Shown here one piece after another: positions 1-64,000 of a stretch of 64,000 nucleotides of DNA. Position numbers and translations under genes: made by a program. Positions within the stretch are counted from its first letter, which is position 1. Every line of letters begins with the position of its first letter. Under the pieces are notes generated by a model that did no database searches, was not told the origin of the DNA, and saw nothing but the letters and a program-made list of their open reading frames with translations. The stretch covers positions 186,001 through 250,000 of the forward strand of contig JAHBWE010000013.1 of NCBI GenBank assembly GCA_019637155.1. Direction: 5' to 3'. This DNA comes from Labilithrix sp. GTDB lineage: Bacteria > Myxococcota_A > Polyangia > Polyangiales > Polyangiaceae.

Positions 1-472
1 CGTGCGCGGGCGGGACCTCCGCGAACGTCGTCGACTTGCAGAAGTCGTTGATGCACTCGTCGATCTTCGTGTCGTCGCCCTCGTTGTTCTCTTCGCAGGT
101 GACGACGCACTTGACGTAGTCGAAGCAGCCGGCCTTGCCGTTCTCGGTCTTCTCGTTCTCGATGTTGAAGCAGCCGTGCGTCTCCGCGCAGCAGTTCGTG
201 AAGAGGCAGGACTGGCACTCCTGCGGCGCGAAGATCGGGCCGCCGGTGCTGTCCACGCGCGGGCCCGTGTAGGCCGCGCACTCCAACGCGCCGCCCGAGC
301 TCGAGCTGGAGCTGGAAGTGTTCACGCCGGAGCTACTCGACGACGAGCTGGAGCTCGCGCCGCCGTCGACGTCACTGTTCGTGTCGCCGCTGCCGATGGT
401 GCAGGCGAATCCAACCGCCCCGAGCGCCGACATGGCGAGGAGAGAGAAAAAGACTTTGGCGCTCGAGTTCAT
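1..472 (-). CDS. Cys-rich secreted lipoprotein, 3' end cut by window edge
   Basis: The reading frame opens at ATG 472 and runs off the left edge, so only the first 157 codons are seen. The N-terminus (MNSSAKVFFSLLAMSALGAV followed by GFAC) is a lipoprotein signal peptide with the lipid-anchored Cys near residue 24. A Ser-rich linker of about 25 residues follows, then a Cys-rich domain with CQSC, NCC and CVVTC clusters that resembles the Cys-rich domains of the next gene. A GGAGG ribosome site lies 8 nt before ATG 472 and selects it over the out-of-frame ATG at 479. The frame is 47 nt downstream of another Cys-rich lipoprotein gene, so both may be co-transcribed. Its function is unknown; disulfide-stabilised surface protein is inferred. 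Confidence 0.7.
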   Translation of the reverse strand, partial: MNSSAKVFFSLLAMSALGAVGFACTIGSGDTNSDVDGGASSSSSSSSSGVNTSSSSSSSGGALECAAYTGPRVDSTGGPIFAPQECQSCLFTNCCAETHGCFNIENEKTENGKAGCFDYVKCVVTCEENNEGDDTKIDECINDFCKSTTFAEVPPAH

Positions 473-519
473 CGTTCATTCCTCCGACCAAGGGGCAGAC
501 GCCCCGTTCCATCAACCAT

Positions 520-1284
520 TCAAAGCTCGCAGTCGTTTTGGCAGCTCGCGGCTGTACACGTCGCCAGCTCGGTCGCCGTGACCTTACCCGTCGTGTGCAG
601 GCGCGCGCAATCTTCCGCGCACGAGCCCGTCGTGCATGCCGACGAGCAGGCGAGGAAGGCGGCGCATTCGGTCCCCGCGCCGCACGCCGCGAGGGCCCCC
701 GCGCAGCGAGAGCTCGCGCACGCGTTGCACGCATCCGGCCCCGGCGCGACGGGGGCGCCGCCTTCGCCGCCGGCGTCTTCGTCGTGTCCGGCGTCTCCGT
801 CTCCGTCTCCGTCTTGCCCGGCGTCGCCGACGCCGGCGTCGTCACCCGGCGCGCACGCAGGGAGCGTCGACGGCGCGCGCTCCTCGCCCGCGCAGTCCGC
901 CGCGCACGCGCCGAGGCGCGCGTCGTTGCACGAGGTGTATGCATGATGCAAGCGTTCCGCGGACGGCCCCGCGTCCGCGCCCGTCGCGTCGCACGCGCAG
1001 GCCGTCTTGCACGTCGCGTCGCACGCCGCCGCGGCGGCGCACTCGATGACGCCGAAGCACGTCGCGCTCGCGAGGCACAGCGCCTGCGGAGCGGTGCACG
1101 CCGCCGTCAGGCACGTCGCGCAGGTCGCGCTCTCAGCCGCGTCGCTCGCCTCGAAGACCCCCGCGTCGTCCGGGAGCGCATCGTTCGTCAACACGGTGCA
1201 GCCCGCGCTCGCTCCCGCAACGAGCGCCACCGCGCCGGAACCGGCAGCGGCAAAAAGCGCAAGCGTGACGAAGCGGGACCCCAT
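520..1284 (-). CDS. Cys-rich secreted lipoprotein with two Cys-repeat domains
   Basis: A 254-residue protein when started at ATG 1284 (MGSRFVTLALFAA), the start that gives a proper signal peptide ending in a lipobox-like ASAGC. The frame stays open 48 codons further upstream, but that extension is Arg-rich and has no signal peptide. Two domains carry near-matching Cys spacing: CxxC-x4-C-x6-C-x5-C-x5-C at roughly residues 51-80 and again near 185-215. They are separated by a linker of about 30 residues rich in Gly, Asp and Glu. This pattern is common in myxobacterial exported proteins of unknown role. It lies just upstream of the truncated Cys-rich lipoprotein on the same strand. No enzymatic motif is visible. 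Confidence 0.7.
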   Translation of the reverse strand: MGSRFVTLALFAAAGSGAVALVAGASAGCTVLTNDALPDDAGVFEASDAAESATCATCLTAACTAPQALCLASATCFGVIECAAAAACDATCKTACACDATGADAGPSAERLHHAYTSCNDARLGACAADCAGEERAPSTLPACAPGDDAGVGDAGQDGDGDGDAGHDEDAGGEGGAPVAPGPDACNACASSRCAGALAACGAGTECAAFLACSSACTTGSCAEDCARLHTTGKVTATELATCTAASCQNDCEL

Positions 1285-1480
1285 GGAAACAAAAGAGAAG
1301 CGACAAGTTGGACGGACCTCCCCCGCCCACGCTTCACCCGCGACCATACGGTTCTTTCCCCCGCAGAGCAAGACACGCATCCACCTGAAATCACAACCAA
1401 TTTGGCCCCGCCGCCCCACGCGCAGCAAAGCAACTGTCGAGACGCCCCCCGGGGAAACGGCCGCCCCAGCGCGCGCGAGC

Positions 1481-1522
1481 GCCGTGTCCCAGGGTGGGGG
1501 TGTCGGGGGCGAAGCCCCCGAC
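1481..1522 (-). repeat. 3'-end hairpin repeat, short copy
   Basis: On the minus strand, 12 nt after the lnt stop codon, there is a 9-bp perfect stem (GTCGGGGGC with GCCCCCGAC, loop TTC) followed by a C-rich tail ending in ACACGGC. The same hairpin-plus-tail occurs after genes at 7.15, 35.15 and 59.69 kb. It could act as an intrinsic terminator or mRNA 3' stabiliser, although no U-tract follows. Confidence 0.6.
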
Positions 1523-1534
1523 GTTGCGAGAACC

Positions 1535-3295
1535 CTAGGCTGGACGGCGCCTTCGGAACGACGCGACCACGATGCCGAAGGTAACGAGGTACCACGGAAT
1601 ATCTCCGAGGATCTCGTACACGGTGACCCCGCGGAGCCATCGGATCTCTGCGTCGTGCGACTCGGCCTTGAACGGCGTCGACACGGTGCCTTCGACGAGC
1701 TTGCCGTTCGGATCGATGATCGCGGACACGCCGCTGTTGGTGCTGCGGACGAGGAAGCGGCGGTGCTCGACGGCGCGGAACTTCGCGAGCGCGAGGTGCT
1801 CCCACGGCTCGGTCGTGTCGCCGAACCACGCGTCGTTGGTCATGTTCACGAGGAGCTCGGGGTCCGCGTGCGCGACGGCGCGGTTGGTGAAGCCGGGGAG
1901 GACGTCCTCGTAGCAAATGAGGACGGTGATCGCGCGCTCCTTGCCCTTCACCTCGAGCTTGATCGGCTCGAGCGACGTGCCGGCGGAGAAGCGCCCGCTG
2001 TGCGGCGACCATTTGTAGAGGATCGGGAAGGTGTCTCCGAGCGGGAGGTACTCGCCGAACGCGAGGAGGAACTGCTTGTCGTAGCGGCCCTTGATCTCGC
2101 CCCTCACGTCGCTGCCGAGCGCGGTGTTGAACCAGCGCTCGCGATCGGGATCGGTGCGATAAAGCACGGCGCCGAAGATCGTCGGCACGCCGAGCTTCGA
2201 GGTGAAGCGATCGCGGAAGAAGTTCTGCTTCATCGCGAGGTCTTCGCGCGTGGGGAACGTCGCGCTCGTCTCGCTCCAGACCACGAGGTCGACGCCCTTC
2301 GCTCTGAGGTCGCTCGTGTGCGAGAGGTGCCGGCGGAGCCCTTCGCCCGGGTTCTCGCGCTTCTGCATGAGACCCATGTTGCCTTGCACGTACCCGACGC
2401 GCGCGCTCTCGGCCGCGGCGACGCGGCTGTTCGTCATCGAGATGCGGATCGCGCCGTAGAGCACGCCGACCACGAGCGCGATCACGCCCACGCCGACGAC
2501 GCGCCGGTCGATCGCGCCCGCGCCGGTCGCGCGCTCCTCGTTCGCGCCGCTCTTCGTCACGCGCACCGCGCCGGCGAGCTTCGCGCGGAGCGGCTCCGCG
2601 ATCGCGACGTTGATCGCGACGAGCATCGTGCTCACGAGGATCGGCCCGCCGACGTCGGCGAGCTGCATCAGCACCGGCACGTTGTGGACCGCGCCCGCGA
2701 AGTACCAGGGGAAGAGGAGAGGAAAGACGAGCTCGCTCGCGGCGAACGCGGCGCCGAAGACGAGCGGGAAGGGCCAACCTCGCTGCGCGGCGCGTCCGGT
2801 GAGCCAGCCGAGCAGCGCGAGGCGCCCGCCCTGGTAGACGCAGATGAAGGACGTGAAGAAGAGGCAGAGGAACAGCCCGAACCCGCTGAAGGTGCGGAGC
2901 ATGTTGGCGAGCCAGTAGAACCCGCCCATGTTCATCGCGAACCCGCAGAGGAGCCCGAGCAGCGCCGCGCGCTTCGGCGTCTGCCCGATGAGCACGACGT
3001 AGAGCGGCACGAGCGCCACGAACGCCAGCGGCCACACATCGAACCCAGCAAACGACACGAAGTACAGACACCCCGAGAGCGCCGCCCCCGCCCACGCGAG
3101 CTTCCCCCGCACGAGCGCCCGCGCCTCCCGCTGCACACCCGGCGACACCTTCGTCCCCTCCACCGCCGCGCCCTTCTTCGCGTCCGCGCCGTCGTCCTTC
3201 TTCGCGTTCGCGCCGGTCTGGGCCTCGTCGGGCGCCTTCGTTGCGTCGGCGGATGCCTTTGCTGCGTCCTTCTTTGCGTCGCCGTCCGCGCTCAT
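1535..3295 (-). CDS. lnt: Apolipoprotein N-acyltransferase
   Basis: Inner-membrane enzyme that transfers the third acyl chain to the N-terminal Cys of lipoproteins. The 586-residue protein has about six hydrophobic segments between residues 65 and 285, then a carbon-nitrogen hydrolase (nitrilase) domain at about 295-545. The nitrilase triad is visible: Glu342 (WSET), Lys407 (YDKQFL, ahead of FGEYLPLG) and Cys461 (LICYED). A final hydrophobic segment spans about 563-580. The first 55 residues are an unusual Ala/Lys/Asp-rich hydrophilic extension not expected in the family; a later start is possible but no better start codon with a ribosome site was seen. It follows two lipoprotein isomerase genes on the same strand with a 60-nt gap, matching a lipoprotein and envelope maturation role. 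Confidence 0.93.
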   Translation of the reverse strand: MSADGDAKKDAAKASADATKAPDEAQTGANAKKDDGADAKKGAAVEGTKVSPGVQREARALVRGKLAWAGAALSGCLYFVSFAGFDVWPLAFVALVPLYVVLIGQTPKRAALLGLLCGFAMNMGGFYWLANMLRTFSGFGLFLCLFFTSFICVYQGGRLALLGWLTGRAAQRGWPFPLVFGAAFAASELVFPLLFPWYFAGAVHNVPVLMQLADVGGPILVSTMLVAINVAIAEPLRAKLAGAVRVTKSGANEERATGAGAIDRRVVGVGVIALVVGVLYGAIRISMTNSRVAAAESARVGYVQGNMGLMQKRENPGEGLRRHLSHTSDLRAKGVDLVVWSETSATFPTREDLAMKQNFFRDRFTSKLGVPTIFGAVLYRTDPDRERWFNTALGSDVRGEIKGRYDKQFLLAFGEYLPLGDTFPILYKWSPHSGRFSAGTSLEPIKLEVKGKERAITVLICYEDVLPGFTNRAVAHADPELLVNMTNDAWFGDTTEPWEHLALAKFRAVEHRRFLVRSTNSGVSAIIDPNGKLVEGTVSTPFKAESHDAEIRWLRGVTVYEILGDIPWYLVTFGIVVASFRRRRPA

Positions 3296-3355
3296 TGGCC
3301 TGGGAGGCTACTCGCAGCGCCGCACCCGCCAAAGCCGAAAGCCGGGACGGCGGCG

Positions 3356-3997
3356 CTATTCCGTGCGCTGGATGATGTGGAAGCCGAAGGGAGACTCGAC
3401 GATGCCGGAGATCTGGCCGACCTGAAGCTTGAACGCCGCCTCTTCGAACTCGGGGACCATCTTGCCGTGACCGAAGACGCCGAGCGAGCCGCCGCGGGCG
3501 CCGGCGTTGGGCTCATCCGAGTAGTCGACCACGAGGCGCGCGAAGTCCGCTTTCGCGCGGGCCTTGCGCAGCACCTCCTCCGCGACCGCCTGCGCCTGGT
3601 CGCGCGACCGCACCACCGAGGTCGGCGCTCCCTGCGCGCCCATCCACTGCACGAGGACGTGCCGCGCGCCGATCCTCTTCGGCGGCGGCTGCGTCGGCGC
3701 GGCCGCCGGCTCCGGATCCTGCGCGCCCGAGGCGGGGCTGCTCTCGCCGGTCGTGCGGAACGCCGGAGCGGGCGGACCCGACGGTGCGCCGCCGCCGCCG
3801 CCCAGCGCGCCGATCGGGTTCGGCTGCGACTCGCGCGTCGGGGCTGCGCCGGTCGGATCGGTGGTGCGCGGCTCGGTCGCCCTGGCCGCCACGTTGGCCT
3901 CGCTGTTCCCCGTGACGGTCGTGGTCGCGCCGGGGTTGGCGCCGCAAGCGAAGAGGAACGAGGCGAGCGTGACGGCGGGTACAGCGGAGCGGATCAC
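3356..3997 (-). CDS. PpiC-type (parvulin) peptidyl-prolyl isomerase lipoprotein
   Basis: A 213-residue predicted lipoprotein (signal peptide MIRSAVPAVTLASFLFAC, anchored Cys18). It has a Pro/Gly/Ala-rich linker to about residue 105 and a C-terminal parvulin domain at 111-213. Family hallmarks are ARHVLVQW at the start, DYSDEPNAGARGGSLGVF in the middle and PFGFHIIQR at the end. The family catalyses cis-trans isomerisation of prolyl bonds; the anchor places it in the envelope, probably assisting folding of exported proteins. It lies 14 nt after the FKBP gene and 60 nt before lnt, all on the minus strand, so a three-gene unit is likely. The unusually long linker may let the domain reach into the periplasm. 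Confidence 0.9.
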   Translation of the reverse strand: MIRSAVPAVTLASFLFACGANPGATTTVTGNSEANVAARATEPRTTDPTGAAPTRESQPNPIGALGGGGGAPSGPPAPAFRTTGESSPASGAQDPEPAAAPTQPPPKRIGARHVLVQWMGAQGAPTSVVRSRDQAQAVAEEVLRKARAKADFARLVVDYSDEPNAGARGGSLGVFGHGKMVPEFEEAAFKLQVGQISGIVESPFGFHIIQRTE

Positions 3998-4011
3998 GGC
4001 TGTCTTCTAAA

Positions 4012-4551
4012 TCACTTCTTCACGATCTCGACCAGCTCCACGTCGAACACGAGCGTGGCGTTCGGCGGGATCGCCGACCCCGCGCCGCGCGCGCCGTAGC
4101 CGAGCTCGGGCGGGATCGTGAGCTTGCGCTTGCCGCCGACCTTCATGCCGGCGACGCCCTGGTCCCAACCCTTGATGACGCGGCCGGCGCCGAGCGGGAA
4201 CTCGAACGGCTTGTCGCCGTGCTTCTTCGACGCGTCGAACTCGGTGCCGTTCGTGAGCTGGCCGACGTAGTGCACGCGCACGACGTCGCCCGCCTTCGCC
4301 TCGTCGCCCTTGCCGACGACGACGTCCTTGATCTCGAGCTTCGCGTTCGGATCCGACGGCGGCGCGGGCGGCGGGGCAGGGGCCGGCGCGGGAGCCGGAG
4401 GCGGCGCGGGCGCGGGCGCGGCCGCCGCGGCGTTGGTCACCGGCTCGCCCTGGATGGGCTCTTCCTTCGCCGGCTCCGTGAGCTTCGAGCACGCGGAGGT
4501 CCCGAGCGCGACGAGGACGAGGCTCACCTGAACAGGGACGACAAGACGCAT
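4012..4551 (-). CDS. FKBP-type peptidyl-prolyl isomerase lipoprotein
   Basis: A 179-residue protein started at ATG 4551, the start that gives a lipoprotein signal peptide (LVALGTSAC, Cys21). An Ala/Pro low-complexity linker of about 30 residues follows. The FKBP domain spans about 67-179 and shows VRVHYVGQLTNGTEFDAS, FPLGAGRVIKGWDQGV, GGKRKLTIPPELGYG and the terminal NATLVFDVELV, all canonical for active FKBPs including the active-site Asp and Trp. The role is prolyl isomerisation, probably in the periplasm, as for FkpA or Mip. It is first in a probable FKBP-PpiC-Lnt transcription unit and divergent from a sensor kinase 39 nt away. The frame stays open far upstream, but that part is antisense to the kinase gene. 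Confidence 0.93.
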   Translation of the reverse strand: MRLVVPVQVSLVLVALGTSACSKLTEPAKEEPIQGEPVTNAAAAAPAPAPPPAPAPAPAPPPAPPSDPNAKLEIKDVVVGKGDEAKAGDVVRVHYVGQLTNGTEFDASKKHGDKPFEFPLGAGRVIKGWDQGVAGMKVGGKRKLTIPPELGYGARGAGSAIPPNATLVFDVELVEIVKK

Positions 4552-4590
4552 GGCCGGGGACCTTACTACATCTGGTACCATGGGGGGGAC

Positions 4591-5817
4591 TTGGCGCGCG
4601 TGCTGCACATCGAGGACGATCCGCGAAACCGGCTCCTGGTTCGCAAGCTTTTGTCGGGCGACGGCCACGAGGTGATCGACGCCGCCGACGGTCTCGAAGG
4701 CGTCCGCCTCGCGATCGCGCAGCGCCCCGACATCGTGCTCGTCGACCTGAACATCCCCGGCCTCGACGGCTTCGAGGTCACGCTCCGCCTCCGCACCGAG
4801 GCGTCGCTCAACGGCGTGCCCATCGTCGCGATCACGGCGGAGGGCGATCGCGAGACGAGCTTCGCGGTCGGCTGCGACGGCTTCCTCCAGAAGCCCATCG
4901 ACGCGCGCAACTTCGCGAAGCAGGTCGCGAGCTACATCGGCGGTCGCCGCGAGCGCATGATGTCGACGCCCGACGTGCAGGGCGAGCGCCTCCGCATCCA
5001 GTCGGGCCGCATCGTCGCGCACCTCGAGGAGAAGGTCGCCGAGCTCTCCGCCGCGAACGAGCGCCTGCGCGAGGTCGAGAAGCTCCGCACCGAGTTCTAC
5101 CGCAACATCTCGCACGAGCTCGCGACGCCGCTCACGCCGATCGTCGGCTACCTCCGCATGCTCATCGACGAGGAGCTCGGCGACCTCTCGAAGCCGCAGC
5201 AGAAGGCGCTCCGCGCGATGGACGACTGCATCCGTCGCCTCCGCTCCGTCATGGACAACCTCATCGACGTGACCGGCCTCGAGACCGGCAAGATGCGGTT
5301 CTTCCACAAGGACTACGATTTCCTCGACACCGTGCGCCGCGCCATCGCCTGGCACGCCGACGCCTTCGCCGAGCGGAAGATCACGATGCTCGAGGAGTTC
5401 CCGCGCGGCGGCCTCCCCGGCTACGGCGACAGCGATCGGCTCGGGCGCGCGATGAGCCAGCTCCTCGACAACGCGGCGAAGTTCACGCCCGAGGGCGGCA
5501 TCGTCGGCGTCATGGTCCGACCGCGCGAGGCGGCCTACGAGCTCGTCGTCGCGGACACCGGCGCCGGCATTCCGAAGGAGCGCCAGGACAAGGTGTTCGA
5601 TCCGTTCTACCAGGTCGACGGCTCCGCCACGCGCTCGTTCGGCGGCACCGGCGTCGGCCTCGCGATCGCGCGTCGCGTCGCGCGCGGCCTCGGCGGCGAC
5701 GTGAAGATCCTCCAGGAGGGCGCCTCGATCGAGGGCATGTTCCTCGGCGGCGCCGCCTTCAGCCTCACCGTCGCGAAGCGCGCGCCGACCGTCGTCGTCG
5801 ATACGGCCACCGGCTGA
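4591..5817 (+). CDS. Hybrid response-regulator/histidine kinase
   Basis: A 408-residue soluble signalling protein with a receiver domain first (residues 3-117: acidic EDD at 8-10, phospho-acceptor Asp52 in VLVDLNIPG, Lys101 in LQKP). A short coiled coil follows (about 140-165). A HisKA domain carries the phospho-acceptor His175 in NISHELATPLTP, and an HATPase domain at about 285-400 has the N-box LLDNAAKF and G-boxes DTGAGIP and GGTGVGLAIA. There is no membrane segment, so it is probably a cytoplasmic phosphorelay element fed by another kinase. The start is taken as TTG 4591 after a G-rich stretch; GTG 4600 is an alternative. The neighbouring FKBP gene is divergent, so partner and target are not shown by context. 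Confidence 0.88.
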   Translation: MARVLHIEDDPRNRLLVRKLLSGDGHEVIDAADGLEGVRLAIAQRPDIVLVDLNIPGLDGFEVTLRLRTEASLNGVPIVAITAEGDRETSFAVGCDGFLQKPIDARNFAKQVASYIGGRRERMMSTPDVQGERLRIQSGRIVAHLEEKVAELSAANERLREVEKLRTEFYRNISHELATPLTPIVGYLRMLIDEELGDLSKPQQKALRAMDDCIRRLRSVMDNLIDVTGLETGKMRFFHKDYDFLDTVRRAIAWHADAFAERKITMLEEFPRGGLPGYGDSDRLGRAMSQLLDNAAKFTPEGGIVGVMVRPREAAYELVVADTGAGIPKERQDKVFDPFYQVDGSATRSFGGTGVGLAIARRVARGLGGDVKILQEGASIEGMFLGGAAFSLTVAKRAPTVVVDTATG

Positions 5818-5824
5818 CGCGCGG

Positions 5825-6922
5825 ATGCCGTACCTCGACTGGAACGCGACGACGCCCCCTCATCCGGACGTGCTCGCGGCGATGCGCGCGGCGAGCGAGC
5901 GCGCGTGGGCGAACCCGTCGAGCGTGCACGCGCACGGTCGCGCGGCGCGCGCGGTCGTCGAGGACGCGCGCGCGGCGGTCGCGGCGCTCACCGGCACCGA
6001 CGCGCGCGACGTGGTCTTCACCGCCGGCGGCACCGAAGCGAACAACCTCGCGCTGCGGTCGCTCGCGCACGGAGGCACCCTCGTCACGAGCCGCCTCGAG
6101 CACCCGTCGATCACGCGCGTGGCGGAGGCGCTCGAGCGCGAGGGCGGCGCGATCGTGCGCTGGCTCGCGGTTCGCGACGGCGCGATCGATCTCGAGGACC
6201 TCGATCGCGCGCTCGCCGAGCCCCGCGGGCCCACGCTCGTGACGGTCCAGGCCGTCAACCACGAGACCGGGATCGTGCAGCCCGTCGCGGAGACGATCGC
6301 GCGCGCCCGCGCCGCGAACGCGCGCGTGCACGTCGACGCGGTGCAAGGCTGGGGCAAGCTCGAGGTGCCCTCCGGCTGGGACACCGCCTCGATCGCGCCG
6401 CACAAGATGCGCGGGCCGAAGGGGATCGGCGCGCTCGCGTGCAGGGAAGGGGTGAAGGTCGCGTCGCTCCTCCTCGGCGGATCGCAGGAGAAGGGCGTGC
6501 GCCCCGGCACCGTCGACGCAGCGCTCGCGGCCGGCTTCGGCCACGCCGCCGAGATCGCGCGCACGTCCCCCGCGCGATGGGCCGCGCTCGCGCCGCTCCG
6601 CGATCGGCTAGAGGCCGAGCTCGTCCGCCTCGGCGCCCGAAGCGTCAGCCACGGAAAGCCGCGCGCCCCTCACGTCGTCAGCACGACATGGCCCGCGTGG
6701 ACCGGCGCCGAGCTCGTCGCCGCCCTCGACCTCGAAGGCGTCAGCGTCTCGAGCGGCGCAGCCTGCAGCGCCGGAACGGTCGAGCCCTCCCCGGTCCTCC
6801 TCGCGATGTTCGACCCCGACACCGCCAAACGCGGCCTCCGCCTCTCCCTCGGCGACACGACGACCGAGAAAGACATCACCCTCACCCTCGCCGCCTTCAC
6901 CCACATCACCGCCCGCCCATAA
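5825..6922 (+). CDS. Cysteine desulfurase (NifS/IscS-like aminotransferase class V)
   Basis: PLP enzyme that removes sulfur from L-cysteine as a Cys persulfide for Fe-S cluster or thio-cofactor synthesis. The 365-residue protein shows the family signatures: YLDWNATTP at the N-terminus, TAGGTEANNLAL for phosphate binding, His93 in LEHPS, NHETG at 145-149, Asp171 in DAVQ, PLP-Lys194 in PHKMRGPKG, and the catalytic Cys314 in SSGAACSAGTVEPS. It is slightly shorter than IscS (about 400). It begins 7 nt after the kinase gene, so the two are probably co-transcribed. No iscU, iscR or tRNA-thiolation gene lies nearby, so its physiological branch cannot be told from context. Confidence 0.92.
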   Translation: MPYLDWNATTPPHPDVLAAMRAASERAWANPSSVHAHGRAARAVVEDARAAVAALTGTDARDVVFTAGGTEANNLALRSLAHGGTLVTSRLEHPSITRVAEALEREGGAIVRWLAVRDGAIDLEDLDRALAEPRGPTLVTVQAVNHETGIVQPVAETIARARAANARVHVDAVQGWGKLEVPSGWDTASIAPHKMRGPKGIGALACREGVKVASLLLGGSQEKGVRPGTVDAALAAGFGHAAEIARTSPARWAALAPLRDRLEAELVRLGARSVSHGKPRAPHVVSTTWPAWTGAELVAALDLEGVSVSSGAACSAGTVEPSPVLLAMFDPDTAKRGLRLSLGDTTTEKDITLTLAAFTHITARP

Positions 6923-7058
6923 ACGACAAACCCCGGCCCGAGCAAAGCCCGGCCAGGGTCGAAAAGGTCGGTCGAAGGCCCCCAAAAGCCATAGTCCGTC
7001 GAAGGCTCGAAGGACCATCCCGAAGGACCCCAGCTCAAGGACCCCAGGGTCCCCCAAA

Positions 7059-7155
7059 GGGGCCCCAGAAGCGGCCGCGGATGCGGTCGCGAAGCGACCC
7101 TCGCGCAAAGCGCGAGGGCCGTGTCTGGGGTAGGGTGTCGGGGCGAAGCCCCGAC
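7059..7155. repeat. Three-hairpin 3'-end repeat element, full copy A
   Basis: A 97-bp element between the convergent cysteine desulfurase and lipoprotein genes. It starts GGGGCCCCAGAAGCGGCCGC and then carries three perfect hairpins, each with a 3-nt loop: GGTCGC/GCGACC (7085-7099), CCTCGCGC/GCGCGAGG (7099-7117) and GTCGGGGC/GCCCCGAC (7137-7155). The last stem abuts the stop codon of the minus-strand gene at 7156. A second full copy at 35054-35153 differs by paired changes that keep the stems. Probable bidirectional terminator or structured 3' RNA element; upstream of it (6923-7058) only low-complexity GGACC-type sequence is seen. Confidence 0.75.
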
Positions 7156-7608
7156 TCAGAAGGGAGGCGGAACCGCCGCCGCCTGCGCGTACGTCGGCGG
7201 CGGATCGACCACGAGGAGCGGGCTGAGGCCGAGGCTCGGCGTCGAGACCTGCTGGTACGGGTCGATGTCGATCGTCGGGATGATGACGCCCTCGACGTTC
7301 GGGAGCTGGTTGTTCGCGGCGATGTCGTACGCGGGCGGCATCACCTCGCTGAGCTTCACGCCCGGCGTGAGCCAGTCGCGGTGGTCGTCGACCGCGATCG
7401 CGAGGTTCCGATCGACGGGCGCCGCCACGTCGGTCGGGACCGGGTACGCGATCGGCGTGTCGTCCGACACGCGGGCCGTGTCGATCTTCTCCGCCGCCAC
7501 CGTCTCCTCCTCCTCCGCAGGCTCGTAGATTTCGGTGCGGTCCACAGCGCAACCGAGGGCGAGCTGGGCGAGGCAGGCGGCGAGTGCAGCAACGAGCAAG
7601 CGGTTCAT
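7156..7608 (-). CDS. Small predicted lipoprotein, unknown function
   Basis: A 150-residue protein with a clear lipoprotein signal peptide (LAQLALGC, Cys20). The mature part is acidic after the Cys, then Pro-rich (PPPTYAQAAAVPPPF at the end), with no recognised domain. ATG 7608 is preceded by a good GGAGG ribosome site. Its stop codon is flush against the third hairpin of the repeat element, which would terminate or protect the transcript. I do not recognise the family; the length and composition suggest a small envelope-associated protein. Confidence 0.65.
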   Translation of the reverse strand: MNRLLVAALAACLAQLALGCAVDRTEIYEPAEEEETVAAEKIDTARVSDDTPIAYPVPTDVAAPVDRNLAIAVDDHRDWLTPGVKLSEVMPPAYDIAANNQLPNVEGVIIPTIDIDPYQQVSTPSLGLSPLLVVDPPPTYAQAAAVPPPF

Positions 7609-7925
7609 GGCGATCCTCCGGTCCCTTGTCGGAGGAAGCTAGGTGCATCCGTCGGGCCAACCCAATTTCGCGGGAAAAATGCCGGATTCTTGGTCGAAGG
7701 CCTGGATCTGCCACGGCCCACAGCCTCGGCCGAATGGAGACGCAATTTGGACGTCTCGCCGCGTCGAAGGCACCGAAACGCCGAGAATCACGCGCTTTCG
7801 TGCGAGGCACGCGGCTCGCTAGGCGCTGATTCTCTGCGGATCCACTTCCATAAATGGCCGCCGTTTCAGCTGGCCCTGCAACGATCCGGAGGGTGGGGCC
7901 TACAGACACCTACACGATCCGTGGG
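7609..7925. other. Intergenic region, 317 bp, no gene seen
   Basis: It lies between two minus-strand genes and holds only the GGAGG ribosome site of the 7608 gene near its left end. Open frames here are short and show no conserved composition. It probably contains the promoter of the small lipoprotein gene and the terminator of the gene ending at 7926, but no convincing promoter boxes or hairpin were identified. Confidence 0.5.
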
Positions 7926-9677
7926 TCACGGCCCGGCCACCTGAATCGGGAGCCAGAGCGCCTTGATCGTCTTGGTCTCCGCCGCTTTTTCGTAGCCGGC
8001 GAGGCCGAAGAGGATGTTCCACCAGTACCCGGTCGGGTTCTCGCCATAGGAGAAGACCGGGAGGAGGTGGAACTGCCAGTCGGTCCCGCCCGAGACCCGG
8101 CGCTCGCGGTAGAGCGTGTTGCCGGCCACCTGCGTCACCGTGCCGTCGGTGCTGTCGGCGAAGCGCCAGTAGAGGGGGAACCCCACCGTGGTGCGGCCCT
8201 TCGCGCTCGCGAAGTCCCAGAAGATCGGCGCGATGACGGTGTGCGAGCTGTCCTTGTCGCGGCCGAGGTACACGAGCGGGTGGAAGTCCGTCTCCCAGCC
8301 GTTCACGTCGCGCGTGTACGTGATGTTCGGGAAGATCCAGTGCGTCCGCGTGACGTTGAAGCTCTCGAACTGCCCGTAGAGCGGCGTCAGGAACGTGCGC
8401 CCCTTCGGGCTGGAAGAGCCGTAATAGAACGGGAAGATGCCGAGCGAGTCGAAGCCGACGTCGGTGTCCTTGTTCCGGTAGTAGACCGGCAGGATCGGCC
8501 CCGCCATCGTCAGCGACGTCGCGCCCTTCCGCGTCGTCGCGCGCGAGAAGAACGGCGTGATCATCGTGTCCGCCGTCGTCGTGACGCGGCGGATGTAGCC
8601 CGGCAGGACGAGCAGGTTCTTCTCCGGGCTCGTGCCGTAGTGGAAGAACGGAAAGAGCGTCGTGTGCGACTCCTTCACGCCGCCGTCTTCGGGCTTGCCG
8701 CGGATCGAGAAGAAGAACGGCGCGACGTCGAAGATCGATCGCTTCGCGTTCTCCTCCCAGATGAGCGGCCCCACCACCGTGAGCTTGCTCTCGTCGATCT
8801 CGCGCTCGCGATGGAAGTAGAGGAGCGGCGGGATCAGCGTGTACGTCTTCCGGCCGCCGTCGAGATCGCCGTTGTCGCCGTGGAACCAGAGCGGGGCGAC
8901 GCCCATGTCGACGTCGCGGTTCGTGCGATCGCGGAAGTAGGGGCCCACGAGCGCGAACGCGCTCTTCTCGCCCCAGTGCGCGGTCGTGAGGAGGAGCGGC
9001 GAGTGGAAGTAGCCGCCGTCCTTGCGCTTGCCCTGGAAGTAGAGCGGCGCGAGCCAGTTGTCGTGCTCGCCCGGCGCCTCGCGATGCGCGAACGGCCCCA
9101 GCACCAGCACCTTGTTCTCGCGATCGCGCACACGCCACGCGAGCGGGAACAAGATGTCCGCGTCCACCTTCGGCGAGCGCCGCTGGTAGAAGAGGAGCGC
9201 GGAGAGCCGCTCCATGTCCGTCTTCTCCGTCTTCGCGCCGGTCTGCGGATCGAGCCCGCGCGTGTGCTCGAGGTAGAGCGGCGGCACCATCCGGAAGCGA
9301 AAGTCGCTCTTCCGGTTCTCGTAGTACGGGAACCACGTGCGGTGGCTCGCGCCCTCCGGCTCCGGCGGCGCGGTGGAGTCGTCGGTGCCGATCGTCTTCT
9401 CGATCCCCTCGGGGACGACGAGCGGATCGGTCGGGACCATCACGGTGGGCTCGCCGCCGGGGCGCGCGGAGGGCGAAGGACCTTGCGACGCCGGATCGTC
9501 GTCGTCGCCCGGGCCGCGCTGCGGGCCGACCTGTTTGTTCCGCGTCGGTCGCGACTGCGTCGGCCCCTGCTTCGGTCCGCCGCCGCCGCCGATCGTCTGC
9601 GCCCACGCGTCCTGTGCGAGCAAGGTCATCGCGACGGCGCCGGAGAGCGAGACGATCGAGCGGAGGTCGAGCTTCAC
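7926..9677 (-). CDS. Large exported protein with recurring Pro-aromatic strand motif
   Basis: A 583-residue protein started at GTG 9677, which gives a signal peptide ending AQDAWAQ. A low-complexity Gly/Pro/Asp linker runs to about residue 85. The rest is built from about 17 copies of a short motif, Pro then Leu/Phe/Ile then an aromatic (APLYFQG, APLWFHG, PPLLYFHR, APFFFSI, FPFFHYG, TPFFSRA, FPFYYGS, TPLYGQF, APIFWDF, FPLYWRF, LPVFSYG), spaced 20-35 residues apart. This suggests repeated beta-hairpins, perhaps an outer-membrane beta-barrel or an extended beta-solenoid. The start is 2 nt after the hisS stop, so it is translated from the hisS transcript. No enzyme motif is seen and the family is not recognised. 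Confidence 0.75.
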   Translation of the reverse strand: MKLDLRSIVSLSGAVAMTLLAQDAWAQTIGGGGGPKQGPTQSRPTRNKQVGPQRGPGDDDDPASQGPSPSARPGGEPTVMVPTDPLVVPEGIEKTIGTDDSTAPPEPEGASHRTWFPYYENRKSDFRFRMVPPLYLEHTRGLDPQTGAKTEKTDMERLSALLFYQRRSPKVDADILFPLAWRVRDRENKVLVLGPFAHREAPGEHDNWLAPLYFQGKRKDGGYFHSPLLLTTAHWGEKSAFALVGPYFRDRTNRDVDMGVAPLWFHGDNGDLDGGRKTYTLIPPLLYFHREREIDESKLTVVGPLIWEENAKRSIFDVAPFFFSIRGKPEDGGVKESHTTLFPFFHYGTSPEKNLLVLPGYIRRVTTTADTMITPFFSRATTRKGATSLTMAGPILPVYYRNKDTDVGFDSLGIFPFYYGSSSPKGRTFLTPLYGQFESFNVTRTHWIFPNITYTRDVNGWETDFHPLVYLGRDKDSSHTVIAPIFWDFASAKGRTTVGFPLYWRFADSTDGTVTQVAGNTLYRERRVSGGTDWQFHLLPVFSYGENPTGYWWNILFGLAGYEKAAETKTIKALWLPIQVAGP

Positions 9678-9679
9678 GA

Positions 9680-10936
9680 CTACTTGCCGCTCGAGAGGAT
9701 CGCGGAGACGCGGGCGACGACGTCCGCGCGCGGGACCTTGTCCTGCGTGCGCGCGGCGAGGTCCTTCACGACGACGACGCCCTCCGCGAGCTCCTGCTCG
9801 CCGAGGATGAGCCCGACGCGCGCGCCGAGCGCGTCCGAGCGGCGGAGGAGCGCCTTCATCGACGCGCCGCGCGTGTCGACCTCGCAGCGCCAGCCCGCGC
9901 GCCGCACGTCGCGCCCGAGCACGAGCGCCTGCGCGTGCGCGTCCGCGCCGACCGGCGCGACGAAGACGTCGACCACGCTCGGCGAGACCTCGAGGCCCGA
10001 CGCGATGAGGAGCCGCTCGAGCCCGGCCGCGAACCCGATCGCGGGGATGTCGGGGCCGCCGAGGTCCTTCACCATGCCGTCGTAGCGGCCGCCGCCCGCG
10101 AGCGTGCTGCCGGCGCCGAGCTTGTCGTACCCGCCTTTGATCTCGAAGAGCGTGCGCGCGTAGTAGTCGAGGCCGCGGACGATCTTCGCGTCGACCTGGT
10201 AGCTCGTGCCGAGCGCGTCGAGCTGGCGCCGGAGCCCGTCCCAGTGCGCGCGATCGGCCTCGACGAGGTGGTCGAGGATCGCGGGCGCGGTCTGGATCGC
10301 CTCCTGATCGAGCGGGTGCTTCGAGTCGAGGACGCGGAGCGGGTTCTGCGCGAGGCGCCGCTGCGAGTCGGGCGACAGCTTGTCCTTCATCCGCTCGAGG
10401 TGCGCGACGAGGAGGTCCCTGTACTTTGCACGCGTCTCGAGGCCGCCGATCGAGCTGACGAACACGTCCGGCGACGCGATCCCGATCTCCTTCATCAGCT
10501 CGACGAGCGCGTCGATCATCTCCGCGTCGCAGCCGGGGCCCGCGTCGCCGAAGCACTCCGCCCCGACCTGGTAGAACTGGCGGTAGCGGCCCGCCTGCGG
10601 CTTCTCCGCGCGGAACATCGGGCCGACGTAGTACCAGCGCGTCACCGGCTCGGTGTTGTGGACGCCGTGCTCGACGAACGCGCGGACCGCGCTCGCGGTG
10701 CCCTCCGGCCGCAGCGTGAGCGCGTCGTCGTGATGCTTGAAGGAGTACATCTCCTTCTCCACGACGTCGGTCGCTTCGCCGATCGCGCGGACGAAGAGCG
10801 GCGTGTGCTCGACGTACGGCGTGCGGACCTCGCGGTAGCCGAGCCGTTCCATGGCGCGGCCGAAGGCCTCCTCGACCGCGTGCCAGCGACCGATGACGCC
10901 GGGGAGGACGTCGTTCATCCCCTTCACGGCTTTCAC
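9680..10936 (-). CDS. hisS: Histidyl-tRNA synthetase
   Basis: Class II aminoacyl-tRNA synthetase that charges tRNA-His. Started at GTG 10936 (VKAVKGMNDVLPG) it is 418 residues, the usual length. Motifs are TLRPEGTASAVRAF, motif 2 with MFRAEKPQAGRYRQFYQVG, the histidine-specific signatures LDYYARTLFE and AGGGRYDGM, motif 3 AIGFAAGLERLL, and a C-terminal anticodon-binding domain from about residue 325. The exact start is uncertain because the frame continues upstream, but the conserved KGMNDVLP sits at the expected N-terminal position. It is divergent from ruvX with a 99-nt gap that must hold both promoters, and is followed 2 nt later by the exported repeat protein. Confidence 0.96.
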   Translation of the reverse strand: MKAVKGMNDVLPGVIGRWHAVEEAFGRAMERLGYREVRTPYVEHTPLFVRAIGEATDVVEKEMYSFKHHDDALTLRPEGTASAVRAFVEHGVHNTEPVTRWYYVGPMFRAEKPQAGRYRQFYQVGAECFGDAGPGCDAEMIDALVELMKEIGIASPDVFVSSIGGLETRAKYRDLLVAHLERMKDKLSPDSQRRLAQNPLRVLDSKHPLDQEAIQTAPAILDHLVEADRAHWDGLRRQLDALGTSYQVDAKIVRGLDYYARTLFEIKGGYDKLGAGSTLAGGGRYDGMVKDLGGPDIPAIGFAAGLERLLIASGLEVSPSVVDVFVAPVGADAHAQALVLGRDVRRAGWRCEVDTRGASMKALLRRSDALGARVGLILGEQELAEGVVVVKDLAARTQDKVPRADVVARVSAILSSGK

Positions 10937-11035
10937 GAGCGGATTCGGTGCGCCCAAGGCGCACGGCTTATCGCCCTGGCGGGCGGAGGGGTCAAGCACG
11001 TTGGCACCCAGCGCCGAGCCGGGTAAGAAGGCGAT

Positions 11036-11506
11036 TTGGTGGGAGAAGAGCCGAAGAAACGAAAGCCCGGGAAGGCGGTGTGCGCGCTGGATCCCGGCGC
11101 GGTCCGGATCGGGGTGGCGGTCTCCGACGAGCTCGGCCTGATGGCCCACCCTCGCGGCGCGCTCGCCGCGAGGCCGCGCCCCGCGTTCCTCGACGCCCTC
11201 GGCGCGCTGGTCCGCGCCGAGAACATCGGCCGGATCGTGGTCGGTCTCCCGCTCGATCTGAAGGGCACCGAGGGCGAGGCAGCGCGCCGCGTCCGCGATC
11301 TCGCGCAGGCGATCGCGGACGCGACCGGCTGCGACGTGGAGCTCTTCGACGAGCGGCTCACCACGGTGGAGGCGCAGCGCGCGTTGACCGACAGCGGCCT
11401 GAGCCGCAAGGAGTCGCGCGCGCGGATCGACGAGGCGGCCGCGACCGCGATCCTGCAAGCGTGGCTCGACGCGCGCGCGCGGCGCCGGGCGGCGAAGGCG
11501 CGATGA
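11036..11506 (+). CDS. ruvX: Putative pre-16S rRNA nuclease / Holliday junction resolvase-like (YqgF family)
   Basis: A 156-residue RNase-H-fold protein. The family motifs are visible: LDPGAVRIGVAVSD (acidic Asp19 and Asp31), IVVGLPLDLKGTEG, DERLTTVEAQ and the final acidic IDEAAATAIL. Members process the 5' end of 16S rRNA or were annotated as Holliday junction resolvases. The start is TTG 11036, or GTG 11039 next to it, with AAGAAGG a few nt upstream. The stop overlaps the mltG start as ATGA, indicating translational coupling; the ruvX-mltG pairing occurs in many bacteria. Confidence 0.92.
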   Translation: MVGEEPKKRKPGKAVCALDPGAVRIGVAVSDELGLMAHPRGALAARPRPAFLDALGALVRAENIGRIVVGLPLDLKGTEGEAARRVRDLAQAIADATGCDVELFDERLTTVEAQRALTDSGLSRKESRARIDEAAATAILQAWLDARARRRAAKAR

Positions 11507-12669
11507 GCACGTCGGAGGCGAAGGTCCCGCTCTCGGGCAAGGGCGAGCGCCGCAAGCGCAAGGGCCGGCGCCGCACGTCGAGCAAGCCGGACGGCAAGCC
11601 GCGAAAGACCTGGCTGATCTGGCTCCTCGCCGGCGCGCTCCTCGCCGTCTTCTTCACGTACCTCTTCGTGATCTTCCCGTCGCGCGGCGGACCGGGCACC
11701 GGCAAGGACGTCGAGGTCGTCGTCGATCGCGACGAGCCCGCGTCGGCGGTCGCGGAGAAGCTCGCCGCCGCGGGCCTCCTCTCGTCGCCGCGCGTCTTCG
11801 CGCTGTACGTGAAGATCACCGGTCTCCGCGCGGCGCCGGGCCAGCACCTCCTCACCGACGACGCGAGCCCGCACGAGCTCGTCCGGCGCCTCGAGCGCGA
11901 AGGTCACGCGGCGCGCGCGAAGGTGACGATCCCGGAGGGCTTCACGCGCTTCGACATCGCGAAGCGGCTCCAGGCGCTCCACGTCGCGTGGAGCCAGGCC
12001 TTCCTCGACGCGTCGTCGAGCGCGGAGCTGTTGCGCGAGGTGGGGATCGACGGCGACAGCGCGGAGGGCTACCTCTTCCCCGCGACGTACGAGCTCCCGT
12101 ACGACAGCGATCCGAAGGAGATCGTGCGGCGGCTCGTGGCGGAGCTCGATCGACGGTGGGTGCAGCTCGAGCAGAACCACCGCCTCGGTCGCGCGCAGCT
12201 CGAGCAGAGCCTCGGCTGGAACAAGCGCGAGATCCTCACCCTCGCGTCGATGGTCGAGAAGGAGGCCGCGGTCGACGACGAGCGCCCCATCATCGCGAGC
12301 GTGTTCTTGAACCGCCTCCGCGATCCGGCGTTCAAGCGCAAGGTGCTGCAGTGCGATCCGACGTCGGGCTACGGCTGCCTCGCGCTGCGCGACAAGATCC
12401 CGGCGTGCGCGGGCTACACCGGGAAGGTCACGCACGCGATCAACGTCGACCCCGCGAACACGTACTCGACCTACGTGCACGAGGGCCTGCCGCCGGGCCC
12501 GATCGCGAACCCGGGGACGAAGTCGCTCCAGGCCGTGCTCGCCCCCGCCACCACGAAGTACCTCTACTTCGTCGTCCGCGGCGATCGGCGGCACGCCTTC
12601 AGCGAGACGCTCGAGGAGCACAACACGGCAGTGAAGGACTTTCGCGAACGTACGTCGAAGGATCACTAA
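11503..12669 (+). CDS. mltG: Endolytic murein transglycosylase
   Basis: Inner-membrane enzyme that cuts nascent glycan strands and terminates peptidoglycan polymerisation. The 388-residue protein has a basic cytoplasmic tail (residues 1-36), one transmembrane helix (37-58), a LysM-like region (about 68-135) and the YceG/MltG catalytic domain. The catalytic Glu252 sits in LASMVEKEA, the counterpart of the active-site Glu in E. coli MltG. Other conserved pieces are EGYLFPATYELP and YSTYVHEGLPPGPIANPG. It overlaps ruvX by 4 nt. Length is near normal (E. coli 340), the excess being the basic tail. Confidence 0.95.
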   Translation: MSTSEAKVPLSGKGERRKRKGRRRTSSKPDGKPRKTWLIWLLAGALLAVFFTYLFVIFPSRGGPGTGKDVEVVVDRDEPASAVAEKLAAAGLLSSPRVFALYVKITGLRAAPGQHLLTDDASPHELVRRLEREGHAARAKVTIPEGFTRFDIAKRLQALHVAWSQAFLDASSSAELLREVGIDGDSAEGYLFPATYELPYDSDPKEIVRRLVAELDRRWVQLEQNHRLGRAQLEQSLGWNKREILTLASMVEKEAAVDDERPIIASVFLNRLRDPAFKRKVLQCDPTSGYGCLALRDKIPACAGYTGKVTHAINVDPANTYSTYVHEGLPPGPIANPGTKSLQAVLAPATTKYLYFVVRGDRRHAFSETLEEHNTAVKDFRERTSKDH

Positions 12670-12698
12670 CCCGGTCGCACACGAGCGCGACCTTGCGA

Positions 12699-12704
12699 TA
12701 GGAT
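12699..12704 (+). promoter_or_regulatory. Putative -10 box, leaderless start
   Basis: TAGGAT with only 8 nt to the ATG at 12713 and no ribosome site between. It is one of several TANNNT boxes found 6-8 nt before start codons in this window. No clear -35 box was recognised. Confidence 0.4.
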
Positions 12705-12712
12705 CCCTCGTC

Positions 12713-13252
12713 ATGACCCGCTTCCGTTTCCTCTTCGCCGTCGTCCTGGGGCTCTTCCTCACGTTCACGCTCGGCGCCTCGGCGCAGGGAATGATCCACA
12801 CGGGCGACGCGATCCGCACGAAGTCGGTCGGTCCGTTCACGGCGAAGGTCTACGCGATCCGTCACGACATGGCGTCGGCGCCGCCGCAGAAGACGAAGCA
12901 GGCGGTCATCGACGCGGACGTGAACAAGGTCTTCACCTGGGTCATGCTCCGCGACGTCGACAGCTCGAAGATCCAGAAGGCGCTCCGCGACGCGTTCGCG
13001 ATGAACGGCTACGGCGACGCCGGCAAGATCGGCCAGTTCGTCGGGGCGTTCAGCAAGGAAGAGGTCAAGGAGAAGTCCACCGTCGTCATCAGCTACAACG
13101 CGACGTCGAAGGCGGTGACGATCACGGTGAAGGACGGCTCCTCGGCCACGGTCGCGGGCGCCGACTTCATGAAGGCGGTCTGGCGGATCTGGCTCGGCAA
13201 GATCGACCAGCCTTCGATGGGCGATCAGCTGATCGCGAAGCTCCCCGGCTGA
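12713..13252 (+). CDS. Exported chalcone-isomerase-like protein
   Basis: A 179-residue protein with a Sec signal peptide (cleavage near GASAQ). The mature part matches the bacterial chalcone-isomerase-like fold: VGPFTAKVYAIRHDM near the N-terminus, a central helix-rich section (ALRDAFAMNGYGDAG), strand VVISYN, TITVKDGSS, and the end AVWRIWLGKID with a final LIAKLPG. Bacterial members are mostly periplasmic, lack shown isomerase activity and may bind fatty acids or lipids. It follows mltG by 43 nt but has its own probable promoter. The next gene starts 3 nt after its stop. Confidence 0.75.
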   Translation: MTRFRFLFAVVLGLFLTFTLGASAQGMIHTGDAIRTKSVGPFTAKVYAIRHDMASAPPQKTKQAVIDADVNKVFTWVMLRDVDSSKIQKALRDAFAMNGYGDAGKIGQFVGAFSKEEVKEKSTVVISYNATSKAVTITVKDGSSATVAGADFMKAVWRIWLGKIDQPSMGDQLIAKLPG

Positions 13253-13255
13253 TCG

Positions 13256-13687
13256 TTGCAGCCCTGGCAGCAGGCCGCGCTCGGGGCCTCGTGCCTCATC
13301 GCGTTCCACTACCTGCTCCTCCGCGCCGCCGCGGGTCGAGTCGGTGACTCGCTCGGGGCGTTGATCCTCGAGGGCACCGCCGCGCTCGGCATCTTCGTGT
13401 ACTGGCTCTCCGTGCGCCCGGACGCGACGCCGGCGACGCGCACCGGCGTCGTCCTCGCGGCGCTGTCGGGGCTCGGCATCTCGGGCGGGAGCATCCTCCT
13501 CTTCTTCGCGCTCCGGCGCGGAGGTCCGGTCGCCGCGACCGGCACGATCGTCCTCGGCGGCGGCGTCGCGATCAGCGCCCTCCTCGCGCCCATTCTCTTC
13601 AAGGAGCCGCTCACGCTTCGTCGTATCGTGGGCGTGCTCTTCGGGATCGTCGCGATGGTGATCCTGTCGACGGAGAAGCCCACATGA
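13256..13687 (+). CDS. Small EamA/DMT-like membrane protein
   Basis: A 143-residue, highly hydrophobic protein with about five membrane segments. It has the pattern of one EamA repeat: paired helices, a Gly-rich GLGISGGSILLFFALRRGG, PVAATGTIVLGGGVAISALLAPILFKEPLTLRR (the EPLT/RIVG element typical of the last two helices), and a terminal VLFGIVAMVILS. Full-length members have ten helices in two repeats, so this is a half-size form that would dimerise, like EmrE. The substrate is unknown. Started at TTG 13256, 3 nt after the previous stop; its own stop overlaps glk as ATGA, so it is in the same operon. Confidence 0.82.
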   Translation: MQPWQQAALGASCLIAFHYLLLRAAAGRVGDSLGALILEGTAALGIFVYWLSVRPDATPATRTGVVLAALSGLGISGGSILLFFALRRGGPVAATGTIVLGGGVAISALLAPILFKEPLTLRRIVGVLFGIVAMVILSTEKPT

Positions 13688-14742
13688 CGATCCACGTCCT
13701 CGCCGGAGACATCGGCGGCACCCGCGCCCGCTTCGCGATCTTCGAGGTCAGCGGAGCGATGCCGCGCCTCGTTCACCAGGACACGCTCGAGAGCCGCTCC
13801 TACCGCACGTTCGAAGCGTGCCTGAAGGACTTCCTCGATCGCGGCCGCCTCTCGATCGCGGCGGCGAGCATGGGCATCGCCGGTCCCGTCGTCGACCAGC
13901 GCGTGAAGACGACGAACCTCCCGTGGACGATCGACGCGCGGTCGCTCACGAAGCGCTTCGCGATCGAGAAGGTCACCCTCTTGAACGATCTCGTCGCGGC
14001 CGGTCTCGGCGCGATCGCGTCGCCGCCCAAGAACGTGGTGTCGGTCTACAACGGGCGGCCGAAGACGAAGGGCGGCAACCTCGCCGTCATCGCCGCAGGG
14101 ACCGGCCTCGGCGAGGCGATGTTCATCTGGGACGGCGACGAGCACATCGCGTGCGCGACGGAGGGCGGCCACACCGACTTCGCGCCGCGGAACGGGGTCG
14201 AGGACGAGCTCCTCGCGTACCTCCGCGCCGAGTACGGCCGCGTCAGCTACGAGCGCATCGCGTCGGGGTCCACCATCTCCGTCGTCCATCGCTTCTTCGT
14301 CCAGGAGCAGCGGGTCAAGGAGTCGAAGGACGCGGCGGCGAAGGTGGCGAACGCGGAGGATCCGAACGTCGCGATCGTCGAGCTCGCGCTGAGCGGAAAG
14401 AGCGAGGCGGCGACGCGCGCGCTCGATCTCTGGTGCAGCGTCTACGGCTCGGAGGCGGGCAACCTCGCGCTCAAGTCCCTCTCGACCGCGGGCGTGTTCC
14501 TCTGCGGAGGCGTCTCCGGCTCGCTCGCCTCCGTGCTCGCGAGCGGCCTCCCTTCACGCAAGAAGCGCAAGGGCGCGAGCCCCTTCATCGAGGCGTTCCT
14601 CGACAAGGGCCGCCTCCGCCCCGTCGTCGAGGCGATCCCGGTCGCGGTGTGCATGGAGAAGAAGGCGGGCCTCCTCGGCGCCGCGACCCACGCCGCGAGC
14701 GCCGCGCTCGCGGACAAGAAGAAGAAGACACGCTCACGCTGA
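13684..14742 (+). CDS. glk: Glucokinase
   Basis: ATP-dependent phosphorylation of glucose to glucose 6-phosphate. The 352-residue protein belongs to the Glk (ROK-unrelated) proteobacterial family: phosphate-1 loop GDIGGTRARFAIFE at 8-21, MGIAGPV at 63-69, TNLPW at 77-81, catalytic base Asp102 in LLNDLVAAG, phosphate-2 AAGTGLGEAMF, the EGGHTDFAPRN hexose-binding segment and GVFLCGGVSG near the C-terminus. It overlaps the EamA gene by 4 nt. With transketolase immediately downstream and the pentose-phosphate operon 8 kb away, it would feed glucose 6-phosphate into that route. Confidence 0.94.
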   Translation: MTIHVLAGDIGGTRARFAIFEVSGAMPRLVHQDTLESRSYRTFEACLKDFLDRGRLSIAAASMGIAGPVVDQRVKTTNLPWTIDARSLTKRFAIEKVTLLNDLVAAGLGAIASPPKNVVSVYNGRPKTKGGNLAVIAAGTGLGEAMFIWDGDEHIACATEGGHTDFAPRNGVEDELLAYLRAEYGRVSYERIASGSTISVVHRFFVQEQRVKESKDAAAKVANAEDPNVAIVELALSGKSEAATRALDLWCSVYGSEAGNLALKSLSTAGVFLCGGVSGSLASVLASGLPSRKKRKGASPFIEAFLDKGRLRPVVEAIPVAVCMEKKAGLLGAATHAASAALADKKKKTRSR

Positions 14743-14812
14743 GGTGTTGCAGTTGACTACAGCGGCGGGGCGAGCTCCGTCTGCGTCTGTAGACGACACG
14801 AGGGTGGCAGTT

Positions 14813-14818
14813 TAGCGT
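14813..14818 (+). promoter_or_regulatory. Putative -10 box before tkt
   Basis: TAGCGT, 7 nt before ATG 14826. It overlaps the in-frame GTG at 14817, which argues for ATG 14826 as the true start and for a leaderless transcript. Confidence 0.4.
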
Positions 14819-14825
14819 GCGGCCC

Positions 14826-16823
14826 ATGGCGCGCGAATACTCTCCGAAAGAAGTCGAGCTGGCCGTCAACGCGATCAAGACGCTGTCGATCGACGGCGTC
14901 GAGAAAGCGAACAGCGGACACCCCGGGACGCCGATGGGGCTCGCGGACATCTCGTTCGAGATCTTCTCGCGCTACCTCCGCTACGACCCGAAAGACCCGA
15001 GTTGGATCGGTCGCGACCGCTTCGTGCTCTCGTGCGGCCACGCGTCGATGCTCGTCTACTCGATGCTGCACCTCGCGGGGTACGACCTGTCGCTCGACGA
15101 CCTGAAGAACTTCCGGCAGTGGGACTCGAAGACGCCGGGCCACCCCGAGCACACCCACACGCCGGGGGTGGAGACGACGACGGGCCCGCTCGGGCAGGGG
15201 ATCGGCAACGCGGTCGGCTTCGCGCTCGGCGCGCACCTCAAGGCCGCGCGCTTCGGCAAGGCCTACGACGCGGTGCGCGTCTTCGCGCTCTGCTCCGACG
15301 GCGACGTGATGGAAGGCGTCGCGGCGGAGGCGTCGAGCCTCGCCGGCCACCTCGGCCTCGCGAACCTCGTCATGATCTACGACGACAACAAGATCACGAT
15401 CGAGGGCGAGACCGATCTCGCGTTCAGCGAGGACGTCGGCAAGCGCTACGAGTCGTACGGCTGGTTCGTGCAGCGCATCGACGGCCACGACCACGTCCAG
15501 ATCCGGAAGGCGATCGACGCCGCCCTCGCGCAGAAGGACAAGCCCTCCTTCATCGTCGCGCGCACGCACATCGCGAACGGCGCCCCGAACGCGCACGACA
15601 CCGCGGAGGCGCACGGCGCGCCGCTCGGCAAGGAGGAGATCGCCCTCACGAAGAAGGGGATGGGCTGGGACGAGAACAAGCACTTCCACGTCCCGGACGA
15701 GGTGTACGCGCTCTTCAAGGACCGCGCGGCCGACAACCAGAAGGACAAGGCGGCGTGGCAGGCCGACGTCGACGCGTGGAAGAAGGCGAACGCGGAGCTC
15801 GCGGCGCAGCTCGACAAGTTCGAGGCGCGCTACGTGCCGGAGGATCTCTACGAGCAGCTCCTGAAAGCGCTGCCGGAGAAGGAGGACGCGACGCGCAACA
15901 TCTCGAACGCGATCCAGCAGATCGTCGCGGAGAAGGTGCCCTCGCTCATCGGCGGCTCCGCCGACCTCGCCCCGTCGACGAAGACGCTCATCAAGAAGAG
16001 CGGCAGCATCGCGAAGAGCTCGTTCGAAGGACGGAACCTCCACTTCGGCATCCGCGAGCACGGCATGGGCGCGGTCTGCAACGCGCTCGCGCTCTCGGGC
16101 GGCATCATCCCCTACGGCGCGACGTTCCTCATCTTCAGCGACTACATGCGCCCGAGCATCCGCCTCTCCGCGCTCGGCGACATGCAAGTCTTGTGGATCT
16201 TCACCCACGACTCGGTCTTCCTCGGCGAAGACGGTCCGACCCACCAGCCGGTCGAGCAGCTCTGGGCGCTCCGCCACATCCCGCACCTCGCCGTCGTCCG
16301 TCCCGCCGACGCGCTCGAGACCGCGGCGGCGTGGGCGCTCGCGCTTTCACGCAAGAAGGCGCCGACCGCGTTCTCTCTCACGCGCCAGAAGCTCCCGCAC
16401 TTCAAGCGCGACGACGGCTTCGATCCGAAGGACGTGCTGAAGGGCGCGTACATCGCGCAGGAGGCGACGGGCGGGAAGCCCGACGTCGTCCTCATCGCGA
16501 CGGGGAGCGAGGTGCAGCTCGCGGTCGGGGCGCGCGAGCGGCTCGAGAAGGCGGGGAAGAAGGTGCGCGTCGTGAGCGCGCCCTGCCTCGACGTCTTCGA
16601 GGAGCAGGACAAGGCGTACCGCGACAAGGTCCTCCCGCCGGGGACGAAGCGCGCGTCGATCGAGGCGGGCATCACGCTGCCGTGGCGCGCGTGGGTCGGC
16701 GACGGCGGTCTCACGATCGGCATCGATCGCTACGGCGCGAGCGCGCCCGACAAGATCATCGCGCAGAAGCTCGGCTTCACCGTCGACGCGGTCACGGAGA
16801 AGCTCACCACCTGGCTCGGGTGA
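14826..16823 (+). CDS. tkt: Transketolase
   Basis: TPP-dependent transfer of two-carbon units in the non-oxidative pentose-phosphate pathway. The 665-residue protein has normal length and order of domains. Visible residues are His32 in NSGHPGTPMG, GHASMLVYS, TTTGPLGQG, the TPP motif CSDGDVMEGVAAEASSLAGH (Asp158-Gly-Asp) with IYDDNKITIEG, the pyrimidine-domain FGIREHGMG and HDSVFLGEDGPTHQPVEQ. ATG 14826 is preferred over GTG 14817 because a TAGCGT box lies 7 nt before it. The stop overlaps the next gene as GTGA. Its location between glucokinase and the pgl/zwf/gnd cluster fits a carbohydrate region. Confidence 0.96.
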   Translation: MAREYSPKEVELAVNAIKTLSIDGVEKANSGHPGTPMGLADISFEIFSRYLRYDPKDPSWIGRDRFVLSCGHASMLVYSMLHLAGYDLSLDDLKNFRQWDSKTPGHPEHTHTPGVETTTGPLGQGIGNAVGFALGAHLKAARFGKAYDAVRVFALCSDGDVMEGVAAEASSLAGHLGLANLVMIYDDNKITIEGETDLAFSEDVGKRYESYGWFVQRIDGHDHVQIRKAIDAALAQKDKPSFIVARTHIANGAPNAHDTAEAHGAPLGKEEIALTKKGMGWDENKHFHVPDEVYALFKDRAADNQKDKAAWQADVDAWKKANAELAAQLDKFEARYVPEDLYEQLLKALPEKEDATRNISNAIQQIVAEKVPSLIGGSADLAPSTKTLIKKSGSIAKSSFEGRNLHFGIREHGMGAVCNALALSGGIIPYGATFLIFSDYMRPSIRLSALGDMQVLWIFTHDSVFLGEDGPTHQPVEQLWALRHIPHLAVVRPADALETAAAWALALSRKKAPTAFSLTRQKLPHFKRDDGFDPKDVLKGAYIAQEATGGKPDVVLIATGSEVQLAVGARERLEKAGKKVRVVSAPCLDVFEEQDKAYRDKVLPPGTKRASIEAGITLPWRAWVGDGGLTIGIDRYGASAPDKIIAQKLGFTVDAVTEKLTTWLG

Positions 16824-17536
16824 GCCGCGCCGTCGCGGCGGTTCTCCTCCTCGCTTGCGGCGCGCCGATCCGCTCGGCGCCCGCGAGCGCGCGCGTCGTC
16901 GAGCCCGCTCCGGTCGCGACCGCAGCCGCGACCCCGCCGCCTCCCGAGCCCGAGCCCGCGCCCGCGCCCGACGAGGACGCGGTGACGTGCGCGAAGCTGC
17001 CGCCGCGCGTGACGAGCGGGCTGCCGGCGGGCAAGGTCGTCGCCTACGACGCGAACGTCCAGGCCGCGAAGCGCATCTACGCGTCGCTCGCGGTGGAGCC
17101 GAAGCCCGGCGCGGACGTGACGACGACGGGCGCGCGTATCGCGTGGCTCCGGACCTGCTTCCGCGAGTGGTACACGTGGCGCGAGGAAGGGCTCCGCGCG
17201 GGCGACGAGCGCGTCGAAGCGGCGGGGCGGGGGACCGAGCGCGCGTCGATGGTGTTCGCGGCGAAGCTCTGGTCGGCGGAGGCGTGGACCGCGTTCGCGC
17301 ACGCCGCGCTCCAGGCCGCCGCGGCGGCGGAGCCGATCGCGCGACGTCGCGGCGACCAGCCGAGCTTCGTCGACGCGACGCGCGTCGGGCTGCGCCGGCC
17401 GCTCGCGGACGCGACGGGGTGGGTCCTCGAGGTCTGCGCCAACGCGAGCCTCGATCCCTCCGAGCGCCGCCGCTGCGACGCGCTCCTCCCCGCGGTGGAC
17501 GACGTCCTCCGCCGAGACGTGAGCCCCTCGCGATGA
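16820..17536 (+). CDS. Predicted lipoprotein, unknown function
   Basis: A 238-residue protein started at GTG 16820, overlapping the tkt stop. The N-terminus VSRAVAAVLLLAC is a short lipoprotein signal with the anchored Cys at about residue 13. A Pro/Glu/Ala linker follows (to about residue 54), then an alpha-helical domain with four Cys residues (VTCAKLP, RTCFREW, EVCANAS, RRCDALL) that may form two disulfides. No known domain was recognised. Its stop overlaps the following porin gene (ATGA), so the two are likely made together, perhaps with a shared outer-membrane role. Confidence 0.7.
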   Translation: MSRAVAAVLLLACGAPIRSAPASARVVEPAPVATAAATPPPPEPEPAPAPDEDAVTCAKLPPRVTSGLPAGKVVAYDANVQAAKRIYASLAVEPKPGADVTTTGARIAWLRTCFREWYTWREEGLRAGDERVEAAGRGTERASMVFAAKLWSAEAWTAFAHAALQAAAAAEPIARRRGDQPSFVDATRVGLRRPLADATGWVLEVCANASLDPSERRRCDALLPAVDDVLRRDVSPSR

Positions 17537-18939
17537 CCCGTTCGGGAGCGCCGCACCGTTCGCCGACTCCGCGCCTCGCTGCGTGCGCGATCGTGACGGT
17601 GACGCTGCTCGCCGGCGGTCGCGCGTCGGCGCAGAACGCGGACCCCTTCTTCTTCGGTGACGAGGCGGCGCTCGGCAGCGGCGCGGTCGTCGCGTCGGGG
17701 CGGGACTCGGGCGCGTTCTGGTACAACCCCGCCGGCTTCGGCGGCCTGAAGCGCGGGCTCGTCAGCGCGAGCGCGTCGACGTTCGGGATCCGGCTCCGCA
17801 CGGTGCCGAACGCGCTGCGGCTGCGGGTCGGCGGACAAGACTCGGGGATCGATCTCTCGTCCGCCGACATCATCAGCGTGCCCAACGCCGTCGTCGCCGC
17901 GACGCAGATCGGCGAGAAGTCCGCGCTCGCGGGCGGCCTCCTCATGACCGAGCGCGACCTCCGCTCCGCGTTCGGCGCGACGACCGATCAGCCCGGCCGC
18001 TCGCTCGACGGCGCGCCGCTCGTCACGTCGCAGCGGCTCGACATCCAGGCCGACACGGCGAAGTACCACGTCGGCGCGGCGTTCGCGACGCAGCTCCTCG
18101 CCCAGCTCCGCCTCGGCGCCGCGCTCTACGGCACGTACACGAAGGCGGCCGTGGGCGCGTCGTACGCGTTCGGCGCGACGAACACGACCGAGCCGTCGAC
18201 CGAGCGCGTCTTCGTGCTCGCGGCGGGCCGCGAGACGAGCAGCGCCATCGGCGTCACCGCGTCGCTCGGCGCGCAGTACGAGGTCACGCCGAAGGTCGCG
18301 GCCGGCCTCACCGTGCGCCTCCCCGAGGTCGCGCTCTCGCAGTCGGTCGAGGGCGGGGCGGTGATCGGCACCGGCGCGGTGAGCACGACTGATCCCGGCG
18401 TCGCCGACCTCGTCCGCGAGCCGGCGCAGCGCGCCAACGCGGCCGGCACCTTCGTCGCGCCCACCCGCGTCCTCGCCGGCGTCGCGTACGCGCTCGGGCC
18501 GCCGCAGAGCTGGGTCGAGTTCGGCGTCGACTTCGCGCACGGCCTCCCCGCCTCGGAGCTCGCCGACGCGCGGCAGCCGGCGGTCAACGGCCGGGTCGGT
18601 GTAAGATACATGCTCTCGCCGGCCTGGATCGTCGGCGGCGGCGTCTTCACCGATTTCGCGACGAGGGCGCGCCTCGGCGAGCTCGTCGTCGGGGACCGCG
18701 TCGACTACTACGGGCTGACCGCGGGCGTGAGCAAGCGGACGCCGCTCTCGCTCCGGCAGGACCCGTCGCCCGAGGCGCTCGTCCTCGTCACGACCTTCTC
18801 GCTCCGCTCCTCGATCGGCTTCGGGCAGGCCCGCGCGGCGACGATCGACCTCGACGATCCGAACGCCCAGCGCGACGACCGCTCCGACGTCACGTACTTC
18901 GAGCTGATGCCGTACCTCGGCTCGGCCGTCGTCTTCTGA
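17533..18939 (+). CDS. Outer-membrane protein, FadL/OMPP1/TodX-like
   Basis: A 468-residue exported protein (signal peptide cleaved near RASAQ). The mature N-terminus, NADPFFFGDEAALGSGAVVA then DSGAFWYNPAGFGG, matches the FadL-family hatch, where a bright aromatic stretch and the YNPAG motif precede the barrel. Alternating hydrophobic strands fill the rest and the C-terminus ends in a typical barrel strand (LMPYLGSAVVF, terminal Phe). The family imports hydrophobic compounds such as long-chain fatty acids across the outer membrane. Start ATG 17533 overlaps the upstream lipoprotein stop. The substrate is not visible. Confidence 0.72.
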   Translation: MTRSGAPHRSPTPRLAACAIVTVTLLAGGRASAQNADPFFFGDEAALGSGAVVASGRDSGAFWYNPAGFGGLKRGLVSASASTFGIRLRTVPNALRLRVGGQDSGIDLSSADIISVPNAVVAATQIGEKSALAGGLLMTERDLRSAFGATTDQPGRSLDGAPLVTSQRLDIQADTAKYHVGAAFATQLLAQLRLGAALYGTYTKAAVGASYAFGATNTTEPSTERVFVLAAGRETSSAIGVTASLGAQYEVTPKVAAGLTVRLPEVALSQSVEGGAVIGTGAVSTTDPGVADLVREPAQRANAAGTFVAPTRVLAGVAYALGPPQSWVEFGVDFAHGLPASELADARQPAVNGRVGVRYMLSPAWIVGGGVFTDFATRARLGELVVGDRVDYYGLTAGVSKRTPLSLRQDPSPEALVLVTTFSLRSSIGFGQARAATIDLDDPNAQRDDRSDVTYFELMPYLGSAVVF

Positions 18940-19107
18940 TCCCGATCACCCCGGCTAGGACCGGATCCGAAGCCTCGACGCGACACCACCGTCCTCACTG
19001 GGGGAACGGCGGCCCGTGGATCGCCGCAAGATTCTGAAATCCCTCGCATATGGGGAAGGGTACGCAACTGGCGCACAGCGGCACCGCGGTTGCAACCATG
19101 GGTTTTC

Positions 19108-19599
19108 ATGCGTTTCTCGACCGCTCGGAACCTCGCCTTCGGCGCCCTCGTCGCCGCCGCGACGTGGGCCACCCCCGCCTTCGCCGACGACATCGACCGC
19201 CCGACCCTCGTGCGCGACAAGCCGCTCGACGGCACCTCGGAGACCACCGGCGCGACGTCGAAGACGGTCGGGTTCCCCTACCACGTGTACACGGCCAAGA
19301 CGGACGGCTTCGTGCGGATCCAGATGGAGACGACGAACGTGAACCCGCGCGACAACGGCGGGAAGGCGTGGCGCCCGTACCTCCGCGTCATCAGCCACTC
19401 GAACGAGGACCGCCACGGCGAGGCCTGGTCGACGAACGGCCAGCAGAACGATCGCTCGACGGGGCGCGCCCAGCTCGTCCTCCGCGTGAAGGCCGGTGAG
19501 AAGTTCACCGTCATCGCGAGCATGGCCCAGAACTTCGTCGTGAAGCGGCCGGACGCGGTCGCGAACTACAAGCTGATCGTGACCGAGGTGGCCCAATGA
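19108..19599 (+). CDS. Exported beta-rich protein, unknown
   Basis: A 163-residue protein with a Sec signal peptide (ATPAFA then DDIDRP). ATG 19108 is chosen because it places the signal peptide correctly; an in-frame TTG lies six codons upstream. The mature part, with YHVYTAKTDGFVRIQMET, WRPYLRVI and AQLVLRVKAGEKFTVIAS, looks like a pre-peptidase C-terminal (PPC)-like beta-sandwich. The next gene encodes a lipoprotein with the same pattern (DRPTDT, WHVYHFTAKEDGIVTFQM), so the two are paralogues. Stop and next start overlap as ATGA. Possibly a secreted pair. Confidence 0.7.
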   Translation: MRFSTARNLAFGALVAAATWATPAFADDIDRPTLVRDKPLDGTSETTGATSKTVGFPYHVYTAKTDGFVRIQMETTNVNPRDNGGKAWRPYLRVISHSNEDRHGEAWSTNGQQNDRSTGRAQLVLRVKAGEKFTVIASMAQNFVVKRPDAVANYKLIVTEVAQ

Positions 19600-20099
19600 A
19601 AACGCGGCTCGCTCCCCTCTTTCTCGCCTTCACCGTATTCGCCGCTTGCGCCGATCCGTCGGACGAGGACGTCGCCGGCACCGAAGAGGCGGTCCGCGGC
19701 CAGGACTCGCTCGACCGGCCGACCGACACGAAGGTCGACCTCGAGCCGGGCCTCTGGCACGACAACAAGCTCGTCCCCGGCGAGGGCTGGCACGTCTATC
19801 ACTTCACCGCGAAGGAGGACGGCATCGTCACGTTCCAGATGCAGGCGCCGGCGGGGCACCCGAACCTCTGGTCGTACCTCCGCATCGTGAACCCCTCCAA
19901 CAACAACGAGATCTGGGCGAGCGTCGGCAACAAGCGGACGAACCTCTGCGAGGTCATCGTCCCGGTGACGAAGGGCACGTACTACGACGTCATCGTCACG
20001 TCGCAGGAGAACTCGCTCCTCGTGAACGGCGCGCGCCAGAAGACCGACGGCCCCTACACCGTCGCGGTGTCGCCCGTCGACGTCACGTTCCCCGAGTGA
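19596..20099 (+). CDS. Lipoprotein paralogous to the preceding exported protein
   Basis: A 167-residue predicted lipoprotein (LAFTVFAAC, Cys18). The mature part shares DRPT, the WHVYHFTAKEDGIVTFQM strand pattern and an SYLRIV segment with its upstream neighbour, pointing to tandem duplication of a PPC-like beta-sandwich. It is translationally coupled to that neighbour by a 4-nt overlap and followed 7 nt later by the haem-motif lipoprotein gene. No catalytic residues are visible; a substrate-binding or protein-binding surface role is inferred. Confidence 0.72.
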   Translation: MKTRLAPLFLAFTVFAACADPSDEDVAGTEEAVRGQDSLDRPTDTKVDLEPGLWHDNKLVPGEGWHVYHFTAKEDGIVTFQMQAPAGHPNLWSYLRIVNPSNNNEIWASVGNKRTNLCEVIVPVTKGTYYDVIVTSQENSLLVNGARQKTDGPYTVAVSPVDVTFPE

Positions 20100-20106
20100 T
20101 CGAGCG

Positions 20107-21330
20107 ATGAAGACCTCTCGTCTGCTCGCCCTCCTCCTCGCCGCCGCCGCCGCCGCGTGCGCGCCCGCGCTCGAAGACGACGCGGCCTCGAGCGACTCCG
20201 CGCAGACGGAGCGCACCCCGGACCTGCGGCCCGAGCTCGCGCAGATGAACGACGTCTCGATCCTCTTCCCGCTCGCGAAGGACGACGGCGAGCTCGCGGG
20301 CCTCATCCCGGCGAGCAAGGTCATCGCGGCCGAGTCGTACGAGAAGGCCTTCGGCGCGCCGGGCACCCTCCTCGTCGGCGGCACGCCCGCCGCGCCGCCC
20401 CACGCGAGCCTCAAGGTCGTCGCGGCGCGCTTCGATCCCTGCTTCGGCGACGCGTGCGAGAGCCAGGTCCGCCTCGTCCTCCAGCCGGTGAAGGTGAGCG
20501 GCGGTGCGGACGACACCGCGATCCACGCGTTCTACCCGATGTCGCGCGACGAGCTGAAGGACACCGTAGAGAGCGTCATCGCGGTCCGCCGCGCGAACGC
20601 CGGCGACGCGCGGCTCGGCGCGCTCGGCCCGCACCCGCTCATGAAGAAGGAAGGCCTCCTCGGCAAGACGAGCAAGGCGCTCCGCGCGATCCTCGAGGAG
20701 GCCGCGACGCCCGAGCGCCTCACGCGGATGACGGTGTTCACGACGAGCGGCCTCGGCACGGCCTGGAACTTCACCGGCTTCGATCTCGCGGACGGCGCGG
20801 CGACGCGGATGCCGATCCCGAACATCCCCGGCGCGGAGATGGTCGCCTTCTTCGCCGGCTTTCGCCCCGGCGAGCTCTCGGGCGAGCCCCCGTTCACGCC
20901 GGCGGTCAAGGACGCGAAGGCGGAGGACAACATGCAGCTCCTCGGCAACGGCACGTGGGCGTCGCGCGCTTCGGTGAAGGCCGAGGACCGCCAGCGCGCG
21001 ATCGACGCCGCGGTGCGGATCGAGAACCCGACCCTGCACTCGCCCGACACGGTCGACTGCGCGAGCTGCCACGCCGCGGAGCCGGCGCGGCGCCTCGTCG
21101 GCGAGAAGAAGCTGAAGCTCACCGCCAGCCGCGACGCGGCCTTCGTCGCCGACGATCTCTTCGTCCCCGCCGCCGAGACCGCGCTCACGAGCGCCGGCGC
21201 GCCCGGCATCAACGTCCACATGTTCAGCTACAAGGGCACCGACGCCGGCGTCCACCAGCGCACCGTCAACGAGACCGCTGCGGTCGTCGCGTACATGAAC
21301 GAAAAGGTCCTCGACGCGCGCCGCCAGTAG
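20107..21330 (+). CDS. Lipoprotein with single haem-c (CxxCH) motif
   Basis: A 407-residue predicted lipoprotein (signal peptide ending AAAAAC, Cys18). One covalent haem-c attachment motif, CASCH, lies at 318-322 in a VDCASCHAAEPARR context, and two other Cys (112 and 117, in DPCFGDACE) could form a disulfide. The remainder has no domain I recognise; Met residues after the motif (MFSY at about 374, YMNEKV near the end) could give the second haem ligand. An anchored periplasmic electron-transfer or peroxidase-like role is inferred. It is third in a run of four exported proteins on the plus strand, 7 nt after the second. Confidence 0.75.
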   Translation: MKTSRLLALLLAAAAAACAPALEDDAASSDSAQTERTPDLRPELAQMNDVSILFPLAKDDGELAGLIPASKVIAAESYEKAFGAPGTLLVGGTPAAPPHASLKVVAARFDPCFGDACESQVRLVLQPVKVSGGADDTAIHAFYPMSRDELKDTVESVIAVRRANAGDARLGALGPHPLMKKEGLLGKTSKALRAILEEAATPERLTRMTVFTTSGLGTAWNFTGFDLADGAATRMPIPNIPGAEMVAFFAGFRPGELSGEPPFTPAVKDAKAEDNMQLLGNGTWASRASVKAEDRQRAIDAAVRIENPTLHSPDTVDCASCHAAEPARRLVGEKKLKLTASRDAAFVADDLFVPAAETALTSAGAPGINVHMFSYKGTDAGVHQRTVNETAAVVAYMNEKVLDARRQ

Positions 21331-21367
21331 CGCCACGTTTCGGCGGGAGTTAGCCTCGTCGAGAGCG

Positions 21368-22936
21368 ATGGGGCGGAGAGGTGCCGCGTTCGGGGTTGTC
21401 GTGGTCGTCGTCGCCGCTTGCGGCGTCTACGGCGAGGACTCCGATCGGATCGCGCCGGCGCCGGAGGTGAAGGGGGACGCGTCCACGACCCTCGAGGCGT
21501 CGTCGTCGCGTCCGTGCGGGTGCGGCCCGCACGAGACCTGCGACGAATCGAGCGGCGCGCCGGTCTGCTCGTGCGCGACGGGCTACACGCGCGCGGACGA
21601 GGGCGCGCCGTGCGCGTGGACCGGCGGCCCGCGCGATCCGGGCTTCCAGAACGATCCCGCCGGAGCGTGGACGACGTTCGACGGCGCGACGGTCGATCCG
21701 TCGATCGCCGGCCGCGTCGACCCCGGGATCCTGCGGTTCAATCAGACGCTCCTCTCCTCGCCACAAGGCGGCGCGGAGCAGTCCTTCGCGATGCCGGCGT
21801 ATGCGGACGCCGAGCCCTTCGCGCTCGTCGTCTCTCCGTTCTGCGACTCGGGCTGCAACTTCCCGCTGATCACCGTCCACCTCGACGGCCGCCGCCACTC
21901 CCTCGGCCGGATCACCGCGCCGAGCCGCACGTGCCTCGGCGATCGCGGGTACGGCGGGGTCTTGCGCCTCCGTCTGTCGGCGGGGAGCGTCGCGTTCCCG
22001 TCCGGAGCGATGATGGGGCTCGACAACGTCGCGATCGAGCCCGCGCCCGACTGTCCGCTCCCCGGCGTCGTGGTCAACGGCGACTTCGAGAGCACCGGCG
22101 GCTGGGTCGCGAGCGGCGAAGGCGCGGAGGTGACGCTCTCGGGCGGGACGGGCGGCGGGCGCGCGGGGCGGCTTCGACCCGCGAAGGCCTGCGACGCTCC
22201 CACGCTGGCGGCCACGCTCTCGGTGCCCGGCGCGAGCATGGCGAACCCGGCGCTGCGCTTCACGCTGCGAGGAACGACGGGGGATCGGATGGCGGTCGAG
22301 GTCGGCGGCACGTCGATCGGCGCCGCGACGGGGAAGAACGTCTTCGAGACCTTGAACGCGTGCCTGCCGGAGTGGTCGCGCGGCCTCACGCTCCCGCTCC
22401 GCTTCTCGCCGATCCGCGCGAACGGAGCGGCGTGCGACGCGCCGAACGACGCCGAGTTCCTCATCGACGACGTCGAGGTCGTGTCCGATCCCACGTGCGC
22501 GGACCTCGTCGACGACGGCGGCTTCGAGCGCACGAGCTCGTTCTCTCCGTGGCGGACGTCGTTCTCCGGCATGGGCTCGTTCGTGCGCGAACGATCCAAT
22601 CCGCGCTCCGGCGCCGGATACGGCGTCCTCCAGAGCGACTGCAGCAGCGCGTCGCTGACGCAGATGGTCACGATCCCCGACCCGGCGCCCGGGATGGGCG
22701 GCCCTCAGCTCCGCTACTGGTACAAGGCGTTCCAGAGCGGCCCGGTGAAGTTCTCCGGACCCGCCGAGATGGCGCCGGCGAGCACGTGGACGCTCGCGAC
22801 GGCGTGCCTCGATCCCAAGGCGTCCGACCGACCGTATTCGCTCTCCTTCTCGCTCTTGGGCGACACGGGCTGCACCAGCGCGAGCCTCCACCTCGACGAC
22901 GTCGCGATCGTGCACGATCGATCGTGCCCGGAGTGA
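21368..22936 (+). CDS. Modular lipoprotein with EGF-like segment and two or three jelly-roll-like domains
   Basis: A 522-residue predicted lipoprotein (VVVVVAAC, Cys18). An EGF-like Cys-rich segment (CGCGPHETCDESSGAPVCSC) at about 49-70 is followed by repeated beta-sandwich modules. Two begin with the carbohydrate-binding-like signature NGDFESTGGW (about 238) and DGGFERTSSFSPW (about 384); each ends in an IDDVEV or LDDVAIV strand. The region at 90-230 looks like a related module (LDNVAIEPAPDCP at its end). Such modules often bind polysaccharide or protein. It ends 6 nt before the convergent pgl gene. Surface adhesin is possible; no enzymatic motif seen. Confidence 0.72.
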   Translation: MGRRGAAFGVVVVVVAACGVYGEDSDRIAPAPEVKGDASTTLEASSSRPCGCGPHETCDESSGAPVCSCATGYTRADEGAPCAWTGGPRDPGFQNDPAGAWTTFDGATVDPSIAGRVDPGILRFNQTLLSSPQGGAEQSFAMPAYADAEPFALVVSPFCDSGCNFPLITVHLDGRRHSLGRITAPSRTCLGDRGYGGVLRLRLSAGSVAFPSGAMMGLDNVAIEPAPDCPLPGVVVNGDFESTGGWVASGEGAEVTLSGGTGGGRAGRLRPAKACDAPTLAATLSVPGASMANPALRFTLRGTTGDRMAVEVGGTSIGAATGKNVFETLNACLPEWSRGLTLPLRFSPIRANGAACDAPNDAEFLIDDVEVVSDPTCADLVDDGGFERTSSFSPWRTSFSGMGSFVRERSNPRSGAGYGVLQSDCSSASLTQMVTIPDPAPGMGGPQLRYWYKAFQSGPVKFSGPAEMAPASTWTLATACLDPKASDRPYSLSFSLLGDTGCTSASLHLDDVAIVHDRSCPE

Positions 22937-22942
22937 CGCGCC

Positions 22943-23686
22943 TCAGGTCATCCCGCCCGCGGCCTTGTCGATCGCCCACGTGATCGAGCCGCGGAAGTCG
23001 CGGATGACGCGGCCCGGTGTCTGGCGGACGTCGCCGCTCGTCGCCCAGATGCGCTCGAGCGGCTCGTGCTTCGACTTGCCGGTGACGATGACCACGGTCG
23101 CCTTCGCGTTCTCGAGGACCGGCACGGTGAGGGTGAGGCGCGCCTCGCGGCCCTTGTCCTTCGCCTCCGGGATCGCGGCGACGAGGCGATCGGTGATCGT
23201 GTGCGCGTCGTCGCCGGGGAAGAGCGAGGCGGTGTGCCCGTCGTCGCCGACGCCCATCACGAGGAGATCGAGCGCGGGAAGACCGGCGACCTTGCTCGCG
23301 ACCGTGTTCCGCAGCTCCTCGTCGTACGCCGCCGCCGCCGCGCCGGGATCGTCTTCACCGCGCATGCGATGCACGTTGGCGGGCGGGATCGCGATCGCGT
23401 CGAGGAGCGCCTTCTTCGCGAGCAGGTAGTTGCTGCGCTCGTGATCGGGCGGCACGCAGCGCTCGTCGACCCAGTAGACGTGGACCTTGTTCCAGTCGAT
23501 CGCCTGCTTCGCGAGGAGCTGGTACGCGAGGACGGGGGAGCTGCCGCCCGAGAGCGCGATCGTGGCGACGGCGCGCTCCTTGATCGCCTCGTGGATCGCG
23601 CGCGTCATCCGCGCAGAGGCCTCGCGCGCGACCTCCTCCAGCGTCGGCGCCGCGATGAGGACGCCGGGGACGACCTTGGTCACCAT
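22943..23686 (-). CDS. pgl: 6-phosphogluconolactonase
   Basis: Hydrolyses 6-phosphogluconolactone to 6-phosphogluconate, the second step of the oxidative pentose-phosphate pathway. The 247-residue protein of the NagB/DevB type shows ATIALSGGSSPVLAYQLL, WVDERCVPPDHERSN and GVGDDGHTASLFPGD, the family signature. Start ATG 23686 overlaps the opcA stop by one nucleotide (TGATG). It is last in the gnd-zwf-opcA-pgl operon and ends 6 nt from the convergent lipoprotein gene. Confidence 0.95.
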   Translation of the reverse strand: MVTKVVPGVLIAAPTLEEVAREASARMTRAIHEAIKERAVATIALSGGSSPVLAYQLLAKQAIDWNKVHVYWVDERCVPPDHERSNYLLAKKALLDAIAIPPANVHRMRGEDDPGAAAAAYDEELRNTVASKVAGLPALDLLVMGVGDDGHTASLFPGDDAHTITDRLVAAIPEAKDKGREARLTLTVPVLENAKATVVIVTGKSKHEPLERIWATSGDVRQTPGRVIRDFRGSITWAIDKAAGGMT

Positions 23687-24822
23687 CAGGACACCGTGAG
23701 CCCGTCTTCGACGAGGGCCTCCGCGAACGCGACCGACTCGTCGAACGCGACGTCGTGGGCGGGGCGGTGGAGCGTGCGCTCGAGCCACTTCGCCGCCTTG
23801 TTCGAGCCGAGGCGCACGCGATGCTCGATCGGCGCGTGCGCGCCGAGGGTGAGGCGCCAGACGAGCACGTCGGCGTCGACCGTGGTCGCGGACGAGTGCG
23901 ACGGTCCGGTCGCGAGCTCGCGCTCGATCGCGCCGAGGAGCTTCGTGTCGCCGTCGGCGACCTCGACCTCGAGCGCGGCGAGGATCTGCGGCGCGGTCCC
24001 GGCGGGGCGGGGGACCGCGCCGAGCTCGATCGCGACGTTGCCGCCGTCGGCGTTCTTCACCCGCACCGCGCCGCCGAGGCGCGCGATCTTCCACCCGAGC
24101 CGCGTGCCCAGCCACCCGAGCATGAGCGCGGCCTCCGGTCCGATGCGCGCGCCGTGATCGCCGGCCTGCTTCAGCTTCACGCGGCTGATCTTCGGCGCGA
24201 GCTCGCGGTGCTCGGTCGCGTCGAAGAAGCGCGCGAGGAGCTCCTGCCACGCCGCGACGCGCGTCCAGGCGAGGTCCATGATCCGCGGCGCGTTCGGCTG
24301 CTTGCGCGCCCACGCTGCGACCTGGATGACGCTCGTGATGGAGGTGTACTCGCTGTCGAGGATGATGCGGTGCGCGTCGTTGGCGAGGTCCTCGAAGACG
24401 GGATCCTCGACGTGCACCTTCCCGAGCCACACGAGCGCGGTCGGGATCTCGGGGACGAGGAACGCCTCCATCGCGCTCGCGGCGCGGGCGGCGCCGTCGC
24501 CGCGGCACTTGAGGACGATGCGCTCGGAGCAGATCTTCTTGCCGCCCTCGAGCGAGCAGACCGCGGTCGCGGAGCCGGAGAGCTCGTCGCCGCTCGCGTC
24601 CGGCTCGATCGACGCGAGGATCGCGCGCGCGGGGATGCTCGCGGTCACCTCGTCGACGACGGGGGTGTAGCGATCGAGGAGCTCGCTCGTCGGCGCGACG
24701 ACCTCGATGTTCATCGTGCAGACGCGCGAGAGCGGCACGTCGGCCGGGTCCTCCGGCGCGGTCCAGAGCGCGCGCAGCTCCTTGTCGAGCTTCGCGATGA
24801 CGCCGGCGGAGGTGGTGCTCAC
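23686..24822 (-). CDS. opcA: Glucose-6-phosphate dehydrogenase assembly/activator protein OpcA
   Basis: OpcA is needed for oligomerisation and activation of glucose-6-phosphate dehydrogenase in cyanobacteria and actinobacteria. This 378-residue protein shows the family pattern: LWTAPEDPADVPLSRVCTMNIEV, CSERIVLKCRGDG, PTALVWLGKVHVEDPVFEDLANDAHRIILDS and DLAWTRVAAWQELLARFFD. The start is GTG 24822, overlapping the zwf stop (GTGA), so synthesis is coupled to its partner enzyme. No other function fits the position. Confidence 0.92.
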   Translation of the reverse strand: MSTTSAGVIAKLDKELRALWTAPEDPADVPLSRVCTMNIEVVAPTSELLDRYTPVVDEVTASIPARAILASIEPDASGDELSGSATAVCSLEGGKKICSERIVLKCRGDGAARAASAMEAFLVPEIPTALVWLGKVHVEDPVFEDLANDAHRIILDSEYTSITSVIQVAAWARKQPNAPRIMDLAWTRVAAWQELLARFFDATEHRELAPKISRVKLKQAGDHGARIGPEAALMLGWLGTRLGWKIARLGGAVRVKNADGGNVAIELGAVPRPAGTAPQILAALEVEVADGDTKLLGAIERELATGPSHSSATTVDADVLVWRLTLGAHAPIEHRVRLGSNKAAKWLERTLHRPAHDVAFDESVAFAEALVEDGLTVS

Positions 24823-26363
24823 GGCTTCCTCCAGCGCCGCCCGTCGCGCGCGAGGAGGTCGTCGGCCTGCTCGGGGCCCCACGATCCCGAGCTGTACGTC
24901 GGCGGCGCGGTCGACTGCTCCGCCCACGCGTCGATGACGGGATCCATGAACGCCCACTGCTCCTCGACCTCGTCGCGCCGGGTGAAGAGCGTGGCGTCGC
25001 CGCGCATCGCGTCGAGGAGGAGGCGCTCGTAGGCCTCGGGCGTGTTCGATCCGAACGCGCTCCCGTAGCGGAAGTCCATCGCGACGTCGCGGAGGATGGT
25101 GGCGTTCCCCGGCTCCTTCGTCGTGAAGCGGAGCGAGATGCCTTCGTCGGGCTGGACGCGCACGGCGAGGACGTTCTGCGAGATGCCGCCGTCGGGCGCG
25201 TTGAAGAGCGAGTGCGGCACCTTCTTGAACTGGATCGCGATCTCGGTCACGCGGCGCGCGAGGCGCTTGCCGGCGCGCACGTAGAAGGGGACCCCGCCCC
25301 AGCGCCAGTTGTCGACGAAGAGCTTCATCGCGACGAACGTGTCGATCTTGGAGTCCTTCGCGACGTCCGGCTCCTCGCGGTAGGCCTTCACCTCGTCGCC
25401 CTTCACGAAGCCGCGCCCGTACTGGCCGCGCACCACGCCCTCGCGCACCATCGTGCGCTCCATCCGGCGGAGCGACTTGAGGACCTTCACCTTCTCGTCG
25501 CGCACCGCGTCGGCCGAGAGCGAGATCGGCGGCTCCATCGCGGTGAGGCAGAGGAGCTGCATCAGGTGGTTCTCGACGATGTCCTTCGTGACGCCGGTCT
25601 GCTCGTAGAACTTGCCGCGCCCCTCGACCCCGATCTCCTCCGCGACCGTGATCTGCACGTGGTCGACGTGCTCGCGGCTCCAGATCGGCTCGAAGAGGGA
25701 GTTCGCGAAGCGGAAGACGAGGAGGTTCTGGACCGTCTCCTTGCCGAGGTAGTGATCGATGCGGAACACCTGCGACTCCGCGAAAGCGTGCGCGATGACG
25801 TCGTTCAGCTCGATCGAGCTCTCGAGGTCGTCGCCGAACGGCTTCTCGATGATGACGCGCGTCCACGCGCCGCCGGTGCGCTCGGCGGCGGCGTCGTTGA
25901 CGAGGCCGCCGTCCTTCAGGTGCTTCACGATCGTCTCGAACTCGGCGGGCGGGACGGCGAGGTAGTAGAGGCGGTTGCCGCGCGTGCCGCGCTCTGCGTC
26001 GAGCTCCTCGAGGTGCTTCTTGAGGTCGACGTAGGTCTGGGCCTGGTCGAAGGAGCCGCGCACGTAGGAGATGCCGCGCTCGAAGTCCTCCCAGACCGCC
26101 GCGTCGATCGGCTTCCGGCGCGAGAACTGCGAGACGCCCTCCTTCATCTCGGCGCGGAACTGCTCGTTCGACTTCTCGCGCCGCGCGACGCCGACGGTGG
26201 CGAAGCCGCTCGGGAGCGAGCGCGAGAGGCCGAGGTTGTAGATCGCAGGCATCAGCTTGCGTCGCGTGAGGTCGCCGGAGGCGCCGAAGATGACGAGCGC
26301 GCACGCGTCGCCGGTGCGGTCTTCCACGAGGCCCTTACGAAGCGGATTGGCGGGAGCGGTCAT
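24819..26363 (-). CDS. zwf: Glucose-6-phosphate 1-dehydrogenase
   Basis: Oxidises glucose 6-phosphate to 6-phosphogluconolactone with NAD(P)+. The 514-residue protein has the Rossmann start FGASGDLTRRKLMPAIYNL at 27-45, the EKPFG segment at 173-177, the active-site signature RIDHYLGKE at 201-209 and the downstream conserved WEPIWSREHVDHVQI-type stretch and VPFYVRAGKRL. Length is normal. It lies 9 nt after gnd and overlaps opcA by 4 nt, forming one operon. Confidence 0.97.
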   Translation of the reverse strand: MTAPANPLRKGLVEDRTGDACALVIFGASGDLTRRKLMPAIYNLGLSRSLPSGFATVGVARREKSNEQFRAEMKEGVSQFSRRKPIDAAVWEDFERGISYVRGSFDQAQTYVDLKKHLEELDAERGTRGNRLYYLAVPPAEFETIVKHLKDGGLVNDAAAERTGGAWTRVIIEKPFGDDLESSIELNDVIAHAFAESQVFRIDHYLGKETVQNLLVFRFANSLFEPIWSREHVDHVQITVAEEIGVEGRGKFYEQTGVTKDIVENHLMQLLCLTAMEPPISLSADAVRDEKVKVLKSLRRMERTMVREGVVRGQYGRGFVKGDEVKAYREEPDVAKDSKIDTFVAMKLFVDNWRWGGVPFYVRAGKRLARRVTEIAIQFKKVPHSLFNAPDGGISQNVLAVRVQPDEGISLRFTTKEPGNATILRDVAMDFRYGSAFGSNTPEAYERLLLDAMRGDATLFTRRDEVEEQWAFMDPVIDAWAEQSTAPPTYSSGSWGPEQADDLLARDGRRWRKP

Positions 26364-26372
26364 GGTGGGTCC

Positions 26373-27269
26373 TCAAGCCTTCGTGACGGCGTGGCCGCCG
26401 AACTGGTTGCGGAGCGCGGCAAGGACACGGAGCCCGAAGGGGTTGTCCTTGCGCGAGTCGAAGCGGGCGAAGAGGCTGAGCGCGATCGTGGGGAGCGCGA
26501 CGCCGAGGCGCACCGCCTCGTCGACCGTCCAGCGTCCCTCGCCCGAGTCGTTGACGTAGGCCTTGAGCTTCGAGAGCTCCGGGTCCTCGTTGAACGCGTT
26601 CTCGGCGAGCTCGCACAACCACGAGCGCACCACGCTCCCGCGGTTCCACACCCGCGTGACCTTGCGGAGGTCGAATTTGTAGTCGCACTCCTTGAGGAGC
26701 TCGAAGCCCTCCGCGTACGCCTGCATCATCGCGTACTCGATCCCGTTGTGGACCATCTTCACGTAGTGTCCCGCGCCGGCGGAGCCGAAGTAGGCGAGCC
26801 CGTCCTTCGGCGCGAGCGTCGTCAGCGCCGGGAGCACCGCCTCGTACGCGCTCTCGTCGCCGCCGATCATGAGGCAGTACCCGTTCGCGAGCCCCCACAC
26901 CCCGCCGCTCGTCCCCGCGTCGAGGAAACGGATCTGCTTGTCGGCGAGCTCCTTCGCGCGGCGGACCGAGTCCTTGAAGTTCGAGTTGCCGCCGTCGATG
27001 AGGATGTCGTTCGGCGCGAGGAGCTGCGAGAGCTCGACGATGGTGTCCTCGGTCGGCGCGCCGGCGGGGACCATGATCCACACCGCGCGCGGACCGCTGA
27101 GCTTCGCGACGACCTCGGCGAGCGACCCCGCCGCGACCATCCCTTCCTTCGCGAGCGCGGCGACGACGGCCGGGTCGCGGTCGTAGCCGACGACCTCGTG
27201 TCCACCTTTGACGAGGCGCCGCACCATGTTGCCCCCCATCTTGCCGAGCCCGACGATCGCGATCTGCAT
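26373..27269 (-). CDS. gnd: 6-phosphogluconate dehydrogenase, short NAD-type
   Basis: Oxidative decarboxylation of 6-phosphogluconate to ribulose 5-phosphate. At 298 residues this is the short form, not the 470-residue E. coli type. Features are the Rossmann loop GLGKMGGNM (7-15), Asp30 and Asp32 after the second strand (VVGYDRD), the IDGGNSNFKDS substrate signature, DAGTSGGVWGL and catalytic Lys171 in GHYVKMVHNGIEY. Acidic residues at the end of strand 2 favour NAD+ over NADP+ by family precedent. Start ATG 27269 is chosen because the Rossmann strand begins at once. It heads the operon with zwf, opcA and pgl. Confidence 0.93.
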   Translation of the reverse strand: MQIAIVGLGKMGGNMVRRLVKGGHEVVGYDRDPAVVAALAKEGMVAAGSLAEVVAKLSGPRAVWIMVPAGAPTEDTIVELSQLLAPNDILIDGGNSNFKDSVRRAKELADKQIRFLDAGTSGGVWGLANGYCLMIGGDESAYEAVLPALTTLAPKDGLAYFGSAGAGHYVKMVHNGIEYAMMQAYAEGFELLKECDYKFDLRKVTRVWNRGSVVRSWLCELAENAFNEDPELSKLKAYVNDSGEGRWTVDEAVRLGVALPTIALSLFARFDSRKDNPFGLRVLAALRNQFGGHAVTKA

Positions 27270-27371
27270 GGCGCGGCGAGGATAAACCCGAGTCGTGTCG
27301 CCGCGTACTAGAGAGGAGACGGTGTTGCCATTCGAAACGATCCCAACCCGGACCGTGACCGCGGTGTCATG

Positions 27372-27391
27372 CGTGTCGGGATCACGACACG
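27372..27391. promoter_or_regulatory. Inverted repeat in the gnd / small-gene divergent region
   Basis: CGTGTCG and CGACACG form perfect 7-bp arms with a 6-nt spacer, 102 nt upstream of gnd and 67 nt upstream of the gene at 27459. The position suits a repressor site for either gene. No regulator gene is adjacent. Confidence 0.35.
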
Positions 27392-27423
27392 TGTGCACAG
27401 AATTTCGCGGACTTTACGAGGCC

Positions 27424-27451
27424 TTGCGCTGAAGAGTCAGGTGCTTAGGTT
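27424..27451 (+). promoter_or_regulatory. Putative promoter, leaderless start
   Basis: TTGCGC, 16-nt spacer, TAGGTT, then only 7 nt to the ATG at 27459. The arrangement puts the transcription start at or next to the start codon. Confidence 0.45.
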
Positions 27452-27458
27452 CTCCGTC

Positions 27459-27725
27459 ATGCAAAACGACGCCCACAGCACAGAGGTCTCTGGCCGTCTG
27501 CTCGGCATCGTGCGCGTGGTCGTCGGCGGCCACGTCTGCGATCTCGCCGTGCAGTCGGTGCCGTTCGACTCCGACGGCCAGCGCGCCGCGGGAGGTTTCT
27601 TCGTCCAAGGCGATCAGCTCGGCATTCTCGTCGACGACGCCGCCACCGCCGCGCAGGTCCAGGCTCAAATCGAGGCCGGGACCGCCGAGGCCGTCCGCCA
27701 CCTCTCGAGGAAGTACCTCAACTGA
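27459..27725 (+). CDS. Small protein of unknown function
   Basis: An 88-residue soluble protein. It begins with a hydrophilic stretch, then a compact alpha/beta-looking domain (GRLLGIVRVVVGGHVCDLAV, GGFFVQGDQLGILVDD) and a C-terminal amphipathic helix (AAQVQAQIEAGTAEAVRHLSRKYL). ATG 27459 is preferred over upstream starts because a promoter-like pair with TAGGTT lies 7 nt before it. I do not recognise the family. It is divergent from the pentose-phosphate operon, but no functional tie is visible. Confidence 0.6.
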   Translation: MQNDAHSTEVSGRLLGIVRVVVGGHVCDLAVQSVPFDSDGQRAAGGFFVQGDQLGILVDDAATAAQVQAQIEAGTAEAVRHLSRKYLN

Positions 27726-27909
27726 ACTTCGGTCGGGCTGAGCCGTTAACCCCCTCAGCTCACACAGAATCATTGCGTCAGCGACGCGCATCGAGCTCGT
27801 CGCATCGGAACAAACCGGACAGCTCGGACGTCTCGTCGCTGAGTGGAGACTCTTCTCCGCTCGCCGGGGGGACGTGTGCGCGGTCCCACATCGAGGAGAG
27901 CAGTCAGTC

Positions 27910-28245
27910 ATGAATTTCGAGCCCAACGAGACGAACAACCCCCCGACCGAAACCAAGACCGAGGAGACCAAGGCGACCGAGGCCGCCCCGGTGAAGGTCC
28001 GCCGTCCGCGAGGCTTCGCGGCGATGGACCGTTCGAAGGTGAGCGAGATCGCGAGCAAGGGCGGCAAGGCCGCGCACGCCGCGGGCACCGCGCACCAGTT
28101 CACGAGCGAGGAAGCTCGCGCGGCCGGCAAGAAGGGCGGAGTCGCTCCGCACGTCCGCCGTGGTCGTGGCCCGCGCCAGTCGGCGACGGTCCCGACCGCG
28201 ACGCCCGCGCCCGCCGGCGCGAAGGAGGAGGCGAAGTCTGCGTGA
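27910..28245 (+). CDS. KGG-repeat (stress-induced) protein
   Basis: A 111-residue hydrophilic protein with two copies of the KGG motif of bacterial stress-induced acidophilic repeats: KVSEIASKGGKAAHAAG and SEEARAAGKKGGVAPH. The N-terminus is acidic and Thr/Glu-rich, the C-terminus Ala/Pro-rich; it has no hydrophobic segment and is probably intrinsically disordered. Related proteins (GsiB, Con-10, YciG) accumulate in stationary phase or under desiccation or general stress. ATG 27910 gives the acidic start. A 184-nt upstream gap presumably holds its promoter. The role as a stress protein is inferred from the family. Confidence 0.78.
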   Translation: MNFEPNETNNPPTETKTEETKATEAAPVKVRRPRGFAAMDRSKVSEIASKGGKAAHAAGTAHQFTSEEARAAGKKGGVAPHVRRGRGPRQSATVPTATPAPAGAKEEAKSA

Positions 28246-28362
28246 CGGCCACAGGCCGCACCGCAGCACCGAGCTCTCCTCGTTCCGACGACGGTCGGCG
28301 AGGTCCACCCGGGCCTCGCCGATCGTTGACCTTTGCTCGAAGAGGGCGCAGAACGAACGCGC

Positions 28363-28692
28363 GTGAGCCTTCCGCCCGTCCGCGTTCCACATCCGCACGT
28401 CGAGGTGCGGGACGACCTGTTGGGGGGGAGCCCCGTCGTCCGCGGTACGCGCGTCCCGGTCCGCCGTTTGTGGGCGTGGCACCGGAAGGGCGTCTCGGTC
28501 GAGACGCTGGTGAAGCGCTACCCGTCGCTCGGCTGGGCCAAGGTCCTCGGCGGCCTCGCGTTCGCGTACGACAACGAAGAGCTGGTCGAAGCCGACCTCG
28601 ACCGCGAGCGCGCGCTCCTCGAGTCCGAGCCCGAAAAAGTCCCCGGCCGCATGGACCAGACGACCCTCCCGTTCGGTGGTGCGAAGAAGTAG
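28363..28692 (+). CDS. DUF433 protein (orphan antitoxin-like)
   Basis: A 109-residue protein with the DUF433 core LLGGSPVVRGTRVPVRRLWAWHRKGVSVETLVKRYPSLGWAKVLGGLAFAYDNEELVEADLDRER, seen here between about residues 17 and 82 and containing the GxxVxxGTRVPV signature and a winged-helix-like segment. Family members often act as antitoxins paired with DUF5615 PIN-like toxins. No such partner gene is adjacent. The start GTG 28363 is taken; TTG 28333 would add ten residues. A C-terminal tail rich in Glu and Pro follows. Confidence 0.78.
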   Translation: MSLPPVRVPHPHVEVRDDLLGGSPVVRGTRVPVRRLWAWHRKGVSVETLVKRYPSLGWAKVLGGLAFAYDNEELVEADLDRERALLESEPEKVPGRMDQTTLPFGGAKK

Positions 28693-28755
28693 GACACGCG
28701 GCGCGAGCAGGCACGCGTAGAACTTTTCGCCGCCGAAGGCGTCCCATGTCCGATC

Positions 28756-29235
28756 ATGGGAGCCGCCGAGCGCGCAATGACCGAGAACGATGGGGGCGCG
28801 TCCGCGCTGTCGAGAGAGCACGTGGCCCTGATGGGCAAGGTGGCGATGGCGCTCGTCGGCGACGCCGCGAGGGTCGCCGACGTGCTCGAGGAGGTCGCGC
28901 GCGAAGCCGCGCGCAGCGACGCGCCGCCGAAGGCCGCGAAGGCGTGGCTGCTCGGTCTCGTGCGCGCCGCCTGCGCGAAGCAGCAGTCGAGGCTGCCGCT
29001 CAAGACGCGCGGGTTCGAGTCGGCGCCGACGACGGAGCGCGTCGGCGGGGCGGCGGCGTCGGCGCGGAGCGCGCTCGCGGCGCTGCGGCCGACCGAGCGC
29101 GAGGCGGTGGTGCTGTCGATCGTGGGCGGGCTCGGGGTCGAGGAGATCGCGACCGCGTGCAGCATCGACGTCGCGACGGCGAAGACGCGCCTCGAGCGCG
29201 GGCTCCAGCAACTGACGGAAGGAGGCGCACGATGA
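28756..29235 (+). CDS. RNA polymerase ECF-like sigma factor
   Basis: A 159-residue sigma-70-family protein. Region 2 at the N-terminus is degenerate (SREHVALMGKVAMALVGDAARVADVLEEVARE), but region 4 is clear: LRPTEREAVVLSIVGGLGVEEIATACSIDVATAKTRLERGL, the helix-turn-helix that binds -35 sequences. Start ATG 28756; ATG 28777 is an alternative. The stop codon overlaps the start of the next gene as ATGA. That gene encodes a large protein with an anti-sigma zinc-binding N-terminus, which marks this pair as a sigma/anti-sigma module. Loss of region 2 definition suggests a divergent ECF group. Confidence 0.82.
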   Translation: MGAAERAMTENDGGASALSREHVALMGKVAMALVGDAARVADVLEEVAREAARSDAPPKAAKAWLLGLVRAACAKQQSRLPLKTRGFESAPTTERVGGAAASARSALAALRPTEREAVVLSIVGGLGVEEIATACSIDVATAKTRLERGLQQLTEGGAR

Positions 29236-32200
29236 GCGCTGCGGTTTGTGGTCGGGCGCGGGCGGACATCGTCGGGATCCTCGAGGGCGACGAGGCGCTC
29301 CGCGATCACGTCGCGCAGTGCGACGACTGTCGCGACGCGGTCCACACGATCGAGCAGGTCACGGCGAAGGTCGCCCCCGCGGGCGACGACTTCGTCGTGA
29401 GCGACGTGCTCGCCGATCGCCTCGCCGAGATCGCGGCCGAGGCCGAGCGCGTGAGCGTCACGCGCGTGCGCACGGAGGTGCCGGTCACGCCGAAGAGCGC
29501 GCCGGCCGCGAGCGCGAAGAGCCGCCCGAGCCGCCGCTCGATCTGGCTCCTCGTCGCGGCGTGCTTGAGCGTCTCCGCGAGCGCGGTGATCGGCTTCTCG
29601 CTCGCCGATCGCCAGCGCTCGCCCGCGATGGCGGCGACGCGCGCGTGGCACGGCAAGGTCGCGAAGATCGCGCGCGCCGGCGCGGACGCGGCGGCCGAGC
29701 CGGGCATCTTCGTCGTCGACGGCAAGGACAAGAGGCCGCTCCTCGAAGGCGCCGAGGTGAAGGCCGGCATGCACGTCGCGACCGACGGCAAGACGCGCGC
29801 GCGCATCTGGCTCGAGGACGGGACGACGGTGGTGCTCGATCGCGCGACCGACGTGACGGTCGGGAGCGAGCCGCGCACGCTGACCTTGCACGACGGCGCG
29901 CTCCTCGCCGACGTCGCCCACATCGCGGGCGCGGCGCCGGCGAGGGTCCAGACGCCGAACGGCGAGGTCCGCGTCCTCGGGACGAAGCTCTCGCTCACCG
30001 CGACGCCGGAGCGGACCAACGTCGAGGTGCTCCGCGGCGAGGTCGAGGTCGCGGCCGGCGGCGAGGCGAAGCGGGTGGCGGCGGGGCAGGAGGGCGTCGT
30101 CGGCAAGGACGGGAAGGTCGACGTCGCGCCGGCGAACGACCTCGCGCAGCGCGCGGCGTTCGGCGAGCAGCTCATCGCGACGCACAACGAGGACACCGAG
30201 GCGCCGGCGAGCGGCCTCGGCGAGCTCCGCGCGAAGCAGCCCGGCAAGAACGACGAGAAGGACCACGCCGTCCGGCTCGCGCGGCACGCGGTGAAGGTCC
30301 GCATCGCGGGCAACGTCGCGCGCACGGAGATCGACGAGACGTTCGCGAACGACACCGACGCCGTGCTCGAGGGCATCTACCGCTTCCCGCTCCCGCCGGG
30401 CGCGCTCATCGAGCGGCTCGCGCTCGAGGTCGACGGGAAGCTCATCGACGGCGAGTTCGTCGACAAGGCGAAGAGCGCCGCGATCTGGCGCGGCGCGATC
30501 CAGAACGCGGCGCCGAAGGCCCCGAAGCCGAAGGAGCAGATCATCTGGGTCCCCGGCCCGTGGCACGACCCCGCGCTCCTCGAGTGGCAGCGCGGCGGCC
30601 GCTTCGAGCTCCGCATCTTCCCGATCCCGAAGAAGGGCGCGCGGCGCGTCGTCATCGCGTACACGGAGACGATCGAGCCGGTCTCGGGCGTCCGCCGCTA
30701 CGTCTATCCGCTGCCGCAGGGCGCCTCGAGCAAGATCACGATCGACGACTTCAGCGTCGACGCGCAGGTCGTCGGCCACGACGCGGCGACGCCGGTGCGC
30801 GCGCGCGGCTACGAGCTCGAGAAGAAGAGCGAGGGCGGGATCGATCGCCTCGCGACGTCGATGCAGGGCTTCGTCCCGTCGGGCGATCTCGCGATCGAAT
30901 ACGCGATGAACGACAAGGCGACCGACGTCACGGCGTGGGGCTACCGCGCCGACGCGCCGCCGCCGGATCCGAAGAAGCCGGATCCGATCGGGTCCGATCC
31001 GTTCGTCGCGATCGCGCTGCGGCCCAAGCTCCCGAAGTGGTCCGAGAGCAAGCCGCGCGATCAGGTCATCGTCGTCGACGCCGGCCGCACGATGTACGGC
31101 GAGCGCTTCGCGCGCGCGAAGCGGCTCGCGGTGCAGATGACGCAGGAGATGGACCGCCGCGATCGCGTCACCGTCATCGCGTGCGACGTCGGCTGCAGGG
31201 CGCTGCCGGGCGGCTTCGTCGCGCCGGGCGCGCCGAGCGCGCACGACGTCGACGCGTTCCTGACGAGCGTGACGCCCGACGGCGCGAGCGATCTCGTCGG
31301 CGCGGTGCGGGCCGCCGCGAAGCTGGGCGGGCGCGACTCCGCGCGCGATCTCCGCGTCGCGTTGCTCTCCGACGGCGTCGCGACGGCGGGTTATCGCTCG
31401 CCGGCGCGGGTCGCGAGCGAGGTCGGCGACGCGCTCGGCGATCCGCGCGCGCTCGTCGTCACGGTGCCGATCGGCGCCGACGCCGACACCGGGCTCCTCG
31501 GCGATCTCGCGCGCGGCGGCGGCGGCGTGGTCGTGCCGTACCAGCCCGGCCAGAGGCTCGAGGCGTCGGCGCTCGAGGTCCTCAACGCGACCTACGGCAC
31601 CACGCTCCGCGACGTCGAGGTCGTGCTCCCGGACGGGCTCCGCGAGATGGCGCCGGCGACGGTCGCGCCGATGCGCGCGGGCTCGGAGACGATCGTCACC
31701 GCGCGTATGAGCGGCGACGCGGTGAAGGGCGACATCGTCCTCCGCGGCAAGGTCGGCGGCGATCCGTTCGAGGCGAAGTACCCGATCGAGGTCCGCGCGA
31801 GCGACGACGCGGGCAACGCGTTCGTGCCGCGTCTCTTCGCGGCGGCGCGGATCGCCGATCGCGAGCGCACGCCGGGCGCGAACCAGGCCGAGATCGTCGC
31901 GCTCTCGCATCGCTTCGCGGTGCCGGCGCGCCAGACCTCGCTCATCGTCCTCGAGAGCGACAAGATGTTCGAGGCGTTCGGGATCGATCGCACCGAGCAC
32001 GGCCCGCGCTGGACGGGCGAGACGGTCGCGCAGGGCACCACCGTCGCCGCGATCCCGCGCGCGATCGCGGGCGGCGACGATTCGGACGGGCTCGCGAGCG
32101 CGTTCTCCGACGAGGACGGGGAGGAGAAGTCGAAGGCCGACAAGGGCCTCGGCCTCGGCAGCCTCGGCGCCGGGAGCGGAGGCGGCGGCTTCGGTCGCGC

Positions 32201-33587
32201 GGAAGCAGCTCCGCCCGCGCCCGCGCCGGCCGCCGCTCCGACGCTCTCGCAAGAGCAGAAGGCGGGGCCGGCGAAGCGGCGGCCGGCCGCCGACCTGGTG
32301 GATCCGTTCAGCGACGCGACCGCGTCGCGGCGCTGGCGCGGCGATCGCGGCGGGCAGTTCATGAAGAAGGTGTTCGTGCGCCGCGCGACGCTCACCGCCG
32401 ACGCGACGCCGGCGGTCTCCGCGGAGAAGGTCGCCGCCGCGCGCGCGGCCGTCGCCGCCGCGCCGGACGAGCGATCGAAGCACAAGGACCTCGCGAAGCT
32501 GCTCGCGCTCTCGGGTCAGCTCGACGAGCTGGAGGAGACCCTCGCGAAGTGGTCCGAGCGCGACCCGCTCGACTTCGACGTCATCGTCGGCCGCGCGGAG
32601 ATCGCCGCGCGCCGCGGCAACCGCGACACCGCGCTCCGCATCATGGGCGGCGCGCTCGCGGCGAACGCGCTCTCGAACGCGGACGCGTACACGATGGCGC
32701 AGACGGTGGCGCGCTCGTTCGAGCGGATGGGACGACCGGAGGGCTGCGCCTTCCACATCGCGGCGGCGGAGATGAAGCCGGCCGATCCCGAGGCGCTCGG
32801 GTGGGCGATCAGCTGCGAGCGCGCGGAGGGCCGTTCGGCCTCGGCCGAGCGCTGGCTCGTCGGGCTCAAGGACGCGCAGCGCACCGCGGTCACGAACATG
32901 CTCGCCACGCTCGAGCAGAAGCGGACCGAGAGCGCGCGCGGCGACATCGTCGTGAACGCGACCTGGAGCGGCGGCGTCGATCTCGATCTCGCGATCGTCG
33001 ATCCGTCGGGTCGTCGCTGCGCGGCGGTCACGCGGCTGAAGGGCGCGCGCGTCGAAGGCGCGACCGCGCGCGATCGCGAGACGCTCGCGATGACGTCGAG
33101 CGACGGCGGCTCGTTCGCGGTCGAGGTCGTCCGCGCGAACGCGGCAGAGACGACGCCGGTCAGCGGCAACGTGACGATCAAGGCCTTCGGGCAGACGCGC
33201 ACGGTGCCGTTCACGCTCACCGGCGCGCGGGCGCAGGTCGGCCGCGTCGACGTGCGGTGGGAGCAGGAGCTCGTGCCCGTCACGAACCCGGACGAGATCG
33301 CGAACGCGAACGTGCAGGTCGGCGGGGCGCAGTTCGATCGCGCCGCCGCCAACGCGTCGCTCAGCGCGGTCTCGCTGCGTCACTGCAGCGCGAGCGGGCA
33401 GGTCGGCACCGGCCACGCGACGATCACGTTCTCGCCGACCGGCGGCGTCTCGCAGGTCGTCGTCGACGATCCGACCTTCAGCGGCACCCCGGCCGGCCGC
33501 TGCGTTCAGACGTCGTTCTTCAACGCCCGCGTCCCCGCCTTCACCGGCGCCCCCGTCCGCGTCGGCAAGAGCTTCTCGCTTCAGTGA
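29232..33587 (+). CDS. Giant anti-sigma/FecR/VIT/vWA/AgmX-type transmembrane protein
   Basis: A 1451-residue single-span protein. It has a cytoplasmic zinc-binding anti-sigma motif, HxxxCxxC (His26, Cys30, Cys33), then one membrane helix (about 104-124). A FecR-like domain follows (about 165-300, LLEGAEVKAGMHVATDGKTRARIWLEDGT then VLGTKLSLTA). A VIT domain spans about 345-480 (GIYRFPLPPGALIERL) and a von Willebrand A-like domain starts at about 609. Its DxSxS metal site is altered to DAGRT (Asp616). TPR-like helices follow, then a DUF2135-like section (WSGGVDLDLAIVDPSGRRC) and an AgmX/PglI-like C-terminal domain with FSPTGGVSQVVVDD, FSGTPAGRC and NARVPAFTG. It is coupled to the sigma factor by a 4-nt overlap. 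This is a plausible signal-receiving anti-sigma factor with an exposed adhesive half; ligand unknown. Confidence 0.85.
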   Translation: MSAAVCGRARADIVGILEGDEALRDHVAQCDDCRDAVHTIEQVTAKVAPAGDDFVVSDVLADRLAEIAAEAERVSVTRVRTEVPVTPKSAPAASAKSRPSRRSIWLLVAACLSVSASAVIGFSLADRQRSPAMAATRAWHGKVAKIARAGADAAAEPGIFVVDGKDKRPLLEGAEVKAGMHVATDGKTRARIWLEDGTTVVLDRATDVTVGSEPRTLTLHDGALLADVAHIAGAAPARVQTPNGEVRVLGTKLSLTATPERTNVEVLRGEVEVAAGGEAKRVAAGQEGVVGKDGKVDVAPANDLAQRAAFGEQLIATHNEDTEAPASGLGELRAKQPGKNDEKDHAVRLARHAVKVRIAGNVARTEIDETFANDTDAVLEGIYRFPLPPGALIERLALEVDGKLIDGEFVDKAKSAAIWRGAIQNAAPKAPKPKEQIIWVPGPWHDPALLEWQRGGRFELRIFPIPKKGARRVVIAYTETIEPVSGVRRYVYPLPQGASSKITIDDFSVDAQVVGHDAATPVRARGYELEKKSEGGIDRLATSMQGFVPSGDLAIEYAMNDKATDVTAWGYRADAPPPDPKKPDPIGSDPFVAIALRPKLPKWSESKPRDQVIVVDAGRTMYGERFARAKRLAVQMTQEMDRRDRVTVIACDVGCRALPGGFVAPGAPSAHDVDAFLTSVTPDGASDLVGAVRAAAKLGGRDSARDLRVALLSDGVATAGYRSPARVASEVGDALGDPRALVVTVPIGADADTGLLGDLARGGGGVVVPYQPGQRLEASALEVLNATYGTTLRDVEVVLPDGLREMAPATVAPMRAGSETIVTARMSGDAVKGDIVLRGKVGGDPFEAKYPIEVRASDDAGNAFVPRLFAAARIADRERTPGANQAEIVALSHRFAVPARQTSLIVLESDKMFEAFGIDRTEHGPRWTGETVAQGTTVAAIPRAIAGGDDSDGLASAFSDEDGEEKSKADKGLGLGSLGAGSGGGGFGRAEAAPPAPAPAAAPTLSQEQKAGPAKRRPAADLVDPFSDATASRRWRGDRGGQFMKKVFVRRATLTADATPAVSAEKVAAARAAVAAAPDERSKHKDLAKLLALSGQLDELEETLAKWSERDPLDFDVIVGRAEIAARRGNRDTALRIMGGALAANALSNADAYTMAQTVARSFERMGRPEGCAFHIAAAEMKPADPEALGWAISCERAEGRSASAERWLVGLKDAQRTAVTNMLATLEQKRTESARGDIVVNATWSGGVDLDLAIVDPSGRRCAAVTRLKGARVEGATARDRETLAMTSSDGGSFAVEVVRANAAETTPVSGNVTIKAFGQTRTVPFTLTGARAQVGRVDVRWEQELVPVTNPDEIANANVQVGGAQFDRAAANASLSAVSLRHCSASGQVGTGHATITFSPTGGVSQVVVDDPTFSGTPAGRCVQTSFFNARVPAFTGAPVRVGKSFSLQ

Positions 33588-33610
33588 CGAGGGGCTCGCG
33601 CCCCGGGTTC

Positions 33611-34036
33611 TCAGCTGGCTTCGAGGATCTTGACCAGGCTCTCGAGGGCGTCGAGGACGCGGGCGCGTTCGCCGCGCGGGACCTTGTCGAGGAGCGCGCC
33701 GAACGCGGCGCCGGCGCCGCTGCTCACGGTCTGGGCGGAGCGGCGGCCGCGGGGCGTCAGGCGCACGTCGGTCTGACGGCCGTCGTCGGAGCCCTTCTGG
33801 CGCGCGATGAGGCCGGCGCGCTCGAGCCCCGAGAGGTTGCGGCTCGCGGTCGAAGGGTCGATGCCGAGCAGCGTCGCGAGCGTCGACGTCGAGAGGGCGC
33901 CACGCTCGGCGATGAGCTGCAGCGTCTCCGCCTGCTGCGGAGTCACGTCCCCACTGCGCGCCCGCTCCCGCGCGATGCGTCCGAGACCACGAGCAATGGC
34001 AAGGAGGGCACGTGCAAACCTGTCCTGGTCGGCCAT
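33611..34036 (-). CDS. MarR-family transcriptional regulator
   Basis: A 141-residue winged-helix regulator. The recognition region is LIAERGALSTSTLATLLGIDPSTASRNLSGLERAGLIARQKGSDDGRQTDVRLTPRGRR, with the wing DDGRQ(T)DVRLT as in MarR, and flanking helices for dimerisation. MarR proteins repress their own and adjacent genes and are released by small aromatic ligands. It ends 24 nt from the giant anti-sigma gene and is divergent from the fatty-acid hydroxylase gene; an inverted repeat at 34077-34094 lies between them. No effector is visible in the sequence. Confidence 0.9.
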   Translation of the reverse strand: MADQDRFARALLAIARGLGRIARERARSGDVTPQQAETLQLIAERGALSTSTLATLLGIDPSTASRNLSGLERAGLIARQKGSDDGRQTDVRLTPRGRRSAQTVSSGAGAAFGALLDKVPRGERARVLDALESLVKILEAS

Positions 34037-34076
34037 GGAGGACCCTGTACTCTACAAGTCTTCGTCTCGCGTCAAG

Positions 34077-34094
34077 GGTCGAGTTGCCTCGACC
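34077..34094. promoter_or_regulatory. Inverted repeat between marR-like gene and hydroxylase
   Basis: Perfect 7-bp arms GGTCGAG and CTCGACC with a TTGC spacer, 41 nt upstream of the MarR-type start. Position and symmetry fit an autoregulatory MarR operator. It could instead be part of a short terminator-like hairpin. Confidence 0.4.
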
Positions 34095-34260
34095 GGACAA
34101 GAGCCCGGATCTGCCGAACAAAGGGGCGTCATTTTCTGACGTGCACGATCGTTCGCCGCGCAGGACCGTTCGCGCCGCGCGGCGCGCGCGGAGCCGCGCT
34201 GGCGTGCATCGTCTTTCGTGATCTCGGCATCATAAGAAAGCTCGCCCCTCGGCGCGGTGC

Positions 34261-34953
34261 GTGCTAACCCCCGAACCGGAAGCCATCGACGTGAACGACG
34301 TAGCTCCCAAGCCCGCGACATCGGCCCGCCCCACGACGTGCCGGATGTTCGAGAACGAGCTCCTCGAGAAGTTCTCGCGGATCCATCCGATCACGCCCTT
34401 CGTCGTGTACCTGCCGATCCTCGCGACGGCCGGGTACCGCTCCTGGGCGCGCCACGACATCGCCCTCCTGCCCGCGGTGGGCATGGTCGTCGCAGGCCTG
34501 TTCTCGTGGACGCTCGCGGAGTACGGCCTCCACCGGTCGATCTTCCACTGGACCAACGACACCGCGTTCGGCCGCCGCTTCCACTTCCTCGCGCACGGCG
34601 TCCACCACGAGTTCCCGAACGACAGCGATCGCCTCGTGATGCCGCTCCTCACGAGCGTGCCCCTCGCGGTCATCTTCTACACGCTGTTCAACCTCGTCTT
34701 CGGCGGTCCGCGCCTCGCCGAGCCGTTCTTCATCGGCTTCGGCCTCGGCTACCTCGCCTACGACGGCACGCACTACGCCGTCCACCACTTCAAGCAGACC
34801 ACCCGCCTCGGCAAGTGGATCAAGCGGCACCACATGCTGCACCACCACGCCGATCACTCCGGCGGCTTCGGCGTCTCCTCCCCCCTCTGGGACCTCGTCT
34901 TCGGCACGATGCCCCAAGTAAAAAAACTAGCCACCACCCGCAAACCCACCTAA
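34261..34953 (+). CDS. Fatty acid hydroxylase / sterol desaturase superfamily membrane protein (FA2H-like)
   Basis: Di-iron membrane hydroxylase of the fatty acid 2-hydroxylase type. With the start at GTG 34261 it has 230 residues and four histidine clusters: HRSIFH (91-96), HFLAHGVHH (108-116), HYAVHH (171-176) and HHMLHHHADH (190-199). About four membrane helices lie between. In the family these His bind two irons for O2-dependent hydroxylation or desaturation. The start is uncertain: a TGCTAAC -10-like box overlaps codons 1-3, so GTG 34291 or ATG 34345 may be the real start. It may be under control of the divergent MarR-type gene. The substrate is not shown. Confidence 0.85.
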   Translation: MLTPEPEAIDVNDVAPKPATSARPTTCRMFENELLEKFSRIHPITPFVVYLPILATAGYRSWARHDIALLPAVGMVVAGLFSWTLAEYGLHRSIFHWTNDTAFGRRFHFLAHGVHHEFPNDSDRLVMPLLTSVPLAVIFYTLFNLVFGGPRLAEPFFIGFGLGYLAYDGTHYAVHHFKQTTRLGKWIKRHHMLHHHADHSGGFGVSSPLWDLVFGTMPQVKKLATTRKPT

Positions 34954-35053
34954 CCGCCCCGGCGGCGCAGCCGGCTCGGGCATGGAGAGGAAGGGCTCGG
35001 CGGGGCGTGGGCTCGGCAGCCCGCTTGGGCTCGGCGAGGTTTGAGGGCAAAAC

Positions 35054-35153
35054 GGGGCCCCAGAAGCGGCCGCTCCAGCGGTTGCGAAGCAACCCTCGCG
35101 CGCAGCGCGAGGGCCGTGTCTGGGGTGGGGGTGTCGGGGGCGAAGCCCCCGAC
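35054..35153. repeat. Three-hairpin 3'-end repeat element, full copy B
   Basis: 100 bp beginning GGGGCCCCAGAAGCGGCCGC. Three hairpins with 3-nt loops: GGTTGC/GCAACC (35080-35094), CCTCGCGC/GCGCGAGG (35094-35112) and GTCGGGGGC/GCCCCCGAC (35133-35153). Compared with copy A at 7059-7155, the first stem has a C-G pair replaced by T-A and the last is longer by one pair. The element ends 1 nt from the stop codon of the minus-strand gene at 35155, again at a convergent gene end. Upstream of it, 34954-35053 shows only GC-rich non-coding sequence. Confidence 0.75.
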
Positions 35154-35154
35154 G

Positions 35155-35349
35155 TCAACGAACGTGCGTATGCACGGGCGAGGAGCCCGCACTCCCCATG
35201 ACCGGCATCGGCACGGCGCCGACGGACTGGTTCATGACCCGCCCGTTGAGCAGCGCCCCGGCCTGCGCACCGATCACGAACGCGAGCACCGTGCCCACGA
35301 CGGCGATGCCGAGGACCGCGGACTTCGATGCCACCTTGCTGCTTCCCAT
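35155..35349 (-). CDS. Small single-span membrane protein, unknown
   Basis: A 64-residue protein with one hydrophobic helix (AVLGIAVVGTVLAFVIGAQAGALL, about 11-34) and a short hydrophilic Gly/Pro/Ser/Met tail. ATG 35349 has an excellent ribosome site (GGGAGG, 5 nt away), which supports translation. The sequence matches no family I know. It is divergent from the giant kinase gene, with a 247-nt region between. Confidence 0.6.
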   Translation of the reverse strand: MGSSKVASKSAVLGIAVVGTVLAFVIGAQAGALLNGRVMNQSVGAVPMPVMGSAGSSPVHTHVR

Positions 35350-35596
35350 GAGACCTCCCAGCGATGCCGTCGATGAAAAGCGAAGAAGAAACGGCGGAGG
35401 GTACTGCTGAGACCGCGCGCAGGAGTCAGCTTAGCGACCCTCCTCCGTCCTGCATCGTTGAAGATCGAGCTCGACCCTAATTCGGTGGGACGGGTAGGAG
35501 ACGCGCGCACAGCATCGTGCTTTCGCATACCGGAATGCTAGGGTGACGCAGTTGGCTGAACCTTCGGGATTCTTGGTCTAACTTCAGAGACACGCG

Positions 35597-38500
35597 ATGA
35601 CCCAAAAGACGCCCAAGAGCGGCGACGAGGCGAAGAAGTCCGAGATCGGGACCGTGCTCGCCAACCGATACGAGGTGCTTCGCGAGCTCGGACGCGGCGG
35701 CATGGGTGTCGTCTACCTGTGCAAGGACATCGTCTCGCACGAGCGCGTCGCGTTGAAGCGACTGCGTCCGCCGGAGGAGGCGAAGGCCACGCGCGCGGAG
35801 GAGAGCTGGTGGTTCCAGCAGGAGGCGCGCGCGGTCGCGTCGCTCGAGCACCCCGCGATCGTGCGAGCGCGCGACTTCGGCACGCTCCACGACGCCTCGC
35901 CGTACCTCGTCATGGACGCGCTGCCGGGGCGCAGCGTGCACGAGTGGATGCACACGACCACGATGCCGTGGTCGGTCATCTGGGCGCTCGTCGATCAGGT
36001 CCTCGCCGGGATGGCGCACGCGCACGCGCGGCACATCATCCACGGCGACCTCAAGCCCTCGAACGTGATGCTCGATCTCGCGGGGGCGGGGAGGGGACCG
36101 CGCGCGTACGTGCTCGACCTCGGTCTCGCGTGGCTCCGCGAGTCGCGCCACGACTCGCGTCTCGACGGCGCGCCCGAGCCCGAGCTCGCGGTGCACGCCG
36201 GCGCGGGCACGGTGGGCTGGGTCGCGCCCGAGCAGATCCGGAAGCAAGCCACGCTCGTCGGCCCGGCGACGGATCTCTATGCGCTCGGTTGCATCATGTA
36301 CCGCGTCCTCACGGGCAAGGAGGTCTTCGAGGGCACCGCGCAGGAGGTGCTCCGCGCGCACAAGCGCACGCCCGTCCCCGCGCCCGTGCTGCCGGAGGGG
36401 ATCCCGCATCAGGTCGGGCTCTTCGTGCAGCGCCTCCTCGCGAAGAAGCCGTGGCATCGCTTCGAGCTCGCCGCCGACGCGCGTCGCGTCTGGGCGCAGT
36501 TCCGTCCGCGCCACGCGCCCACGCTCGAGGAGACGGTCGCGAGCGCGCCTGCGCCGCCGCCGGAGCCCTCGAGCTCGCCCGACATGGGCCGCGCCGTCGC
36601 CGCCGCGCGATCGCTCGCGCCCGGCCTGCTCTCGCTGCGGCCGTCGCCGATGGTCGCGCGCGAAGCGGAGCGCCAGGAGCTGATGGACCTCGTCATGTCC
36701 GTCGCGCAGGGCCAGCCGCCGAGCCACCGCATGGTCGCCCTGATCGGCGAGGCCGGAGTCGGCAAGAGCCGCCTCGCGGAGTGGCTCTGCGAGCAGGTCC
36801 ACGAGCGCGGGTTGATGTGGCCGCTCCGCGCGCGCTACGGCCGCACGCCCTCGCCGCTCGACGGCCTCACCGGCGCGGTGAACTCGTTCTACGGGCTTCA
36901 AGGCGCCGACCGCGAGACGGTGGAGCAGACGCTCCTCGATCGGTGGGAGGTCGACAAGACCGACAACGAGGAGCTCGCGTGGGTCGCGGCCGCGGCGGAG
37001 TGGCTCCGCCCGACGCCGCCCGGCGTGGTCGCGCCAGTCGGTCCCACCGGCAAGCGCTTCGTGCTCGACACGCCGGAGCTCCGCTTCGCCGTCGCGCGCC
37101 GCATCCTCGAGCGCATCGGCCACGATCGTCCCGTCTTCATCTGGTTCGACGATCTCCACCTCACGAGCGCGAACACGTTCGAGACCCTCGCGCGCCTGCA
37201 TCGCGACGCGACGAAGCTGCGCATGTTCATCCTCGCGACCGCGCGGAGCGAGTCGCTCGAGACCGATCTCGACGCGGCGGTGCGGATGGAGGCGCTGCGC
37301 GCGGACTGGAACGGCCGCGTCCTCGACCTCTCTCCGCTCGGACAGGAAGAGACCGAGGTGCTCCTCCGCGCGACCTTGCCGCTCACCTCGCAGGCGATCA
37401 CGGCGGCGGTGCAGCAGAGCCGCGGCAACCCGCTCTTCGCGCTGCAGCTCCTGCACGCCTGGGCGGGCGGCGGCTACCTCACCCTGGAAGGTGGAAAGTA
37501 CAAGGTCCCCGAGGAGGCGCTCCACGGCCGCGCGATCACGACCGCGGACCTCTGGGACGAGCGGCTCCGCGCGGTCCCGACCGACCTGCGGCTCGCGGCG
37601 TACGCGGCGGCGGCGCTCGGCGACGACGTCCGCGGCGTCGTCCTGAAGGCCCTCGTCGCCGCGCTCGGCATGGACTCGCGCGACGCGCTCGTGGCGCTCA
37701 CGCGCGCGCAGATCCTCCTCGCCTCCGGCAACGATCAGTTCCGCTGGCCGCACGCGCTGTTGCAGGAGCATTTGCTCGGCCGCCTCCACGAGCGCAACGA
37801 CGCGCCCGCGATCTTCCGGCTCGCGGCCAACGCGCTCGCGAAGCACCCCGAGGTCGGGTCGCGCCGCATCATGAAGCACCGCGTGCGGAACCTGCTCCGC
37901 GCGGGCGACGACGACGTCGCGGCGTCGCTGATGTTCTCGTTCATCGAGGGCGCCTGGGCGCGCGGCCGCGACACGGCCGCGACGCTCAAGGACCTCGCGC
38001 TCCTCGAAGGGCGCGTCTCGGGCGCGGCGGCGGCGGAGTACGCCTACTGGCGCGCGGAGGCGCTCCGGCACATCGGCAAGCTCGAGGAGGCGCGCGAGCA
38101 GGCGGAGACCGCGCGGCGCGCGTTCGAGCAGGCCGGCGACAAGTCGCGCGAGGCGCACGCGCTGCGGTTGCTCGGCCACCTCGCGAGCGACACCGGCGCG
38201 CCGGCGCAGGGCCGCCTCCAGGTCGCGCTCGCGATCACGCGCTTCGAGGAGCTCAAGGACGACCGCGGCCTCGCGGCGGCGCTCGTGGTGCTCGGCGAGA
38301 TCGACTACCTCCTCGGCGAGCACGCGCGCGCGCGCGAGGTCCTCCTCGAGGCGTCGCAGCGCTGCGACGCGGTCGGCGACATGCTCGGCGGCGCACAGTG
38401 CTTCATCCTCCTCGCGATGATCGAGACCGCGGTCGGCGGCTTCCGTCGCGCGCGCGATCTCCTCGTCCACGCGCGCGCGGCGTTCGACGCGATCGGCTAC

Positions 38501-39139
38501 CGGCTCGGCATCGCGCAGTGCGACGTCGTGCTCGGGCACGCCGATCACCGCGCGAACGAGATGGACGCGTCGCGGGCGCGCGCGCTCTCGGCGCGGGCGG
38601 CGTTCCGCGAGCTCCTGAACCCGCGCGGCGAGGCGGCGTGCGAGCGGCTCCTCGCGCTCATCGCGATCGACACCGACGACTTCGCCGCCGGCGGCGCGCA
38701 CGCCTCCGTGGCGGCGAAGATCTTCGAGCGCCTCCAGGACCCGTGGGGCGACCTCGAGGCGCGGCTCCTCCTCGCGCAGGTCGCGCTCGCGAAGGGGGAC
38801 GCGGAGGCGAAGGAGCTCGTCGCCGAGTGCGAGCGCATCGTCCTCGACGAGGCCGAGCCGCGCCAGCACCGGCACCTCACCCTCGCGTGGCTCGCGCAGC
38901 TCGAGCAGCGCTGGCAGGACGCGTCCGACGAGATCGACCGCGCGCGCGCGGCGTTCGGGGACAAGGCGCGCTGCGGCGACCACACCCCTCAGCTATTGAA
39001 GCGCTTCGCGAAGATGGACTGGCTCGGGCCGTCCGCCGGGAAGATCGAGCAATGGCTCGAGGTGGTGGAGAACGCGAACCCGGACGAGTCGGTGTCGTCG
39101 CGCTGGCCGACCTCGCCGCGCTTGTCTCGCCCGGGCTGA
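35597..39139 (+). CDS. Ser/Thr protein kinase fused to AAA-type ATPase and TPR domains
   Basis: A 1180-residue cytoplasmic protein. The kinase domain (about 25-300) has the Gly-rich loop GRGGMGVVY, Lys54 in VALK, an HGDLKPSN loop (Asp151) and a DLG in place of DFG (Asp174). The ATPase domain has a Walker A GEAGVGKS at 384-391 and a Walker B-like VFIWFDDLHL. Beyond about residue 760 come repeated helices with TPR character (AEALRHIGKLEEAREQAE, LLVHARAAFDAIGYRLG). This kinase-ATPase-TPR plan occurs in the myxobacterial 'adenylate cyclase/LuxR-like' sensor ATPases. The HRD-to-HGD change and DLG suggest altered, perhaps weak, kinase activity. A TCTAAC box lies 12 nt before the start. Confidence 0.9.
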   Translation: MTQKTPKSGDEAKKSEIGTVLANRYEVLRELGRGGMGVVYLCKDIVSHERVALKRLRPPEEAKATRAEESWWFQQEARAVASLEHPAIVRARDFGTLHDASPYLVMDALPGRSVHEWMHTTTMPWSVIWALVDQVLAGMAHAHARHIIHGDLKPSNVMLDLAGAGRGPRAYVLDLGLAWLRESRHDSRLDGAPEPELAVHAGAGTVGWVAPEQIRKQATLVGPATDLYALGCIMYRVLTGKEVFEGTAQEVLRAHKRTPVPAPVLPEGIPHQVGLFVQRLLAKKPWHRFELAADARRVWAQFRPRHAPTLEETVASAPAPPPEPSSSPDMGRAVAAARSLAPGLLSLRPSPMVAREAERQELMDLVMSVAQGQPPSHRMVALIGEAGVGKSRLAEWLCEQVHERGLMWPLRARYGRTPSPLDGLTGAVNSFYGLQGADRETVEQTLLDRWEVDKTDNEELAWVAAAAEWLRPTPPGVVAPVGPTGKRFVLDTPELRFAVARRILERIGHDRPVFIWFDDLHLTSANTFETLARLHRDATKLRMFILATARSESLETDLDAAVRMEALRADWNGRVLDLSPLGQEETEVLLRATLPLTSQAITAAVQQSRGNPLFALQLLHAWAGGGYLTLEGGKYKVPEEALHGRAITTADLWDERLRAVPTDLRLAAYAAAALGDDVRGVVLKALVAALGMDSRDALVALTRAQILLASGNDQFRWPHALLQEHLLGRLHERNDAPAIFRLAANALAKHPEVGSRRIMKHRVRNLLRAGDDDVAASLMFSFIEGAWARGRDTAATLKDLALLEGRVSGAAAAEYAYWRAEALRHIGKLEEAREQAETARRAFEQAGDKSREAHALRLLGHLASDTGAPAQGRLQVALAITRFEELKDDRGLAAALVVLGEIDYLLGEHARAREVLLEASQRCDAVGDMLGGAQCFILLAMIETAVGGFRRARDLLVHARAAFDAIGYRLGIAQCDVVLGHADHRANEMDASRARALSARAAFRELLNPRGEAACERLLALIAIDTDDFAAGGAHASVAAKIFERLQDPWGDLEARLLLAQVALAKGDAEAKELVAECERIVLDEAEPRQHRHLTLAWLAQLEQRWQDASDEIDRARAAFGDKARCGDHTPQLLKRFAKMDWLGPSAGKIEQWLEVVENANPDESVSSRWPTSPRLSRPG

Positions 39140-39150
39140 CCCACTAGGGT
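39122..39150 (+). promoter_or_regulatory. Putative promoter inside the end of the kinase gene
   Basis: TTGTCT, 17-nt spacer, TAGGGT, 12 nt before the ATG of the 42-residue gene at 39163. The -35 part lies in the last codons of the upstream gene. It suggests a separate transcript for the following two genes. Confidence 0.4.
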
Positions 39151-39162
39151 GGCGCGACCAAC

Positions 39163-39291
39163 ATGTCGACTCCGCAGGATTCTCCGAAGCGCCGCAAGCA
39201 GAAGGCCCGTCGTACCAAGCAGCTCCTCGAGTGGCGCGAGAAGAAGGCCGCGTCGGGCTCAGGCGAGAAGTCGAAGACCGAGAAGAAGTAA
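39163..39291 (+). CDS. 42-residue highly basic protein
   Basis: A small open frame, ATG 39163 to TAA, coding for a very Lys/Arg-rich helix (PKRRKQKARRTKQLLEWREKK, then a Ser/Gly and Lys tail). It has a promoter-like pair upstream and lies 18 nt before the next gene. Such peptides may bind nucleic acid or ribosomes, but nothing in the sequence proves this. It could also be a non-coding leader; codon use in the frame (third positions G/C) favours coding. Confidence 0.5.
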   Translation: MSTPQDSPKRRKQKARRTKQLLEWREKKAASGSGEKSKTEKK

Positions 39292-39309
39292 TCTACCCTC
39301 GGCACGTCC

Positions 39310-39795
39310 ATGGCGATGGTCGCGTACGAGCTCACGCAGGCGCTGCTCAGCGTCGGCACCGTTTATCACGTGCGAAAGCCGCGTGAAGAGGCGGTGCTGT
39401 ACACCGTGCGCGGCGTGCTCATGAGCGCGACCCCGAAGTTCCGGCTCGTCGAGGGCGACGAGGGCAAAGAGGTCGGCACCCTCACCGGCAACTTCATCAA
39501 GACGAAATACGACATCGCGGACGAGTCGAAGACGGTCGCGTCGCTGACGTTCCCTGCGGTCGCGTTCAAGAAGACGCTCTCGCTCACGGTCGGTGACGAC
39601 ACCTACGAGGCGGACGGCGGCGTCTTCCGCGGCGTCTTCCAGTGCAAGACGAAGAGCGGCGACGTCGTGCTCGAGATCGCGAAGGAACTCTCGATCCGCG
39701 ACACGTTCTCGGTGAAGACGAGCGAGGACGTGCCTTTCCAGGTCGGCCTATTGTCCGCGGTCGCGATCCACTCGCGCTTCTACGAGATGGTCTAG
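39310..39795 (+). CDS. LURP-one/tubby-like beta-barrel protein
   Basis: A 161-residue soluble protein with alternating strands and the pattern of the LURP-one-related / scramblase (tubby C-terminal-like) fold: a hydrophobic start, GVLMSATPKFRLVEGDEGKEVGTLTGNF, LTFPAVAFKKTLSLTVGDDTYEADGGVF and VLEIAKELSIRDTFSVKTSEDVPFQV. Proteins of this fold bind membranes or phosphoinositides in eukaryotes; bacterial roles are unclear. Start ATG 39310 follows the small basic gene by 18 nt. Its stop TAG overlaps the stop of the convergent gene in a CTAG palindrome. Confidence 0.65.
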   Translation: MAMVAYELTQALLSVGTVYHVRKPREEAVLYTVRGVLMSATPKFRLVEGDEGKEVGTLTGNFIKTKYDIADESKTVASLTFPAVAFKKTLSLTVGDDTYEADGGVFRGVFQCKTKSGDVVLEIAKELSIRDTFSVKTSEDVPFQVGLLSAVAIHSRFYEMV

Positions 39796-40325
39796 CGCCT
39801 CGCGCGGCGGCGCGGCGCGGGGGCGACCGCGGCCGGCTTCTCGATCTTGGCGGCCTTCGTGACGGTCGGGAGCTCGAGCGGCTCCTTCGGGACGATCGCG
39901 GCGGCGGGGACGACGCTGTGGGTCGAGACCGACTTGGTCGCGGGCGCGGGGCCGCTCGAGGAGAGCGCGGTCGCGGCGGTGCCGATGAGGCAGAGGCCGG
40001 CGCACACGCCGAGCGCGACCTTCACGACGGTGCGGAAGCGCGCGCGGCGCTCGGCGACGCGCGGCTGGATCTTCTGCGCGAGGATCGGGTCCGTCGGCGC
40101 CATCATGATGTTGTCGAGCGTGAGGCGCTGCGGGCCGAGCTCGGCGGCGCGCATGAGGAGCGACTGCCGCGAGGGCGCGTGGTCCTCGGTCGTCGCGTCG
40201 TCGGCCGCTACGAGGTCGACCGATGTGGTCGCCGGCGGCGGCGGCACGGGTGCGATCGGAGCGTTCAGCGGCAAGGTCGACGACTTTTCAACGGGTCCCA
40301 CGACCGTCTCACTCGCAAGCTCCAC
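39792..40325 (-). CDS. Single-span membrane-anchored protein, unknown
   Basis: A 177-residue protein from GTG 40325. A Pro/Thr/Asp-rich N-terminal region is followed by a helix (about 95-130, RVAERRARFRTVVKV), a membrane span (VALGVCAGLCLIGTAATAL) and a short Lys/Pro/Ala-rich C-terminal part ending in PAPRRRARR. No domain is recognised. The start is the first in-frame GTG giving a compact protein; frame continuity upstream has no hydrophobic feature. The neighbour to the right (40553-41338) is also a tail-anchored protein, so the two may act together at the membrane. Confidence 0.55.
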   Translation of the reverse strand: MELASETVVGPVEKSSTLPLNAPIAPVPPPPATTSVDLVAADDATTEDHAPSRQSLLMRAAELGPQRLTLDNIMMAPTDPILAQKIQPRVAERRARFRTVVKVALGVCAGLCLIGTAATALSSSGPAPATKSVSTHSVVPAAAIVPKEPLELPTVTKAAKIEKPAAVAPAPRRRARR

Positions 40326-40487
40326 GCCATTCGCACCGTCGTTGTGGAGCGTGCAACATGCGGGAAAACAAGGCGGTTTTTCGGGATCTCGCGACGGCGA
40401 TCCGTGACGTCGGGGTGGATCCTCGTGGCGCCAATTGTTGCTGCGCACCCCCAGGTGCTGACTGTCCAACTCTGCGCAGGTGTGCGC

Positions 40488-40553
40488 GCGCCGCTCGGGG
40501 CGCTCCGGTGCGCCGCTCGGGGCGCTCCGGTGCGCCGCTCGGGGCGCTTCGCT
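40488..40553. repeat. Three tandem 22-bp hairpin repeats
   Basis: Three direct copies of a 22-bp unit beginning GCGCCGCTCGGGGCGC (40488, 40510, 40532), each able to fold as a short GCGCC/GGCGC stem. The last copy touches the stop codon of the minus-strand gene at 40553. It probably acts as a transcript end. No protein-coding sense. Confidence 0.65.
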
Positions 40554-41338
40554 CAGGGGCGCGTGAGGAAGAACGCGAGCGCGACGATCGCGAAGACGAC
40601 GATGCCGATGCCGAGCGCCTTCATCTTGTCGTCCTGGTCCCACTCGAAGAACGCCCACATGCTGCGGAGGCGGCGGAGCTTGCCCGCGAGGCGAACGAAG
40701 GGGTCTTCCTCGTTGGCCAGACGCGCGTCGCGGGTCTCGTCGTAGGTGGCGCCCCAGAGCTCTTTCATCTCGTGGCGCGCCGTCGCGACGTTGTTGCGCG
40801 CGCGCTCGAACGCGCTGCGGCTGCGCGTGACGAGCCCGGGATCGTGCATCGGGTCCGGCGCCGCCGCGATCATCGGCAGCGCGTGGCCGTAGGGATCGAT
40901 CGGCTGACCGTACGCGTCGACGGGCTGGCCGTAGGGATCGATCGGTTGACCGTACGCGTCGACCGGCATCGCGTGCGGATCATCCATCGGCATCGCGTGC
41001 ATCGCGTGCGGGTCGGCCTGCATCGCCATCGCGTGCGGGTCGGCCTGCATCGCCATCGCGTGCGGATCGTTCGGATGAACGGGGACGGGGAGCGTCGGCG
41101 GATCGGCGAGGTTGTGAAGGCGCGGCGGAGGCGGGCCGGTCCGGCGCTCTTCGCGCGGCCGTTGCGACGGCGGCGGTCGTGAGAGCGGCGCCGTGGGGAT
41201 CTCTTCGTCGAGGGCGACGACCGTGTCCGCGAACGCAAAGTCCTTGGGCACGCTCAAGACACTGCCGTCCGGTGCCGCGTACTTCGCGTCATCGGCTTGC
41301 GGTCGTGGCGCGCGCACCTCACGGACGAGGCGGGACAT
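40553..41338 (-). CDS. Tail-anchored protein with Pro/His/Met and Tyr/Gly/Gln repeats
   Basis: A 261-residue protein. After an Arg/Pro-rich N-terminus it has tandem DPHAM-type repeats (three or four near 125-155) and a DPYGQP/DAYGQP repeat block (about 158-180), then a helical part and a C-terminal membrane span (LGIGIVVFAIVALAFFLTRP). ATG 41338 follows a GGGGGG stretch 5 nt upstream. His/Met-rich repeats can bind copper or other metals, but that is only a possibility. Its stop lies at the 22-bp hairpin repeats. No family known to me. Confidence 0.6.
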   Translation of the reverse strand: MSRLVREVRAPRPQADDAKYAAPDGSVLSVPKDFAFADTVVALDEEIPTAPLSRPPPSQRPREERRTGPPPPRLHNLADPPTLPVPVHPNDPHAMAMQADPHAMAMQADPHAMHAMPMDDPHAMPVDAYGQPIDPYGQPVDAYGQPIDPYGHALPMIAAAPDPMHDPGLVTRSRSAFERARNNVATARHEMKELWGATYDETRDARLANEEDPFVRLAGKLRRLRSMWAFFEWDQDDKMKALGIGIVVFAIVALAFFLTRP

Positions 41339-41585
41339 CGACCCCCCAAGAACGCAATCGACGCGCCATTCGCGCCGCGGCTCGTGCTCGATCGGCAGGT
41401 GCCCGCATCGTCGACGTAAAGCGTCGCGGTCGGCGAGCGTGCCGTCAATGGGGTGATGGATAATCCTTCCACCAGTCGTTGCTCCAGCAGGGCAGCCGCG
41501 CGGCGCCAACCCCTGAAATTAGCGGCGAATTGTGGCCCTCCAGGCGCTTCCAGCCGGGCTCGAACGTTGCACGGAATAGGGCGCC

Positions 41586-42575
41586 TTGCGTGCACCCAGC
41601 ATCGCCTCGACGAGCGCGCTTCTTGTGGCGTGCGTCCTCGTGGGGTGTGGTGCGTCTTCCGCCGAACCGCGGGACGGCGGGAGCTTGCAGCCGAAGAGCG
41701 CGCTCGGCGACATGCGGGGCAAGGCCGAGCCGAAGAACGCGCGCTCGGAGATGAGGCCGGACGAGTCGGCGTCGAGCGTGGGCTTCGTCGCGGCGGCGCT
41801 CGGCGCGCACGCAGCGGAGGAGGCGCAGGGCAGGTGCCGTCCGGGCATGGTCTCGATCGACGACAAGTTCTGCATCGACAAGTACGAGGCGGCGCTCCTC
41901 GAGATCGTGAACGGAGAGGAGAAGCCGTTCTCGCCGTACGCGGTCGTGAGCGACGCGCAGCACGTGCGGGCGGTGAGCTTCGCGCACGTCGTGCCGCAGG
42001 GCTACATCAGCCGGAACCAGGCCGAGAAGGCGTGCATGGCGTCGGGCAAGCGTCTCTGCGATGTCGCGGAGTGGCAGAAGGCGTGTCGCGGCCCGGAGAA
42101 GAAGCAGTGGGGCTACGGCGACAACCGCGAGGTCGGGCGCTGCAACGACAACGGGAAGAACCCCGTGATGACGTATTACGGCCCGCGCTACGACGCGACG
42201 ACGATGAACAAGCCCGAGCTCAACCAGATGGATGGGACGCTCTCGAAGACGGGCGAGAAGCCGGGCTGCGTGAACGGCTACGGCGTCCACGACATGGTCG
42301 GCAACCTGCACGAGTGGGTCGCGGACCCGCACGGCAGCTTCTACGGCGGCTACTACCAGGACGTGGCGAGCACGGGCCACGGCGAGGGCTGCAGCTACAA
42401 GACGACCGCGCACAACCAGAGCTATCACGACTACTCGACGGGCTTCCGCTGCTGCGCCGACTTCCCCGGCGGCGAGTCCTCCGTCACCGTCTCCCCCGCC
42501 TCCGACCCGCCGAAGAGCGAGCCCACCCCCGCGCGCGCGAAGCCGAAGAAGAAGATCAAGAAGAAGAAGCGCTGA
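41586..42575 (+). CDS. SUMF1/FGE-domain lipoprotein
   Basis: A 329-residue predicted lipoprotein (ACVLVGC, Cys21). After a linker, a formylglycine-generating-enzyme (SUMF1) fold spans about 83-300 with MVSIDDKFCIDKYEA, GYISRNQAEKACMASGKRLCDVAEWQKAC, GVHDMVGNLHEWVAD and the terminal TGFRCC. By eye the C-x4-C pair that binds copper in true FGE is missing (Ser at the corresponding places), so sulfatase maturation is unlikely. Many such domains are non-catalytic or bind sugars. The tail is Lys-rich. Start TTG 41586 is used. A kinase pseudogene follows directly. Confidence 0.8.
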   Translation: MRAPSIASTSALLVACVLVGCGASSAEPRDGGSLQPKSALGDMRGKAEPKNARSEMRPDESASSVGFVAAALGAHAAEEAQGRCRPGMVSIDDKFCIDKYEAALLEIVNGEEKPFSPYAVVSDAQHVRAVSFAHVVPQGYISRNQAEKACMASGKRLCDVAEWQKACRGPEKKQWGYGDNREVGRCNDNGKNPVMTYYGPRYDATTMNKPELNQMDGTLSKTGEKPGCVNGYGVHDMVGNLHEWVADPHGSFYGGYYQDVASTGHGEGCSYKTTAHNQSYHDYSTGFRCCADFPGGESSVTVSPASDPPKSEPTPARAKPKKKIKKKKR

Positions 42576-43729
42576 GTCGAGCCAACCTCGCGCTGCGCGC
42601 TTCCGCGTCCCTGCACGGTCAGGGGGCGCCTGGCCGTCGACTCGCGGATCGCTTCGTCGTCGAGCGGCTTCGGCGAAGGCGTCTCGTGTACGAGGCCCGC
42701 GACGAACAGCGTGGCGAGGTCGTCGCGCTGAAGACGATCGCCGTCTACGACCTCAAGAAGGAGTTCCGCGCGCTCGTCGATCTCGTTCACCCGCGGCTGG
42801 TTCGTTTGCACGGGCGCTGGTTCTTCACGATGGCGCGCGTCCACGGCGTGCCGTTCAGCGCGCACGTTCGCGGCGCACCCGACGCGCTCGCGGACGAAGC
42901 GGTGTCTCCGACCGTGGTCGCCGGAGCGAGAGCACACCGTTCGGCGTGCGTTCGCCCAGCTCGTGGAGGCGTCCGCGCGATCCACGACGCGGGCAAGATG
43001 CACCTCGATCTGATCAATTAAACGTATTAATCGATACAATCTTAAATATCGTAATACCCTATTCGATTTCGGCCAGTCGGCGCTCCCGGCATAGCGGACA
43101 CGCGACGGCATCGCGGGTACGCCCGGCTACATGGCGTCGGAGCAGCTGCGCGCGCACGGGGCGTGGGTACGCGGTGGGAACGATGCTGTTCGAAGCGCTG
43201 ACGGGGCGGCTCCCGTTCGGGAACGAGCTCCACACGATCCTCTCGGCGAAGGCGACCGACCGGCTCGCGCCGAGCGCGCGCTCGATCGATCCGTCCGCGC
43301 CGCAGGACCTCACGGGCTTCTTCCGATGTCTCCTTCACCTGTCACGCGGGCTCGCCGCCCTCGGAGCGGCGGACATGACTGCGGAGGCGACCACGAGGAC
43401 GAAGCTCGGTCGACGCGTGCTCGAGGGCGCGAAGGTGATCCGGAAGTCGGGAGTCGTCGGCTTCCGCGGGCTCGCGGATGCGCTGGAGGCGGGCGCGGCG
43501 CTCGTCGCCGGCGGCCGCGCGCGCGCGCTCGTTTGCCTGGAGTCGGCGGCAACGACGCTCGAAGCGCACGGGACGACGAGAGTACGCGCTCGCTGCTCGG
43601 ACACACCTCGCGCGTCTTCGCGGAGACATGGATATCATTGAAAACGTGCTCATCAAGCTCGCCGCGCGAGGCATCCGTCGGCCGGAACGCATCCTCCATA
43701 CGTGCATTCCCGGCTTCGTGCGGCTCTGA
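42576..43729 (+). pseudogene. Decayed Ser/Thr kinase (with TPR-like tail) pseudogene
   Basis: A kinase can be followed only by changing frame. The N-lobe (FVVERLRRRRLVYEARDEQRGEVVALKT) and the catalytic-loop area (GVRAIHDAGKMHLDL) are in one frame to 43021. An AT-rich block (about 43015-43070) with stop codons interrupts it. FDFGQ and GTPGYMASEQL appear in another frame after a stop near 43092. GTMLFEALTGRLPFGNELHTIL follows in a third. A TPR-like tail (YALAARTHLARLRGD) then ends in IPGFVRL near 43729. The order of motifs is intact, so it is a real kinase ruined by several frameshifts. It resembles the intact kinase-ATPase-TPR protein at 35.6 kb in its ending style. Sequencing error is less likely because lesions are several. 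Confidence 0.8.
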
Positions 43730-43742
43730 GCACGCCGCTTTT

Positions 43743-43772
43743 TTGACGATGCGGATGGGGGCTGCCTACAGT
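43743..43772 (+). promoter_or_regulatory. Sigma-70-like promoter, leaderless PilZ start
   Basis: TTGACG, 18-nt spacer, TACAGT, followed by 7 nt and the ATG at 43780. It is the best-matching -35/-10 pair in the window and puts transcription start at the start codon. It lies just after the kinase pseudogene. Confidence 0.6.
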
Positions 43773-43779
43773 TGCGCAC

Positions 43780-44193
43780 ATGGCTCATCTCGTTCGTAAG
43801 AATGACCGGCGTGAGGTTCGGCGCTCGATTTCGATGCCCTGTCAGATCGTTCGGGAGAAGGATTTTCGGCTCGTCGCCGAGACGGCGCTCGACGTCTCGC
43901 CGGATGGGATGCTCCTCGCGACCGAGATGGACCTCGAGCCCGGCGAGAACGTGTTCGTCTCGTTCCGTGCGACCGAGCTCGGGATCTGGTTCGACAGCGA
44001 AGCGAAGGTCGCGCGCGTGATCCGTGGGCGGCGGCCGGGCGACAAGGGAAGGGGAGTCGGGATCACCTTCTCGACGATGTCGCGGGTGAAGCGGCTCATC
44101 CTTCGCAATCACCTGCGACGCGTTCCGCCGCCGGTGCCGCGCCGCACCCAGCGCATCGACTGGTCCGCCACCGTGATCGGGCTCGAGTCGTGA
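43780..44193 (+). CDS. PilZ-domain protein 1
   Basis: A 137-residue single-domain protein. The c-di-GMP signatures are present in order: the Arg-rich RREVRR near residues 10-15 and DVSPDGMLL (D/N-x-S-x-x-G) at about 39-47, then the beta-barrel core VFVSFRATELGIWFDSEAKVARVIRGRRPGDKGRGVGITF. PilZ proteins bind cyclic di-GMP and pass the signal to motility or export systems. It overlaps the second PilZ gene by 4 nt (GTGA), so they form a pair, perhaps acting on one target. The promoter at 43743-43772 serves both. Confidence 0.9.
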   Translation: MAHLVRKNDRREVRRSISMPCQIVREKDFRLVAETALDVSPDGMLLATEMDLEPGENVFVSFRATELGIWFDSEAKVARVIRGRRPGDKGRGVGITFSTMSRVKRLILRNHLRRVPPPVPRRTQRIDWSATVIGLES

Positions 44194-44777
44194 AGGCGCT
44201 CTTCGACTACGCCCGCCGCAACGTCACGCGGCGCGAGGTCCTCCTGCCCTGTCAGGCCGTGCGCGAGCACGACTTTAAGCTCATCGCCGATCGGATGCTC
44301 GACCTCTCGACCGACGGCATGCTCGTCCCACTTCGGCGGCAGGTGCTGACCGGCGAGCCGATCATCGTGTCGTTCTCGATCGGCGGGATGTGGATCGACG
44401 CGGAGGCGACCGTCGCGCGCATCGTCCACGGCCGCCGCCCCGGCGACGACGGCATCGCAGCCGGCCTCGTCTTCGACCCGCTCTCCCCGTCGGCGCGCTC
44501 TGCGCTCGCCGGCTATCTCCACGGCCGTCGCGAGCCGCTCCCGCGCCGCGGACCGCGCGCGGCGCTGAGGCGAGGCGCCGAGGCGCCGCGCCTCGCCGAC
44601 GAAGCGATCATGAACGCGCCGCTCCTCGTGCCCGCCGACGTCCTCGCCGACGAGGCCGACGTCCTCGCCGACGACGACATCGACGCCCTCGGCATCCTCC
44701 GCGCCGTCGCCACCGCCTGGCAACAGCTCAGCTCTTCGACGCAGGGGCTTCGCCCCTGCACCCCCTCGCAGCCGTAG
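44190..44777 (+). CDS. PilZ-domain protein 2 with repeat-derived C-terminus
   Basis: A 195-residue PilZ protein from GTG 44190. It has RRNVTRREVLLPC (Arg motif) and DLSTDGMLVPL (DxSxxG), then IVSFSIGGMWIDAEATVARIVHGRRPGDDGIAAGLVF, closely paralogous to its upstream neighbour. An additional region of about 70 residues follows, with an Ala/Arg/Pro segment and DVLADEADVLADDDIDAL repeats. The last residues (STQGLRPCTPSQP) are read from copy 1 of the 70-bp hairpin repeat, which also supplies the TAG stop. The neighbour lacks this tail, so the C-terminus looks recruited from the repeat. Confidence 0.88.
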   Translation: MKALFDYARRNVTRREVLLPCQAVREHDFKLIADRMLDLSTDGMLVPLRRQVLTGEPIIVSFSIGGMWIDAEATVARIVHGRRPGDDGIAAGLVFDPLSPSARSALAGYLHGRREPLPRRGPRAALRRGAEAPRLADEAIMNAPLLVPADVLADEADVLADDDIDALGILRAVATAWQQLSSSTQGLRPCTPSQP

Positions 44778-44939
44778 GACGCGCGCGAAGACGCGCGCAT
44801 CGTCTTCAACGCAGGGGCTTCGCCCCTGCACCCCCTCGCAGCCGTAGGACGCGCGCGAAGACGCGCGCCTCTTCAACGCAGGGGCTTCGCCCCTGCACCC
44901 CCTCGCAGCCGTAGGACGCGCGCGAAGACGCGCGCATCC
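44740..44939 (+). repeat. Three tandem 67-70 bp hairpin repeats
   Basis: Copies begin at 44740, 44810 and 44877. Each has a GCAGGGGC-TTC-GCCCCTGC hairpin, then ACCCCCTCGCAGCCGTAGG and a second hairpin (GCGCGC..GCGCGC around a GAAGA loop). Copy 1 lies inside the PilZ gene and contains its stop. The GGGGC-TTC-GCCCC core plus ACCCC tail matches the hairpins after lnt, the 7.1-kb lipoprotein, the 35-kb peptide and the FHA gene. The remaining sequence to 45045 shows no gene. Confidence 0.8.
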
Positions 44940-45045
44940 TCCGCTGCTTCGTCTGACTGCGAGCCAGCGGGCGCGTTAAATGCGGCGATGCCGCCCTTGG
45001 GGAGGGGCGGCATCGCGGGTACTGCGCTCGGTTGTTGTCGTTGGC

Positions 45046-46647
45046 TCAGCGGACGACGAGGGTGTCCTCGCTGCTGTCGCTGGTGCGGCTGGCGCCGTAG
45101 TTGATGTTCTTGTCCGGCGTGTGGGCGCCGCCGCAGGCCGCGCCCTCGCAGCCGTCGAGCTCGACGGGGCAGGACTCGGGATCGTCGGTCGGACCTTCGC
45201 AAACCTCTTCGTCCGCATCGCCACCGCTGCCGCCCGAGCCGGACTGCGCGCTGTCGCTGCTTCCACCACCGCCGCCGCCGCCGTTGCCATTGCCGCCGCC
45301 GTTACCGTTGCCGCCGCCCGAGGAGGCGTTCGGGTTCGAGCCGGAGGAGCCGGGGCCGCCGTTGCTGCTGCCGCCGTTGTCGCCGCCCGACGAGGAGCCG
45401 GGGCCGCCGTTGCTGCTGCCGCCCTGGTCGCCCGAGGAGCCGGGGCCGCCGTTGCTGCTGTTCGGGTTCGAGCCGGAGGAGCCGGGGCCGCCGTTGCTGC
45501 TGCCGCCGTTGTCGCCGCCCGACGAGGAGCCCGGGTTGTCGCCCGAGGAGCCGCCGCTGCTGTTGTTGTCGCCGCTGCTGCCGCCGCTCGAGTTGGTGTT
45601 CGAGCCCGACGAGCCCGAGGAGCCCGACGACGACGAGGACGAGTTGTTGTGCGGGTAGTCGGAGCAGGAGCCGCTGCAGCGGCCACCGCCGTCATCGCAG
45701 CTCGGGTTGTCGACGTCGCCCGAAGAGCTGTTGACCGTCGTGGAGCCGGAGGTGCCGCTCGAGCCACCCGACGAGGTGCCCGACGAGCCACCCGACGACG
45801 TGCCGCTCGAACCGCCCGACGACGTGCCGCTCGAACCGCCCGACGAGGTGCCGGACGAGCCGCCCGACGACGAGCCGTTGCCGTTGTCATCGCAGCCCGG
45901 CTTCGGGGGCGGGGGAGCGTAGGTCGACTTCTTCGCGGCACCGCCGCAGACGCCCTTCGGCGCGATCCAGTCGGCGACGCCGTTCGTGCGGGCGACGTAG
46001 AGCTTGCCCGTCGTGGTGCCGCGGCCGGTCACGAGACCGACGATCTCGTTGCGATCGTTGAGGACCGCGTTACCCGGCTCGACGCGCTCGTTCGCCGGGA
46101 AGTCGGTGAGGTACGCGTGCGGGAACGTCTTCACCTTCGTGAAGGTCGCCGGGATCGTCTGGAACGAAGCGCCGTTGCTGCGGAGGCGAGCGCCGGCCGC
46201 GCCGTTGGCGAGCTTCTCCGAAGAGACCTTCGGGTACGCGTCGAGGTTGATCGGGCGGTCGAGATAGATGACCGCGACGTCGTGCTTGCGCGGGTGGGCC
46301 TTGCCCTCGCCGTCCGCCTTGATGTCGTAGTTCATCCAGTCATACGTGAGACCGCGGATGCCGTTCACCTTCGTCTTGCCGTCGGCCGACGTGACCGACC
46401 AGCGGGCCTTGCCCGCGACGAGGTGACCCGACGTGAGGACGACGCGCGGCGCGATGAGAATGCCGGCGCCTTCGCCGACGTTCGCGCCCGTGGCGTCGTG
46501 AACGGTCAGCGTCACGCTGGCCGCCTGCACCTGCTGCGCGGTGAGGGGGGCGTCCGCCTTCTCCTCCGCCGAACAACCTGCAAGTGCGCCGAGGCTTCCG
46601 ACGAGGATGGCCGCTGCCGCTGCTCCGAGAACCCGATATCCGATCAT
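45046..46647 (-). CDS. Trypsin-fold lipoprotein pseudoprotease with long Ser/Gly-rich tail
   Basis: A 533-residue predicted lipoprotein (LAGC, Cys25). Residues 40-235 have a chymotrypsin-like fold: His75 in LTSGHLV and Asp123 in KHDVAVIYLD are present. The catalytic Ser, normally in GDSGGP, is replaced in EPGNAVLND (Asn193). Catalysis is therefore improbable. From about 255 to 480 the chain is a Gly/Ser/Asn-rich repeat (SSGGSSGTSSGG and GGPGSSGSNPNSS units), typical of flexible surface linkers. The C-terminal part is acidic with several Cys. Likely a binding or scaffold role at the surface. Confidence 0.85.
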   Translation of the reverse strand: MIGYRVLGAAAAAILVGSLGALAGCSAEEKADAPLTAQQVQAASVTLTVHDATGANVGEGAGILIAPRVVLTSGHLVAGKARWSVTSADGKTKVNGIRGLTYDWMNYDIKADGEGKAHPRKHDVAVIYLDRPINLDAYPKVSSEKLANGAAGARLRSNGASFQTIPATFTKVKTFPHAYLTDFPANERVEPGNAVLNDRNEIVGLVTGRGTTTGKLYVARTNGVADWIAPKGVCGGAAKKSTYAPPPPKPGCDDNGNGSSSGGSSGTSSGGSSGTSSGGSSGTSSGGSSGTSSGGSSGTSGSTTVNSSSGDVDNPSCDDGGGRCSGSCSDYPHNNSSSSSSGSSGSSGSNTNSSGGSSGDNNSSGGSSGDNPGSSSGGDNGGSSNGGPGSSGSNPNSSNGGPGSSGDQGGSSNGGPGSSSGGDNGGSSNGGPGSSGSNPNASSGGGNGNGGGNGNGGGGGGGSSDSAQSGSGGSGGDADEEVCEGPTDDPESCPVELDGCEGAACGGAHTPDKNINYGASRTSDSSEDTLVVR

Positions 46648-46981
46648 GACTGAACCTCCGCGTCGACTAAGGTTGCCGCGTCAGCGCCCCAATCCGCTGT
46701 CGCTTACTACCCTGTCGGGCAACTCTCTCACGTGCACATGCCTTGCCAAAGCCTTCTCGGAACGGAACAGCTCGTATGACCGCGTTTTCCATGGGTGGGA
46801 GGTTTGGCTCCATGCTTGGCCCGGACCTCACGATGGACAAAGTTTTTCCCCCCGTTCGATCCACTCGCGCACCTTGCGCACCGTCTTCCAGACATGCGGA
46901 TTCTTGTAGGAATGGAGAGTTGTGGCGGGAGCGGTACGCCACTCGCTAGACTTCGCTTTGCTAGCCTGCGAGGAGCTTTTC
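46648..46981. other. Divergent intergenic region, 334 bp
   Basis: It lies between the pseudoprotease (minus) and the Cys-rich lipoprotein (plus). It holds presumptive promoters for both: TAGACT (46947) and TAGCCT (46962) boxes with a GAGGAG ribosome site before ATG 46982. A 68-codon open frame inside shows no gene-like composition. No RNA gene was recognised. Confidence 0.4.
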
Positions 46982-47743
46982 ATGCGGAACCGTCGCGCCA
47001 TCTTCTCGGTCATTGCTTCGAGCATCGTGCTCGCCCTCACCGCCGTCGCCTGCGAAGAAGACAAGTCCAGCGAGTTCGACGACCAGAAGCTCGCGGACGC
47101 CGACGTCCCCGATCGCGACCTGTTCAACATCGACGGCGCGACGCCGCCCGAAGGCGGAGCGCCGGTGGAGTGCAAGCCTTCGCTCCCTGGACAATTCGAC
47201 CCTGTCTGGAAGTCGCCGTCGAAGCAGGAGGCGTGCAGCGAAGATCAGATCACGAAGTACTTCGACGGGTGCCTCGATCTCGACAACGACAAGACGCTCG
47301 CTTCGCAGTCGTGCAAGGACTTCCACGCCGAGAACAAGGCCTGCGCGGACTGCATCGAGCGTGACGACAACACCGGGCCGGTGAAGACGTTCCGCGATCG
47401 CTACTACTACGAGCAGAACTACCCGCACTGCGTCGCGCTGATCCAGAAGGAGAAGGGCCGCGACGAGACCTGCGGTCAGAAGTACTTCGAGTACGAGGAG
47501 TGCGTTCGCCAGTCGTGCGATTCGTGCTTCGACGTGAAGGGCTCCGTGTTCCAGGACTACACGGACTGCCTCGACAAGGCGGACGACTCGGGCGAGTGCA
47601 AGCGCCGCGCGGACGAGTTCGACGACAACTGCTTCAAGAAGGGCTACAAGGTCGCGGACGGCGGCGCGCCGGAGTGCTTCGCCGGGAACGGGCGCAAGCC
47701 GTTCTTCCTCAACATCATCAAGCTGTCCTGCCTCAAGCCCTGA
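46982..47743 (+). CDS. Cys-rich secreted lipoprotein
   Basis: A 253-residue predicted lipoprotein (LALTAVAC, anchored Cys near residue 24). The mature chain is acidic and has about 18 Cys residues in pairs such as CADC, CDSC and CVRQSC. ATG 46982 has a GAGGAG site upstream; a frame extension upstream of it lacks a signal peptide. The sequence pattern recalls the Cys-rich lipoproteins at the left end of the window, though length and spacing differ. It ends 4 nt from the convergent fabH-like gene. Function unknown. Confidence 0.72.
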   Translation: MRNRRAIFSVIASSIVLALTAVACEEDKSSEFDDQKLADADVPDRDLFNIDGATPPEGGAPVECKPSLPGQFDPVWKSPSKQEACSEDQITKYFDGCLDLDNDKTLASQSCKDFHAENKACADCIERDDNTGPVKTFRDRYYYEQNYPHCVALIQKEKGRDETCGQKYFEYEECVRQSCDSCFDVKGSVFQDYTDCLDKADDSGECKRRADEFDDNCFKKGYKVADGGAPECFAGNGRKPFFLNIIKLSCLKP

Positions 47744-47746
47744 GGC

Positions 47747-48778
47747 TCACCAGTCGGCGATCGCGCCGCCCCAGGTGAAGCCGGAGCCGAAGGCGATCAT
47801 CGCGACCTTCATCCCGCGACGCAGCTTCCCGCTCTCCTCCGCCTCGGCGAGGAGGATCGGGATCGTCGCGGCGGTCGTGTTTCCGTAGCGCTGGATGTTG
47901 TGGACGATCTTCTCGTTCGGGATCTTCAGCGCTTCCTGGATGTACTGGTTGATGCGCAGGTTCGCCTGGTGGAAGCAGAAGAGATCGATCTGATCGCCGG
48001 TGCAGCCCGCGGCGAGACAGACTTCCATCAAGACGCCGAGCATGCGCTCCACGGCGTTCTTGAACACGTGTTTCCCTTCCATGTGAGCCCACATCACGTC
48101 GGGCTCGACGATGCCGCGGCCCTTCTCGTCCTGCGGGAGGAAGGGGCGGCGGCCGATGTCCCAGACCTTCTGGCAGAGCGCGTCGGCGCCGCGCCCGTCG
48201 GCGCCGAGCTTCCACGAACGGACGCCGCGGTCTTCGTCGGTCGCGCTGACGATGACGGCGCCGGCGCCGTCGCCGAAGAGCGAGGACACGCCGCGTCCGC
48301 GCGTGGTGAGGTCGATCGCGGCAGAGTGGACCTCGGCGCCGACGACGAGGACGTGTTTGCACGCGCCCGACTTCACCATCGAGACGGCCGTGCCGAGCGA
48401 GTAGACGAACCCGGAGCACTGGTTTCGCACGTCGAGCGCGGGGACGAACTTCGCGTTCGGTCCGTCGCAGAGACCCAGCTTCCTCTGCAGGTACACGCCG
48501 GAGCCTGGAAAGCAGTGGTCCGGCGAGAGCGTCGCGAAGAGGATCATGTCGAGATCGGTCTTCGCGATCCCGGCGCGCGCGATCGCCTTCTCGGCGGCGT
48601 AGAGCCCGAGGTCGCTCGTGCGAACGCCCTCCTCGGCGAAGCGACGTTCTTCGATGCCGGTGCGCTGGAGGATCCACTCGTTCGTGGTCTCGATCCCGTA
48701 CTCCTTGACGAGGTCGTCGTTCGTCACGCGACGCGGAGGGACGTAGAACCCGGTTCCCGAGATGAAGGCGTTCGGCAC
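47747..48778 (-). CDS. 3-oxoacyl-ACP synthase III (FabH-like ketosynthase)
   Basis: A 343-residue thiolase-fold condensing enzyme that joins an acyl-CoA starter with malonyl-ACP. The triad is Cys121 (DVRNQCSGF), His270 (FCFHQANLRI) and Asn300 (RYGNTTAATIP); FGDGAGAV and IAFGSGFTWGGAI complete the family pattern. Length is somewhat above E. coli FabH (317). With no fab or acp genes nearby, it may serve a dedicated lipid or polyketide-like path rather than bulk fatty acid synthesis. Start is GTG 48778 with TATCGT 6 nt upstream on the same strand. Confidence 0.93.
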   Translation of the reverse strand: MPNAFISGTGFYVPPRRVTNDDLVKEYGIETTNEWILQRTGIEERRFAEEGVRTSDLGLYAAEKAIARAGIAKTDLDMILFATLSPDHCFPGSGVYLQRKLGLCDGPNAKFVPALDVRNQCSGFVYSLGTAVSMVKSGACKHVLVVGAEVHSAAIDLTTRGRGVSSLFGDGAGAVIVSATDEDRGVRSWKLGADGRGADALCQKVWDIGRRPFLPQDEKGRGIVEPDVMWAHMEGKHVFKNAVERMLGVLMEVCLAAGCTGDQIDLFCFHQANLRINQYIQEALKIPNEKIVHNIQRYGNTTAATIPILLAEAEESGKLRRGMKVAMIAFGSGFTWGGAIADW

Positions 48779-48887
48779 GCGCGCACGATAGCGCTTCGCG
48801 CGGAGGCATACGATGTAGGTGTGCAGCTCGGACGAGCTCGAGCACGATTCGTCGCATGGAACCGCGCGTGACGACGACGCGTTTTGG

Positions 48888-48893
48888 TAGCAT
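48888..48893 (+). promoter_or_regulatory. Putative -10 box, leaderless start
   Basis: TAGCAT with 7 nt to the ATG at 48901. No ribosome site is seen between the two, in keeping with a leaderless transcript. Confidence 0.4.
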
Positions 48894-48900
48894 CACACTC

Positions 48901-49968
48901 ATGCTTCTGCGTCTGGCTCCGTTCTCCGTCGCTTCGCTCCTCGTTCTCACCGCTTGCTCGTCCTCGTCGGACCCGAAGGATTCGCCGACTCCTCCGCCCG
49001 TCGACGACGGCAGCCTCGTCGGGGACGTCAGCCAGAGCGTGACGTGGACGGACGGCACCGTGCTCGGCGGCAAGATCCGCATCCTCGAGGGCGCGACGGT
49101 GGAGATCGCGCCCGGCGCGAAGCTCTCCTGCAAGGACTCGGCGGAGATCATCATCGGCGGCACGCTGAAGGTGAGCTCGGCGGCGACGCACGCGTCGATC
49201 TCGTGCGCGAAGTGGCTCGGCGTCGTCGTCGGGCAGAACGGCGTCCTCGACATCGACGGTCTCGATCTCGAGGGCGCGGGCTACGAGACGACGCGCGCGA
49301 ACGGCTCCTGTATCGTGAAAAACGCCAAAATAACGAACGCGTCGCGTCCGTTCAAGGTCGGACCGGGCTCGAAGCTCGTGCTCGATCACGTCGTCGCGAC
49401 GACGCCGGAGACCGTCGGACCGTACGACTCGAGCGTCGCCGAGGTCTTCGGCACGCTCGAAGCTTCGTACCTCGAGTACGACGCGAAGGGGAACGAAGGC
49501 ATCATGCTGAAGGGCGCCGAGGCGGAGGCGACGATCACGGACTCGACGCTGAAGGGAACGAACGGCCAGGACCTCGTCTCGACGTACTTCACCGGCCAGA
49601 CACCGGAGGAGGGGCGCCCGAAGTCTCTGAAGGTGAGCTACACGACCTTCAGCGGCGCGCACTGCGGCCCGCATCTTCAGGGCGTGACGACCGCCGAGTT
49701 CGATCACATCACGAGCCGAGACGACATCATCTACGGCATCACGGTGTTCGACGCGAACGAGGTCACGATCAAGGACTCGAACCTGGGCGGTTCCGTGGCC
49801 TGGCTCGACTTCAAGAAGAACCCCGCCGTGATCACGCTCACGAACGTCTTCTTCCCCGCCGATCCCGCGAAGATGCAGATCGACGTCGAGAATCCGGCGA
49901 TGCAGCTCCTCGGCGAAGAAACGCCCGCCCAGGCCGAGATCCCGGGCGCCGGCCCGCGTCCCGAGTAG
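48901..49968 (+). CDS. Lipoprotein with right-handed beta-helix repeats
   Basis: A 355-residue predicted lipoprotein (LLVLTAC then Ser-rich). The mature part has repeated short strands with the pattern of a parallel beta-helix: IRILEGATVEIAPGAKLSC, IIIGGTLKVSS, GVLDIDGLDLEGAG, CIVKNAKITN, ATITDSTLKG, VTIKDSNLGG and VITLTNVFF. This shape is common in polysaccharide lyases and surface adhesins. No catalytic cluster is obvious. ATG 48901 is chosen because it opens the signal peptide and lies 7 nt after TAGCAT. Confidence 0.75.
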   Translation: MLLRLAPFSVASLLVLTACSSSSDPKDSPTPPPVDDGSLVGDVSQSVTWTDGTVLGGKIRILEGATVEIAPGAKLSCKDSAEIIIGGTLKVSSAATHASISCAKWLGVVVGQNGVLDIDGLDLEGAGYETTRANGSCIVKNAKITNASRPFKVGPGSKLVLDHVVATTPETVGPYDSSVAEVFGTLEASYLEYDAKGNEGIMLKGAEAEATITDSTLKGTNGQDLVSTYFTGQTPEEGRPKSLKVSYTTFSGAHCGPHLQGVTTAEFDHITSRDDIIYGITVFDANEVTIKDSNLGGSVAWLDFKKNPAVITLTNVFFPADPAKMQIDVENPAMQLLGEETPAQAEIPGAGPRPE

Positions 49969-49983
49969 GCCGCCGGCCGAAAA

Positions 49984-50013
49984 TTGGGCGTATTCCAGGC
50001 ATGCGCCTAACGT
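49984..50013 (+). promoter_or_regulatory. Putative promoter, leaderless start
   Basis: TTGGGC, 18-nt spacer, TAACGT, then 6 nt to the ATG at 50020. It fits the same very short spacing as at 27459 and 43780. Confidence 0.45.
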
Positions 50014-50019
50014 GGGCGC

Positions 50020-51474
50020 ATGTCGGTGGATGTAGTTTTTCTCGCGTCCGAGTTCCCGAACGACAACCCGGCGCTGCACGGCGGCGTCATCTGGGTCTGC
50101 CTCGAGCCGACGTCCCCCCCAACCCCAGAGCTCGTCCCCCCGCCCGCGCCCTCACCAATCGCACGCACGCTCGCTGTCGCGGCGCATTCGGTCGAGGAGC
50201 CGCTTCCGCCCTCACGCACGCTTGCGAACGGTGTCGCGGCGCGTTCGAGTGAGGAGCTGCCGCTCGTGCCGTCGGTCGCGGCGCGTTCGTGTGAGGAGCC
50301 GGCGCTCGTGCCGTCGGGCGGGCTCGCAGATGGTGTCGCGGCGTGTTCGAGTGAGGAGCTGCCGCTCGTGCCGTCGGGCGGGCTCGCAGATGGTGTCGCG
50401 GCGCGTTCGTGCGAGGAGCCGCTCCCGTCCGTCGCGCCCTCGCGCGCTCTCGCGGACATGCGTTCGGGCGAGGCTCTCTCTCCGATCGCGGAGGGGGGGA
50501 CTGCACGTTCGGGCGAGGATCTCTCGCTACCTGCAGAGGCCATCGCCGCGCGTTCGTGCGAGGAGCTGCTCGCGCCCTCGTGCGCTCTCGCGAGCACGCG
50601 CTCGGGCGAGGCTCGCTCGCCGCTCGCAGCCGCCGTCGCCGCGTCTTCGTGCGAGGAGCGCATTCTGCCGCTCGCGGTCCCGCCGATCGAGCTCGCGAGT
50701 CGTGACGAGGTCGCGATCGAACATGTCGAACGGAGCGCCGCGTGCGTCGTTGACGCGACGGCGGCGTCGGATGCGCAGAGCGTGGTGCTGTCGGACGCTG
50801 CTGCGGAGGCGCTCGAGCCCGCGGTCCTCGCCACCGAAGTCGCCGAAGTCGCCGAAGTCGTCGAACCTGCCGCGCTCGCGTTGGAGGGCGCGTTCGGATC
50901 GGTGGTGCCGGTGGAGACGGTGCGGTCGGCGGAGATGGACATGGATGCCGATGCGGACTCGGAGGAGCCGGTGATCGTCGAGGAGCTCACGCCGATCGAT
51001 CCGGCGATCGGCGTCGAGGGCGCGGCGCCTGTCGTCGTGTTCGAGTCGGTGGCGCCGCCGGCGTGCGCGAACGAGTCGAGCGCGTTGCCGCCGCCGAGCG
51101 AGGATCCGTTCACCACGCTCGTGTGCACGCTCGCGGACGTCGCGATCGGCGCGGGCTCGCCGCTCGTCGCTTCGCTGCTCCCCGGTCTCCTCTTCGACGC
51201 GCGCGTGCCCGACGTCCTCGACGACGCGAGCGCCGCGACGCTGAAGGCCTCGGGAGTCTGGAACGGCGAGCAGGTCGCGCCTTCGTTCGTCGAGACGGTG
51301 AACGCGTGGCGCGGCATCCTCCGCGGCACGAGCGACGACTTCTCCGCCTGCGGTGAGATGCTCGACGAGTGGGCGAGCGAGCTCCTCGCGCGCCTCCTCG
51401 ACGCGCACGCGGCCGCGCCGCGCCTCCGCCAGGAGCTCCGCACGCGCGGCGTCGCGGCGTTCGGCCTCGCGTGA
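50020..51474 (+). CDS. Acidic repeat-rich protein of unknown function
   Basis: A 484-residue protein without signal peptide. Residues about 50-220 contain irregular repeats built from RSSEELPLVPS, GGLADGVAAR and RSGEA blocks; the DNA repeats run at 66 bp or so between about 50220 and 50430. A Val/Ala/Glu-rich section follows (ATEVAEVAEVVEPAALA, DADADSEEPVIVEE) and then a folded-looking helical C-terminal domain (about 365-484, PFTTLVCTLADVAIG to AFGLA). The compositional style suggests a disordered linker plus a small binding domain. I know no family. It ends 3 nt from the convergent thioredoxin-like gene. Confidence 0.6.
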   Translation: MSVDVVFLASEFPNDNPALHGGVIWVCLEPTSPPTPELVPPPAPSPIARTLAVAAHSVEEPLPPSRTLANGVAARSSEELPLVPSVAARSCEEPALVPSGGLADGVAACSSEELPLVPSGGLADGVAARSCEEPLPSVAPSRALADMRSGEALSPIAEGGTARSGEDLSLPAEAIAARSCEELLAPSCALASTRSGEARSPLAAAVAASSCEERILPLAVPPIELASRDEVAIEHVERSAACVVDATAASDAQSVVLSDAAAEALEPAVLATEVAEVAEVVEPAALALEGAFGSVVPVETVRSAEMDMDADADSEEPVIVEELTPIDPAIGVEGAAPVVVFESVAPPACANESSALPPPSEDPFTTLVCTLADVAIGAGSPLVASLLPGLLFDARVPDVLDDASAATLKASGVWNGEQVAPSFVETVNAWRGILRGTSDDFSACGEMLDEWASELLARLLDAHAAAPRLRQELRTRGVAAFGLA

Positions 51475-51476
51475 CG

Positions 51477-51983
51477 TTACTTCTGCGCGAAGAGGGGACG
51501 TAGCTTCTTGGTCAGGTCCAGGACGGCGGCCTCGCCCTTGATGCCGCCCTCGACGCGCTTGTCGGTCGGGTGGCCGTCCGCGTCGGGCACGACGAAGAGC
51601 GGGATGAACTGGGACGCGTAGCCCGCCGCGACGATGCGATCGCGATCGACGTCGAGATCGAACTCCATCACGGTGAGGTTCGGGAACTCGTTGTCGAGCT
51701 TCCCCTCCGCTGCCGCGTGATGGAAGCGCTGGCAGGGCTCGCACCACTTGGCCCCCACGTAGACGAGGAGGTCGCGGCTCTCCGCCATCGTGCGCTCGCG
51801 CTCCGCCTTGATGAGGGTCGCCGCGTTGTCGCCCGCCGGCGCCTTCACGATGCGGACGCCCGGCGGCGCGAGGACCAGCGGCGAGCCGCTCGTCTTGGCC
51901 GGAGGCTCCGGGACAGGCTCCTTCTCCGTCCGCGTGCACGCGACGACGGCGGCGAGCGCCAGCACCACGAGTCGTCGCGTCAT
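51477..51983 (-). CDS. Thioredoxin-fold lipoprotein
   Basis: A 168-residue predicted lipoprotein (VVAC, anchored Cys16). A Pro-rich linker leads to a thioredoxin-like domain at about 45-165 with the active-site CxxC as WCEPC (Cys81, Cys84) and the cis-Pro loop at FIPLFVV. It resembles DsbD-gamma or thiol-disulfide proteins of the periplasm, probably reducing or exchanging disulfides. Given the many Cys-rich lipoproteins nearby, a role in their disulfide maturation is possible. Start ATG 51983 overlaps the stop of the upstream gene by 4 nt. Confidence 0.88.
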   Translation of the reverse strand: MTRRLVVLALAAVVACTRTEKEPVPEPPAKTSGSPLVLAPPGVRIVKAPAGDNAATLIKAERERTMAESRDLLVYVGAKWCEPCQRFHHAAAEGKLDNEFPNLTVMEFDLDVDRDRIVAAGYASQFIPLFVVPDADGHPTDKRVEGGIKGEAAVLDLTKKLRPLFAQK

Positions 51984-52549
51984 CGCGGCGGCGGCTCCGA
52001 CCAGCGGCTCGCGATCTCGTCCCAGCTCGGCGCGGTCTCGTCCGCCGAGGTGACGAGGACGCGCACGCGCACGATCATGCGCTCGACCGGCGAGGTGTAC
52101 CCGTGCTTCTTCGCCTTCATGAACATCGCTTCCATCCCCGGGAGCGGGAGCGGGTAGCTGAAGCGGACCTTGTCCTTGTCGCGGAGGCGGCCGCCGCCGA
52201 GCCGCGCGCCGAGCATGTCGTGCCCAGGCTCCGGCTTGCCGCTCTCGCGGTCGACGATCTCCACGCACTTGAAGGTGGAGTCGAGGCCGTAGACGCGCCG
52301 CTTGGTCCAGACCTCCGCCGCGCGCCACGGCTTGCGCTCGCCGCCGGCGACCTGCGACTCCTCGACGATGACCATCTCGATCCCGGTCGACGGCATGGGG
52401 ACGCTGCTCGAGGGGGGAGGTACCGCCGCGTGTATCTGAAGCGTGGCTCGCCTCGCCGCCGTGCTGTCGGGCAGGTCCAAAGCCCCGCCCGCCCGCAGCT
52501 TGCGCGTCACCCCTTCGTCCGGCGGTTTCGGGCGCTCCGTCTTGGACAT
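51980..52549 (-). CDS. Conserved-looking hypothetical protein
   Basis: A 189-residue soluble protein from ATG 52549; ATG 52570 would add seven residues. After a Pro/Ser-rich N-terminal part it has an alpha/beta section (MVIVEESQVAGGERKPWRAAEVWTKRRVYGLDSTFKCVEIVDRESG) and basic end sections (MFMKAKKHGYTSPVERMIVRVRVLV). No domain is recognised. It is translationally coupled to the thioredoxin-fold lipoprotein (ATGA), which is its only contextual clue. Confidence 0.6.
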   Translation of the reverse strand: MSKTERPKPPDEGVTRKLRAGGALDLPDSTAARRATLQIHAAVPPPSSSVPMPSTGIEMVIVEESQVAGGERKPWRAAEVWTKRRVYGLDSTFKCVEIVDRESGKPEPGHDMLGARLGGGRLRDKDKVRFSYPLPLPGMEAMFMKAKKHGYTSPVERMIVRVRVLVTSADETAPSWDEIASRWSEPPPR

Positions 52550-52682
52550 CGAACCCCGCGATCCTAGCAAGCCGGCGCCTCACGGATCGCGATCGATCCG
52601 AACGGCACGCGCAAAATCCCGCGAAATTGGGTCGTCCTGAAGGTGGGTGGATGTGGCACGACAGCTGCTCGACCCGGCGGAC

Positions 52683-53783
52683 ATGAAGCTCCTTCCTCTC
52701 GCTTTCGTCGCCGGTTGCCTCTCGGCGGTCACATGCCTGTCCGGCTGCTCTGCCCAGACGTCGGAGGAGGACGTCGGCGACTCGACGTCGGACCTCACCG
52801 CCGGACAGGACGCGGTCGTGGCCGTCGATCACTTGAACCTGCGCGGCGGTCCGTCGACGGACCACGCCGTCCTCGCCGTCATGGTCGGCGGCGAACGCGT
52901 GCGCGTGCGCGGCGGCAACGAGAACGGCTTCGTCCCCGTCACGTACGACGGCATCGAGGGCTGGGCCTACGAGGAGTACCTCCGCGCGACGGGCGCGCCT
53001 GCGCCGATCGGATCGCTCGCCGACGCCGTCGCAGAGCTCGCGAGCGAGGCGCCGCGGCGATCGCCCGGCACCGAGCTCGGCATCGCGGTGATGAACCTGT
53101 CGACCGGCGAGTACGCGGGCGCCGGTGACGACGTGCGCCACGTCTCGGCGAGCTCGGCCAAGGTGATGTGGGTCGCGGCCGCGATGCGCGCGGGCGCCGG
53201 CGTCGGCGACATCGCGGGGCCGATCTTCCAGAGCTCGGACAACCACCTCTCCGGCACCGCGATCGATCGCGCGGGCGGCATCGACGCGGTCAACGAGACG
53301 TACTGGAACGTCTTCGGGATGGACAAGAGCATCACCGCGAACTGGAGCTTCGGCGCGCGCCGCGTCGCGCGCGAGCAGGGGCTCCTCGGCGGCGACAACT
53401 ACTTCACGCCGCGCAACGTGATCACGTTCCTCTCGAAGCTCGACGCGGGCGAGCTCCTCGGCGATCGCACCGACGAGCTCGAGACGTACATGACGTGGTC
53501 GCCGCGGAGCGGGTGGGGCGGCTGGATGGGTACGCTCCTCCCCGCGAACGCGCGCGCGTCGATGATGCACAAGGCCGGCTGGCTCCCGCCGCCCGACTAC
53601 GCGCAGTACAGCACGCTCAACGACGTCGGCATCGTCCAGGTGCCGGGCGGCGATCGCTACGCGATCGCGCTCCTCGCGCGCTACGGCCGCAACTACGGCG
53701 CCGAGGCGAGCATGGTCGAGCGAGCGTCGTGCGTCGTCTACCGGACGATCGCGAACGACGCCTCGCTCGGCTGCCGCGACTGA
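52683..53783 (+). CDS. SH3/class-A beta-lactamase-fold serine hydrolase lipoprotein
   Basis: A 366-residue predicted lipoprotein (CLSGC, Cys22). A bacterial SH3-type domain (about 45-105, DHLNLRGGPSTDHAVLAVMVGGERVRVRG then GIEGWAYEEYL) is followed by a class-A beta-lactamase/D-Ala peptidase fold (about 115-360). The three active-site elements are present: SxxK as Ser157-Ser-Ala-Lys160, SDN at 185-187, and a KTG-like KAG in MHKAGWLPP. SH3 domains of this type often bind cell-wall peptide. The enzyme may cleave a beta-lactam or peptidoglycan bond; activity is inferred. It starts at ATG 52683 and ends 11 nt from convergent aceA. Confidence 0.85.
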   Translation: MKLLPLAFVAGCLSAVTCLSGCSAQTSEEDVGDSTSDLTAGQDAVVAVDHLNLRGGPSTDHAVLAVMVGGERVRVRGGNENGFVPVTYDGIEGWAYEEYLRATGAPAPIGSLADAVAELASEAPRRSPGTELGIAVMNLSTGEYAGAGDDVRHVSASSAKVMWVAAAMRAGAGVGDIAGPIFQSSDNHLSGTAIDRAGGIDAVNETYWNVFGMDKSITANWSFGARRVAREQGLLGGDNYFTPRNVITFLSKLDAGELLGDRTDELETYMTWSPRSGWGGWMGTLLPANARASMMHKAGWLPPPDYAQYSTLNDVGIVQVPGGDRYAIALLARYGRNYGAEASMVERASCVVYRTIANDASLGCRD

Positions 53784-53793
53784 GCGGAGCGGA

Positions 53794-55070
53794 TCAGAAC
53801 TGGTGCTTCTCGGTCGAGTCCTCGAGCGCGAGGGTCGACGCCTTGCCGCCGGAGATCACCTCCGCGACCTGATCGAAGTAGCCGGTGCCGACCTCGCGCT
53901 GGTGGCGCGTGGCGGTGTACCCGACCTTCTCCGCGGCGAACTCCGCCTGCTGGAGCTCGGAGTACGCCGCCATCCCGGCGTCCTTGTATTTCCGCGCGAG
54001 CTCGAACATCCCGAAGTTCAGCGCGTGGAAGCCGGCGAGGGTGACGAACTGGAACTTGTAGCCCATCGCGCCGAGCTCGCGCTGGAACTTGGCGATCGTC
54101 GCGTCGTCGAGGTGCTTCTTCCAGTTGAAGCTCGGCGAGCAGTTGTACGCGAGCATCTTGTTCGGGAACTCCTTCCGGATCCCCTCCGCGAACTTCTTCG
54201 CCTGCGCGAGGTCGGGCGTCGACGTCTCGCACCAGACGAGGTCCGCGTACGGCGCGTAGGCGAGGCCGCGCGCGATCGCGGTGTCGACGCCGCTCTTGAT
54301 GCGGAAGAAGCCCTCCGCCGTGCGCTCGCCCTTCTGGATGAAGGGGTGGTCGCGCTCGTCGACGTCGCTCGTGAGGAGCTTCGCGCTGTCGGCGTCGGTG
54401 CGGGCGACGAGGAGGGTGGGGACGCCGGCGACGTCGGCGGCGAGCCGCGCGGCGGTGAGGGTGCGGAGGAACGCGGAGGTCGGGATGAGGACCTTGCCGC
54501 CCATGTGCCCGCACTTCTTCTCGCTCGCGAGCTGGTCCTCGAAGTGAACGCCCGCCGCGCCGGCCTCGATCATGCCCTTCATGAGCTCGTACGCGTTGAG
54601 GGGGCCGCCGAAGCCGGCCTCGGCGTCGGCCATGATCGGCGCGAGCCAGTAGCGCTGCGCCTTGCCCTCGGCGTGCTCGATCTGATCGGCGCGGAGGAGC
54701 GCGTCGTTGATCTTCTTCACGACCTTCGGGACCGAGTCCGCGGGGTAGAGGCTCTGGTCGGGGTACATCTGGCCGGCGCTGTTCGCGTCGGCGGCGACCT
54801 GCCAGCCCGAGAGGTAGATCGCCTCGAGGCCGGCGCGCACCTGCTGCACCGCCATGTTGCCGGTGAGGGCGCCGAGGGCGGCGACGTAGTCGCGTTCGTG
54901 GAGGAGCTTCCACAGCCGCTCGGCGCCGAGGCGCGCGAGCGTGTAGTCGATCTTGAACGAGCCGCGGAGCTTCGCGACGTCCGCGTCGGTGTAGTTGCGC
55001 TTGATGCCCGCCCAGCGCGCCTCGCGCTCGGCCGAGATGGGTTCGTGCAGTTCAACGGTGCGGGCTGCGC

Positions 55071-55074
<4 letters not shown>
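53794..55074 (-). CDS. aceA: Isocitrate lyase
   Basis: Splits isocitrate into glyoxylate and succinate, first step of the glyoxylate shunt. The 426-residue protein has the family motif KKCGH at 186-190 (catalytic Cys188), [25 protein letters not shown] and [14 protein letters not shown]. Start ATG 55074 overlaps the aceB stop as ATGA, so aceB-aceA are one transcript. The order aceB then aceA is typical. Expression is probably controlled by the divergent ScfR/RamB-type gene at 56760. Confidence 0.97.
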
Positions 55075-56645
<1,571 letters not shown>

Positions 56646-56724
56646 GATGCGACGTGTTAGACCTTGCTGGTAATAGGCTTTGCAGTCAAGATGTGGAGTG
56701 CACGGGCCAAGAAACAGGCGTTTT

Positions 56725-56759
56725 AGGTTGTCAATGACAACCTGTAAGGTTGTAACAGT

Positions 56760-56771
<12 letters not shown>
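56725..56771. promoter_or_regulatory. Operator-like palindromes upstream of and over the ScfR/RamB-type start
   Basis: An AGGTTGTC-AAT-GACAACCT palindrome occupies 56725-56743. An extra AGGTTGT half-site begins at 56747. The inner TGTCAATGACA of the first palindrome recurs at 56761-56771, covering the start codon region, 32 bp (about three helical turns) away. The location suits autoregulation and control of aceBA. No binding data are implied. Confidence 0.65.
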
Positions 56772-58253
<1,482 letters not shown>

Positions 58254-58299
58254 AATGGGCCTTGCGCCGGGATGATGCGCCGTCGATGATGACGCGGAC

Positions 58300-59688
58300 A
58301 TGTCTCGGACTTCGGCGGCCAAAGTCGGGCGCTGGCTAGCAGGAAAAGAGAGACGCGACGAAGCGGTCGCCCTCCTCTGTGCGTGGGCGGCGAACGGGCC
58401 GAACGACAAGGAGGGGCAGGAGCTCCTTGCGGAGGCGTTCCGTCTCGATCCGGGGTCGCAGCTCGCGCAGCTCGCGTTCGAGCGCATGGAAGGCATCGCG
58501 GCGAAGGACCACGCGCCGCTCGAGCAAGCGATCGCGACGTGGACCGCCGACGAGATCGCGAAGCTCGAGAAGCAGATCGTCCGCCCGAACTTCATTCGCG
58601 CGCAGGTCGGCTTCAACAACAACGTCAAGTACAACGGCCTCGTCTTCCACATCCAGACGGAGGACTCCGGCCTCGACAAGCCGCACATCATCACGCACCT
58701 CTTCGCGGACGGCGGCCGCATCATCAAGAGCCACAAGCGCATCTACGCGAGCGAGGTGAAGCGCGACGACGTCGCGAAGTTCGTGCGCGCGCTGATGAAG
58801 GGCCAGCACATGGAGATGGCCCTCATGCTGCGCGAGGGCAAGTTCGACGAGGTCATCGCCGGCCGCGCGATCGGCGGCATGCACACGCTGGAGGAGCCGC
58901 CGCGCACGGCGGAGAAGCTCGCGACGAAGAAGGAGGAGCGCGTCGAGGCCGCGCCGGCCGCGCGCTCGATCCCGCCGCCCGCGCCTCCGCCGCCGGTCGC
59001 GGACACGTCGGAGCTCTCGCGCCTCGTCGCGCAGGCGCCGGTGCAGAAGTCGTATTTCCGCCTCAACGTCGTGCGCAGCCTCACCGGCGGTCCGGCGTTC
59101 TACGAGCCGAAGGGCGAGAACGCGGTCATCGGGCGGCTGGGGCCGATCTCGCTCGAGGCGGAGCGCTTCTGCCATCCGCGCGAGGCGGAGATCAACTGGA
59201 AGCAGGGGCGCATCTGGCTGAACGATCTCGAGGAGGGCAACGGCGTCTTCTTGCGCATTCGCCAGCCGGTCGAGCTCGAGATCGGCGACGAGTTCATGGT
59301 CGGCGATCAGGTGCTCCTCATCGAGCGCAACCCCGAGCCGAACGACGGCCCGGGTCCGGGCCCGACGTACTTCTACTCGTCGCCGAAGTGGCCTTCGTCG
59401 TTCCGCGTCGTGCAGCTCTTCGAGGGCGGCGCGAAGGGCGCGTGCGTCGTCGCGCGCGGGACGACGATGCAGATCGGCTCCGCGATCGGCGACTTCGTGT
59501 TCACCGCGGATCCGCTCGTCGAGGATCAGCACTGCCTCGTCGAAGAGCAGGCCGGCTCGATCGTCCTCTCGGACCTCGGCTCGCGCACCGGCGTCTTCGT
59601 CCGCATCAAGGGCGAACAGGAGCTCGTCGCCGGCGACGAAATCATCGTCGGCCGCACGCGCATGCAGCTCGAGGCGCTGCAGGTTTAG
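58300..59688 (+). CDS. FHA-domain protein with N-terminal helical region
   Basis: A 462-residue cytoplasmic protein. Residues 1-65 are helical and TPR-like (DEAVALLCAWAANGPNDKEGQELLAEAF). A central part (about 90-200) has no known domain. After a Pro-rich linker (about 225-235) come two forkhead-associated beta-sandwiches, at about 265-345 (AVIGRLGPISLEAERFCHP, then VELEIGDEFMVGD) and about 380-462 (MQIGSAIGDFVF, EDQHCLVEE, DLGSRTGVFVRI, GDEIIVGRTRM). FHA domains bind phosphothreonine, so it may be an effector of nearby Ser/Thr kinases. Its stop codon TAG is the first base pairs of a terminator hairpin. Confidence 0.85.
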   Translation: MSRTSAAKVGRWLAGKERRDEAVALLCAWAANGPNDKEGQELLAEAFRLDPGSQLAQLAFERMEGIAAKDHAPLEQAIATWTADEIAKLEKQIVRPNFIRAQVGFNNNVKYNGLVFHIQTEDSGLDKPHIITHLFADGGRIIKSHKRIYASEVKRDDVAKFVRALMKGQHMEMALMLREGKFDEVIAGRAIGGMHTLEEPPRTAEKLATKKEERVEAAPAARSIPPPAPPPPVADTSELSRLVAQAPVQKSYFRLNVVRSLTGGPAFYEPKGENAVIGRLGPISLEAERFCHPREAEINWKQGRIWLNDLEEGNGVFLRIRQPVELEIGDEFMVGDQVLLIERNPEPNDGPGPGPTYFYSSPKWPSSFRVVQLFEGGAKGACVVARGTTMQIGSAIGDFVFTADPLVEDQHCLVEEQAGSIVLSDLGSRTGVFVRIKGEQELVAGDEIIVGRTRMQLEALQV

Positions 59689-59716
59689 GGGCTTCGCCCC
59701 TAAGACCCCACCCCGG
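59686..59716 (+). terminator. Hairpin built on the stop codon of the FHA gene
   Basis: TAGGGGC-TTC-GCCCCTA (59686-59702) is a 7-bp perfect stem whose left arm starts with the TAG stop codon, followed by AGACCCCACCCCGGAACACG. It matches the core-plus-tail pattern of the dispersed 3'-end repeats. No U-run follows, so termination or RNA protection is inferred from position. Confidence 0.55.
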
Positions 59717-59718
59717 AA

Positions 59719-60015
59719 CACGACCCGCCGAAGCGGCGGGCGCTACGCGCCGCTGTGGCGGTCGCATTCCGGGGCCCCGTTCGCGGAGCACGAGCCGTCG
59801 AAGCGGTGGGCGGTACGCGCTGTTGTGGCGGTCGCTTTCCGGGGGCCGTTCGCGGAGCACGAGTCGCCGGAGGGGTGGGCGCTACGCGCTGCTGTGGCGG
59901 TCGCTTTCCGGGGGCCGTTCGCGGAACATGAGCCGCCGAAGGGGCGGGCGGTACGCGCTGCTGTGGCGGTCGCATTCCGGGGGCCCGTTCGGAGCACGAG
60001 CCGCCGGAGGGGACC
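59719..60015. repeat. Four and a half tandem 69-bp repeats
   Basis: Copies start at 59719, 59789, 59858, 59927 and (partial) 59995. Each runs CACGAGCCGCCGAAG..GGGCGGTACGCGCTG.TGTGGCGGTCGC.TTCCGGGGGCC with scattered changes. The unit contains a CCGCC..GGCGG stem. It fills the gap between the FHA gene and the NlpC-like lipoprotein gene. Because the period is near 69, open frames run through it on both strands without being genes. Confidence 0.7.
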
Positions 60016-60027
60016 CGTTCGCGGCTC

Positions 60028-60849
60028 TCAAAGCTCGGCGACGATCTCCTTCGGGATGGCGAGGGTCGACTGGAAGTCCTTGTTGAGGGGGTCCATGTCG
60101 TCGAGGGCGGGGAGCATCGAGGTGACGTCGGTGACGGTGCCGCTCGCGTTGCGCTTGATCTTGATCCATGGGGTCGCCATCCACTCGCGCGGGAAGCCGC
60201 GGCGGAGGTTCGCCTCCGAGACCATGTGCGGCTTGCGCGCGCCGCCCTCGTTGTCCGGGCGGTACCAGTTGTTGTGGTAGATCCAGACGACGCCGTCGCG
60301 ATCGGTGTGGCCGATGAAGCCGACGTGCTGATCGCCGGGGTTGCTCGAGTGGATGCTCATGCCCGCGAGCAGCGTGCCGGCGGGGATGTGACCGCCGTAG
60401 ATCGTGTTCAGCTTCGCGATGAACTCGGCCTTCTTCTGCGGCATCTTGTAGGTCGCGCCGCCTCCGCTGCGGACGTCGGCGATGAGGTTGCGGACGCCCT
60501 CCTGGTCGTAGCTCGTGATGCCCGCGAGGAAGAGCACCTTCGACACGTTGGTCGCGCACATGCGGGCCTTCGGGAAGCGCGGGTAGTCGTCCTGCACGCC
60601 GCCCCAGTAGGTCGAGGCGCGCATGATGTTCTGGCCGGTGCGAGTGAGGAGGTCGAAGCGGAGGTTCGGGTCGATGCGGGTCCGCGCGACGGCGGAGAGC
60701 TCCGCGTTCGTCACCGTGGTGACCGGCTCCTCGACGCTCTCGACATCCTCGTCGTCGCCGGTGTCCGTCGCGCAGCCGGCGAGGGCAGGCGCGGCCGCGA
60801 GGGCGAGACCGAGAAGGAGCGTGAGGCGGCGAAGCGATGGGGCGATCAT
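60028..60849 (-). CDS. NlpC/CHAP-like lipoprotein, possible cysteine amidase
   Basis: A 273-residue predicted lipoprotein (ALAGC, Cys26). The domain (about 60-265) has a Cys at 98 (ARMCATNVSKVLF), then GDQHVGFIG with His175 and a polar IYHNNWYRP (His192-Asn-Asn). Cys, His, and a further polar residue in this order resemble NlpC/P60 or CHAP amidases that cut peptidoglycan peptides. Spacing and flanks are atypical, so activity is only inferred. ATG 60849 is chosen for its signal peptide. It is divergent from the Ser/Thr kinase gene. Confidence 0.65.
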   Translation of the reverse strand: MIAPSLRRLTLLLGLALAAAPALAGCATDTGDDEDVESVEEPVTTVTNAELSAVARTRIDPNLRFDLLTRTGQNIMRASTYWGGVQDDYPRFPKARMCATNVSKVLFLAGITSYDQEGVRNLIADVRSGGGATYKMPQKKAEFIAKLNTIYGGHIPAGTLLAGMSIHSSNPGDQHVGFIGHTDRDGVVWIYHNNWYRPDNEGGARKPHMVSEANLRRGFPREWMATPWIKIKRNASGTVTDVTSMLPALDDMDPLNKDFQSTLAIPKEIVAEL

Positions 60850-60925
60850 GCCTACCTTGGCGCACATCGTGTGCCGCGCAGAACACGGCGCTAATTGCGC
60901 AAAACTACACGCTCACGGGGGTAAA

Positions 60926-60939
60926 ACCTACCTGTAGGT
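60926..60939. promoter_or_regulatory. Inverted repeat in the divergent region before the kinase
   Basis: ACCTAC-CT-GTAGGT, perfect 6-bp arms with a 2-nt spacer, 57 nt before the kinase start and 77 nt before the divergent lipoprotein start. It could bind a dimeric regulator acting on both genes. Confidence 0.4.
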
Positions 60940-60995
60940 GAGGGTGCGATGATCCATGACGGCGGTCTGACCCGCTATCGTGGCAGCGGGGCGTC

Positions 60996-62405
60996 ATGAA
61001 GAAGGGCCACGTCGCAGAGCCGGGCAGCGTGCTCGGGGACAAGTACCGGATCGTGCGGACGCTCGGGACCGGCGGCATGGGCGTCGTGTACGAGGCTCGA
61101 CACATCGAGCTCGGGCAGCGCGTGGCGCTGAAGCTCCTTCAGAACGTCGACGACGAAGAGCACGTCCACCGCTTCCTCCGCGAGGCGCGCGCGTCCGTTC
61201 GCCTGAAGAGCGACCACGCCGCGAAGGTCGTCGACGTCGGGCGCCTCGAGTCCGGCGCGCCGTACATGGTGATGGAGCTGCTCGCCGGCACGGACCTCGG
61301 CGAGCTCTGCGCGGCGCGGCCGCTGCCTGCGCCGCTCGCCGTCGCGTACGTCCTTCAGGCTTGCGAGGCCGTCGCCGAAGCGCACGCCCTCGGCATCGTG
61401 CATCGCGACCTGAAGCCGTCCAACCTGTTCCTCACCGAGCGCGCCGACGGACAGCCCCTCATCAAGGTGCTCGACTTCGGCATCGCGAAGATGATCCGGC
61501 ACGAGGGGAGCGACAAGCTGACCGGGACCGGCGCCGTCATGGGCTCGCCGAGGTACATGTCGCCGGAGCAGCTGCGCTCCTCGCGCGACGTCGATCAACG
61601 GACGGACATCTGGTCGCTCGGCGTCTGCCTCTACGAGCTCGTCAGCGGGCAGACGCCGTTCCAGGCGTCGGCCGTGCCGGAGCTCTACGTGCTCGTCCTC
61701 AGGGATCCGCCGATCCCGATCCAGCGATGGCGGCCCGATCTGTCGCCCGGTCTCGTCGCGACGATCATGAAGTGCCTCGAGAAGGACCCCGCGCGCCGCT
61801 TCTCGTCGGTGTTCGAGCTCGCGAGCGCGCTCGAGCCGTTCGCGCTCGACGACGCGCGCGGATCCGCGGCTCGGATCTCACGCGTCCTCGCGAAGACCGG
61901 ACGGTCGGATCCGCCGCCGTCGATCGAGCAGGCCATCCTCGCGGCCGAGAGCGCCCCGAGCGTGGCGACCAGCGCCGCGCGCGTGGAGCCCACCGTCGTC
62001 GTGCCGCGCCGCGGCCGCGGCTGGCTCCTCGCGAGCACCTTCGCGGTCACGACGATCGCCGGCCTCGGCGCCGGCGCGTTCTTCCTCCGAGCCTCGTGGG
62101 GCCGCACCCCGCCGAGCGCGACACCGAGCGCGTCGGTCGCGTCGGTCGCGTCCGCGGCGCACGTCCCGAACGACGCGCTCGGCGTGGCGCCTCCGCCCTC
62201 CGAGGTGCCGGCGCCGCCGGCGGTCGCCGTCGCGTCCGTGTCCGCGTCCGCGCCGCCGATGACGCCGACCCCGCAGCACCCGCACCCGCACTCCGTCACG
62301 AGCGCCGGCCGCACCGCCGCTCGTTCGTCCGCGCCGTCGAGCCCCGCCCCCACCCCCGCGCCGGCGCCCCCACCGTCGTCCCGGCTCAAGACGAACTTCG
62401 AGTAG
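60996..62405 (+). CDS. Transmembrane Ser/Thr protein kinase
   Basis: A 469-residue Hanks-type kinase. The catalytic domain (about 16-290) has all key residues: GTGGMGVVY, Lys46 in VALK, HRDLKPSN with Asp138, DFG at 160-162 and SPEQL at 189-193. A juxtamembrane segment, one membrane helix (about 343-364) and an extracytoplasmic Pro/Ala/Ser-rich tail follow; the tail has no folded sensor domain. It therefore probably signals through partners. The next gene, 25 nt downstream, encodes a TPR-PEGA protein, a common partner in myxobacteria. FHA protein upstream may bind its phospho-targets. Confidence 0.95.
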   Translation: MKKGHVAEPGSVLGDKYRIVRTLGTGGMGVVYEARHIELGQRVALKLLQNVDDEEHVHRFLREARASVRLKSDHAAKVVDVGRLESGAPYMVMELLAGTDLGELCAARPLPAPLAVAYVLQACEAVAEAHALGIVHRDLKPSNLFLTERADGQPLIKVLDFGIAKMIRHEGSDKLTGTGAVMGSPRYMSPEQLRSSRDVDQRTDIWSLGVCLYELVSGQTPFQASAVPELYVLVLRDPPIPIQRWRPDLSPGLVATIMKCLEKDPARRFSSVFELASALEPFALDDARGSAARISRVLAKTGRSDPPPSIEQAILAAESAPSVATSAARVEPTVVVPRRGRGWLLASTFAVTTIAGLGAGAFFLRASWGRTPPSATPSASVASVASAAHVPNDALGVAPPPSEVPAPPAVAVASVSASAPPMTPTPQHPHPHSVTSAGRTAARSSAPSSPAPTPAPAPPPSSRLKTNFE

Positions 62406-62430
62406 CGCCGCAGGCGTGTAGCATCATCGC

Positions 62431-64000
62431 GTGGGGTCTCCTCTGCGCCGGCTCGCCATCGCGGTGCTCGCCATCGCGGTCGTGTCGCCGGCGAGCGCCC
62501 GCGCGAGCGACGACGCGCGCAAGCAGGAGGCGCAGGAGCATTTCCAGCGCGGCGTGAAGAGCTTCGGCGCGCAGCAGTGGGACGCCGCGCTCGCGGAGTT
62601 CCTGCGATCGCGCGAGCTCTATCCGACGCGCTCGGCGACGTACGACGCGGCGCTCTGCTTGAAGCAGCTCGGCCGCTACGACGAGGCGCTCGAGATGTTC
62701 GAGACGCTTTTGAGGTCTTTCCCGAATCTCCCGGAAGAGGACAAACGCGAGGCGCAGCGTGACCTCGTCGAGCTTCGCGCGCACGTCGGCGCGGTCGACG
62801 TGCAGCAGGCCGAGCCCGGCGCGGCGATCCTCGTCGACGGGCGCGATCGCGGCGTCTGGCCTCCCGCCGCGCCGCTCCGCGTCCTCGTCGGCTCGCACGT
62901 CGTGCGCGTCTTCAGGGAGGGGTTCCTCCCGTTCGAGAAGCGCGTCGAGGTCGCGAGCGGGCAGACGGTGGAGGTCGTCGCGTCGCTTCGCCGGCTCGAC
63001 GCGTTCGGGAAGCTGCGCGTCGCCGAGCAGAGCGGGCGCACGCTCGACGTCATCGTCGACGGCGTCGTCGTCGGCAAGACGCCGTGGGAAGGGCCGCTCT
63101 CGCTCGGGCCGCACACGGTGTTCTTGCGCGGGGAAGGGGACCTCGGGACGCAGCCCGTCAGCGTGCCGGTGGAGCGCGACAAGACCGTGCCGGTGACGCT
63201 CAACGCCGAGCCGCTCGACTCGGTGCTGCGCGTCGAGCCCGAGCCGCGCGGCGCGAGCGTCGCGATCGACGGCGTCGTCGTCGGACGCGGCGTCTGGGAA
63301 GGGCGACTGCGGGCGAGCCCTCACCGCCTCGAGGTCGCGTCGGAGGGCTTCATGGTCCAGGCCCGCGACGTGGCGACGACGAGCGGGCAGCGCGCGGTCG
63401 TCGCCGTGCCGCTCGAGCGCGACACGACCTCGCCGATGTGGCGCGCGGTGGTGCCGCCGCGCGTGGTGTTCGACGCGGACGCGGGGCTCGCGCTCGGTCC
63501 GTCGCTCGGCGGAGACCTCGTCGGCTCGTGCGACGGCGCGTGCAGCCGCGCGCTCGCGACCGGCGCGGCGGTGCGCGCGCACGGCGGCTACGAATTCAGC
63601 TCCGGGATCGGGATCGGCCTCGGCGCGGGCTACGTGAACGTGCGCCAGAGCGTCGAGCAGCAGCCGGCGCGCCTCCAGCCGGTGGGGCTGCCGAGCGCGG
63701 AGGGCGCGGCGGAGAACCGCGTCGTCCTCTCGGGCGCCACGCTCGGCGGCGCGGCGTGGCTCCATCGCGGCGCGCGCTTTCCGCTCCTCGTGCGCCTCGA
63801 CTCGGGCATCCTCCTCGGCTCGGTGCGGGCCGCGCGGTCCGGCACCTTCGCCGCGAGCGGCGGCGCGGCCTCGGCCTCGCCGGCGGAGGAGTCGGCGACC
63901 GCGAGTTACGTGTACATTGCACCCGAGGCGCGGGTCGGCTGGCGGTTCTTGCCGCGCTTCGAGGCGAGCTTCGGCGTGCAGGCGATGGTGCTCCTCGCGC
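62431..64000 (+). CDS. TPR-PEGA exported protein, 3' end cut by window edge
   Basis: The frame opens at GTG 62431 with a signal peptide (VVSPASARA) and remains open to the right edge, about 523 codons. Residues about 30-100 are a TPR-like pair (HFQRGVKSFGAQQWDAALAEF, YDEALEMFETLLRSF). Three PEGA-type beta-hairpin modules follow, recognised by AILVDGRDRG, VIVDGVVVGKTPWEGP and VAIDGVVVGRGVWEG. The C-terminal section has barrel-like strands (GIGIGLGAGYVNVRQS, ARFPLLVRLDSGILLGS). The whole resembles an outer-membrane assembly or surface protein. It follows the kinase by 25 nt and probably shares its transcript. Confidence 0.78.
   Translation, partial: MGSPLRRLAIAVLAIAVVSPASARASDDARKQEAQEHFQRGVKSFGAQQWDAALAEFLRSRELYPTRSATYDAALCLKQLGRYDEALEMFETLLRSFPNLPEEDKREAQRDLVELRAHVGAVDVQQAEPGAAILVDGRDRGVWPPAAPLRVLVGSHVVRVFREGFLPFEKRVEVASGQTVEVVASLRRLDAFGKLRVAEQSGRTLDVIVDGVVVGKTPWEGPLSLGPHTVFLRGEGDLGTQPVSVPVERDKTVPVTLNAEPLDSVLRVEPEPRGASVAIDGVVVGRGVWEGRLRASPHRLEVASEGFMVQARDVATTSGQRAVVAVPLERDTTSPMWRAVVPPRVVFDADAGLALGPSLGGDLVGSCDGACSRALATGAAVRAHGGYEFSSGIGIGLGAGYVNVRQSVEQQPARLQPVGLPSAEGAAENRVVLSGATLGGAAWLHRGARFPLLVRLDSGILLGSVRAARSGTFAASGGAASASPAEESATASYVYIAPEARVGWRFLPRFEASFGVQAMVLLA

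Follow-up and report, generated by a model that had tools for sequence, protein, structure and literature searches.

REP-like, probably mobile structured repeats with a common right-end module in a Labilithrix genome

The bcr1 repeat of Bacillus cereus is a structured mobile repeat of about 100–150 nt that occurs dispersed in its host. The elements described here are similar to it in size, structure and dispersal, and unrelated to it in sequence and host. REPs, according to Di Nocera et al. 2013 (PMC3733652), form high-copy, species-specific families that lie near ORF 3' ends and whose ends can supply stop codons. E. coli REPs positioned at most 15 nt from a stop codon are reported, in the RepRanger paper (PMC12306157, citing its ref. 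17), to stall ribosomes, and the RAYT classes and the manner in which REPs flank them are described in PMC6006769. For many REP families no mobilizing enzyme is known, and why they lie directly after stop codons is unexplained.

In the draft genome of a Labilithrix species (GCA_019637155.1; 10,110,631 bases in 46 contigs) we describe several families of repeats that have in common one right-end module, a complex fold kept by paired changes, and a measurable one-sided stop-codon rule. This combination makes two questions testable in a single organism, namely what recognizes such repeats and whether insertion bias or selection accounts for their position. The explanation that we consider likely is one of REP-like and probably non-autonomous mobile elements, confined in the genomes compared to this species; their right module would be read in trans, and they may affect host mRNA past stop codons.

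Like the REP/BIME repeats of the GTAG super-family, as described in PMC3733652, the elements exceed 100 copies, are palindromic, extragenic and species-specific, lie at ORF 3' ends, and have ends that supply stop codons. Unlike those REPs, which measure 20–40 bp, they are 102–105 nt long (family A) with a multi-helix left domain, take strictly one orientation relative to the stop, have one right end common to several families, and have no flanking RAYT gene. The tag GTAG or GT[AG]G is absent from the 5' foot of the hairpin, which reads GGGGT(G) in families A, B and C, with CGTTGA at the other end. The CGTC REPs of the same paper are matched in that the family A complement reads TCAA-CGTC-hairpin, in having no dedicated transposase known, and in lying near 3' ends, but here GTC is paired with GAC, the A-T first pairs and the CCA tail are missing, and families B and C lack CGTC, carrying GCA/TGC instead. 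The distance of at most 15 nt from the stop is the same as for the E. coli REPs in PMC12306157; those are short single hairpins, unlike the multi-helix elements here, and ribosome stalling is reported for them whereas here we only infer it. As with the REPINs and TnpAREP-RAYT systems treated in PMC6006769, high-copy, structured, non-autonomous repeats occur together with RAYT-like genes in one genome, but the RAYT genes here are not flanked by the repeats and the architecture is not that of two inverted REPs. The elements are thus REP-like in their probable working, yet belong to neither tagged super-family.

Fold and paired changes of family A

The window is the whole stretch of DNA that was analyzed, 64,000 nucleotides of contig JAHBWE010000013.1. 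It contains two family A copies, with the following features:

7059 to 7160, plus strand: family A element, copy 1, with tail TCAGA in place of the consensus GTTGA
7063 to 7130, plus strand: left domain of copy 1, helices P1 to P5
7063–7069 with 7124–7130, plus strand: outer stem P1 of copy 1, CCCCAGA/TCTGGGG
7071–7076 with 7117–7122, plus strand: P2 of copy 1, GCGGCC/GGCCGT
within the left domain, plus strand: P3 of copy 1, GC-GGAT-GC
7085–7099, plus strand: P4 of copy 1, GGTCGC-GAA-GCGACC
7100–7116, plus strand: P5 of copy 1, CTCGCGC-AAA-GCGCGAG
7137 to 7155, plus strand: right-end hairpin of copy 1, GTCGGGGC-GAA-GCCCCGAC
7156 to 7158, minus strand: TGA stop of the minus-strand gene 7156–7608, directly at the right end of copy 1
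35054 to 35158, plus strand: family A element, copy 2, with tail GTCAA
35133 to 35153, plus strand: right-end hairpin of copy 2, GTCGGGGGC-GAA-GCCCCCGAC
35155 to 35157, minus strand: TGA stop of the predicted ORF 35155–35349, within the tail of copy 2

A first-pass annotation of the window had placed a mobile or multicopy structured 3' element in two copies, at 7059–7155 and 35054–35153, with a common start, three hairpins with 3-nt loops and a C-rich tail. Both copies exist, with that start and those hairpins; the paired change from GGTCGC/GCGACC to GGTTGC/GCAACC between them is present, as is the additional base pair in the third hairpin of copy 2. Each copy is situated between convergent genes, directly next to a minus-strand TGA (the complement of 7156–7158 and of 35155–35157), the ORF at copy 2 being a short, low-scoring gene prediction. 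The C-rich tail is absent, the third hairpin forming the 3' end, and the element extends about 5 nt further, in the consensus tail GTTGA. Overlooked beside the three hairpins were the long-range helices CCCCAGA/TCTGGGG and GCGGCC/GGCCGT; this outer and this inner stem enclose hairpins 1 and 2 in a single closed domain. For both copies and both strands, the folding energy has a z of −4.4 to −8.0 against dinucleotide shuffles.

From left to right, family A consists of a closed domain of several helices, among them the long-range outer stem, then a GGGG(G)T linker, the right-end hairpin and the GTTGA tail. The conserved region starts with (G)GGGCCCC and stops with GTTGA, between an A/C-rich left flank and a purine-rich right flank. 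The window also holds two diverged relatives:

1443 to 1529, plus strand: diverged member with an intact right end, GGGGGTGTCGGGGGCGAAGCCCCCGACGTTG, with the stop codon of the minus-strand gene 1535–3295 about 8 nt beyond its 3' end
59678 to 59780, minus strand: diverged family A copy with the outer stem re-paired to CCCCGGA/TCCGGGG

The first-pass annotation had pointed to selection for structure on the strength of changes that keep pairing. An alignment of 72 matches (71 distinct), which is fitted to the covariance model and hence biased towards it, has standard pairs in 98.9% of 2331 pair cells. Both sides have changed in 21 of the 34 pairs, compared with 4.4 in shuffles, and in 82 cells compared with 13.0; covariation scores 0.127 in the alignment, 0.042 after shuffling and no more than 0.015 if the 3' partners are shifted along. 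Even when 31 copies are aligned unconstrained, P4 and the right hairpin display changes that preserve pairing. Substitutions are not spread equally over stems and loops: across 65 near-complete family A rows (7 of the 72, partial or of another family, being left out), mean column entropy is 0.156 in 68 paired columns and 0.473 in 24 unpaired ones. The outer stem occurs in five different fully complementary versions; one row is mismatched in its upper part (CCCATGG/TCGCGGG) and three rows carry a single mismatch. Linker length correlates with hairpin length in family A, and this probably reflects lineage because the correlation is absent in B and C.

The double changes in P4 have zero intermediates, both pairs being perfectly matched in 65 of 65 copies, and the types of P4, P5 and right hairpin are combined freely, with nearly every combination present and P4 types recombining with other modules. 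Some of the paired changes may therefore stem from copies exchanging sequence and from mutation that perfects palindromes. That template-switch mutation of this kind, together with inter-copy exchange, accounts for the paired changes in place of structural selection is an explanation we regard as quite unlikely. The absence of P4 intermediates and the free combination of modules speak for it, but the arms of the outer stem are about 55 nt apart and yet complementary in most distinct versions, one plan is kept by unrelated families, and GGGGT and GTTGA are conserved although unpaired and non-palindromic.

Copy number, related families and distribution

An exact 16-mer from the left end, CCCCAGAAGCGGCCGC, occurs 195 times genome-wide (reversed control, 0). 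The genome-wide covariance-model search that the first-pass annotation had proposed, with a model built from 31 copies, returned at least 149 full-length matches above 89 bits and one weak match among the best 150 places, and blastn with one copy gave at least 58 matches among the best 40 of 330 candidates. An HMM found 45 full or partial copies in 1.263 Mb (contig C1, 300 kb of C6 and the window), a sample picked irrespective of the window copies. The element is thus multicopy, as had been proposed, with copies dispersed at unrelated sites and identical up to 97%. Of 51 clusters, 47 lie outside predicted genes, as for high-copy, palindromic, mainly extragenic repeats, and tandem arrays exist with units of about 105 bp. 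The dispersal of near-identical copies and the insertions in genes described below suggest that the elements are mobile. At C1:616123–616164, the left 42 nt of the element is joined to the apparent start region of a heavy-metal-binding domain gene, and a short tandem repeat (GGGACCGCGCAGCGCGAGG) lies near a family A copy at about C1 141978–142062.

At least two other families have different left domains and the right-end module GGGGTG-NN-GGGGC-GNA-GCCCC-N'N'-CGTTGA in common with family A. The stem of family B reads GCGAGCACG-CGG-CAGAAAAACG...CGTTTTTCTG-CAT-CGTGCGAGC and that of family C GCGAGCAGCGGAGGATGCGCGCG-TCTT-CGCGCGCGTCCTACGGCTGCGAGC; these, and further variants besides, continue with GGGGTGCAGGGG(G)C-GNA-(G)CCCC(C)TGC-GTTGA or something very similar. 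A right-end search of 1.63 Mb found 93 sites, 31 of them outside main-family matches, and among those 31 several are chance matches in genes while most others belong to other families. Left domains could be delimited in 22 of 25 cases (the remaining 3, without the 5' GCGAGC, were left unfolded), and most fold with a strongly negative z, two being weak (−0.5 and −1.3). Outer-stem positions are complementary in 59 of 66, the misses including two rows register-shifted by one base by the search pattern. The motif GCGAGCGGGGTGCAGGGG occurs 63 times at no more than one mismatch, with none in the control. By itself the right module spans about 29–31 nt. One tandem array stands in the window:

44734 to 44968 (44690–45010), minus strand: three tandem units of another family of this superfamily, right end GGGGTGCAGGGGCGAAGCCCCTGCGTTGA, the end overlapping the predicted end of gene 44190–44777

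Since the right-end module is common to families with unrelated left domains, it is probably what an enzyme acting in trans recognizes. At C1:216974–217002 it stands beside an unrelated left flank that holds another palindrome-like stretch.

The distribution is narrow. In 57 relatives, including 11 congeners, neither covariance model matched among the best 67 places per genome, a search that very diverged relatives could escape, and two exact patterns gave nothing in a reference genome collection that may omit the window's own records. Plasmid and phage records held no element match, and a de novo repeat search of about 400 kb in each of two relatives yielded no 18-mer family of comparable kind. 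Allowing up to two mismatches, the right module GGGGTGNNGGGGCGNAGCCCCNNCGTTGA has 102 matches in this genome and a single match across the taxonomic family's 107 other genomes. By these comparisons the elements are species-specific among the genomes searched. Blast matches of single hairpins in 11 relatives were set aside as weak, partial in length and unsupported by the covariance models. We found no publication on these elements, or on REPs of myxobacteria, in the open-licence PMC literature.

The closest relatives have only about 77% DNA identity in a conserved gene; for this reason no empty site was alignable among them, and the neighboring gene is not conserved. Direct flanking repeats of 3–10 nt occur at chance frequency in 60 isolated copies, so that no target-site duplication is evident, and the two element ends, GGGGCCCC and GTTGA, do not form an inverted repeat. 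A MITE of a DDE insertion sequence was accordingly rejected, terminal inverted repeats and target-site duplication both being absent. Subterminal hairpins and the lack of a target-site duplication are traits that the repeats have in common with IS200/IS605-type (HUH Y1) mobile elements. The tail GTTGA also resembles the integron attC motif GTTRRRY; an attC site was rejected since the partner site is absent at the other end and the Y position is at about 48%.

A Rfam scan of the window gave no match at gathering scores. It is highly improbable that the elements are a family of trans-acting structured RNA genes: the fold is strong, as such genes would have, but beside the missing Rfam match the two scanned stretches lack any promoter-like site, and hundreds of copies exist, many tied to gene ends.

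Placement past stop codons

To assess placement relative to genes, we called genes with a finder of our own making (1326 genes, 87% coding). A total of 63 clusters were placed, of which 12 lay less than 1.5 kb from a sequence edge and were dropped and 4 were set aside as intragenic, leaving 47. Density was taken from C1, C6 and the window only, because the 20 other regions of the cluster sample had been selected for holding elements or RAYT genes. Of the 47 intergenic clusters, 20 have the GTTGA end at most 15 nt from a facing stop codon and 3 have the opposite end so placed; by chance, with random intergenic placement, 3.3% would be expected (p about 1e-17). At further loci the right end is stop-adjacent in 6 of 27 family A sites, against 2 for the left end, and in 9 of 27 sites of B/C and others, against 1 (a few B/C sites overlap the earlier sample). 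Placement is oriented, 4–14 nt past stops, and in four copies, two of them in the window, the element end is itself the stop codon. The adjacency to stop codons noted in the window thus extends to a general, oriented rule; it is not absolute, because stop-adjacent copies are a minority (about 22–43% in the three samples). A look at GC skew for replication-strand bias gave a signal too weak to use.

All four intragenic copies read in the orientation of the stop rule, and three of the four, each 105 nt, are frame-neutral; read on its complement, the family A consensus is free of stop codons in all frames. One in-frame 105-nt copy (C6:193389–193493) lies in the activation segment of a gene that its sequence suggests to be a Ser/Thr kinase (DFGIS...TPQFMSPEQ). 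Another frame-neutral copy (C6:82136–82240) lies in a gene of ComEC-like type, again judged from its sequence, and is followed by a tandem GGDARGDTWGGDAR-like repeat.

The oriented place 4–14 nt past stops, and a hairpin that begins where terminators usually start, would also suit domesticated transcription terminators or mRNA stabilizers, kept and copied for their function with little present mobility. We think this unlikely. Neither window copy has a T-tract or a terminator-like site on the element, the sense strand continuing after the hairpin with ACACCCC, so that a U-tract is lacking; more than half of the clusters do not adjoin a facing stop; and the insertions in the kinase and ComEC-like genes and the tandem arrays look selfish.

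We believe that the better explanation is probably the REP-like mobile elements outlined above. Each consists of a structured left domain and a right-end module (GGGG-T linker, GGGGC-GNA-GCCCC hairpin and GTTGA tail), the latter probably recognized by a trans-acting enzyme; copies would spread without target-site duplication and come to rest a few nucleotides past stop codons in a single orientation. The complement of the element would then begin the 3' UTR of the host mRNA, placing a stable hairpin about 10–20 nt after the stop, and any effect on that mRNA would most likely be of REP type: impeding 3' exonucleases, inducing pausing without a U-tract, or slowing ribosomes at the stop.

Structured strand and candidate enzymes

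Host-gene transcripts bear the complement of the plus strand. The plus strand folds more stably than the minus strand in the consensus of all three families (RNA parameters, in kcal/mol: A, −63.7 and −58.0; B, −47.1 and −43.8; C, −61.1 and −51.2). G.T pairs prevail at two places, and beyond these two fixed pairs there are 7 G.T and 3 A.C cells, too few for a strand call. The loop of P4 is GNA in 64 of 65 copies and that of P3 GNNA or GNAB in 55 of 65. Tandem GA/GA with the context C-GA-G appears both in P5 of many family A copies and at the base of the B and C stems. In DNA minihairpins, these loop classes and the C-GA-G tandem confer extra stability, and many of the loops suit RNA too. There is thus a hint that the structured strand is the plus strand, possibly as single-stranded DNA. 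Of the initial proposal of a structured 3' element, the multicopy character and the position at gene 3' ends stand; its reading as a simple structured 3' UTR RNA is not established, because the structure that looks conserved is that of the plus strand and the mRNAs ending at the element carry the complement.

A real, if lesser, possibility is that the selected unit is the folded plus strand as single-stranded DNA, moved in trans by a RAYT-like (Y1) or IS91-like (Y2) HUH enzyme, with adjacency to stops an insertion bias and any RNA role secondary. The loop classes, the recurrent GA/GA tandems, the strand difference in stability and the absent target-site duplication are all in line with it, as are candidate enzyme genes in the genome. 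Six RAYT-like Y1 genes are present (on C20, C13, C39, C24 and C12), two of them 97% identical in DNA, the first scoring 31.7 bits with the NCBI REP-transposase model, for which the cut-off is 80, and a single IS91-like Y2 transposase gene (C1:687808–688344) scores well above the Pfam cut-off. Against it, none of these genes is flanked by an element, the hairpin foot lacks GT[AG]G, the energies come from RNA parameters with many loops suiting RNA as well, and the G.T and A.C counts leave the strand undecided. A wider proposal, a modular mobile class in which folded single-stranded DNA with GNA and GNNA/GNAB loops and sheared GA pairs is selected, one right-end signal serves families with unrelated left domains, an HUH enzyme acts in trans, and insertion is oriented within a ribosome's length past stops, strikes us as doubtful.

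For the REP-like mobile elements that we favor, recognition in trans by an enzyme encoded elsewhere is plausible, and this may be a single-strand (HUH) transposase. No element of any family lies within 1 kb of the six RAYT-like genes, the nearest being about 1.15 kb from one of them. Several relatives have RAYT-like genes and no elements, and weak model matches in or beside RAYT loci of relatives had E values of 0.08 and 0.57. Several of the RAYT-like genes are followed by degenerate tandem repeats, which on C39 partly copy the gene's own 3' end, and a GCTATGCT-like motif stands just upstream of the start of the RAYT-like genes.

What the first reader, a model, noticed from the sequence alone, without database searches (positions are those of the whole stretch)
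28756..33587. Sigma factor coupled to a 1451-residue anti-sigma protein with FecR, VIT, vWA, TPR and AgmX-like parts
Sequence shows a region-4-bearing sigma factor whose stop overlaps (ATGA) a gene starting with an HxxxCxxC anti-sigma motif, one membrane helix, then FecR-like, VIT, vWA-like, DUF2135-like and AgmX/PglI-like C-terminal regions. By family knowledge, VIT-vWA pairs bind proteins, and AgmX-type ends belong to motility and surface machines. I infer a single-protein receptor that senses an extracellular or contact cue and frees a sigma factor; a fusion of this breadth is unusual. The vWA metal motif is altered (DAGRT instead of DxSxS).
Basis: partly seen in the sequence, partly recalled or inferred. 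Interest (0 to 1): 0.72.

Follow-up and report, generated by a model that had tools for sequence, protein, structure and literature searches.

The report
Sigma factor held by giant receptor
A myxobacterial gene pair makes a transcription factor and the very large membrane protein that probably holds it captive; the pair is kept across a whole bacterial order, but in this organism's own lineage the transcription-factor half looks worn down, and in some close relatives it is missing while the large protein remains.

Summary
The window, from a Labilithrix-type myxobacterium, carries a 159-aa sigma factor overlapping (ATGA) a 1451-aa single-pass protein. Its N-terminus is a class I zinc anti-sigma domain (profile matches solved RsiW, E 1.6e-5). 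Outside the membrane come FecR, an ITIH-heavy-chain-like VIT-vWA core (Foldseek to ITIH1, 616 columns, E 8e-29), TPR, a beta-sandwich (PPC-like; DUF2135 not supported) and a small tail distantly like AgmX/PglI.

The pair is not a one-off: the sigma gene lies directly upstream in 57 of 62 testable orthologue loci across the order, with little other conserved neighbourhood. Most orthologues have an intact MIDAS (DxSxS), an intact sigma region 2 and no tail.

The new point: in the window's own clade the MIDAS is broken, the tail is gained, and sigma region 2 has lost its order-wide signature. In five clade members sigma and anti-sigma domain are both absent while the ectodomain stays, four of them with the same promoter-like element.

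So the receptor-to-sigma model is well founded for the order but doubtful in this genome. Cue, protease, regulon and binding are untested. New variant of a known kind.

The parts
28721..28743 (+). Promoter-like element AACTTTT-N9-RGGCGTC (spacing like ECF -35/-10) just upstream of the sigma gene
   Evidence: Present (12-14 of 14 positions) upstream of 13 of 15 own-clade loci checked, including four that have lost the sigma gene; only match in the 10.1-Mb genome at up to 1 mismatch
28756..29235 (+). ECF-type sigma factor, 159 aa (a start at 28777 is also possible); stop overlaps the next gene (ATGA)
   Evidence: Pfam Sigma70_r4_2 1.9e-11; orthologue profile matches solved ECF sigma factors such as SigE, SigH, SigW
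28813..28977 (+). Degenerate sigma region 2 (residues 20-74)
   Evidence: 12.6 bits against cut-off 24; lost in 8 of 8 own-clade sigma factors, kept in 47 of 55 overall
29065..29214 (+). Sigma region 4 (residues 104-153), -35 recognition type
29232..33587 (+). Anti-sigma receptor, 1451 aa, single pass, N-terminus predicted inside
29232..29441 (+). Class I zinc anti-sigma domain (residues 1-70): C6, H26xxxC30xxC33
   Evidence: Profile A7 against PDB: RsiW 5wuq E 1.6e-5; weaker RsrA 5frf E 0.04, DdvA 8rlz E 0.65
29541..29609 (+). Membrane helix, residues about 104-126, basic residues on the N-terminal side
   Evidence: Kyte-Doolittle maximum 2.2; no other stretch above 1.6
29775..30047 (+). FecR domain (residues 182-272)
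   Evidence: Pfam FecR 1e-13; 14 of 14 orthologues
30282..30662 (+). VIT domain (residues 351-477), start of the ITIH-heavy-chain-like core
   Evidence: Pfam VIT 2e-16; model pLDDT 87; Foldseek to ITIH1 6fpy E 8e-29 over 616 columns
31053..31556 (+). vWA domain (residues about 608-775) with altered MIDAS D616-A-G-R-T620
   Evidence: MIDAS table of 54 orthologues; vWA folds in Foldseek list; profile matches ITIH4 1.3e-30
32421..32927 (+). TPR repeats (residues about 1064-1232)
   Evidence: Model pLDDT 94; profile to TPR proteins, best E 1.5e-28; VIA Z 10.4, rmsd 6.6 over 162 residues to TadD
32946..33278 (+). Beta-sandwich (residues about 1239-1349), PPC-like rather than DUF2135
33336..33581 (+). 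C-terminal tail domain (residues about 1369-1450), two conserved Cys, in the own clade's orthologues only

Best explanation
This is a two-gene sigma/anti-sigma module of the window's order of Myxococcota. The second gene is a single-pass class I anti-sigma receptor: cytoplasmic zinc anti-sigma domain, membrane helix, then about 1300 residues outside the membrane (FecR, an ITIH-heavy-chain-like VIT-vWA core, TPR, beta-sandwich). Shown by computation: the parts, their order, and pair conservation. Inferred: in most of the order the anti-sigma domain clamps the sigma factor through its regions 2 and 4; ligand binding or tension on the ectodomain exposes the receptor to regulated proteolysis; the freed sigma drives a small set of genes. 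In the window's own Labilithrix-type clade this arm is being dismantled: sigma region 2 no longer fits the family, the metal site of vWA is broken, a small tail domain has been added, and in several members sigma and anti-sigma domain are gone. There the ectodomain most likely works as an envelope protein with a sigma-independent binding or structural role, and in this genome the sigma is at best a weakened or altered factor.
For: Parts. Pair conservation: sigma gene directly upstream in 54 of 62 testable loci by gene calling plus 3 by frame search; the ATGA overlap recurs; the neighbourhood is otherwise conserved only near the window's genus. One locus (L131) reads as one continuous ORF from sigma region 4 into the anti-sigma domain. 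Region-2 loss: 47 of 55 sigma factors match Pfam region 2 at E<=0.01, and the eight own-clade ones account for the rest; residues invariant in 46 outer sigma factors are replaced (Q->E 8/8, L->A 8/8). At equal receptor divergence (about 0.70 identity) region 2 is 0.55 identical in the clade against 0.81 outside. MIDAS change and tail map to one branch, support 100. Joint absence of sigma and anti-sigma domain in L064, L094, L116, L132 and L181, all in recognisable synteny with genes beside the window's pair; 2 losses on the tree, 2-4 in bootstraps; no family sigma at E<=1e-18 elsewhere in the genomes of L094 and L064. Precedents: class I anti-sigma binding mode (PMC7406223), RsiV as a direct protein receptor (PMC5014341), MIDAS-dependent binding by ITIH1 (PMC7170535).
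Against: No binding, proteolysis or expression was or could be tested. Own-clade sigma frames are all open, region 4 is retained and the anti-sigma domain keeps its zinc ligands, so the pair is still under some selection and may still work. Many loci are from metagenome-assembled genomes, so absence of genes could partly be assembly error. One outer locus (L129) keeps the anti-sigma domain without a sigma gene beside it, and L134 has an anti-sigma-like motif without a detected sigma.
Confidence: 0.6

Rival explanations
1. Fully working receptor in this genome too: the sigma has merely diverged in region 2 together with its promoter, is released when the ectodomain senses a ligand, and activates its own gene.
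For: Frames open in all own-clade sigma genes with upstream DNA; region 4 constrained; anti-sigma zinc ligands intact; a clade-specific promoter-like element AACTTTT-N9-RGGCGTC replaces the outer GGTCACRAA-N13-GNCAC element, as expected if sigma and promoter changed together.
Against: The element persists upstream of four receptor genes that have lost the sigma gene, one of them (L094) in a genome with no family sigma at E<=1e-18, so it is probably read by another sigma factor. Residues of region 2 invariant in the rest of the order are gone.
Confidence: 0.25
2. Sigma mimic: the own-clade protein no longer binds core polymerase but still binds the anti-sigma domain or DNA through region 4, acting as a decoy or adaptor, in the manner of the sigma-like domain of PhyR.
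For: Region 4 and anti-sigma domain retained while the region 2 signature is lost.
Against: No PhyR-like receiver or other partner recognised in the neighbourhood; region 2 still keeps a recognisable core in the clade, which could support weak activity.
Confidence: 0.15
3. FecI/FecR-type system: the FecR domain takes a signal from a TonB-dependent outer membrane transducer.
For: Pfam FecR domain; NCBIfam FecR model match at residues 177-287.
Against: The N-terminus is a zinc anti-sigma domain like RsiW, not a FecR N-terminus; no TonB-dependent receptor is recognised or conserved beside the pair.
Confidence: 0.05

Closest known systems
SigW/RsiW and other ECF sigma / class I anti-sigma pairs (RsrA, ChrR)
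   Same: Overlapping gene pair; zinc-type anti-sigma domain with HxxxCxxC (profile to RsiW 5wuq E 1.6e-5); membrane helix; zinc-less versions occur in part of the family, as published for class I anti-sigma factors (PMC7406223).
   Different: Ectodomain of about 1300 residues with FecR, ITIH-like VIT-vWA, TPR and beta-sandwich; sigma region 2 degenerate in the own clade.
RsiV, the lysozyme receptor of Bacillus subtilis
   Same: Anti-sigma factor whose ectodomain is itself the protein receptor (PMC5014341).
   Different: Unrelated ectodomain; no ligand known here.
Inter-alpha-inhibitor heavy chains (ITIH1, ITIH4) and bacterial VIT-vWA proteins (NCBIfam TIGR03788)
   Same: The VIT-vWA-hybrid core aligns with ITIH1 over 616 columns; sequence match to TIGR03788 E 4e-27, below its curated cut-off.
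   Different: Anchored by an anti-sigma N-terminus; MIDAS broken in this clade, intact in the rest of the order.
FecR of the ferric citrate system
   Same: FecR domain next to the membrane.
   Different: Different anti-sigma domain and no transducer beside it.
AgmX/PglI C-terminal domain (NF033768) proteins
   Same: Tail domain distantly alike; the same genome has a Zn-ribbon/GYF protein ending in a tail about 50% identical.
   Different: Score below the curated cut-off; tail also on short proteins with no recognised motility part.

Membership tests
ECF (group IV) sigma factor | Region 4 helix-turn-helix | tested here: met
   Sigma70_r4_2 E 1.9e-11, 43.9 bits against 25.7
ECF (group IV) sigma factor | Region 2 (core binding, -10 recognition) | tested here: inconclusive
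   Window 12.6 bits against cut-off 24, E 0.12; outer orthologues match well, best 1.4e-16
ECF (group IV) sigma factor | Binds core RNA polymerase and initiates transcription | not testable with these tools
   needs run-off transcription
Class I anti-sigma factor (zinc type) | HxxxCxxC signature in the N-terminal domain | tested here: met
   H26xxxC30xxC33 with C6
Class I anti-sigma factor (zinc type) | Sequence kinship with solved class I anti-sigma domains | tested here: met
   RsiW 5wuq E 1.6e-5
Class I anti-sigma factor (zinc type) | Encoded with and conserved beside its ECF sigma factor | tested here: met
   57 of 62 testable loci
Class I anti-sigma factor (zinc type) | Binds and inhibits the sigma factor | not testable with these tools
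   needs two-hybrid or co-crystal
ITIH-type VIT-vWA protein | VIT domain followed by vWA in an ITIH-like arrangement | tested here: met
   Pfam VIT 2e-16; Foldseek to 6fpy E 8e-29
ITIH-type VIT-vWA protein | Complete MIDAS motif DxSxS | tested here: not met
   Window has DAGRT; 48 of 54 aligned orthologues have D-x-S-[RQ]-S
FecR of FecI/FecR systems | FecR domain | tested here: met
   Pfam 1e-13
FecR of FecI/FecR systems | TonB-dependent transducer encoded beside the pair | tested here: not met
   none recognised in the window or conserved in related loci
AgmX/PglI C-terminal domain (NF033768) | Score over curated cut-off (40 bits) | tested here: inconclusive
   Window tail 16.7 bits, E 0.0059; 7 of 13 related tails match, best 2.2e-5
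DUF2135 | Pfam match in the beta-sandwich region | tested here: inconclusive
   No match at E<=1 in 26 orthologues; PPC in 10 of 26

The most novel reading that the evidence does not exclude
A natural series of states in one clade, from working sigma receptor to sigma-free envelope protein: the ITIH-like ectodomain has been released from transcription control more than once, sigma and anti-sigma domain leaving together, while a broken metal site and a new tail domain mark its change of job; where the sigma remains, as in this window, it is a worn or repurposed sigma mimic.
Probability: 0.4. Interest if true: 0.65.

Novelty: new variant of a known kind. Interest (0 to 1): 0.5.

Why it matters
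It adds an order-wide, apparently undescribed receptor type to ECF sigma signalling: an anti-sigma factor whose sensor is an ITIH/integrin-like VIT-vWA module, a fold known in animals for metal-dependent protein binding. A search of the open library for 'VIT domain', 'FecR' and 'sigma factor' together found no paper. The own clade offers a natural experiment on what a sensor does once its sigma factor is gone, and shows which residues go first. The module is present in sequenced Sorangium cellulosum and Polyangium strains, so it can be tested there.

Tried and rejected
DUF2135 for residues 1239-1349: no Pfam support. Motility function from the AgmX-like tail: the tail sits on seven proteins of the genome, several of them short proteins with no recognised motility part, so it is not a motility marker by itself. 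Regulon search by the promoter-like element: the own genome has only the own locus at up to 1 mismatch; in five outer genomes the strict outer element hits the own promoter in three, and the other eight hits lie mostly inside coding sequence, so no regulon was found. Autoregulation from element conservation alone: weakened, because the element persists where sigma is lost. VIA-align on the C-terminal model only tested the TPR part; absence of matches for the sandwich and tail says nothing. PDB profile searches with sandwich and tail gave nothing convincing. L061 could not be scored for sigma loss because its contig starts inside the gene; it was left out of the counts. The dN/dS comparison is only a crude Nei-Gojobori estimate on diverged genes.

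Full report
What is there. The sigma gene (28756-29235) and the receptor gene (29232-33587) lie on the + strand and overlap by ATGA. The sigma factor has a clear region 4 and a region 2 that falls below Pfam's threshold. The receptor has, in order: a zinc anti-sigma domain; one membrane helix at about 104-126; FecR 182-272; VIT 351-477; a vWA domain; TPR; a beta-sandwich; a small tail.

The anti-sigma domain. A profile of 40 orthologous N-termini, chosen to include the zinc type, finds RsiW (PDB 5wuq, E 1.6e-5), then weakly RsrA (0.04) and DdvA (0.65). C6 precedes the invariant H26, C30 and C33. About ten further orthologues lack the zinc signature, and three aligned early on (L045, L051, L056) show Asp/Ala in place of the cysteines; mixed zinc and zinc-less groups are published for class I anti-sigma factors (PMC7406223).

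The ectodomain. The model of residues 320-960 (pLDDT 87) matches inter-alpha-inhibitor heavy chain 1 over 616 columns (E 8e-29), which is the VIT-vWA-hybrid arrangement. The model of residues 1040-1451 (pLDDT 94) shows TPR helices, a beta-sandwich and the tail. The sandwich is nearer to PPC than to DUF2135. The tail is weakly alike to NF033768 and about 50% identical to the end of a Zn-ribbon/GYF protein in the same genome.

Conservation. A protein search of 58 relatives found matches in 52 genomes, many of them near-full-length orthologues. A scan of the public species genomes gave 129 relatives, of which 80 loci were kept, including Sorangium cellulosum, Polyangium and Sandaracinus. Among 62 loci with a receptor of at least 900 aa and more than 700 bases upstream, 54 have a sigma gene by gene calling and 3 more by frame search. 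Neighbouring genes are otherwise shared only near the window's genus. In more distant members of the phylum the FecR-VIT-vWA protein exists with a lipoprotein-like N-terminus and no anti-sigma domain (L163, with no sigma gene upstream; L166, whose contig ends shortly upstream); one member of the class has a sigma gene upstream (L167).

The own clade. Three changes mark it. First, MIDAS: 48 of 54 aligned orthologues keep D-x-S-[RQ]-S, while the window and its clade have D-x-G-R-[T/S/A]. Second, the tail is present only there; both traits map to one branch with support 100. Third, sigma region 2: the eight own-clade sigma factors scanned fall below the family signature, and they equal in number the eight of 55 that lack a Pfam region 2 match at E<=0.01. 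L065, a clade member outside the genus, keeps a borderline region 2 (23.7 bits against 24). At equal receptor divergence, region 2 identity is 0.55 in the clade and 0.81 outside; region 4 is 0.62 and 0.83. So region 4 is also faster in the clade, region 2 more so.

Loss of sigma. In L094, L064, L181, L116 and L132, all in this clade and all in recognisable synteny, no sigma gene and no anti-sigma domain is found upstream of or within the receptor. In-frame translation shows a hydrophobic stretch in the N-terminal part of all five; for L132 the called start lies inside it, so the true start is probably further upstream. The genomes of L094 and L064 hold no family sigma at E<=1e-18. The tree needs two losses; bootstrap trees give 2-4. 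These are mostly metagenome assemblies, so the number of events is uncertain.

Upstream elements. In 48 outer orthologues the 8-mer GTCACGAA occurs upstream in 27 (0.3 expected), as part of GGTCACRAA-N13-GNCAC. The own clade has AACTTTT-N9-RRGCGTC instead, 12-14 of 14 positions in 13 of 15 loci, including four without sigma. In the window genome it occurs once at up to one mismatch. Persistence without sigma argues that another sigma factor reads it; no experiment was done.

Mechanism, shown and inferred. Shown by computation: parts, order, conservation, clade changes. Inferred from families: class I anti-sigma factors bind sigma regions 2 and 4 (PMC7406223); an anti-sigma ectodomain can itself be a protein receptor with proteolytic release (RsiV, PMC5014341); ITIH1 binds and dimerises through its MIDAS (PMC7170535). 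The order-wide module most likely works this way with an unknown ligand; in the own clade the sigma arm is failing or changed, and the ectodomain keeps a separate role.

Prior art. One full-text search of the open library for 'VIT domain', 'FecR' and 'sigma factor' together found no paper; most subscription papers are not covered.

Noticed in passing
L158:1495-2894 (G000:C3, about 455-456 kb): A second ECF sigma gene in the same genome overlaps a 285-aa single-helix protein that ends in the same tail domain as the receptor; the tail has been attached to two sigma-linked membrane proteins.
   Followed up: partly
L131:3569-7984: One continuous ORF runs from a sigma region 4 (region 2 poor) into a zinc anti-sigma domain and receptor: a natural sigma/anti-sigma fusion, or a frame error in a metagenome assembly.
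   Followed up: partly
window 35597-39139: A 1180-aa protein kinase/ATPase/TPR-like protein downstream is far more conserved (76-94% identity) than its neighbours in related loci and stays near the receptor in the near kin.
   Followed up: no
window 22943-27269: Cluster on the minus strand that looks like oxidative pentose phosphate genes (6-phosphogluconate dehydrogenase, glucose-6-phosphate dehydrogenase and neighbours), syntenic with the receptor in the near kin, including sigma-less ones.
   Followed up: no
window 27910-28245 and 28405-28692: Small genes upstream of the sigma gene: a KGG-repeat protein and a DUF433-like protein; both recur in the near kin in this place.
   Followed up: no
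L159:1402-1785: A 127-aa secreted-looking protein consists of little but the tail domain, so the tail can stand alone.
   Followed up: no
L046:3912-7670: A second paralogue of the receptor, without a sigma gene beside it, lies on the same contig a few kb from the sigma-linked one.
   Followed up: no
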